From Candidatus Methylomirabilota bacterium (GTDB lineage: Bacteria > Methylomirabilota > Methylomirabilia > Methylomirabilales > 2-02-FULL-66-22), in assembly GCA_016180655.1 (NCBI GenBank), contig JACPAT010000127.1, positions 1-34,378 on the forward strand: a stretch of DNA of 34,378 nt. Direction: 5' to 3'. The notes below the pieces were generated by a model. The model saw only the letters and a list, made by a program, of their open reading frames with translations, ran no database searches and was not told the origin of the DNA. The position numbers were made by a program, and so were the translations under genes. Positions 1 to 34,378 of the stretch are shown here, in pieces (position 1 is the stretch's first letter; each line of letters opens with the position of its first letter).

Positions 1-468
1 CAGCGGCACCATGAAGAAGAGAAACGCCAGCGGAAAGACGAGTCGGCGAGAGATCTCCTTGCCGAGGTGGAGAAGGGCGAGCCCGGCCAGGATCACGATG
101 AACGAGCTACGCATCAGAAATTCTTCGGCACCGACGTCCCCGAGGATCAGTGAGATGGCACCCACGAGGAGTACTGGGAGCCCGGCCCAGGTCCCCCGCG
201 GTATCAACCTCGCGAGTTCTCGGCGACGCCGCCAGATCAGAACGGCGCTGAACAGGGGCACCAGGAAGCCGTGGGAATAGTTGGGGTCATCCCACCACTG
301 CCAAACCAGCTCCGAAGAGGTCTTCCAGTAAAGTGCTCCAAGTATTCCGGCGAAGAGTGCGGCCGGCCTGCGGGCCAGCCGCCCGCCGTCGAAAGGCCGG
401 GCGCCGGCACGGAAAGTTCTTCTTCCAGGGACGCAGCAACAGACGGCAGCCGCGCGGCGGCCCCGCAT
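1..468 (-). CDS. Exosortase (EpsH/Xrt family), N-terminal part, truncated by window edge; start codon uncertain
   Basis: Manual reverse-strand translation gives ...[121 protein letters not shown]. The '[16 protein letters not shown]' segment is typical of exosortases. Not in the ORF track because it runs off the window. Confidence 0.85.
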
Positions 469-478
469 AAGCGGGGCC
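459..478. repeat. Perfect inverted repeat GGCCCCGC-ATAA-GCGGGGCC between divergent exosortase and rpoD
   Basis: 8-bp perfect stem, 4-nt loop, read directly. Confidence 0.7.
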
Positions 479-511
479 GTCAAGACGGCACCGGCTGCTG
501 CTCCCCCGGCG

Positions 512-2332
512 TTGAAAGGGCCGAAGACCGTTCTCCAAAAAAGCGCCGTCGCCGGGGCCAGGCCGGATACGGCCGCACCGGCGCGCCTCGAAGAGGTCAA
601 GGCGCTCATCGCCCTGGGCAAGAAGAAGGGCTATCTCACCTACGACGAGATCATGAGCCAACTGCCGGAGGATGAAACCTCGGCGGAGCGGTTCGACGAG
701 ATCTTTCGGGCCCTGGGGGAGATGGACATCGAGGTGGTGGACGCGCCCGAGCGCGCCAAGGGGAGCGACGGGGGCGAAGCACAGGGCGAGGAGGCCTCGC
801 CGGAGACGGAGCTCGACCTCACCCCGTCGCCCGTGGGTCGCACCGATGACCCGGTGCGCATGTACCTGCGCGAGATGGGCCGGACGCCGCTGCTCACCCG
901 TGAGGGAGAGATCCGGATCGCCAAGCGCATCGAGGAGGGCCGGAAGGAGGTGGCGGAGGCGGTCTGCCGGGCGGGCGTGGCCGTGCGCGAGGTGCTCTAC
1001 CTCGGCGAGCGGTTGGAGCAGGACCGGCTCCGGATCGGCGACCTCCTGGCCCTGAGTGAATTCGAGGAGCTCTCGGAGCAGAAGGAACGCGAGCTGGTCG
1101 CGGACGTGCGTCCCGTGATCCGCGGACTGCGGAACGAGCAGGCCAAGCTGGACGACCTGCGGCGCCGCCTGGCCAAGGCCCGGCCGCGCCTGAGCGCCCG
1201 GGGCCTGGCCCGCTTCGAGGCGGAGATCGCCCAGCGGAAGGCCAAACATGCGGAGCTCCTGCGCCGCCTCAACCTGAACCAGCGGGTGGTGGACCGGGTC
1301 GTGGCCCGCATGCGAAGTTTCCTGGAGCGGATCCAGGCGGGCGAGCGGGAGCTGCTGGAACTGGCCAAGAAGGCGCGCCTGAACCAGGCGGATGTGAAGC
1401 GCCTGGCCAGCGCGGACGGCCTGAGCCCGAATGTCCTGCGGGGCATGCTGCGGCGGTCCCGGCTGGCCAAGCAGGATGGGGAGATCCTCCGGCAGCAGTT
1501 CGCCGCGGTCCTGGAAAAGGTCCGGAGGGTGGAGCAGGAGGCGGATGCCCCCGCCAAGGAACTGCGCGCGTTGCTCGGCGCCATCACCGAGGGGGAGCGC
1601 AAGGCCCTGCAGGCCAAGAAGGAGATGGTGGAGGCCAACCTGCGCCTGGTCATCAGCATCGCCAAGAAGTACACCAACCGCGGCCTCCAGTTCCTGGACC
1701 TGATCCAGGAGGGGAACATCGGGCTCATGCGGGCGGTGGACAAGTTCGAATACCAGCGCGGGTACAAGTTCAGCACCTACGCCACCTGGTGGATCCGGCA
1801 GGCCATCACGCGGGCCATCGCCGACCAGGCGCGCACCATCCGGATCCCCGTGCACATGATCGAGACGATCAACAAGCTCATCCGGGCGTCGCGGCACCTG
1901 GTGCAGGAGTACGGCCGCGAGCCCAGCCCGGAAGAGATCGCCCAGAAGATCGACCTGCCCGTGGACAAGGTGCGCAAGGTCCTCAAGATCGCGCAGGAGC
2001 CCATCTCCCTGGAGACCCCCATCGGGGAAGAAGAGGATTCCCACCTGGGCGACTTCATCGAGGACAAGGCCGCCGTCTCCCCGCTGGAGGCGGTCATCGG
2101 GATCAACCTCGAGGGCCAGACCGAGGAGGTGCTGAAGAGCCTGACGCCCCGCGAGGAGCGGGTCCTCCGGCTGCGCTTCGGGATCGGGGACGGCTGCGAC
2201 CACACCCTGGAGGAGGTCGGACAGCAGTTCGACGTCACCCGCGAGCGAATCCGCCAGATCGAGGCCAAGGCCCTGCGGAAGCTGCGCCACCCGACCCGGA
2301 GCAAGAAGCTGAAGAGCTTCGTGGAGGGCTAG
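512..2332 (+). CDS. rpoD: RNA polymerase primary sigma factor RpoD (TTG start)
   Basis: Region 1.1-like '[24 protein letters not shown]'; regions 2-4 '[74 protein letters not shown]' and '[28 protein letters not shown]'. Confidence 0.97.
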
Positions 2333-2400
2333 AAGGACGAGAGCAGGGTGAGCCTTACGGCAGTGCTGGACTCCGGATGGAGGGCTGGACTATACTGAGG

Positions 2401-2422
2401 ATCGCCGCCTCTGGGCGGCGAT
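2401..2422 (+). promoter_or_regulatory. Hairpin ATCGCCGCC-TCTG-GGCGGCGAT in the tRNA 5' leader (possible rpoD terminator: followed by TCTTCTCT)
   Basis: 9-bp perfect stem; a TATACT box lies just upstream. Confidence 0.6.
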
Positions 2423-2430
2423 TCTTCTCT

Positions 2431-2507
2431 GGGCCCATAGCTCAGTTGGTCAGAGCCACCGGCTCATAACCGGACGGTCCCAGGTTCGAATCCTGGTGGG
2501 CCCACCA
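2431..2507 (+). tRNA. tRNA-Ile2 (anticodon CAT, likely lysidine-modified) with encoded CCA
   Basis: Cloverleaf GGGCCCA..TGGGCCC acceptor, D-arm GCTC..GAGC, anticodon loop CTCATAA, T-arm CCAGG-TTCGAAT-CCTGG, ACCA end. CTCATAA favours Ile2 over Met. Confidence 0.9.
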
Positions 2508-2522
2508 ACGTGCAGTTGAGAA

Positions 2523-2604
2523 TGCGCGCGATGCGCGCGTGGTCAGAGCCGTCCCGCTCCATGAGCGGGAACGGTCGCAGGTTCGAGTCCTGCTGGGCCC
2601 ACCA
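2523..2604 (+). repeat. tRNA-derived degenerate copy 1: hairpin GCGCGC-GAT-GCGCGC replaces the 5' part, followed by the tRNA 3' part ending TGGGCCCACCA
   Basis: TGGTCAGAGCC + anticodon-like stem-loop CCCGC-TCCATGA-GCGGG + T-arm GCAGG-TTCGAGT-CCTGC + TGGGCCCACCA; no GGGCCCA 5' acceptor strand. Confidence 0.85.
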
Positions 2605-2620
2605 CGCCGTAATTGTTCTT

Positions 2621-2678
2621 GCGCGCAGAGCGCGCCTGGTCAGAGCCGTCCTGCTCGAGAGCGGGACTGGGCCCACCA
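2621..2678 (+). repeat. tRNA-derived degenerate copy 2: hairpin GCGCGC-AGA-GCGCGC, TGGTCAGAGCC, anticodon-arm remnant, T-arm missing, TGGGCCCACCA end
   Basis: Direct alignment with 2431-2507 and 2523-2604. Confidence 0.85.
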
Positions 2679-2698
2679 TCCGAGAACCACCACGTGAG

Positions 2699-2729
2699 CC
2701 CTCGTGACGCACGGTCACGCGGGTTTTTT
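2699..2729 (+). terminator. Rho-independent terminator after the tRNA-derived array
   Basis: CCC-T-CGTGAC-GCACG-GTCACG-C-GGG followed by TTTTTT. Confidence 0.88.
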
Positions 2730-2859
2730 GTTTGACCAGAAGACCAGGCAAGTCGAAGGGGGAACCACAGCGGGCGAGCCGGGCCTGGGTTGACCGTGCC
2801 GGATATCTGTGCGATACTTCCCTGGCCAAATCTCCAAATCACCACCCAGGTTGCCAGGC

Positions 2860-3561
2860 ATGTGGAACGGACTGGATAAGCTCCTCGAGTTGCAGAGGCT
2901 GGATCAGGCCATCGCCCGGCTGGAGGCCGAGGGCCGGGCGATTCCCCAGGAGATCCAGGCGCTGGAAGCCCGCCTGACGGAAGCCAGGGCTGGCCTGGAT
3001 CAGGCCAAGGCCAAGGCGGACCAGATCCAGAAGGAACGGCGGGCCAAGGAACGCGAGCTGGATGAAGCCACCATCAACACCAAGAAGAAACAGGCCCGCC
3101 TCTTCGAGATCAAGACGAACGAGGAATACTCCGCCGTCCTCAAGGAGATCGAAAGCCTGAAGGAGAAATCCTCCAAGCTCGAGGAGGAGATCCTGAACCT
3201 TCTGGAACGGGGCGATGTGGCGGCCAAGACGGTGACCGACGCGGAAAAGGGGTTCAAGGCGGCCGAGGCGCTCCACCAGAACGAACGAACAGAGAAGGAA
3301 GGACAGCTCGCCAGGCTGCGGCAGGAGTTGGCCATTCTTCAGGAGGCCCGCAAGGGCCAGGCCAGCCGGCTGGATACTGACCTCCTGCGACAATACACCC
3401 GCCTGAGGAAGTCTCGCGGCGTGGCCGTCGTCGCGGTGAAAGACGGCTCCTGCGGCGGATGCGGCATCTCGCTGACCCCGCAGACCTACACCGAGGTCCG
3501 CCGCAACGACCGCATGTTCACCTGCAGCTCCTGCAACCGCATCCTCTATTTCGCCGGGTAG
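2860..3561 (+). CDS. C4-type zinc ribbon / coiled-coil protein (DUF164-like)
   Basis: Long coiled coil then C-terminal 'CGGCGISLTPQTYTEVRRNDRMFTCSSCNRILYF' (two CxxC). Confidence 0.88.
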   Translation: MWNGLDKLLELQRLDQAIARLEAEGRAIPQEIQALEARLTEARAGLDQAKAKADQIQKERRAKERELDEATINTKKKQARLFEIKTNEEYSAVLKEIESLKEKSSKLEEEILNLLERGDVAAKTVTDAEKGFKAAEALHQNERTEKEGQLARLRQELAILQEARKGQASRLDTDLLRQYTRLRKSRGVAVVAVKDGSCGGCGISLTPQTYTEVRRNDRMFTCSSCNRILYFAG

Positions 3562-3565
3562 CGGC

Positions 3566-4192
3566 GTGGATGCCGCAGACCTCCTCTCCCGGCTCCGCCG
3601 GCTGAGCCACGCCCTCCCGCGTGCCGGCATCTTGCAGTTGCCTCCCGGTCTCTCCGCGGAAGAAGCCATCCAGACCATCCGGGCCGCACTGAAGGCCCTG
3701 GAGCCGCGACTCACCGTCCGGGCGAAACGGGCCCAGGCGGGCGGTGTCGCGCGGATCCATGTTGACGGCGCCGCCCGCGGCAACCCGGGCCCCGCCGGTG
3801 TGGGTGTCCTGATCATCGGGCCGGACGGCCAGGTGGCGGAGCGAGTCCACCGCTCCATCGGCGAGGCGACCAACAATGTGGCGGAATACCGCGCCCTGCT
3901 CCTGGCGCTGGAACGAGCCCAGGCCCTGGGGTACACCGACCTCGAGGTCTTCTCGGACTCGGAACTGCTGGTGCGCCAGCTCCAGGGACGCTACCAGGTG
4001 AAGCATCCCGCGCTCCGAAAGCTGTATACGATGGTCAGGGAACGCGTCGGAGCCTTCAGCCGCTTCGACATCCAGCACGTCCCCCGCGAGCAGAATGCCG
4101 AGGCGGACGCCCTGGCGAACCTGGGCGTCGATGAGTCGCGCAGGCCGGGCCGCCGTGCTGGGGAGCCGGACGGATCGGGGGGGGCCGGATGA
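3566..4192 (+). CDS. Ribonuclease HI family protein (GTG start)
   Basis: 'ARIHVDGAARGNPGPAGVGVLI...NNVAEYRALLLAL...VFSDSELLVRQLQG...REQNAEADALAN'. Confidence 0.93.
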   Translation: MDAADLLSRLRRLSHALPRAGILQLPPGLSAEEAIQTIRAALKALEPRLTVRAKRAQAGGVARIHVDGAARGNPGPAGVGVLIIGPDGQVAERVHRSIGEATNNVAEYRALLLALERAQALGYTDLEVFSDSELLVRQLQGRYQVKHPALRKLYTMVRERVGAFSRFDIQHVPREQNAEADALANLGVDESRRPGRRAGEPDGSGGAG

Positions 4193-4680
4193 GCAGACCC
4201 GCCTGGCGCCGGCCGGTTCGGATCGGGGAGGCGGTTCCCGGCGCGTTTCAGCGCCTGGGACTCGAGATCCGGTTCCGCCAGAGCGAGGTCTGGAGGGTCT
4301 GGCCCACGGTGGTGGGCCCCCAGATCGCGCGCCATGCCCAGCCGCACGCCGTCTGGCACGGCCGCCTGATCGTCCACGTCACGGATCCCGTGTGGTTGCA
4401 CCACCTGAGCATGATGCGCCACCGGGTGATCCCCGCCCTCAACGAGAAGCTCCGCACCACGGTGGTGCGAGAGCTGATCCTCCGGGTCGGGGAGGTGCCG
4501 GACCTCCCCACGGACCTCCCGGGCTCACCTCGCCAGACCGAGGGGCCCCCGCCAGACCCGGACCAGGTTGCCCGGGTCGAAGCCCTGCTGGAGCCCCTGG
4601 GGGATGTCCCTTTTCGGGACGTCCTGTACCGCCTGCTCCTCCGCGCTGCTCGACGCCCCGGCCCCGATTCGTCCCGGTAA
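4189..4680 (+). CDS. DUF721 (DciA-like) protein
   Basis: 'VWPTVVGPQIARHAQPHAVWHGRLIVHVTDPVWLHHLSMMRHRVIPALNEKL'; ATGA overlap with the RNase HI gene. Confidence 0.8.
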   Translation: MSRPAWRRPVRIGEAVPGAFQRLGLEIRFRQSEVWRVWPTVVGPQIARHAQPHAVWHGRLIVHVTDPVWLHHLSMMRHRVIPALNEKLRTTVVRELILRVGEVPDLPTDLPGSPRQTEGPPPDPDQVARVEALLEPLGDVPFRDVLYRLLLRAARRPGPDSSR

Positions 4681-4737
4681 AAGCGCCACAATCCGTTGCA
4701 GTTCAACCACAGAAAACGCCGTTTCAGGGAAGCGTTG

Positions 4738-4776
4738 AGATTTGTCATGGTCAGAAGACAAATCTTCGCTTGTCTT
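4738..4776 (+). promoter_or_regulatory. Two mutually exclusive hairpins in the lpxC leader
   Basis: AGATTTGTC(4738-4746)/GACAAATCT(4757-4765), and AAGACAA(4755-4761)/TTGTCTT(4770-4776); the shared segment can pair only one way. Confidence 0.55.
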
Positions 4777-4899
4777 TTCGAGAGGTTAGGATGGCAGCAG
4801 CGTGTCGGAAAATGGTATCCGCCTTGCAATTCCGAACCTCGATTCGGTTTGTGCGCGCCCCATGCAATTCGTCCCCTGCGAGCACGAAGGGAGACAATC

Positions 4900-5826
4900 T
4901 TGAGCCACCAGCGAACCCTGGAACGGCCGGTCCGGTGTGAGGGGATCGGGCTCCATACCGGGGAGAAGGTCGCCATGACCCTCTGCCCGGCCCCGGCCAA
5001 CCGCGGCGTGGTGTTTCGCCGGACGGATCTCCCCTCTGTCCCAACGATCGAGGCCCGGCCGGAACACGTGGTGGATACGCAGTACGCCACGACCATCGCC
5101 AAGAACGGCGCCTCGGTGAAGACGATCGAGCACTTGATGTCCGCCCTGGCCGGCATGGGGGTGGACAACGTCCAGGTGGACCTCACCGGCCCCGAGGTGC
5201 CGATCCTGGATGGGAGTGCGGCCCCCTTCGTGGAGCTGCTCCGGCAGGCGGGCTTGCGCCGGCAGTTTGCCCCCAAGACGTTCCTGAAGGTCCGGCAACC
5301 CATCACGGTGGAGGTGGGGACCCGGATGCTGCGGATCGTGCCCTCGCAGCGGCTCAAGGTGATCTACACGATGTGCTTCGATCACCCCGTGCTGGGTGAG
5401 CAGACGGTGGCCATGGAGATCGGCCGCGACCGCTACGCCCGCGAGGTGGCGCCCAGCCGCACCTACGGCTTCGTGCGGGACCTGGACATACTCTCTCGCC
5501 TCGGCCTGGCCAAGGGCGGATCCCTGGAGAACGCCGTGGTCATCGGCGAGGACGGTGTCCTGAACGGGCCGCTCCGCTTCCCGGACGAGCTGGTCCGGCA
5601 CAAGATCCTGGACCTGCTGGGCGATCTGTACCTCTTGGGCAAGCCGCTGGTGGGCACGATCATCGCCCACGGCGCGGGCCATCAGCTTCATCTGCAACTC
5701 GTGCATCGCATCCAGGAGCACCTGGGGGTCGAGCCCGAGCCATTCAGCCTCTCGGCGGCTGCCGTGGAGCAGTGGGTCTCCCCACTTCTGCCACCTTCCC
5801 GCCCGCTGAAGGCCGCCGTGATCTGA
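4900..5826 (+). CDS. lpxC: UDP-3-O-acyl-N-acetylglucosamine deacetylase LpxC (TTG start)
   Basis: 'LERPVRCEGIGLHTGEKVAMTLCPAPANRGVVFRR...SVKTIEHLMSALAGMGVDNVQVDLTGPEVPILDGSA'; GAAGGGA ribosome-binding site upstream of TTG. Confidence 0.96.
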   Translation: MSHQRTLERPVRCEGIGLHTGEKVAMTLCPAPANRGVVFRRTDLPSVPTIEARPEHVVDTQYATTIAKNGASVKTIEHLMSALAGMGVDNVQVDLTGPEVPILDGSAAPFVELLRQAGLRRQFAPKTFLKVRQPITVEVGTRMLRIVPSQRLKVIYTMCFDHPVLGEQTVAMEIGRDRYAREVAPSRTYGFVRDLDILSRLGLAKGGSLENAVVIGEDGVLNGPLRFPDELVRHKILDLLGDLYLLGKPLVGTIIAHGAGHQLHLQLVHRIQEHLGVEPEPFSLSAAAVEQWVSPLLPPSRPLKAAVI

Positions 5827-5853
5827 CCCCGCCCCCGGCCGGGGCGGGGTTTT
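5827..5853 (+). terminator. Terminator downstream of lpxC
   Basis: CCCCGCCCCCGGCCGGGGCGGGGTTTT. Confidence 0.85.
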
Positions 5854-6033
5854 GCCTTGCCTTCTCCTTCACCCATCCCCTATACTCTCCGCGAGTTGTG
5901 CCCCGGGCGGCGCAGCGCCCCTCCGTCGCAACGTGTGCCCGCCGTACGGGGACAGGCGGGGCGGTCCCGGTCGCCCCGTGCGCTCCCCGCCGGGCCGGCG
6001 TCCTGGCGGACACCCGCATCTTCACCCGAGCCA

Positions 6034-8262
6034 ATGACGGAGTTTCCACAGAGCGACGCGGCAGCGCGCACCCGCCGGAACCGCATCATCCTGGTCTCGG
6101 TCCTGGCCCTGGTGGTGGCCCTGACCGCAGTGCAGGTCCTTATCCAGCAACTCCGCGTTCCCAGCCCGATCGCCTCCAACATCCTCATCTTCGCCCTGGT
6201 CAACATCAACATCGTCCTCCTGCTCCTGCTGGTGCTCCTGGTCTTCCGCAGCCTGTTCAAGGTGTACCTGGAGCGGCGGGAGAACGTCCTGGGTTCCAAG
6301 TTCCGGGTGAAGCTGGCGATCGCCTTCGTCAGCCTGGCGCTCCTGCCGGCGGCCCTCCTGTTCCTGGTGGCCAGCAACCTGATCACGACCAGCGTGGACA
6401 GCTGGTTCAACATCCAGGTGGAGGAGTCCCTGGACAAGGCCTTGGAGGTCGCCCAGACCTACTCGCGCGGCAGCCAGGAGCGCACGCTGAACCAGGCGCG
6501 CCAGGTCGCGGCGCGGCTGGGCGAGGCGCTCACGTCCGGGGGTGGCCTGGAGGCGGCGCGCCGAGTGGGCAGCGAGAAGTTCCGGGAGTACGGGCTGGAC
6601 GGGGCGCAGCTTTTCAGCCGGCAGCGGGTGGAGCTGGCGCAGTGGCGCGGGCCGAAGGTTCCGGAGGAGGCCATGCTGTCTCCCGCCTCGCGGCTGGTCC
6701 GACAGGGACTGGACGGCGAGGCCTTCGCCACGGTCCAGTCCATCCCCCAGGGGGACCTGATCCGGGCGCTGGCGCCCGTCGTGCGGCCGGGGTCTCCCCA
6801 GGAGGTGCTGGGCGTGGTGGCCGTCACGGCCTACGTGCCGGAGGCCCTCCTCACCAAGGCGACTGAGATCGGCACCGGGGTCAAGGAGTACCAGCAGCTC
6901 CGCATGCTGAAGAACCCCATCAAGGGCATCTACCTGATGCTCTTCCTCATGGTCACGCTGGTGATCATCTTCGGCGCCATCTGGGTCGGCGTGTATCTGG
7001 CCCGGGGCATCACGGGGCCGATCCAGGAACTCGCCGAGGGCACGCGCAAGGTGGCGGCGGGCGACCTGAACTTCAAAGTGCAGATGAAGGCGGACGACGA
7101 GATCGGGATGCTGGTGGAGTCGTTCAACCAGATGACCGCCGACCTCTACCGGAGCAAGGCGGCGCTGACCCAGACGTACCAGGAGCTGCAGGCCTCGAAC
7201 GTGGAGCTGGATCGTCGCCGGGGCTACATGGAGACGGTGCTGGAGTCGATCGCCGCGGGCGTCCTCTCCCTGGACGCCGAGGGCCGGCTGAACACGGTGA
7301 ACCGGGCGGCCGCCCGCATGCTGGGCCGGCGGGCCGACGAGCTCCTGCATCGTCCCTACCCCGAGGTCTTCGCGGGCGAGGCGCTGGCGCCGCTCCGCCA
7401 GCGGGTGGCCCGCCTGGTGGATGACGGCCAGGAGACCACGGACGAGCAGGTCAGCCTGACGTTGGACGGGCGGCCGGCCACCCTGGTGGTCACCGTGAGC
7501 GGCCTGCGGAGCCCCGAGGGGCAGACGCAGGGACTGGTGGTGGTGCTGGACGACGTGTCGGATCTGATCCGGGCCCAGCAGGCCATGGCCTGGCGCGAGG
7601 TCGCGAAGCGCATCGCCCACGAGATCATGAATCCCCTCACCCCCATCAAGCTCTCCACCCAGCGCCTGCGGAAGAAATTCGCCGAGGGGGCCCCCGACGT
7701 GGAGCGGGTGTTTGACGAGTGCACCCGGACCATCATCCAGGAGGTGGAGGGGCTGAAGAATCTGGTGGACGAGTTCTCGCGCTACGCGCGCATGCCCAGC
7801 GCCCATCCCCGCCCCGGCGATCTCCACGCGGTGGTGCGGCAGGTGGCGCAGCTCTACGCGGGCGTCCGGGTCGGGATCCGGCTGCGGACCGAACTGGATC
7901 CCACGGTTCCCCCCGTCAACCTGGACCCGGATTACATGAAGCGTGCCCTCATCAACCTGGTGGATAACGCCGTGGCCGCCATCCCCGAGGAGGGCGAGAT
8001 CGTGATCCGCACGCAGTTCCTCGCGGGCGTGGGGCGGGTCGTGCTGGAGGTCGCCGACACGGGCCAGGGCTTCCCGTCGGAGGACCGGGACCGCCTCTTC
8101 CTCCCATACTACTCGACGAAGCGCCCGACGGGGGGACTGGGCCTGGCCATCGTCAACCGGATCGTCCTGGAGCACGGCGGGCAGATCCGGGTGGAGGAGA
8201 ACCAGCCGAAAGGCACCCGGCTGGTCATCGAGCTGCCGGCGCTGGCGCCGGTCGCAGCCTAG
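6034..8262 (+). CDS. NtrY-type membrane sensor histidine kinase (HAMP, PAS, HATPase)
   Basis: HAMP 'GITGPIQELAEGTRKVAAGDLNFKV', DHp 'KRIAHEIMNPLTPIKLSTQRL', 'LINLVDNAVAAI', 'GGLGLAIVNRIVLEHGG'. Confidence 0.93.
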   Translation: MTEFPQSDAAARTRRNRIILVSVLALVVALTAVQVLIQQLRVPSPIASNILIFALVNINIVLLLLLVLLVFRSLFKVYLERRENVLGSKFRVKLAIAFVSLALLPAALLFLVASNLITTSVDSWFNIQVEESLDKALEVAQTYSRGSQERTLNQARQVAARLGEALTSGGGLEAARRVGSEKFREYGLDGAQLFSRQRVELAQWRGPKVPEEAMLSPASRLVRQGLDGEAFATVQSIPQGDLIRALAPVVRPGSPQEVLGVVAVTAYVPEALLTKATEIGTGVKEYQQLRMLKNPIKGIYLMLFLMVTLVIIFGAIWVGVYLARGITGPIQELAEGTRKVAAGDLNFKVQMKADDEIGMLVESFNQMTADLYRSKAALTQTYQELQASNVELDRRRGYMETVLESIAAGVLSLDAEGRLNTVNRAAARMLGRRADELLHRPYPEVFAGEALAPLRQRVARLVDDGQETTDEQVSLTLDGRPATLVVTVSGLRSPEGQTQGLVVVLDDVSDLIRAQQAMAWREVAKRIAHEIMNPLTPIKLSTQRLRKKFAEGAPDVERVFDECTRTIIQEVEGLKNLVDEFSRYARMPSAHPRPGDLHAVVRQVAQLYAGVRVGIRLRTELDPTVPPVNLDPDYMKRALINLVDNAVAAIPEEGEIVIRTQFLAGVGRVVLEVADTGQGFPSEDRDRLFLPYYSTKRPTGGLGLAIVNRIVLEHGGQIRVEENQPKGTRLVIELPALAPVAA

Positions 8263-8263
8263 C

Positions 8264-8339
8264 TTGGCAACTGGGCAACTGGGCACTCTGGTAATCCGGA
8301 ACCCCTGGTTGCTGGAGTGCCCGATTGCCTGATTGCCGG
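8264..8339. repeat. Inverted-repeat element with arms made of 8-bp units (GGCAACTG GGCAACTG GGCACTC / GAGTGCCC GATTGCCT GATTGCC)
   Basis: Arms 8266-8288 and 8315-8337 match at 18 of 23 positions by eye. Confidence 0.75.
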
Positions 8340-8350
8340 TGTGGTAGAGC

Positions 8351-9730
8351 ATGAGCCACGAAGAGATCCTGGTCGTTGACGACGAGAAGAACATCCGGGG
8401 CTCCCTGGAGGGGATCCTCAAGGACGAGGGGTACCGCGTCCGCGGGATCGCCACGGGAGAGGAGCTGCTGAAGCAGGTCGGGCAGGCGGTCCCCGATCTG
8501 GTGATCCTGGACGTCTGGCTTCCGGGGATGGACGGGCTCCAGACCCTGGAGGAGGTGAAACGGCTCCACCCCGAGCTGCCGGTCATCATGATCTCCGGCC
8601 ACAGCACAGTGGAGGCGGCGGTCAAGGCGACCAAGCTGGGGGCCTACGATTTCATCGAGAAGCCGCTCAGCCTGGAGAAGACGGTCCTGGCCGTGCGCAA
8701 CGCCCTGGACCGGCAGCGCCTGGAGCTGGAGAACCGGGCGCTCCGCCAGACACTGGAACAGCGCTACGAAATCGTCGGGGAGAGCCCGACCATCCAGGCC
8801 CTACGCGCCCAGATTCAGTCGGCGGCGCCCAGCCACGGTCGGGTCTTGATCCGGGGGGAAAGCGGCACCGGAAAGGAGCTGATCGCCCGGGCCATCCATC
8901 GGCAAAGCCTGCGCCGGGACAAGCCCTTCGTCGAGGTCAACTGCGCCGCCATTCCGGACGAGCTGATCGAGAGCGAGCTATTCGGGCACGAGAAGGGCGC
9001 CTTCACCGGGGCGACCACCAAGCGGCGCGGGAAGTTCGAACTGGCGGACGGGGGCACCATCTTCCTGGACGAGGTCGGGGACATGAGCCTGAAGACCCAG
9101 GCCAAGGTTCTCCGCGTCTTGCAGGAGCAGACCTTCGAGCGGGTCGGGGGCACCGAGACCCTCAGCGTGGACGTCCGGGTGATCGCCGCCTCCAACAAGG
9201 CCCTGGAAGAAGAGATCCAGAAAGGCACCTTCCGCGAAGACTTGTTCTACCGGCTGAACGTCATCCCCTTCGAGGTTCCGCCCCTGCGGGAGCGGAGGGA
9301 GGACCTTCCCCTGCTGGCGGCTCATTTTCTCCGGCTCTTCTCCGAGGAATACGGGAAGCGGGAGAAGAGTCTGAGCCCGGGGGCCATGGACCTGCTGTTG
9401 CAGCATCCGTGGCCGGGCAACGTGCGGGAACTCCGCAACGTGATGGAGCGCATGGTGATCATGGTGCCGGGGGACACCATTCAGGACTCGGATCTGGGGC
9501 CCTCGCTCCGCGCCCGCCCGGCGGCGGAGGTCGAGGCGCCGGCCGACCGGGTGATGGAGTGGGATGGGACGCTCCGGGAGGCCCGGGAACGCTTCGAGCG
9601 ACAATACATCCTACGCCGCCTCGGAGAAGCCAACTGGAACATCACCCGCACGGCCGAGCGGCTGGGGATCGAGCGGAGCAACCTGCACCGCAAGCTGAAG
9701 GCGTACGAAATCGAATTGCCGAAACGATAG
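8351..9730 (+). CDS. Sigma-54-dependent NtrC-family response regulator (NtrX-like)
   Basis: Receiver 'ILVVDDEKNIRGSL...DLVILDVWLPGMDGL', AAA+ 'GESGTGKELIARAIH', 'ELFGHEKGAFTGA' (GAFTGA motif), C-terminal HTH. Confidence 0.96.
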   Translation: MSHEEILVVDDEKNIRGSLEGILKDEGYRVRGIATGEELLKQVGQAVPDLVILDVWLPGMDGLQTLEEVKRLHPELPVIMISGHSTVEAAVKATKLGAYDFIEKPLSLEKTVLAVRNALDRQRLELENRALRQTLEQRYEIVGESPTIQALRAQIQSAAPSHGRVLIRGESGTGKELIARAIHRQSLRRDKPFVEVNCAAIPDELIESELFGHEKGAFTGATTKRRGKFELADGGTIFLDEVGDMSLKTQAKVLRVLQEQTFERVGGTETLSVDVRVIAASNKALEEEIQKGTFREDLFYRLNVIPFEVPPLRERREDLPLLAAHFLRLFSEEYGKREKSLSPGAMDLLLQHPWPGNVRELRNVMERMVIMVPGDTIQDSDLGPSLRARPAAEVEAPADRVMEWDGTLREARERFERQYILRRLGEANWNITRTAERLGIERSNLHRKLKAYEIELPKR

Positions 9731-9735
9731 GGATG

Positions 9736-9812
9736 AGAGCCAAGAGCCGAGCGCCGAGAACGGAGGGCCGAGCGCCAAGCGCCGAGCGCCGAGAACGGAG
9801 AGCCAAGAGCCG
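9736..9812. repeat. 11 consecutive 7-bp units, consensus AGCGCCG
   Basis: AGAGCCA AGAGCCG AGCGCCG AGAACGG AGGGCCG AGCGCCA AGCGCCG AGCGCCG AGAACGG AGAGCCA AGAGCCG. Confidence 0.9.
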
Positions 9813-9852
9813 GGATGACGACTCGGATTTTCGACGGCCGGGAACTGAGCGC

Positions 9853-10524
9853 GTGACCAACGATCGCGGGGTGATCTTCGATTTCGACGGTGTGCTGATT
9901 GACAGCGAGCCGCTTCATCTCCGGGCCTTCCAGGAAATTCTGCCGGCGTTCGGTCGGAAGCTGACGGAGCAGGAGTATTACGCGCAATACATCGTCTACT
10001 CGGACCGGGAGGTGCTGGAGCGGCTGCTGCCGGCGGGGGAGACGCTGGAGGCGGCCCTGGTGGCCAAGGAGCGCCGCTACCGGGAGCTGGTGGAGGCCGG
10101 CGTCCCCGTCTTCCAGGACGGCCTGACGCTGCTTTCCCAAACCGATGGGTGGCGAGTGGGGCTCGCCACCGGATCCCTGCGGCCCGAGGTCGAGCGGATC
10201 CTCCGATCCCTCGGCATCCGCGAGCGCTTCGGCACGATCGTGACGCGGGAGGATTGCCGGAAGGGCAAGCCCGATCCGGAGCCCTTTCTCCTGGCGGCCC
10301 GCGCGCTGGGGCTCGCGCCTCACCGGTGTGTCGCGATCGAGGATACCCCCGGAGGCGTCCAGGCGGCCAAGGCCGCCGGCATGGCCTGTGTGGCCGTGAC
10401 CCATTCCTGTCGGCGGGACAGCCTGGTCGGGGCGGATCTGGTGGTGGATGATCTCGCCGCCGTGCCGCTGGCCGCGGTCCTGGGCGACGGAGGGCCCCGT
10501 GACCCAGTCCACGATGCTGGATGA
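9853..10524 (+). CDS. HAD family phosphatase (beta-phosphoglucomutase-like; GTG start)
   Basis: 'GVIFDFDGVLIDSEPLHLRAFQ...VGLATGSLRPEVERIL...KGKPDPEPFLLAA...CVAIEDTPGGVQAAKAAGM'. Confidence 0.92.
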   Translation: MTNDRGVIFDFDGVLIDSEPLHLRAFQEILPAFGRKLTEQEYYAQYIVYSDREVLERLLPAGETLEAALVAKERRYRELVEAGVPVFQDGLTLLSQTDGWRVGLATGSLRPEVERILRSLGIRERFGTIVTREDCRKGKPDPEPFLLAARALGLAPHRCVAIEDTPGGVQAAKAAGMACVAVTHSCRRDSLVGADLVVDDLAAVPLAAVLGDGGPRDPVHDAG

Positions 10525-11041
10525 GGCGATCCGCCATCGCCTGCGGGCTGTCCTGGGTCCCCTGCGGGTGGTGTACGGGGCTATGGTCGGTTCGATCCTG
10601 GTTTACTGGATCGTGGTGCAGGTGATCCGGAAGGTCGGCCAGATCCCGCGAGGGCGCGACGCCTTCGCCGCCGTGGACTGGCTCCGCTATCCCCTGTACG
10701 CCCTCGGGGTCGTCGCCTGCGTGGTCGTCCTGGTGCTGCGCCGGCGCCTGTTCGACCCCGAGGGGGTGATCCGGCGGGCGCGGGGCCAGAACCTGCCAGA
10801 GCTCCTCTCCACGCTCTCCTCGAACCAGGTGCTGGTCTTCGCCGTGGGCGAGGTTCCGGTCATTCTGGGCCTGGCGCTCTACTTCGTGGGGGGATACCTG
10901 CTGGACTTCTACATCCTGGCCGGACTGTCGGCGGTGGCCTTTGCCCTCGCCTTCCCGTCGGCGGTGGAGTGGGAGCAAGTCCTCATCCGGGTCCGGACCT
11001 TCCGGCCGGAGCTGTTCACGCACCCCGGCTCCTCTGGATAG
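10514..11041 (+). CDS. Small integral membrane protein of unknown function
   Basis: Multiple hydrophobic segments; overlaps the HAD gene end. Confidence 0.7.
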   Translation: MLDEAIRHRLRAVLGPLRVVYGAMVGSILVYWIVVQVIRKVGQIPRGRDAFAAVDWLRYPLYALGVVACVVVLVLRRRLFDPEGVIRRARGQNLPELLSTLSSNQVLVFAVGEVPVILGLALYFVGGYLLDFYILAGLSAVAFALAFPSAVEWEQVLIRVRTFRPELFTHPGSSG

Positions 11042-11050
11042 CGTCCTCGC

Positions 11051-12481
11051 ATGGCCAGCGGAACCGACGCGCCCATGCCGGTGGGTCTCGAGGCCAGCGG
11101 GCGCAAGCTCCGGGTAGCCCTGACCTCGGTGATCGCGGCTGTCGGCCTCACCGCCACCAAGGGCATCGTGGGCTGGCAGACGGGGAGCCTGGGCATCCTG
11201 TCCGAGGCGGCGCACTCCGGCCTGGATCTCGTGGCGGCCCTCATCACCTTCTTCGCCGTCCGGATGGCTGACCGACCGGCCGACCAGGACCATCATTACG
11301 GCCACGAAAAGGTCGAGAACCTCTCTGCCCTCGTCGAGACCGCCCTCCTGCTTCTGACCTGCCTCTGGATCATCTACGAGGCGCTGGAGCGCCTGTTCTG
11401 GAAGCACGTGGAGATCGAGCCGAGCTGGATCGCCTTCGCCGTGATGATCGGGTCCATCCTGGTGGACGCCTCCCGCTCCCGGGCCCTGGCCAAGGTCGCG
11501 GCTACCTCCGGCAGCCAGGCCCTGGAGGCGGATGCCCTCCACTTTCAGACCGACGTCTGGGGGTCGCTCACGGTGCTGGTCGGCCTGGCAGTGGTCTGGG
11601 CGGGACGGCAATGGGGTGTCGCCTGGTTGTTCCTGGCGGACGCGCTGGCGGCCATCCTGGTCGCGGCCATCGTGTTGGTAGTGGGCGGTCGGCTGGGCAA
11701 GCGCGCCGTGGACGCCCTGCTGGACCGTGCCCCCCTCGACCTCATGGAGCGGCTCCGGGCCGCCGTCAAGAGTGTGCCGGACATCCAGGGACCCGTGGAG
11801 CTACGAGCGCGCAGGGCCGGCTCTCGCCTCTTCGTGGATGCGGCCGTCTCCATCGGCCGCGGTGCTTCCTTCGAAGGCGCACACGCGGTCGTGGATCAGG
11901 TGGAGGAGCGCATCCGGGCCGTCGCTCCGGATGCCAGCATCGTCATCCACGCGGAGCCCTGGCGGACCGCGAATGAAAGCCTGGGGGAAGCCATCCGGCT
12001 CATCGTGTCCCGCCACGCCGCCGGCGCGCACGACATCTTCATTCATGAGACCGGGGGGAGGCCCGGCGTGGATCTGCACCTGGAGGTGCCCGGGGATATG
12101 ACCCTGGCGGAAGCCCACGCCCTCACGGAGATGATCGAGGCGGACCTGCGCAGGGAGATCCCGGGCGTGGGGCCGGTCCACATCCACGTGGATCCCCTGC
12201 GGTCGCCGAGCGAGGGCAGCATCCGGGCGGACGGTGAAGCCGGCAGCGTGGCCGCTCGCCTGCGGCGCCTGGCCCTCTCCATTCCCGGGATCCACGACTG
12301 CAGCCACATCTCGGTCCGGCAGGTGGGGGGACGAACCTGGATCGCCTGCCAGTGCGCCATGGACGGCAGCCTCTCGGTGGCGGAGGCCCACGAGCTGGGT
12401 CTGGAGCTTGAGCGACAGGCGCGGAGGAAAATCCCCGGCCTGGACCGGGTCAGCGTCCACGCCGAGCCCGCCCAACCCTGA
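11051..12481 (+). CDS. Cation diffusion facilitator (CDF) transporter with extended C-terminus
   Basis: 'GSLGILSEAAHSGLDLVAALITFFAVRMADRPADQDHHYGHEKVENLSALVE' and 'LEADALHFQTDVWGS'; several dimerization-domain-like repeats after it. Confidence 0.93.
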   Translation: MASGTDAPMPVGLEASGRKLRVALTSVIAAVGLTATKGIVGWQTGSLGILSEAAHSGLDLVAALITFFAVRMADRPADQDHHYGHEKVENLSALVETALLLLTCLWIIYEALERLFWKHVEIEPSWIAFAVMIGSILVDASRSRALAKVAATSGSQALEADALHFQTDVWGSLTVLVGLAVVWAGRQWGVAWLFLADALAAILVAAIVLVVGGRLGKRAVDALLDRAPLDLMERLRAAVKSVPDIQGPVELRARRAGSRLFVDAAVSIGRGASFEGAHAVVDQVEERIRAVAPDASIVIHAEPWRTANESLGEAIRLIVSRHAAGAHDIFIHETGGRPGVDLHLEVPGDMTLAEAHALTEMIEADLRREIPGVGPVHIHVDPLRSPSEGSIRADGEAGSVAARLRRLALSIPGIHDCSHISVRQVGGRTWIACQCAMDGSLSVAEAHELGLELERQARRKIPGLDRVSVHAEPAQP

Positions 12482-12486
12482 AGCAC

Positions 12487-12566
12487 ACCACAGATTTCGC
12501 AGATTACACAGATTATTCCGAAGTATTCCCCCCGTGAAATCTGCGAAATCTGCGTAATCTGTGGTT
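12487..12566. repeat. Inverted-repeat element with arms made of 9-bp CGCAGATTN units
   Basis: ACCACAGATTTCGCAGATTACACAGATTA ... AAATCTGCGAAATCTGCGTAATCTGTGGTT. Confidence 0.85.
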
Positions 12567-12639
12567 GAATGCGGGGTCTTTCCTCGGACTCCTGGAAGTA
12601 TTCCTGAAATCTGTGGTTTGCTGCCTGATCGAATTGGCC

Positions 12640-13127
12640 ATGGACCAGCCACCGCCCACGACAGACGATACGGGTCGCGAGCCTCCTGGCTTCCGCGTCC
12701 GCGAGGCGACGCCCCAGGACAACGTAGCCTTGCTCGCGCTGGATCGGGAGTGCGTGGTGGCCGCCGCCACGCCGGTGGCCTTCGACCGGTCCCCGGACTT
12801 TTTCGCGCGCTCCCGGCCGTATTCTCGCTGGCGGGCATACGTGGCCATGGAAGGGAATGTGGCGTCGCTATGCCTCTGGGATTTCGCGGAGTGGCAGGTG
12901 GGGCCGAGGCGGTGCGGCTGGCCGCGGCGCTTCTTCGGCGAGAATCGGGACCAGGGGCAGCCCGCGTCCTGGCGGTGCCGCACGACCTCGCGGATGCCGC
13001 GTACGCGGGGTTGGATGAGTTTCGGCCCATCCGGCTCGGCTTCAAGATGTTCGGCCTGGAATTGGGCGGGGCGCGTGGCCCCTCCCTCGGCAGCCGACCG
13101 GTGTTTGTGGACCCTGCCGATCTGTGA
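12640..13127 (+). pseudogene. Frame-disrupted GNAT-like acetyltransferase remnant
   Basis: One frame gives 'FRVREATPQDNVALLALDRECVVAAATPVAFDRSPDFFARSRPYSRWRAYVAMEGN'; the plausible continuation '...AYAGLDEFRPIRLGFKMFGLELGGARGPSLGSRPVFVDPADL*' is in another frame. Confidence 0.5.
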
Positions 13128-13141
13128 ACCTCAGGGGTTCT

Positions 13142-13181
13142 TGAACAGCCGAACTACCGAACAGCCGAACCCTCGAACGCT
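13142..13181. repeat. Five 8-bp units (YGAACNNN)
   Basis: TGAACAGC CGAACTAC CGAACAGC CGAACCCT CGAACGCT. Confidence 0.75.
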
Positions 13182-13197
13182 TTTTGCCGTGTGAGTC

Positions 13198-14016
13198 ATG
13201 CCTGAACTCCCCGAAGTCGAGGTGATCCGTCGGGATCTGGTGCCCCATGTTGAGGGGCGCCGGATCCGGAGTGCCAAGATCACCGAATCACGCCTGACCC
13301 GCCGCCGCGGTTCGCCGCGCGAGGTCGAAGCGGCTCTGGTCGGTCAGCGGGTGAAGGCCCTGCGTCGCCGCGGGAAGTTCTTCGTGTTCGATCTCGGCCG
13401 GGACAGTCTGGTCGTTCGGCTGGGAATGACGGGACAACTGCTGTGGTGGGGAAGCGAAGACAGGTTTCGTCCGGATCAGCACACCCACGCCCAATTGGTC
13501 ATTGCCGGGGGTGGGATCCTGTCGTATCGCGATATCCGAAAGTTCGGCGAGATGTTCATCCTGCCCACGGAAAGCGTGGAGCAGATGCTCAGGCTCGGGG
13601 TCGAGCCGCTGGGCCCCGCATTCACCGCGGAGGCGCTGCGGAGGATCTGCCGCGGTTCCACGCGGATCAAGTCCCTCCTGCTGGACCAGACGAAGATCGC
13701 TGGCATCGGGAATATCTATGCGGACGAGGCTCTTTTCCGGGCAGGCATCCGGCCCACGAGACGGGCAAATTCCCTTCGCCTGGAGGAGATCCGATCCCTG
13801 CAGCGGGCCATCCGTGCGATCCTTCAGGCTGGGATCCGGCATCGGGGCAGTTCCATTGCGAACTACCGGGACCCCTGCGGACAGCCCGGCCGCTTCGTGG
13901 CCCTTCACCGGGTGTACCACCGCCAGGGGAAGCCCTGCCTGTCCTGTGGGACGCCGGTCCGCAGGATCGTCCTGGGCCAGCGCGGCACCCACTTTTGCCC
14001 GACCTGCCAGCGGTGA
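13198..14016 (+). CDS. mutM: Formamidopyrimidine-DNA glycosylase
   Basis: 'MPELPEVEVIRRDL', 'GIGNIYADEALFRAGI', C-terminal zinc finger 'CLSCGTPVRRIVLGQRGTHFCPTCQR'. Confidence 0.97.
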   Translation: MPELPEVEVIRRDLVPHVEGRRIRSAKITESRLTRRRGSPREVEAALVGQRVKALRRRGKFFVFDLGRDSLVVRLGMTGQLLWWGSEDRFRPDQHTHAQLVIAGGGILSYRDIRKFGEMFILPTESVEQMLRLGVEPLGPAFTAEALRRICRGSTRIKSLLLDQTKIAGIGNIYADEALFRAGIRPTRRANSLRLEEIRSLQRAIRAILQAGIRHRGSSIANYRDPCGQPGRFVALHRVYHRQGKPCLSCGTPVRRIVLGQRGTHFCPTCQR

Positions 14017-14060
14017 GAACCGAAACCGCCGCAGAAACCGAGGTAGGAACTACAATCAAT

Positions 14061-14160
14061 TTATCCGCAGATTACGCAGATTGCGCAGACCCCCTCCGCC
14101 TCCCTCCCCCTCAGAGGGGGAGGGCCAGGGTGGGGGTGGCATCTGTGAAATCTGTGGTTT
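14061..14160. repeat. Composite repeat: ATCCGCAGATTACGCAGATTGCGCAGA arm, internal hairpin CCCTCCCCC-TCAGA-GGGGGAGGG, ATCTGTGAAATCTGTGG arm
   Basis: 14061-14089 is identical to 33319-33347; the internal 9-bp hairpin is at 14102-14124. Confidence 0.85.
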
Positions 14161-14174
14161 CTCCCAAGGGTGAG

Positions 14175-15257
14175 ATGATCGGGTCGAGGTCTGAATTGGA
14201 GATCCTCCCGGAATGGGTGCACGCTGCGGAGATGGTCCTGGGGCAGCCCGGGGTTGTCGTCCTGCTGGGCGGGTCAGATTCGGGCAAGACGACCCTGGGT
14301 CGCATCCTCACCGAGATCTGGACGACCGCCGGGCGAACCGTGGGTCTGGTTGACGGCGATATCGGCCAATCCTCCATCGGCCCACCCACCGCCATCGGGC
14401 TCGCGTTCATCTCCCCCAAGAATCCCCTTCCGCCTCACCCCTCACCCCTCACGATGTATTTCGTGGGTTCGACTTCGCCACCCGGTCACTTCCTTCCCCT
14501 CATCCTCGGGACCCAGTCCCTGGTCCAGACCGCGATTGCCCAAGGGGCGGAGATCGTGCTGGTGGATACGACGGGGCTGATCCAGGGGGCGCCCGCGGCC
14601 TCGCTCAAGTGGCACAAGCTTCAGGCGCTCCGGCCGCAGCACGTCCTCGCCCTCCAGCGCGAAGACGAGCTGGAGCCCATTCTGCGCCTGGTTGAGGGTC
14701 AGTCGGGCCTGGAGATCCACCGCGTGCCCGTCTCGTCCCGAGTCGTCCACCGAACCCAGGCAGCCCGCCGGGCCTTCCGGGAGGGGCGATTCCGGGAGTA
14801 CTTTGCCTCGGCCGTCCGACATGACTTGGAGTGGAAGGACCTTCGGTTCTCGCGACTGTGGCTCAACACCGGCCGCCGCCTTGATCGGGACGAGTTGAAG
14901 GTTGTTGGCGTGTCGTTGCAGACTATGCCGTTGTATGCGGAAGCAGGGGAGGAGGAGGGACTGGTCTTTGTCCGAGGTTCCTTCAGCCGAGCGGCCCTGT
15001 ATCAGGTTCGGAATGCTCTCCAGGTTTCGGACGTCCTGGTCATTGACGTGGAGGAACTGCGCGGGACTCTCTTGGGATTGCACGACGGGGACGGGGGGTT
15101 CCTGGCGTTGGGGATCCTCCAGGATTTCGACCCGGAGGGGGGGACGCTCCGGGTGCTGAGCCCACTCCAGGATCCCAGCCGGATCAGGGGCGTGGCTTTC
15201 GGATCCCTCCGCCTGGAGGCGAGCGGCAAAGAACTGGGTGACGCCCCCTGGCGTTGA
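14175..15257 (+). CDS. Clp1-like P-loop polynucleotide 5'-kinase family protein
   Basis: Walker A 'LLGGSDSGKTTLGRIL', 'VGLVDGDIGQSSIGPPTAIGLAF', 'YFVGSTSPPGHFLPLI', 'IVLVDTTGLIQG', as in Clp1/Grc3-type kinases. Confidence 0.82.
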   Translation: MIGSRSELEILPEWVHAAEMVLGQPGVVVLLGGSDSGKTTLGRILTEIWTTAGRTVGLVDGDIGQSSIGPPTAIGLAFISPKNPLPPHPSPLTMYFVGSTSPPGHFLPLILGTQSLVQTAIAQGAEIVLVDTTGLIQGAPAASLKWHKLQALRPQHVLALQREDELEPILRLVEGQSGLEIHRVPVSSRVVHRTQAARRAFREGRFREYFASAVRHDLEWKDLRFSRLWLNTGRRLDRDELKVVGVSLQTMPLYAEAGEEEGLVFVRGSFSRAALYQVRNALQVSDVLVIDVEELRGTLLGLHDGDGGFLALGILQDFDPEGGTLRVLSPLQDPSRIRGVAFGSLRLEASGKELGDAPWR

Positions 15258-15268
15258 TTGGAAACGTG

Positions 15269-15679
15269 TCAGGTGCGGAGTTGTTGCTTGACCCAAAGAG
15301 CGAATCGCTCGTAGTGGGTCCGCATACGGGCGATATCATTGGATGTGAAAGCATCCCCGGTGTAAGACACCCGGTTCTTCTCGTGGATGATTGCCTCGAA
15401 GTGGCGCAGGGCAGGGCCGAGACCCGCGGCGGTGGGCAACAGCTCGCGGACAAGATCAACTGCCTCCTGATGATGCTCTCCAGTGCTCTTCACGCCACCC
15501 GCCCGCACCGTGAGCGCGTCCGTGAGAGCAATGGCCGCATGTACCAGCAGGATGCCTGCGGCCCGGTACTTCCTCTCCCCCAAGATGGTGCACGCGCTGG
15601 CGTAGTTCTCCTCGGCGGCGGCGAGAAACCCGGTCCAATCCGAACGGTCAACGCGCTTGCGGGTTCCCCTACGCACCAC
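15269..15679 (-). CDS. HEPN-domain protein (putative toxin of a HEPN/MNT pair)
   Basis: All-helical ORF with 'WTGFLAAAEENYASACTILGERKYRAAGILLVHAAIALTDAL'; overlaps the nucleotidyltransferase gene. Confidence 0.7.
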   Translation of the reverse strand: MVRRGTRKRVDRSDWTGFLAAAEENYASACTILGERKYRAAGILLVHAAIALTDALTVRAGGVKSTGEHHQEAVDLVRELLPTAAGLGPALRHFEAIIHEKNRVSYTGDAFTSNDIARMRTHYERFALWVKQQLRT

Positions 15680-16304
15680 GGCCGACTTCCTTCAGGGGGC
15701 GGCCTGCAAGGGGGATCCCATCACGGATGGCTGCCATGAACAGAGGGTGCTTCTCTCGGAGGTGCCGGCGGACCTGGGCCTCGGTGAAAGTGATGGGATT
15801 GAGGCGTATCCCCCAAGCGCGCGACAACTCGGACGCCAGATCGGAGAGAGCACGGGCCATTTGGCGACGCTCTCGGGCCTGCCCCAACACCACCAGCAGA
15901 TCGAGGTCGCTGGCCGGATTCTCGATCCCCCGTGCAACGCTCCCGAAGAGCGTGGCGCTCAGGCAGTGTGGCGCCACTGCCACTTCGACGGTCTGGAGGA
16001 CGGCGCGGAACACGGCCCGCTCGCCGTCCAAAAGCGGCCGGAGTAGACGGGTCAGAAGCGCGTGCTCAAGGTTGAGGGTGTAGAGGAAGGTCCGTCCTCG
16101 GCCCGCCCGCCGCACCAACCCCAATCCTTCGAGGCGGGCCAGCGCGGTGTTGGCGGCCTGATGGCTGAGCCCGGCCAGGCGGGCCAGTTCGCGCCCGCTG
16201 GCACCCTGGGGGGCCTCGAATAGGGCGCGCAGCAGGGCCAGATGGCTCGGGGCGGCGAACACCGCATCCAGGGGGCGGCGCAAGGTGCCGGTCAGGGGTC
16301 GCAT
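15669..16304 (-). CDS. HTH-fused minimal nucleotidyltransferase (MNT antitoxin-like); ORF track starts at 16331
   Basis: N-terminal wHTH 'GRELARLAGLSHQAANTALARLEGLGLVRRAGRGRTFLY'; NTase motif 'LFGSVARGIENPASDLDLLV'. Confidence 0.85.
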   Translation of the reverse strand: MRPLTGTLRRPLDAVFAAPSHLALLRALFEAPQGASGRELARLAGLSHQAANTALARLEGLGLVRRAGRGRTFLYTLNLEHALLTRLLRPLLDGERAVFRAVLQTVEVAVAPHCLSATLFGSVARGIENPASDLDLLVVLGQARERRQMARALSDLASELSRAWGIRLNPITFTEAQVRRHLREKHPLFMAAIRDGIPLAGRPLKEVGRGA

Positions 16305-16310
16305 GTGGCT

Positions 16311-16339
16311 ACTATACATGCCAACTGGCAAGAATACAA
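16311..16339 (-). promoter_or_regulatory. Promoter with internal palindromic operator for the HTH-MNT/HEPN operon
   Basis: Minus strand TTGTAT-17 nt-TATAGT; palindrome TGCCA-AC-TGGCA (16319-16330) in the spacer. Confidence 0.5.
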
Positions 16340-16412
16340 GACAGCCCGGATGGAGTCAAAACCAGCGGAAGTTGGAAACCGGTCTAGGGCGCCTCAGCGG
16401 GCCGGTGACCCC

Positions 16413-16434
16413 GGTGGGGCCGCGGGGATTTGAA
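16413..16434 (-). other. tRNA 3'-end-like fragment (TTCAAAT-CCCCG-CGGCCCC-ACC)
   Basis: 7-nt T-loop, 5-nt T-stem strand, 7-nt acceptor strand, ACC on the minus strand; no matching 5' half adjacent. Confidence 0.4.
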
Positions 16435-16446
16435 TCTCTTGATAGT

Positions 16447-16480
16447 TGGTAAGGGACGTTGCGTGGTAAGGGACGTTGCG
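16447..16480. repeat. Perfect 17-bp tandem duplication TGGTAAGGGACGTTGCG x2
   Basis: Direct reading. Confidence 0.95.
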
Positions 16481-16573
16481 GCTTTGGTGGCTTTACGGAA
16501 CCTTCGGGAACTGCGGATACATGTCGGGCACTGTTCTCGGCCAGGTCATATACCAGGATGACCGTATCCCTGG

Positions 16574-16990
16574 CTAGCGTTGCTGCTGTCGGGTCCAGCG
16601 ATCCAGGAACGAGGCCGGATCCATGACCGGTATTCCGTGGCGGACCCGGGCGGGGTAGTGACGGGTGTTGCCCGTGATGAGGGCATCGGCATGGGCGGCC
16701 ACGGCCACCTCAAGGAAAGGTGCGTCGTCGGGATCAGGTAGAGGGGATCTCAGTGGGAGGGCGACCACCGGCACACCCTCAGCCTCAGTCTGGTCGAGGA
16801 AGGCCCGAATCTGCTCGGAGGAGAAGGGGAATTTGGGCCGCCTCAGCACTTCGCGGTATTCCGCAAGAATGCGTTCGTCGTACGCGACACGGAGCACTCC
16901 TGTGGCCACCAGTCGGAGGATCGTCGCTGGCTTGCTATGAGGTCGGAGAAGGCCCGATACCACGACATTGGTGTCGAGGACGATTATCAC
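16574..16990 (-). CDS. PIN-domain toxin, type II TA
   Basis: 'MIIVLDTNVVVSGLLRPHSKPATIL...LPDPDDAPFLEVAVAAHADALITGNTRHYP'. Confidence 0.92.
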   Translation of the reverse strand: MIIVLDTNVVVSGLLRPHSKPATILRLVATGVLRVAYDERILAEYREVLRRPKFPFSSEQIRAFLDQTEAEGVPVVALPLRSPLPDPDDAPFLEVAVAAHADALITGNTRHYPARVRHGIPVMDPASFLDRWTRQQQR

Positions 16991-17274
16991 CGGGCCCGGC
17001 TCCGCCGGACCGCCCTAATCTCGCCCTCAATTTCGGCATCTGACAACCGGTCCGTGCCAGCCGCGACGGATCCTCGTTGCATTTCCTCCACGGCCATCAG
17101 TGCACGGGCGCGGCGAACGGCTGCGATCGTCTTTTCAAAATCTTCCTCGTTGACCCGGGTGAGAAGGGCGATCGGCTTGCCGTTCGAGGTGAGAATTATC
17201 TCCTTGTCGCGATCAAGACGCTCCCAAACTAGACCGGGCTTCAAGCGAAAATCCCTCACGGCAACAAACTTCAT
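16987..17274 (-). CDS. Phd/YefM-type antitoxin
   Basis: 'MKFVAVRDFRLKPGLVWERLDRDKEIILTSNGKPIALLTRV'; 4-nt ATGA overlap with the toxin; GGGAGG ribosome-binding site. Confidence 0.88.
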   Translation of the reverse strand: MKFVAVRDFRLKPGLVWERLDRDKEIILTSNGKPIALLTRVNEEDFEKTIAAVRRARALMAVEEMQRGSVAAGTDRLSDAEIEGEIRAVRRSRAR

Positions 17275-17329
17275 AGATTCCTCCCGGCAGGCCGATCGGC
17301 TGCATTTGTTTACGGATCCTGCCACGAAA

Positions 17330-17358
17330 TGTCTACAATAGGTTAGCCAAAAAGTCAA
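17330..17358 (-). promoter_or_regulatory. Putative promoter of the Phd/PIN operon (TTGACT-17 nt-TAGACA)
   Basis: Reverse-strand reading; weak -10. Confidence 0.4.
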
Positions 17359-17586
17359 CAGCGCTGAACCCTGGGCAGCAGTTTGACCGTCACCGAGCGT
17401 CACGGGTCCTCTCCGGTCCCTCTGCGCGTACAAACACGTACCGGGTTCTGCAAGGAGAGCAGGATTGCAGAGGCCGAGGCCGACACCTTATCTCCCGATG
17501 CCATCTGGGCGGTCGGACGCTCCTTGGTCCTTGGCACTTATTGTCGCGGTTCGGGACCGGTGCTAAGATGAGACCCGGGATGAGCC

Positions 17587-18495
17587 ATGTCCTGGCCGGC
17601 GTATCTTGAGCTGCACCAAAGGGGAGAGCTGGAGCGGCGGGCGAAGGCGGCGGAAGCGCTGCTGGAGGCGTGCCGCGTCTGCCCGCGGGAGTGCCTGGCG
17701 CAGCGCCTTCAGGGGGAGACTGGCATCTGCGGCGTTGGCGAGCAGGCCATGGTCGCAAGCTACGGGCCGCACTTCGGCGAGGAGCGACCCCTGGTCGGCG
17801 TCGGCGGCTCGGGGACGATCTTTCTAGCCCACTGCAACCTCTGCTGCGTCTTCTGCCAGAACTTCGAGATCAGCCAGCAGGATGGGGGGCGGATCGTCTC
17901 GGCCCGGGAGCTGGCCGGGATGATGCTGGAACTTCAGCGCATGGGCTGCCACAACATCAACTTCGTGACGCCCACGCACCAGGTCCCGCAGATCCTCCGG
18001 GCGCTGCCCATCGCCGTGGACGGCGGCCTGCGGATTCCCCTGGTGTACAACTGCGGCGGCTACGAGTCCCTGGAGACGCTTCGGCTCCTGGACGGCGTCT
18101 TTGACATCTACATGCCGGACTTCAAGTACGCCGACGCTCAGGTGGCAGAGCGGTATTCCAGGGTGGAGAGCTATCCAGATGTGGCAAAGGCCGCGTTTCT
18201 GGAGATGCATCGCCAGGTGGGGGACCTGTCGCTGGATGGGCGGGGGATCGCCCGCCGCGGCTTGCTGGTGCGTCACCTGGTTCTCCCCAACGACCTTGCA
18301 GGCACGGGCGAGGTCGTTCGGTTTCTGGCGGGTCTGTCGAAGGAAACGTACGTGAACATCATGGACCAGTACCGGCCGTGCTACCGCGCGCACGAGTACC
18401 CGGTCCTGACCCGGCGACCGACGCGAGCGGAGTTCGAGGAGGCGTTCCGCATGGCCCGGGATGCGGGGCTCCACCGCCTCGACGGGTACTGCTGA
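17587..18495 (+). CDS. Radical SAM protein (COG1313/PflX-like)
   Basis: 'CRVCPRECLAQRLQGETGICGVGEQ', radical SAM CxxxCxxC 'CNLCCVFCQN', 'NINFVTPTHQVPQIL', 'YMPDFKY'. Confidence 0.9.
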   Translation: MSWPAYLELHQRGELERRAKAAEALLEACRVCPRECLAQRLQGETGICGVGEQAMVASYGPHFGEERPLVGVGGSGTIFLAHCNLCCVFCQNFEISQQDGGRIVSARELAGMMLELQRMGCHNINFVTPTHQVPQILRALPIAVDGGLRIPLVYNCGGYESLETLRLLDGVFDIYMPDFKYADAQVAERYSRVESYPDVAKAAFLEMHRQVGDLSLDGRGIARRGLLVRHLVLPNDLAGTGEVVRFLAGLSKETYVNIMDQYRPCYRAHEYPVLTRRPTRAEFEEAFRMARDAGLHRLDGYC

Positions 18496-18500
18496 ACTGC

Positions 18501-18555
18501 AAACCACCAAGACACCGTTGAATGAAGCCTTGGCGTCCTTGGCGCCTTGGCGGTT
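18501..18555. repeat. Inverted/tandem element with CCTTGGCG x3 arm
   Basis: AAACCACCAAGACACC ... CCTTGGCGT CCTTGGCG CCTTGGCG GTT; AACCACCAAG pairs with CTTGGCGGTT at 9 of 10. Confidence 0.8.
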
Positions 18556-18575
18556 GATCCAAGAATATCGCGGCG

Positions 18576-20168
18576 ATGGTCGAGCGGGGGGCGCTCCTGG
18601 AGGTCCCGGGCATCGGGAAGGATCTGGCGGCGAAGATCCAGGAGTATCTCGCCAAAGGCGAGATCGAGTATCTGGAAGGCTTGCGGAAGGAGATTCCGGC
18701 TGGCGTGATCGAGCTGATGGGAATCCACGGGGTCGGCCCCAAGACGGCCAACCTCCTGTATGAGCAGATCGGCGTGGATTCGGTGGAGAAGCTGGAGGAG
18801 TTGGCCAAGGCGCACAAGCTGGCGGGCCTGCCCGGCATCAAAGCCAAGACCGAAGAGAACATCCTCAAAGGGATCGCGGTCTGGCGCGGCGGGCGGGAGC
18901 GCATGCCGCTGGGCACGGCCCTGGTCCTGGCCGAGGCAATCCTCGGGGAACTCCGAGTGTTGAAGGAAGTCAACGAGATCGCCGCGGCCGGAAGCCTCCG
19001 CCGGATGAAGGAGACGGTGAAGGACATTGACATCCTCGTGACCTCGAGGAAGCCGGCCCGGGTCATGGAGGTGTTCGTCGGCCTTCCCAACGTGGCCGAG
19101 GTCCTGGCCCACGGGGAAACGAAGTCGAGTGTCCGCCTGCGCGAGAACATCCAGGTGGACCTCCGGGTGGTGGAGCCGGATTGCTTCGGCGCGGCGCTGC
19201 AATACTTCACCGGGTCCAAGCAGCACAACATCCGCGTCCGGGAGCTGGCCCAGCGGAACGGGTTGAAAGTCAACGAGTACGGGGTCTTCAACGAAAAGAC
19301 GAACCGGCGGGTGGCGGGCCGCACCGAGGAAGAGGTCTACGGGGCGGTCGGCCTTCCCTTCATCCCGCCCGAGTTGCGCGAGGACGGCGGCGAGATCGAA
19401 GCGGCCCTGGAGGGCCAGCTCCCCACACTGGTGACGGTGGAGGACATCCGGGGCGATCTCCAGATGCACACGACCTGGAGCGACGGGAGCCATTCGCTGG
19501 CGGAGCTGGCGGAGGGGGTCAAGGCCAAGGGCTACGAGTACATGGCGGTGACCGACCACTCCAAATCGACCACGGTGGCCGGCGGCATGCAGGAGGAGCA
19601 GGTGCTCAAGATGATCGCCGAGGTCCGGGCCCTCAACAAGAAGATGAGGGGCTTCCGGATCCTGGCCGGCTGCGAGGTGGACATCACGGGGGACGGGAGC
19701 CTGGACTTTCCCAATGAGATCCTCCGCCAGCTCGATCTGGTCCTGGTGTCGGTTCACTCGCGCTTCAAGATGAGTCGGGAGGAGATGACGGCGCGCATCG
19801 TGCGGGCGGTGCAGCATCCCCTGGTGCACCTGCTCGGCCATCCCACCGGTCGTCTCATCGGGGAGCGCGGGGCGTACGAGGTGGACATGGAGGCGGTCCT
19901 GGCGGCGGCCCGCACGGCCGGCACGGCCGTGGAGATCAACGCCTCGCCCTCCCGCCTGGACCTGAACGATCTCCATGCGCGGCGGGCCAGGGAGCTGGGC
20001 ATCCCGATCGCGATCGATACCGACGCGCACACGATCGACCAGTTGGAGTACATGCGCTTCGGCGTCTCCGTGGCGCGCCGGGGCTGGCTGACGCCCGGGG
20101 ATGTTCTGAACGCCCTACCGGAAAAACAATTGGTCGCCTGGCTGGAGCAGAAGCGGTCCCGGCAGTAA
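18576..20168 (+). CDS. polX: DNA polymerase X family (PolX: Pol beta + PHP), apparently lacking the N-terminal ~45 residues
   Basis: Begins at 'MVERGALLEVPGIGKDLAAKIQEYL'; 'GSLRRMKETVKDIDILV'; PHP 'DLQMHTTWSDGSHSLAEL...AVTDHSK'. In-frame TGA at 18555-18557. Confidence 0.93.
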   Translation: MVERGALLEVPGIGKDLAAKIQEYLAKGEIEYLEGLRKEIPAGVIELMGIHGVGPKTANLLYEQIGVDSVEKLEELAKAHKLAGLPGIKAKTEENILKGIAVWRGGRERMPLGTALVLAEAILGELRVLKEVNEIAAAGSLRRMKETVKDIDILVTSRKPARVMEVFVGLPNVAEVLAHGETKSSVRLRENIQVDLRVVEPDCFGAALQYFTGSKQHNIRVRELAQRNGLKVNEYGVFNEKTNRRVAGRTEEEVYGAVGLPFIPPELREDGGEIEAALEGQLPTLVTVEDIRGDLQMHTTWSDGSHSLAELAEGVKAKGYEYMAVTDHSKSTTVAGGMQEEQVLKMIAEVRALNKKMRGFRILAGCEVDITGDGSLDFPNEILRQLDLVLVSVHSRFKMSREEMTARIVRAVQHPLVHLLGHPTGRLIGERGAYEVDMEAVLAAARTAGTAVEINASPSRLDLNDLHARRARELGIPIAIDTDAHTIDQLEYMRFGVSVARRGWLTPGDVLNALPEKQLVAWLEQKRSRQ

Positions 20169-20421
20169 TGGCCAGCCGGACCCGCGGCCCTCGCACGGGC
20201 CGGCACCTCGGGGTATCGCTATCTCCACACCGACCAGGATCTGCAGACCGTGGCAGAGCGATGCGCCACGGACGCGCCCACCTACGTTCTGTTCAACCTT
20301 TTTCCGTTGACAACTCCCGGCAACGCAATCAGCATAGCCCGGTCCTTTGGCCAGGCGGACCCGGGTTTCGGGAGTCGTCAGTCCCCCGCGACACGTCCCA
20401 ACTGGCAATTGGAGCCCTGGT

Positions 20422-21636
20422 ATGCATCCCAAAGAAATCACCCTCGCATTGGTTCCGCAAGCACGTTTCGACGTCATTGATGTGGCGCAGAAGATCACGC
20501 TGGACTTCGGCGATCTCCTGTCCCAATACCGCAAGGCCCTCTATTGCTCGTACCACACGACGGCTGGCTACCTGGAGCAGAGTCTGTGTGCCAGGCTTCG
20601 ATACAGCCGGGAGCATGTTGCACCGTTCATGAGAGCCTTTCAAAAACTGTTTCCTCCAGGGGAGAATTATCGCCATGATCAACTCCAATTCCGAGCCGAA
20701 CTGACGGAGGAACAACGCCAGCGCGAGCCATGCAACGCCGATTCCCACCTGACCTTCATCGGCTCAGGATTGCGAAATTGTGTGACCTACCTGAACCGGC
20801 CGGGTACTCCAGTCTATTTTATCGACTTGGATGGGATCCATGAAAAGGGCCGCCGCATCCGACAGACGACGGTGCTGGCCTAGAACGAAGAGGAGATTGT
20901 CCACCGGACCCAGGTGGCGGTACCCGTATCAAAACACCCGATCGATTCCGTGAATCTCACGGATCCGCGGAACGGATTCATGCCCCAACTGGCGGGGCTG
21001 GTCGAGCGGAGTGGCCTTGACAAGGGCAGGATCGACATTGCACTGGACCCAACCGAGCGGCATGTGGGCCTGACGGTCAATGAATACGAAACCCTGCTGA
21101 TGCGCTATGATCTCGCGGACGTGTTGCGCGATCCCCTGAGGCTCGTGGCGAAGCAGGGGATGCATATGCTCAGCGATCCGATGGCCATTCCCAGCAAGAC
21201 CATGGGCTATGCCAAGTATGACCTCGTCCAAGTTTTCAATGAGCTCATGGATGCCTTCCGCGTGAGCGAGTCCGTTGTGGAAAAGATCCTGGCATCCTTC
21301 ATCAGAGTCCCGGCGGCCCGCTTCCTCCGCATGAAGCGCAGCATCAGCTTCCTTGTCTCGGACAGTGAAGACAGGAGAAGGGGCCGGATCGTCCAGGGGA
21401 CCTACCAGAGCCCGATTCTGGTGCAGTGGCAGCGGGCCGACCATCAGGTGCGCCGCCTGGACACGTCACGATCACACGATTCAAATGAGCCTGACCTTTC
21501 TCAGGTGAACGATGCGGCACCCCACCGCAGGGTACAGACCCCGGTGATCCGGAACGCGCGTTCCACTCCTTGCCAGAGTCACCGCTTACCGCCTGCCCAC
21601 AACAATCTGCGTCACAGGTGTCCTTCTGAGCTATAA
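20422..21636 (+). pseudogene. YjbQ/UPF0047-like protein with C-terminal extension, interrupted by in-frame TAG at 20881-20883
   Basis: 'ALYCSYHTTAGYLEQ', 'NADSHLTFIGSGLRNCVTY...RQTTVLA*NEEEIVHRTQVAVPVS...': the two ORF-track entries are in the same frame. Confidence 0.65.
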
Positions 21637-21677
21637 TGCCCGGCGTATGCCCCGCCACGGGGCGGGACAACGTTGCC

Positions 21678-22817
21678 ATGAAACCATCCGGATCCCATAG
21701 CCTCCACGACGCCTTCCGCAAGGCGAACGCCGCGACGTTCCTCTTCAGCACGTCAGGTGCGTTCTTCCTCCTGCTGCCGGTCTATCTGCAGCAGAGCGGG
21801 AGTTCTCCCGCCCAGATCGGCCTGGTGGCCGGTCTCCTGAGGGCGAGTTCGCTGCTGGCGCGGCCACTGGCGGGCCGCCTTCTCGATCGCTTCGGCCGGC
21901 GGCCCGTCACTGCGGCCGGCGCCGGCCTGGCCATCGTTGGGGTTCTGTCGTTGTTTGTTTTCCCCCGGGTGGGTATTCCCTTCCTGACCATGCGGATCCT
22001 CCAGGGGATCGGAACCTCCCTGGTGGATTCCGGGCTTGGTGCCACGGTGGCCGATCTGAGCCCGCCTGCGGCCCGGGCCCGGGTATTTTCCATCTACACC
22101 GCCTGGATGAATCTCGCCAGTGCCCTGATGCCCGGTGCGGGAGAGGCGATCGCGCGCCAGGGCGGGTTTCCCTCCCTGTTCGGAGCGGCCGCGCTCGCGC
22201 TGATGGGCGGACTCGTCATGGTCGAGCGGCTGCCGGAGACTGCACCGCCGCACCACGAGCAAGCGGAGCCCCTTCGAGGTCTGATCAAGGGGGCGGCACC
22301 GCTCCTGCTTGGAGGGGTGGTGATCGGCTTCGCCTACGGAGTGCTCAGCGTATTCGTTCCGGTGGCCAGGATTGCGGCAGCGCCCGGGCGGGTGGGGATG
22401 TTCTTCTTCGCGTACTTCGTGGGGCTGATCGGCGTGCGGCTGGCGGGTGGTCTCGGCCTCGAGTGGTTGACGCGTCCGAGGGTTCTGCTTCCCGGCTACG
22501 GCCTGATGGCCGCCGGTCTGGCCGCCCTGCCGCTGGGTGAGTCGCCCATCCTCTTGGTGAGCGTCGGTCTGATTTGTGGGGCCAGCCACGGGATCCTGAT
22601 GCCAGTCCTGTATGCCCTGCTGCTGTTCGGGGTCCCACGCGACCGGCGCGGGTGGGCGGTGGCGCTCCTGGCGGCTGCCTTCGATCTTGGCAACGTCGTG
22701 GGCGCGATGGGGCTGGGTCTGGCAGCGGAAGGTCTGGGATACCGGGGGATCTTCGCCCTGGCAGCGGTAGCCGTGGCCGCGGGGGCAGCAACGGCCCACT
22801 GGTGGGGCCGTCGCTGA
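21678..22817 (+). CDS. MFS transporter
   Basis: 'GLVAGLLRASSLLARPLAGRLLDRFGRRPVTAAG' plus about 12 hydrophobic segments. Confidence 0.92.
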   Translation: MKPSGSHSLHDAFRKANAATFLFSTSGAFFLLLPVYLQQSGSSPAQIGLVAGLLRASSLLARPLAGRLLDRFGRRPVTAAGAGLAIVGVLSLFVFPRVGIPFLTMRILQGIGTSLVDSGLGATVADLSPPAARARVFSIYTAWMNLASALMPGAGEAIARQGGFPSLFGAAALALMGGLVMVERLPETAPPHHEQAEPLRGLIKGAAPLLLGGVVIGFAYGVLSVFVPVARIAAAPGRVGMFFFAYFVGLIGVRLAGGLGLEWLTRPRVLLPGYGLMAAGLAALPLGESPILLVSVGLICGASHGILMPVLYALLLFGVPRDRRGWAVALLAAAFDLGNVVGAMGLGLAAEGLGYRGIFALAAVAVAAGAATAHWWGRR

Positions 22818-22907
22818 GCGGGGAATGGCCACGGGTCACGCCTGCTGCCAGGAAGGGCTGAGAGTTCCGGGGCCCCCGCCGGCAATGGCCTGCGTGATGT
22901 GCCGTGC

Positions 22908-24026
22908 CTAGTCGGGGAGCTCCGTCGGGCGAACCTCGATGGTGATCCCCTCCCCGTTGCGAATGAGCTGAACGACGAGGGGCTCCCCGATGCGGTGACG
23001 ACCCAGGGTCAGTTGGAGATCGTCCAGGGACCCGATGGGGCTGTCCCCGAGAATCACGATGAGATCTCCCGGTCGAATCCGCGCCCGCTCTGCGGCGGTC
23101 CCGGCATGGACTTCCGCCACCCGGACCGCGGTGGGCGCTTCGATCCGAAACCGGACCGCGAGCCGACGCTCGAGGCTGACCGTCTGCCCCATGATCCCCA
23201 GGTAGGCGCGTCGCACGCGGCCCTCGCGAATGAGGGCCGAAACCACCCACTTGGCAGCATTCACGGGGATGGCAAAACAGATTCCCTGGGACCCTGCGAT
23301 CACCGCGGTGTTGATCCCGATCACCTGCCCGCGGGAATCCACCAGCGGCCCCCCGGAGTTGCCAGGGTTCAGTGGCGCATCGGTCTGAATCACGTTCTCG
23401 ATGAGCCGACCTCTTTCCGTGCGCAAGGTTCGTCCAAGGGCGCTGATGACCCCGGCGGTCACCGTCGCCTGGAACCCGAGGGGGTTGCCGACGGCCACTA
23501 CGAGCTGGCCTACCCGGAGCCGGGAGGAATCGCCCAATTCGGCTGCCGGCAGGCCCGAGTCCAGGACCCGGAGCAGGGCCAGGTCACTGTGCGGGTCATC
23601 GCCAACGATGTTCGCGGGAAGCATTCTTCCATCCTGGAGGTGGAGCTCGATCCGCTCGGCCGAGCGCACGACATGGCTGTTTGTGAGCACATAGCCATCC
23701 GGGGCAATGATCACACCGCTTCCGGCCCCACGAAGCTCGGGGAGCCCGCGACGTTGGAGTTCTGCCGGTGCGCGCTTGGCGATGCCCACGCTTACCACGC
23801 TCGGTCCGATGAGTTCCACCGCCCGGATAACGGCCTGGGAGTAAGCGTCCAGCGCCTCCGCCTCGGTGGGTCGCGCCGTTCCGGCCGAATGGCGGTGATC
23901 GGTGTCGGCGAGCAGCTGCTCTAGTTGCACCTGAGCCACCTCTGCATTTGTGGCCTGTTCAGTTTGAACCCGCCAAACCGGACGCCGCACACCTTCGCAG
24001 GGGTCGGGTGTCAGCGGGATCCGCAT
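22908..24026 (-). CDS. HtrA/DegP-like S1C serine protease with PDZ domain
   Basis: 'GSGVIIAPDGYVLTNSHVV', 'DLALLRV', 'QTDAPLNPGNSGGPLVDSRGQVIGINTAV', PDZ 'RARIRPGDLIVILGDSPI'. Confidence 0.96.
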   Translation of the reverse strand: MRIPLTPDPCEGVRRPVWRVQTEQATNAEVAQVQLEQLLADTDHRHSAGTARPTEAEALDAYSQAVIRAVELIGPSVVSVGIAKRAPAELQRRGLPELRGAGSGVIIAPDGYVLTNSHVVRSAERIELHLQDGRMLPANIVGDDPHSDLALLRVLDSGLPAAELGDSSRLRVGQLVVAVGNPLGFQATVTAGVISALGRTLRTERGRLIENVIQTDAPLNPGNSGGPLVDSRGQVIGINTAVIAGSQGICFAIPVNAAKWVVSALIREGRVRRAYLGIMGQTVSLERRLAVRFRIEAPTAVRVAEVHAGTAAERARIRPGDLIVILGDSPIGSLDDLQLTLGRHRIGEPLVVQLIRNGEGITIEVRPTELPD

Positions 24027-24161
24027 TCCATCTTAGAGTAGGGCACGAAGCCTCGCTCGTCCACCTTCGAGCCGGGAGCGGCCTACCCCCTGCCGAATCC
24101 TCGCCCGGCCGGGCTCGCCGCAGCCCAGCGACGCACCCAGCCGGGACCCCACTCCCCGGCC

Positions 24162-24785
24162 TCAAAACCGCTGCGCGGCCGCCTGAGCCATCCTGGTCGC
24201 CGCGGCCAGGTTCTCCTCCGCGGCGGGACGCATGGTGGGCTCCACCAGTAGCGTGCGGATATCGGTGAACCCGATGAAACCGAAGATGAGTTCCAGGTAC
24301 GGTCGCTGATGGTCGAAGCCGGCAGATTGGGTCCCCTGGGGATACTCACCGCCCCGCGCCAGGATAAGCTGGACGGGGCGGCCTGTGACGAGCCCCGAGT
24401 ATCCCGTCTTGGGGTCGTAGGAGAATGTCAGGCCAGGTTGCACCAGGACATCGATATACTGCTTCAGACGGTAGGGAATACCGAAATTCCACATGGGAGA
24501 GGAGACGAGGACCTTGTCGGCCGACTTAAAGTGATCAACCACTTCCACCACCCGCTGCCAGGCGCGTCCTTCCCCATCGGCGTGAGGCAGTCCCCGCATC
24601 ACCTTGTACTTCCCCGAGGCCGCGGTGAAATCGAAGGCCGGGATATCAGCCTTCCACAGGTCAAGGGTTTCCACCGGGTCGGCGGGGTGGGCCTTCCGGT
24701 AGGTGTCAAGAAAGGCCCTCGCGGTACGTACCGAAAACGACAGATCATCCATGGGGCTCGTCTGAATATGCAGAAGCTTGGCCAT
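24162..24785 (-). CDS. FMN-dependent NADH-azoreductase (AzoR-like)
   Basis: 'KLLHIQTSPMDDLSFSVRTARAFLDTYRKAHP...VLVSSPMWNFGIPYRLKQYIDVLVQPGLTFSYDPKTGYSGLVTGRP'. Confidence 0.92.
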   Translation of the reverse strand: MAKLLHIQTSPMDDLSFSVRTARAFLDTYRKAHPADPVETLDLWKADIPAFDFTAASGKYKVMRGLPHADGEGRAWQRVVEVVDHFKSADKVLVSSPMWNFGIPYRLKQYIDVLVQPGLTFSYDPKTGYSGLVTGRPVQLILARGGEYPQGTQSAGFDHQRPYLELIFGFIGFTDIRTLLVEPTMRPAAEENLAAATRMAQAAAQRF

Positions 24786-24799
24786 TGTTCCAATCCTCC

Positions 24800-25219
24800 T
24801 CAGGTCCGGCTTTTCGTCAGGAGTCTATCCACCGATGCCTCGCCGCCCCCCAGCAGGGCCAGGGCCACGTTCGCGGCGAGGAGCGTCAGGGCGAACTCGT
24901 ACCCGTTGGGGAGGAAAAAGCCGGCCTGCAGGTGGACGGTGAGGATCGCCACCGCCATGTTGATCGCCAGCGGAATGGCCGCCCAGCGAGTGAACAGGCC
25001 CAGCAGGAGGGCCAGTCCGCCCAGGAGCTCCACCAGCGTGACGATCACGGCGGCCAGCATGGGTGCCGGAATCCCCACCTGCCCGAGGAACCCAGCCACG
25101 CCCCCGAACCCCCAGACGAAAAGCTTCTGCCCGCCGTGCACCAGGAAGACGATCCCGACCACCACCCGCAGGACGGTGATCCCCCAGCCCTGCAGTTGCG
25201 TCAACCCATTGGAATTCAT
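24800..25219 (-). CDS. DoxX family membrane protein
   Basis: 'VVVGIVFLVHGGQKLFVWGFGGVAGFLGQVGIP...LVELLGGLALLLGLFTRWAAIPLAINMAVAI'. Confidence 0.93.
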   Translation of the reverse strand: MNSNGLTQLQGWGITVLRVVVGIVFLVHGGQKLFVWGFGGVAGFLGQVGIPAPMLAAVIVTLVELLGGLALLLGLFTRWAAIPLAINMAVAILTVHLQAGFFLPNGYEFALTLLAANVALALLGGGEASVDRLLTKSRT

Positions 25220-25309
25220 CGCTGCTCCTTTCTCGGCTGTGCCGGAAACCTCCGCGCTGCCGCTATGTGCTCCTGATTGGGGCTGCTAGGTGAAAACCTG
25301 GGACGGTCC

Positions 25310-26008
25310 TTACGGAAGATCCAGGAGGATCAGCTCTGCGTCCTCTACCGCCTTCAAGGTGAGTTCCGGCTCGTCGGCGATCCGCGCCTGATCCCTTGAA
25401 GCGAGCGGCGTGCCGTTCACGATCAGCCCGCCCCCGATGACGAAGAGGTAAGCCTTCCGGCCGGCTCGACTCGTGTGGACCACTGCCTGGCCGGCCCGCA
25501 GGGCGGACACATAGATCGTCGCGTCTTGATCAATGGCTAGCGTCTCCGGGAGTTCACCCGAGGACACCATTGGAAGAAGAATTCCGGTGCGGTCCGCAGC
25601 GGTGAACTGCCGCTGTTCCCATCGGGGCTTCAACCCCTTCGTCCGGGGGATGATCCAGAGCTGGAGGAGATGAACGGGGCGTTCTTTCGAATGATTGTAC
25701 TCGGAGTGAACGATCCCGGTCCCGGCCGACATGACCTGCACCTCGCCAGGGCGGATGACCCCAGTGTTCCCCTGGTTATCGCGGTGTTCCAGTTCTCCCT
25801 CCAGGACGTACGTGACGATTTCCATATCCCGGTGCGGGTGCATTCCGAATCCCTGGCCGGGCTGAACCACATCGTCATTGAAGACTCGCAAGGCCCCCCA
25901 GTTCATGTTCGAGGGGTCATAGTAGGTGTCGAAAGAGAAATGCCAATATGTGGATAGCCACCCCATATCGGCATGAAATCGGTCCTCGGACTTGACGATT
26001 GTGATCAT
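25310..26008 (-). CDS. Pirin family protein
   Basis: 'STYWHFSFDTYYDPSNMNWGALRVFNDDVVQPGQGFGMHPHRDMEIVTYVLEGELEHRDNQGNTGVIRPGEVQVMSAGTGIVHSEYN'. Confidence 0.95.
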   Translation of the reverse strand: MITIVKSEDRFHADMGWLSTYWHFSFDTYYDPSNMNWGALRVFNDDVVQPGQGFGMHPHRDMEIVTYVLEGELEHRDNQGNTGVIRPGEVQVMSAGTGIVHSEYNHSKERPVHLLQLWIIPRTKGLKPRWEQRQFTAADRTGILLPMVSSGELPETLAIDQDATIYVSALRAGQAVVHTSRAGRKAYLFVIGGGLIVNGTPLASRDQARIADEPELTLKAVEDAELILLDLP

Positions 26009-26051
26009 GTGTGCCCCCCTGCGCGGATCTCCCTCGCGCTCCGCGTGCCAG

Positions 26052-26324
26052 CTACGGTAGATGGACCGGTTTCCCGACCATCGTGGGGTCCAGATCCCGC
26101 TGCCACTCCCAGCCCCACTCGGAAAGGGGAGGGCCTCCGCCCGCCTGGCCCGCGGTCATGTTCTGCTCCGATGCGGCCGGGTTCAGGCGTCCCGTCCTGG
26201 CGTGAGTCCCGGATGAGACCGCAAGCCCAGCCGCGAGGACCGCCAGGAGCACCAGGCCGAGAACCCACCAGCCATCCGTCAGCCACTGCATCCCGCGTGA
26301 TGCCTTCCCCATGAGATTCCTCAC
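26052..26324 (-). CDS. Small single-TM protein, unknown function
   Basis: One TM segment 'GWWVLGLVLLAVLAAGLAVSS'; preceded by a MarR-site-like palindrome. Confidence 0.5.
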   Translation of the reverse strand: MRNLMGKASRGMQWLTDGWWVLGLVLLAVLAAGLAVSSGTHARTGRLNPAASEQNMTAGQAGGGPPLSEWGWEWQRDLDPTMVGKPVHLP

Positions 26325-26335
26325 GTTGTAACGGT

Positions 26336-26353
26336 AGTCGTGTAAACGACTAT
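26336..26353. promoter_or_regulatory. Candidate MarR operator (AGTCGTGTAAACGACTAT)
   Basis: TAGTCGT-GTAA-ACGACTA palindrome (7-bp arms); 14 of 18 positions match 26850-26867 on the reverse strand. Confidence 0.6.
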
Positions 26354-26369
26354 CTCCGCAAAATAACGC

Positions 26370-26840
26370 TCAGCGACGCTTCGCCCGTGCTGTCTCCAGC
26401 AGGGTGATCAGCGATCGGAGCCGCTGGTCTCCCAGGTGCCTCAACTGCTCGGCGTGGAGCTGGGCGACCGGCTCATCCAGTTCGTTCAGGAGGGCCACTC
26501 CCTTTTTCGTGATGCGGGTCGTGATGACCCGCCGGTCCGCGCGGTCCCGTGTCCGCGTGACGAGGCCGCGCTCCTCCAGCCGGTCGAGCAGCCGGGTGAC
26601 GTCCGGATCCTTCGTGATCATCCGCTCCCCGATTTCCCGGCACGCCAGCCCGTCGGGTCCGGCCCCCCGGAGGATGCGGAGGACATTGTACTGGGTGGGG
26701 GAGAGGCCCGCCGGCTTCAATGTGGCCGCCACCCCTTGCATCAAGGCATCGGCCGTCCGCTGGAGATTCACAAATGCCTCGTGCTCGATGCGGCGGAAGG
26801 GCTTCTGTTGCTTGATCTCTCTCCGAATCCGTCCCGTCAT
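26370..26840 (-). CDS. MarR family transcriptional regulator
   Basis: 'LSPTQYNVLRILRGAGPDGLACREIGERMITKDPDVTRLLDRLEERGLVTRTRDRADRRVITTRITKKG'. Confidence 0.95.
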   Translation of the reverse strand: MTGRIRREIKQQKPFRRIEHEAFVNLQRTADALMQGVAATLKPAGLSPTQYNVLRILRGAGPDGLACREIGERMITKDPDVTRLLDRLEERGLVTRTRDRADRRVITTRITKKGVALLNELDEPVAQLHAEQLRHLGDQRLRSLITLLETARAKRR

Positions 26841-26849
26841 GGGCAGAAT

Positions 26850-26867
26850 ATAATCGTTACAACGACT
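26850..26867. promoter_or_regulatory. Candidate MarR autoregulatory operator (ATAATCGTTACAACGACT)
   Basis: TCGTT-AC-AACGA inverted repeat just upstream of marR. Confidence 0.6.
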
Positions 26868-27056
26868 GTTGTCAAGAGGATTTTTTCGGCCCCCGGAGGA
26901 CCGGCGGGAGGAGCCCGCAATGCGCCGTCCGCCAAGAGAGAAAGGGCGCCCGCGGTGGGGCGCCCCTGATGCGGTGTGGAGGGGACTCAAATCGGCCTGG
27001 GTCTGAGAATCGGATCTGAAGTGGCGGGGGTCCCGGGTAGGATCCACCGGGCCGAT

Positions 27057-27701
27057 TTACTGCCGAACGAGAGTCAGATCCGTCTCGAGCTGGATATCGT
27101 TCGAGAGCTTCAGGAACAGCAGCTGGGGGATCTGCATACCGTGATTGGTGAACGTGCTGTTAAATTTGGCCTTCACCCGCACGTTATCGGCAGTGAACCC
27201 GAACCGTTTCTGTGTCTCGAGCTGGTCCGGCGTAAGCTTTATGTAAGTGACCTGCGCGTCGGCCGCCACCTCGACCGGCTTTCCCTTGATCGTCAGGATA
27301 CCCTTCAATCTTGCCGGCATCTCCTTGCCGGGCTGAAGCACCCCTCCTATTTCGACTCCTTTAAGCTCGAATACCGCATACCGATTGACCTCAGTGTCGG
27401 TATCTAGATAATCCTTGCCCCGCATATCCGCGTCGCGCTTCTCGATTCCCGTCTTGAGCGTGGTGAGGTCAACCCTGATGGTACCGGAGGCCGCCTGCGG
27501 TTTGGCCGGGTCACCCATCACCGTCCCGCTGACAGCCGGTCCCGACGTATTCCCGATCACCGTCTCCAACGCGGCGTCGGTCTTGAACGTGGCACGGGAG
27601 TTCGGGAGGACCCTGAAGGTCATCTGTTGGGCAAGGGCGGGAACTGGCGCGACGGCGAGCAGGACTAGTACCACACTACATAGCCCGATCCGTGATTTCA
27701 T
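27057..27701 (-). CDS. YceI family protein with signal peptide
   Basis: '...SGTIRVDLTTLKTGIEKRDADMRGKDYLDTDTEVNRYAVFELKGVE...GILTIKGKPVEVAADAQVTYIK'. Confidence 0.88.
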   Translation of the reverse strand: MKSRIGLCSVVLVLLAVAPVPALAQQMTFRVLPNSRATFKTDAALETVIGNTSGPAVSGTVMGDPAKPQAASGTIRVDLTTLKTGIEKRDADMRGKDYLDTDTEVNRYAVFELKGVEIGGVLQPGKEMPARLKGILTIKGKPVEVAADAQVTYIKLTPDQLETQKRFGFTADNVRVKAKFNSTFTNHGMQIPQLLFLKLSNDIQLETDLTLVRQ

Positions 27702-28341
27702 CTGATCTCCTCCTGAGACGCGGGTTGTTCGATGACACCGGGGAGTCGATTTCAGCGTCGGGTCACCGTCCGTCCTGAGGCAGGCAAAACCCTGGGAAAG
27801 CGGGTTAGGCTGGCTCCGGGTGGCTCGTTCGCCTGCGGGTCAGCGTGCCCGGGGCCGGTTTCCGATCTGGTGCGGGGTCGGGAAAGGGGGTTCCGAACGG
27901 CCCCAACTTGCAAACCAGGAGCCTTGCCAGGACGTTCTCGTCCGCCACACCCCCCGGACGGTCCCGTAGGACTATGCGATTTTTCCAACCAAACGAGGCC
28001 GAAAAGGGGTCGGGATAGACCGAGGGGGTCCATGGGTTTCAAGTATAAATAACGCTCCTGTGGCAGGAATGGTTCCAACGGAGCCACAACATACCACGGT
28101 AAGGGGATTCGACAAGCCCGGGGTGCCGGCGTTCTCCCTGAGGCAGCCATTTCAAATCAACCCTTCCGGATGTAGAATTCCTGCGCGCTGATCCGTGACC
28201 CGGGGGCCAGGACCCCTGGCGGTGTGCTGCGCATCTCGCTTGGCAACCCCCTCGTTGAACCGGCGGGCGTCGAGGCAGCAGCCTGCGAGGTTTCGTGTCC
28301 GGATGGAGACCTTTCCCATCGCATCCGATCCAGGCCTGACC

Positions 28342-29475
28342 ATGCGGACGCTGGCCCAGCGGATCAAGGCCCAGGGGACGGCCCTCGGCTTCGACCTGGT
28401 GGGAATCTCGCCGGTCCACCCACCCGCCCACGGTGACTCCTTCGCCGAATGGCTCCGCCGCGGGTATGACGGGGAGATGGAATACATGGCGCGGACGGCG
28501 GAGAAGCGGCTCCACCCGGGCGAATTCCTGCCCTGGGCCAGGTCGGTCGTCTCGGTCGCGCTGAACTACAACACTCCCCATGGCCGGGAGGCGAAGGCGG
28601 AGGGGATCCGCGGCTGGATCTCCCGGTACGCCTGGGGAAATGACTACCATGACGTGATGCACGTGAAGCTCACGCGGTTGCTGGAGTATGTGCGGGCAGA
28701 GGCGGGGACGGAGGTCCAGGGCCGCATCTTCGTGGATGCCGGGCCGGTCCTGGACCGGGAGGCCGGAGCGCGGGCCGGGATCGGCTGGTACGGGAAGAAC
28801 ACGAACCTCCTGTCCATGACAATCGGCTCGTTCTTCTTCCTGGGCGAGCTGTTCCTGAGCCTGGACCTGGAATGGGACCGGCCGATCCGGGACCGGTGTG
28901 GGCAGTGCCGGCTGTGCCTGGATGCCTGCCCGACCAACGCCTTCGTGGGCCCCTACGTCCTGGATGCCCGCAAGTGCATCTCGTATCTCACCATCGAGCT
29001 GAAGGGGGCCATCCCCCGCGAGCTGCGGCCGCTCATGGGGAATCATATCTTCGGCTGCGATATCTGCCAGGACGTCTGCCCCTACAACACCAAGGGCAAG
29101 CCGACCAAGGAGCAGGCCTTCCATCCCCGCGAGGGGCTGCATGCGCCGGAACTCATTCCCCTCCTGTCGCTCAGCGAGGCGGAATTCAAGGCGAAGTTCG
29201 CGGGGAGCCCCATCCTGCGGGCCAAGCGCCGAGGATTCCTGCGGAACGTCTGCGTGGCCCTGGGGAATCTGAAGCGACCCGAGGCGATGCCCGCGCTGAT
29301 CCGGACGCTCCAGAGCGATCCCGACCCGCTGGTCCGTGGGCACGCGGCCTGGGCCCTGGGACAGATCCGTGCCCCCGAGGCGGAAGCCGCGCTCTGCGCC
29401 ACCGGTTCCCGCGAAACCGACCCCACCGTCCGCGAGGAGATCGAATCCGCGATAAGCACCCTCGACCAAAGTTGA
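28342..29475 (+). CDS. queG: Epoxyqueuosine reductase QueG
   Basis: 'LGFDLVGISPV', 'GYDGEMEYMARTAEKRLHP', 4Fe-4S 'CGQCRLCLDACPTNAF', 'FGCDICQDVCPYN', C-terminal HEAT-like repeats. Confidence 0.96.
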   Translation: MRTLAQRIKAQGTALGFDLVGISPVHPPAHGDSFAEWLRRGYDGEMEYMARTAEKRLHPGEFLPWARSVVSVALNYNTPHGREAKAEGIRGWISRYAWGNDYHDVMHVKLTRLLEYVRAEAGTEVQGRIFVDAGPVLDREAGARAGIGWYGKNTNLLSMTIGSFFFLGELFLSLDLEWDRPIRDRCGQCRLCLDACPTNAFVGPYVLDARKCISYLTIELKGAIPRELRPLMGNHIFGCDICQDVCPYNTKGKPTKEQAFHPREGLHAPELIPLLSLSEAEFKAKFAGSPILRAKRRGFLRNVCVALGNLKRPEAMPALIRTLQSDPDPLVRGHAAWALGQIRAPEAEAALCATGSRETDPTVREEIESAISTLDQS

Positions 29476-29528
29476 CGCCTTCCCTCGCTCGGTCTAAGAT
29501 CCGGGCGATTGTGAATGAGGGACGGGCC

Positions 29529-30926
29529 ATGAACTATCCGATCTGGGACCTGCCGATCCTGGGAGGCGGGGTGCTGATCGGCACCATCGCCATCCTGCAC
29601 GTCTTCGTCTCCCACTTCGCCATCGGCGGCGGCCTGTTCCTTGTCCTGACGGAACGCAAGGCATACCGGGACAATGACGCGGACCTCTTGGCCTACCTCC
29701 GGACCCACTCCACATTCTTCGTCCTGGTGGTCCTGGTCTTCGGCGCGGTGAGTGGGGTGGGGATCTGGTGGAGCATCGGGCTGGTCAGCCCGGCGGCCAC
29801 TTCGACCCTGATCCACGTCTTCGTCTGGGTCTGGGCCATGGAGTGGGTGGCGTTTTTCACCGAGATCGCCGCTGCCTTCGTCTACTACTACGGCTGGGAC
29901 CGGCTGAGCCGCCCCACGCACCTGGCCGTCGGGTGGATCTACTTCGGGGCAGCCTGGCTCAGCCTGTTTCAGATCAACGGGATCCTGACCTTCATGCTGA
30001 CGCCGGGCCAGTGGCTGCAGAGCCGATCCCTGGTGGATGCCTTCTTCAATCCCACGATGTGGCCCTCGGCTGTGATCCGGACGGCGGTCGCGGTGGCGCT
30101 GGCCGGCCTGTACGCGCTGGTCACGGCCTCGGTGAACCCGTCGGCCGACCTGCGGCAGCGCCTGACCCGGTACGCGGCGAAATGGCTGCTGCTGGGCGCG
30201 GCGGTGATCCCGGTCGGCGGCCTCTGGTATATCGCCTCGCTGCCCCCGCTGGCGCGAGAGATCTCCATGGGCGGCGCGCCGGCAGTCACGATCTTCGCCG
30301 GGTTGACGATTCTCTTCTCGGCGCTCCTGGTTGGATTGATCTTCGTGTCCGGGTACCTCTACCCGCGGAGCTTCAACATCGGCCTGGCCCTGATCGCCGT
30401 GGTCATCGGCCTGATGACCACGGGAGTGACGGAGTGGGTGCGGGAAGCCGTGCGGAAGCCGTACATCATCTACGGCTACATGTGGTCCAACTCCATCCGG
30501 GTGGCCGACGAGTGGACGCTGCAAGAGAGCGGCCTGCTGCCCCGCGCGAAATGGGCGGCCGTCTCGGACGCCAGCGTGGGAAGTCAGCTCCGGGCCGGCG
30601 AGGAGGTCTTCCGGGTCGCCTGCCAGAGCTGCCATACCGTTCATGGCTACAACGGGATCCGGGTCATGGTGAAGGGATGGCCGCGGGCCCTGATCCGGTA
30701 CAGCCTGGACCACCTGGACGAGCTGAAGGGCTTCATGCCGCCCTTCATCGGGAGTAACGCGGAGCGGGAGGCCCTCACCGACTGGCTCTACGCCATCGGC
30801 CGGCCGGCCACGCCCTCCGCAGCCCAGCGGGTGTCAAGCCGGTTCCCGCTCCCGGCCCAGGTGTGGGCCCAGATCCACGGGGAACTGCGTGGCGCGGAGG
30901 CCGTTCCCGGGAGGAGGAAGCCATGA
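29529..30926 (+). CDS. CydA-like multi-TM quinol oxidase-type subunit fused to C-terminal c-type cytochrome domain
   Basis: 'ILHVFVSHFAIGGGLFLVLTERKA' at the N-terminus, many TM segments, then 'RAGEEVFRVACQSCHTVHGYNG...FMPPFIGSNAEREALTDWLYAIG' (CxxCH). Confidence 0.75.
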   Translation: MNYPIWDLPILGGGVLIGTIAILHVFVSHFAIGGGLFLVLTERKAYRDNDADLLAYLRTHSTFFVLVVLVFGAVSGVGIWWSIGLVSPAATSTLIHVFVWVWAMEWVAFFTEIAAAFVYYYGWDRLSRPTHLAVGWIYFGAAWLSLFQINGILTFMLTPGQWLQSRSLVDAFFNPTMWPSAVIRTAVAVALAGLYALVTASVNPSADLRQRLTRYAAKWLLLGAAVIPVGGLWYIASLPPLAREISMGGAPAVTIFAGLTILFSALLVGLIFVSGYLYPRSFNIGLALIAVVIGLMTTGVTEWVREAVRKPYIIYGYMWSNSIRVADEWTLQESGLLPRAKWAAVSDASVGSQLRAGEEVFRVACQSCHTVHGYNGIRVMVKGWPRALIRYSLDHLDELKGFMPPFIGSNAEREALTDWLYAIGRPATPSAAQRVSSRFPLPAQVWAQIHGELRGAEAVPGRRKP

Positions 30927-32101
30927 ACGTGGGGGCGCTTCCAGGCCTGGCCTCTCCCCTGATCTTCCTACAGGCCGTCGTGGCAGCGATCCCGGATCCG
31001 GATCCCATTCCGCTGCCCGCCCCCACGGGGGTGTTCGTCTTTCTCCTGGTCCTCACCTTCCTCCTGCATCTGCTGGCCATGAATTTCGTGCTGGGCGGGA
31101 GCCTGATGATGGTGTTCGCATACGCCCAGGGGCGAATGGCGGCCGAGGAGATCGCCCGCCATCACCGGCGCCTGATCGAGATCCTGGCCCGGGCCTTTCC
31201 CGCGACCATCGCGTTCACCATCACGCTGGGGGTCGCCCCCCTCCTGTTCATTCAGGTGCTGTACGGACAACTCTTCTTCAGTTCGTCCATCCTCATGGCG
31301 TGGCCCTGGTTGGCGGTGGTGGGACTCTTGCTGGTGGGCTACTACGCGGCCTACTGGCACGCCTATCGGCACGCGGCGCTGGGGCAGGCGGCGGCCTGGG
31401 TGGCCCTGTTCGTTGCTGCCACCTTCCTGCTCATCGCGTTCCTCTTCGTGAATAACTTCAGTCTCCTCCAGAACCCGGAGGCATGGCGGCCCCTGTACCT
31501 GTCCGACCGGCGCGGGGTACACCTGTACGCGATCTGGGATGCCGGCGTGTTCCCCCGGTACCTGCACTTCGGGTTTGCCGCGCTGGCAATGACGGGCCTG
31601 GTTGTGGCCATGATCGGGCTGCGCCGGCGAGCGCGAGAGCCGGAATTCGCCTGCTGGACCGTGGCGCATGGCGGACGGTGGTTCCTCGGGGCGACGGTGC
31701 TGCAGATGGCATCCGGCCTCTGGCTCCTGTCGAGCCAGCCGGCGCGGGTCCGGGACGCACTGCTCGGCGGCAACTCGCGAGACGCTCTGTTGTTGGCCGT
31801 CGCAGTCGGGTGTGCCCTCGTGGCCCTGGCGGTGCTGGCTCCGCCCTCACGAATCTCTGCCGGGCGACTCGTCGTCGGCTCCGCTGCTATCGGGGTCACG
31901 GTGGTTCTGATGGTCCTGCTGCGCCAGCGGGTCCGGACCCTGTGGCTGGAGCCCTACTTCCGTTACGAGCAGCTTCCAGTGGCTCCCCAGTGGGGGGCCA
32001 TCCTGGTGTTCCTGGGGCTCCTGGCTGTGGGGATCAGCCTCGTGGGTTGGATGGTGTGGCAGTTCTTCTGGCGATCTTCCGATGCACCTGCACAGACCTG
32101 A
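30923..32101 (+). CDS. Multi-TM membrane subunit, translationally coupled partner of the CydA-like/cyt c protein
   Basis: ATGA overlap with the upstream gene; 'LLHLLAMNFVLGGSLMMVFAYAQGR' resembles the N-terminal helix of the upstream protein. Confidence 0.75.
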   Translation: MNVGALPGLASPLIFLQAVVAAIPDPDPIPLPAPTGVFVFLLVLTFLLHLLAMNFVLGGSLMMVFAYAQGRMAAEEIARHHRRLIEILARAFPATIAFTITLGVAPLLFIQVLYGQLFFSSSILMAWPWLAVVGLLLVGYYAAYWHAYRHAALGQAAAWVALFVAATFLLIAFLFVNNFSLLQNPEAWRPLYLSDRRGVHLYAIWDAGVFPRYLHFGFAALAMTGLVVAMIGLRRRAREPEFACWTVAHGGRWFLGATVLQMASGLWLLSSQPARVRDALLGGNSRDALLLAVAVGCALVALAVLAPPSRISAGRLVVGSAAIGVTVVLMVLLRQRVRTLWLEPYFRYEQLPVAPQWGAILVFLGLLAVGISLVGWMVWQFFWRSSDAPAQT

Positions 32102-32330
32102 CGAACCCCTCCCGTGCCTGGGACGCCGTCCCCGGTCGCGCCGCGGGGCGATACCCTCCTGATTCCCTCCACCTCCTTCCCATGCTGATCGTATGGTATA
32201 GTCCATCCTTGCCGGGACGGCGGTTCGACGCCAGCGGGAGGCGCTGGCGTGGCTGTGACGACAGATGGCGGGCGGGGACGATCGCGAAGTCGGGGAGACG
32301 CAGCACTCGGTTCGCATTGGGGGAGGGATC

Positions 32331-33304
32331 ATGAGAACTGAACTCGGCGAGATGCGGGTGATAGATGCCCATGCGCATTTCTTCTCGTACCCGTTCTTCA
32401 TGCAGTTCGTGGAGGCGCTCAGGCAGGGCCTGCCCCGCGACGACCCGTATCGCGGAGTGGCGGAGCGGCTGGGGTGGGAACTGCCCACACCGGACCACAC
32501 GGCCCTGGGCAGGCGCTGGATTCAGGAGATGGACAAACACGGTCTGGACCGGATGGTCCTGATCGCCAGCCTCCCGGGAGACGAGGACTCCATCCTGGCG
32601 GCGGTGCGCACGTTCCCACGGCGGATCATCGGGTACTTCATGCTGGACCCGACCCGGGCCGATGCGGCGGAGCGGACCAAGAAGGCACTGGCGGACGGGC
32701 TGCGGGGGGTCTGCCTGTTCCCGGCAATGCACCACTTCCACGTGTGGGAGGAGCGATGCTATCCAGTGTACGAGGCGGCGCAGGAAGCCCGGGCGATCGT
32801 CTTCACCCACTTCGGCATCCTGAAGATCGGTGTCCGGGACAAGCTGGGCTTGCCCAGCCGGTTCGACATGCGCTTCTCGAACCCCATCGACCTGCACCGG
32901 GTGGCCAAGGACTTCCCCAAGACCACCTTCGTCATGCCCCACTTCGGCTGCGGCTTCCTGCGGGAGGCGCTGATCGTGGGGGATCAGTGTCCGAACGTCT
33001 GCGTGGACACCTCCAGCTCCAACGCCTGGGTGAACACCATGCCCACTGCGTGGACACCTCCAGCTCCAACGCCTGGGTGAACACCATGCCCACCCCGCTC
33101 ACCCTGACGGATCTCTTCCGGGCGGCCCTGCGGGTGTTCGGGCCGGAGCGGATCCTGTTCGGTACCGACTCGACCTTCCTTCCGCGGGGGTGGCGCCGGG
33201 ACATCTTCGATGCCCAGGTGCAGGCCCTCAAGGCGCTGGAGGCGACGACCCAGCAGGCGCGGCTGATCTTCGGCGGAAACCTGGCTCGCCTGCTGCAAGT
33301 CTGA
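32331..33304 (+). pseudogene. Amidohydrolase-family TIM-barrel protein, frameshifted by a 47-bp tandem duplication
   Basis: 'MRVIDAHAHFFSYPFF...GLRGVCLFPAMHHFHVWEERCYPVYEAAQEARAIVFTHFG...TFVMPHFGCGF...NVCVDTSSSNAWVNTMPT', then a frame change to 'LTLTDLFRAALRVFGPERILFGTDSTFLPRGW...NLARLLQV*'. Confidence 0.88.
32999..33092. repeat. Perfect 47-bp tandem duplication (32999-33045 / 33046-33092)
   Basis: CTGCGTGGACACCTCCAGCTCCAACGCCTGGGTGAACACCATGCCCA twice in a row. Confidence 0.97.
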
Positions 33305-33318
33305 GACGCGGACATCAC

Positions 33319-33347
33319 TTATCCGCAGATTACGCAGATTGCGCAGA
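33319..33347. repeat. Second copy of the CGCAGATT element (29-bp identity with 14061-14089)
   Basis: TTATCCGCAGATTACGCAGATTGCGCAGA; related ACCGCAGATTTC follows at about 33373. Confidence 0.9.
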
Positions 33348-33356
33348 TTTCTCGGA

Positions 33357-33710
33357 TTAACGGGAACCACGTAACCGCAGATTTCTTGGAAGCAAAACGG
33401 CCCGATCCGGCGGTGGATCGGGCCGTTTTACTTCAGGATGACGGATCTCGGAAGAGTATGCGGTGGGCGGGTCCAGTCCGCACTCCCCGGTCTTGAAGTG
33501 GAAGTCATAGCCGTGCCACGGGCAGACGATCCGCAGTCCCTCGATCACCCCGTCGGCGAGCGGGCCCCCCTCGTGAGGGCAGGCGGCCTCCAGCGCGTAA
33601 TAGCGTCCCCCGACGTAGAAGAGGGCGATGCGCTGGCCGTCCACCTGAACCACCTTGGCCTGGCCGTCGGCCAGGTCACCCACCCTCCCCACTTTGACGA
33701 ACTTCGCCAT
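33357..33710 (-). CDS. Rieske [2Fe-2S] ferredoxin with aberrant C-terminus
   Basis: 'CPHEGGPLADGVIEGLRIVCPWHGYDFHFKTGEC'; the tail is translated through the terminator hairpin and repeat element. Confidence 0.85.
   Translation of the reverse strand: MAKFVKVGRVGDLADGQAKVVQVDGQRIALFYVGGRYYALEAACPHEGGPLADGVIEGLRIVCPWHGYDFHFKTGECGLDPPTAYSSEIRHPEVKRPDPPPDRAVLLPRNLRLRGSR
33394..33430. terminator. Bidirectional terminator hairpin
   Basis: AAAACGGCCCGATCC-GGCGGT-GGATCGGGCCGTTTTA, long perfect stem with A/T tails. Confidence 0.88.
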
Positions 33711-33736
33711 GCGTAGAGCCGTCGGGGGCGATCCGG

Positions 33737-34045
33737 TCACGCCACCTCGATGAGAAGGTCATTCCCCTCGGTCTTGACGATGTAGGTCATGACCCGGAGA
33801 TCGGAGTCGACGGAGCACTCGCCCGTCTTCACGTTGAAGTCATATCCATGCCACGGGCAGATGATCGAGTCGCCATCCACCTCGCCCTCGTGAAGCGGCC
33901 CTTCTTCGTGCGGGCACACGGCGCCCATGGCATAGTAGGTACCGTTCACATTGAAGAGCGCGATGTCCTGCCCATCCACCTGAACCAATTTTCCCTGACC
34001 GGGCGTGAGTTCGTTGATCTGGCCGACCTTGATCACACGAGCCAT
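33737..34045 (-). CDS. Rieske [2Fe-2S] ferredoxin (intact paralog)
   Basis: 'CPHEEGPLHEGEVDGDSIICPWHGYDFNVKTGECSVDSDLRVMTYIVKTEGNDLLIEVA'. Confidence 0.93.
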   Translation of the reverse strand: MARVIKVGQINELTPGQGKLVQVDGQDIALFNVNGTYYAMGAVCPHEEGPLHEGEVDGDSIICPWHGYDFNVKTGECSVDSDLRVMTYIVKTEGNDLLIEVA

Positions 34046-34136
34046 GTTCCGCAGGCCTCCGGCCGTGATCGGGACACCCGCGTGCCCGTCGTGCGGGCGA
34101 GACGGTATCACAGGAGTTTGCCGAAGGCAACACTCC

Positions 34137-34325
34137 TCAGTCCCGCACCAGGGCGTCCAGGCGCTCCTTGGCCTGGCGCGCCGTCTCGATGTGGTGCCCG
34201 CAGATCTGCATGATCTCGTTCCGCAGGGTCGGTCGAAGGGTCATCATGAAGTTGATGAGGCCGCCCAGTGCCTCGTCCAATGCCTGGACGGCCGCCTGGA
34301 TTTCCTCGCGTGCCTTGGCATCCAT
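34137..34325 (-). CDS. Small helical protein, unknown function
   Basis: 62-aa ORF 'MDAKAREEIQAAVQALDEALGGLINFMMTLRPTLRNEIMQICGHHIETARQAKERLDALVRD'. Confidence 0.5.
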   Translation of the reverse strand: MDAKAREEIQAAVQALDEALGGLINFMMTLRPTLRNEIMQICGHHIETARQAKERLDALVRD

Positions 34326-34378
34326 ACTGCCTCCGGCGAGTGAGCAGGGTGGGAGTGGCAGCCCGGGCCGGGCTGCTG

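Follow-up and report, generated by a model that had tools for sequence, protein, structure and literature searches.

Bacterial tRNA genes serve as homing sites for group I introns, and endonuclease genes are sometimes present in these introns. Such introns interrupt a functional tRNA and then splice out. The accessible text of PMC3984707 deals with group I introns in bacterial tRNA genes. SegB of phages T4 and T6 is presented in the accessible text of PMC13096335 (its reference 26) as a free-standing GIY-YIG homing endonuclease that cuts within tRNA genes, and the same text reports that SegB drives tandem amplification of the tRNA together with segB by recombination. The open-access literature thus contains phage SegB-tRNA links and intron-borne GIY-YIG enzymes. 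In that literature, which was the scope of the search, we found no account of hairpin-substituted tRNA copies arrayed on chromosomes, and novelty is therefore provisional.

The array described here was found in a Methylomirabilota (NC10) assembly, on contig JACPAT010000127.1, whose 34,378 nucleotides are the whole stretch of DNA analysed and are referred to as the window. It sits 3' of rpoD (512-2332), and all of its features are on the + strand. After rpoD come a promoter-like site of sigma-70-like sequence (TGGACT-18-TATACT, 2367-2396), a leader hairpin (GATCGCCGCC-TCTG-GGCGGCGATT, 2400-2423, fold -18 kcal/mol), an intact tRNA-Ile2 with anticodon CAU and T-stem type CCAGG/CCTGG (2431-2507), unit 1 (2524-2604), unit 2 (2621-2678) and an intrinsic-terminator-like hairpin (2703-2729). 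The promoter-like site is identical in the same-genus relative G001 and its -10 element is kept in a second relative, G005, while the leader hairpin is kept in both.

Unit 1 follows a 16-nt spacer (2508-2523), the place where, in the cassettes found elsewhere, a GIY-YIG gene sits between the tRNA and its copy. It opens with the hairpin GCGCGC-GAT-GCGCGC at the D-loop position (2524-2538) and continues with tRNA positions 17-27 (TGGTCAGAGCC, 2540-2550), a substituted anticodon arm, TCCCGCTCCATGAGCGGGA, that reads TCCCGCTC-CAT-GAGCGGGA and has the form TCCCG..CGGGA (2552-2570), and the tRNA 3' part to CCA (2573-2604), with the T-stem GCAGG/CCTGC. A second 16-nt spacer (2605-2620) leads to the hairpin of unit 2, GCGCGC-AGA-GCGCGC (2621-2635), which is followed by the same positions 17-27 (2637-2647), the substituted anticodon arm TCCTGCTCGAGAGCGGGA with one G-T pair (2649-2666), and the acceptor 3' strand plus CCA without a T-arm (2667-2678). 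The acceptor 5' strand is absent from both units, so neither is a complete cloverleaf. By chance, 0.03 occurrences of GCGCGC-N3-GCGCGC and 0.04 of TGGTCAGAGCC would be expected in the window, where two and three, respectively, were observed.

An earlier note, made from the letters of this stretch, had given the coordinates and sequences of the array, and these were correct on rechecking. Its account of an intact tRNA-Ile2 with its own leader hairpin, then two partial copies (2540-2604 and 2637-2678 for the copies proper), each preceded by a hairpin that ends one base 5' of TGGTCAGAGCC, was confirmed, as were the loss of the T-arm in the second copy and the presence of a terminator, or at least a terminator-like site, after the last unit. 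It had also stated that the 5' acceptor and the 5' strand of the D-arm were replaced. The 5' replacement holds, with the start lying inside the D-loop, at position 17 and just 5' of G18 G19 in both units, but the note missed the replacement of the anticodon arm. The covariance-model scan that it proposed, run with the Rfam tRNA model, reported the intact tRNA-Ile2 at 68.7 bits and gave no match to units 1 and 2 at E up to 1. ARAGORN called unit 1 (2524-2604) a tRNA-Met, which is a false call for a unit without an acceptor 5' strand. Sub-threshold Rfam matches to Pseudomonas P11 and Plastid-ycf2 were likewise rejected, as they reflect tRNA-like sequence and not membership.

The region downstream of rpoD was compared in six genomes of the same genus (G001-G006). 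One unit is present at the same place in two of the six, G001 and G005 (contigs JACQXP010000235 and METI01000184), with the hairpins GCGTGCCC-AGCC-GGGCACGC and GCGTGCTC-GGCC-GGGCACGC, respectively. In G001/G005, pairing of this stem survives a C-G to T-A change. No recognisable unit was present at tRNA-Ile2 in G002, G003, G004 and G006, and no derived copy was present within 1 kb of tRNA-Ile2 in 27 further loci. When the pattern TGGTNAGNGCCGTCCY..GCGGGA was searched in GTDB genomes, 24 stretches were returned, but only those of G001 and G005 had a tRNA context; the rest, where checked, were without a tRNA.

Upstream, the window and its closest relative, G001, are nearly identical: 98.9% over the end of rpoD, and 100% over both tRNA positions 1-26 and the 98-bp intergenic region that precedes them. 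Within the tRNA, the two sequences first part at position 27. Past the anticodon arm, identity falls to 84% for what remains of the tRNA; it is 44% for the spacer, 50% for the hairpin and 76% for the rest of unit 1, and it returns to 95% (87/92 bases) in the terminator region, which forms the right boundary of the exchanged stretch. Since near-identical flanks enclose a divergent stretch, the segment from tRNA position 27 through unit 1 is a block exchange with sharp ends rather than the product of slow decay. The T-stems are in line with this. The window has CCAGG in the tRNA and GCAGG in unit 1, whereas G005 has GCAGG in the tRNA and CCAGG in unit 1. A third type, GGAGG, is found in the tRNA of G001 and in a displaced piece of G005.

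Similar arrays were found in the same genome. Scanning its 30 tRNA loci for same-strand partial copies identified tRNA-Asp, Asn, Ile2 and Ser(UGA), and weakly Pro. GIY-YIG genes adjoin tRNA-Asp and tRNA-Asn, and the two proteins tested matched Pfam GIY-YIG at 4e-17 and 1e-16. The Asp array consists of the intact tRNA, a short hairpin-bearing stretch, the GIY-YIG ORF and then the copy, in which positions 18-27 are followed by GTCCGCGCCGTCTGCGCGGAC, by positions 45-67, by an insert and by the tRNA end up to CCA. At tRNA-Asn, copies flank the tRNA on both sides, the arm is TCCGCC-N3-GGCGGA and the GIY-YIG ORF is upstream. The Ser array has an upstream copy that covers positions 1-42 and in which the arm is lengthened. 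Arrays at tRNA-Asp are also present in other families of the order, in G027, G012 and G025, the last with three tandem copies spaced by ~77 bp. At tRNA-Asn, G023 of these families has a copy, and G015 has an adjoining GIY-YIG gene without a clear copy.

Some further features of these loci were observed. Leaders of intact tRNAs and of copies (L112, L118, L125, L111) contain a sequence that is reverse-complementary to the 3' end of the tRNA (GGCTCCCCGGGCAGG in Asn, GCGGGGCCGAC in Asp). Several tRNA-Asn copies (L125, L118, L112) have a GTGAGCTTGCCCTGAGCGNAGCGAAGGGAGC-like motif, a REP-like palindrome, at the T-arm position. The GIY-YIG frames of L111, L116 and L136 run through the 3' end of the upstream tRNA (e.g. 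..RVRVPSAPP..), so their starts may be misannotated, and their stop codons fall within or close to the D-loop or arm of the copy.

The same arrangement extends to two more phyla. Relatives of the Asp GIY-YIG protein in a second phylum, 42-56% identical, start 10-40 nt past tRNA-Val, Ala or Pro (eight cases). Where the copy is preserved, the GIY-YIG gene is followed by GGTAGAGC, TCCCGA..TCGGGA and the tRNA from ~43-45 to CCA, and some arrays have tandem copies of leader, positions 1-25 and hairpin on the upstream side. A third phylum has tRNA-Asp copies with hairpins at the D-loop, anticodon arm and T-arm, together with a GIY-YIG gene; the D-loop hairpin ends directly before position 18, and the GCGCGC hairpins of the window nearly do so. 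The common anatomy, on the strand of the intact tRNA, is that downstream copies start at G18, upstream copies end after ~57 and the anticodon arm is a TCC..GGA hairpin. A GIY-YIG gene lies at most 400 nt from a tRNA at 10 of the 25 loci examined in Methylomirabilota, a set without the UvrC-type long proteins, and at 14 of 17 in the second phylum; same-genus loci are not independent. Each of these tRNA-adjacent genes (24/24) is on the tRNA strand. In a tree of the GIY-YIG proteins, Asp- and Asn-linked members group by label with weak support. No relatives of the Asp protein were found in viral contigs. In the Methylomirabilota set, ARAGORN found no intact tRNA at L132 and L133, which have tRNA copies or fragments. 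The 'tRNA-Pro' of L131 was rejected, as ARAGORN had read a hairpin-substituted copy and the true tRNA-Asp is close by.

The window array shares the copy start (position 17) and the TCC..GGA arm (TCCCGCTCCATGAGCGGGA, TCCTGCTCGAGAGCGGGA) of this anatomy. It does not share the GIY-YIG gene: no GIY-YIG frame is among the ORFs between 2332 and 2809, the search of the genome gave no match on the array contig, and none of the genomes examined has such a gene at tRNA-Ile2. This feature is variable, as tandem copies without GIY-YIG occur elsewhere (L185, L188). A covariance model built from non-Ile2 copies found unit 1, but its score (45.6 bits) is on a par with that of the intact tRNA (45.5 bits), and unit 2, with 9.6 bits, does not rise above noise, so we place the window array with the others by its anatomy and arm sequence.

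Among 32 hand-listed substituted arms, 31 start with TCC and end with GGA, 23 have TCCCG..CGGGA, and in 29 the stem is no shorter than 6 bp; the natural anticodon arms of the host tRNAs are mostly unlike them. When eight copies, none of them from the window, were aligned, the outer five arm pairs were seen to vary hardly at all, unlike the T-stem, so the substituted arm looks conserved in sequence rather than merely paired. The pattern GGTAGAGCNTCCCGN{3,11}CGGGA had 19 matches in 291 genomes, compared to one for the reversed control pattern. The H pattern was rejected as a diagnostic when used by itself: it matched 41 viral contigs, mostly ordinary tRNAs with a TCCCG stem, and no GIY-YIG was found nearby. 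TCCCG..CGGGA is a common natural anticodon stem in phage tRNAs, and for this reason it is not diagnostic alone; array copies are set apart by their truncated context and non-standard loop. Phage and plasmid records gave one weak match each, and a phylum of small genomes gave no H pattern with GGTAGAGC.

The GCGCGC hairpins may have an origin other than the cassette. The genus has a dispersed palindromic repeat with the core GCGCGC-ACA-GCGCGC, which occurs ~41 times in G005, and with conserved flanks rich in CCAATGACCAATGA, as read at three loci (L244 and L247 in G005, L246 in G001). The window hairpins were considered as copies of this repeat and rejected, since the ACA/TGT-loop form has conserved flanks and the window copies are without them.

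We consider it probable, at roughly 0.6, that both units derive from tRNA-homing GIY-YIG cassettes, as their scars or as non-autonomous copies, a reading in which we infer the cleavage site, the homing and the role of the hairpins. Autonomous cassettes would carry a small free-standing GIY-YIG endonuclease that breaks the tRNA gene around the anticodon arm, giving a left end with positions 1-27 and a right end with positions 45-77. Repair of the double-strand break would then copy in the donor, namely an intact tRNA, the nuclease gene and a substituted copy. In this way, the cassette would restore the tRNA between ~position 28 and CCA and would push the former 3' part downstream, as a copy that starts at G18 and whose anticodon arm has become a TCCCG..CGGGA hairpin. 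This displaced copy would not function as a tRNA and would presumably be left uncut. Repeated events would produce tandem copies, upstream copies would come from a mirror-image event, and the window would represent two stacked events with the nuclease gene absent. Nested insertion scars fit best, given that sister genomes have exchanged the 3' half of the tRNA together with the unit as one block. Phage SegB is a precedent for such a mechanism. One counterpoint to this model, however, is that the intact tRNA-Ile2 still carries the presumed target.

Another explanation is that the units are a functional tRNA-like small RNA, or a decoy of RNase P, RNase Z or a modification enzyme, transcribed with the tRNA. 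The promoter-like site and the terminator on either side of the array would suit this, as would the unit hairpins, which are paired in three species, in one instance through the C-G to T-A change. The whole array region also folds better than shuffles (z -5.9), although this includes the intact tRNA, and single units fold only modestly better (z -1.4 to -2.6). Moreover, a tRNA cannot form from downstream copies, which are without the acceptor 5' strand, or from the many upstream copies elsewhere that are without the 3' half, and four of the six same-genus genomes manage without the units. With little positive evidence here for the mimic or decoy that the earlier note had raised, we regard this explanation as unlikely, and it is less supported than homing cassettes.

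The units could also have been left by tyrosine integrases with tRNA-Ile2 as their target, as nested att scars of which each is the displaced attR of an island since lost. Integration at this tRNA does occur. In G004, tRNA-Ile2 and a displaced 3' piece are separated by an island of ~7 kb that carries a tyrosine recombinase gene (C55:77468-84523, L100). In G005, an attR-like displaced piece, the right end of another tRNA-Ile2 element, lies beside the common terminator on a separate contig (C196:25500-27060, L101). The swap of the tRNA 3' half is as integration predicts, and an attP with GGTCAGAGCC-TCCCG..CGGGA in an integrase element would be support. Against this, an attR is identical to the tRNA from the crossover on, and the displaced pieces of G004 and G005 start at the anticodon arm with its natural sequence, whereas the window units begin at G18 with their arm substituted. 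The array is also without an integrase gene, and the same anatomy elsewhere accompanies GIY-YIG genes. Integrase scars are therefore improbable and less supported than the cassettes; of what the earlier note had proposed, the nested insertion scars stand and the tyrosine integrase as their agent does not, which leaves its interpretation partly supported overall. With protein names assigned by eye, the G004 island also has a primase/helicase-like ORF, with a RAYT-like (Y1 transposase) ORF just past attR, and a MazF-like toxin and a probable antitoxin ORF are near the G005 piece.

The earlier note had named neutral decay of a tRNA duplication as the alternative. In the form of tandem tRNA duplications whose stems were perfected by template switching at quasi-palindromes, it deserves little credence. 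In its favour, the altered spots are all tRNA loops or arms, the loops are often 3 nt, and the anticodon is still present in some of them, as CAT in unit 1 and as GTC in copies at Asp. The presence in relatives, the exchange boundaries and the recurring TCC..GGA arm disfavour it, as do the clustering of copies with GIY-YIG genes on one strand and the outer stem TCCCG..CGGGA, which is common to copies at Val, Ala, Pro and Asp in different phyla even though the arms of these tRNAs themselves differ.

More tentatively, and less probably than not, the homing cassettes might belong to an undescribed, widespread class of mobile chromosomal elements that parasitise tRNA genes. Each would be a minimal cassette, with one GIY-YIG gene and hairpin-substituted tRNA pieces, that restores the tRNA on entering it, and nuclease-free derivatives, the window array among them, would spread in trans. 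If so, annotated pseudo-tRNAs or phage scars and small orphan tRNA-adjacent GIY-YIG genes would be parts of one mobile element that invades essential tRNA genes and leaves them intact, and a direct, testable function would be at hand for a group of small GIY-YIG proteins. ARAGORN-type callers and annotation pipelines may list the hairpin-substituted copies as real tRNAs.

Compared to known systems, the arrays resemble tyrosine-integrase islands in that these also restore the 3' end of the tRNA, with a displaced 3' piece remaining downstream, and they do so at this very tRNA in G004 and G005; in contrast, an island carries its integrase, and its displaced piece starts at the anticodon arm in natural sequence. 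Group I introns differ in that the functional tRNA of the arrays is uninterrupted, with the broken copies beside it. SegB, as presented in the accessible text, is alike in being a small GIY-YIG endonuclease adjoining tRNA genes, and the array proteins are likewise tRNA-adjacent. Hairpin-substituted partial tRNA copies are not described for SegB in that text (PMC13096335), and SegB is phage-borne, whereas the array proteins are bacterial, single-domain and about 80-100 aa long. If the cassette reading is true, tRNA homing of the SegB type would extend from phage to bacterial chromosomes.
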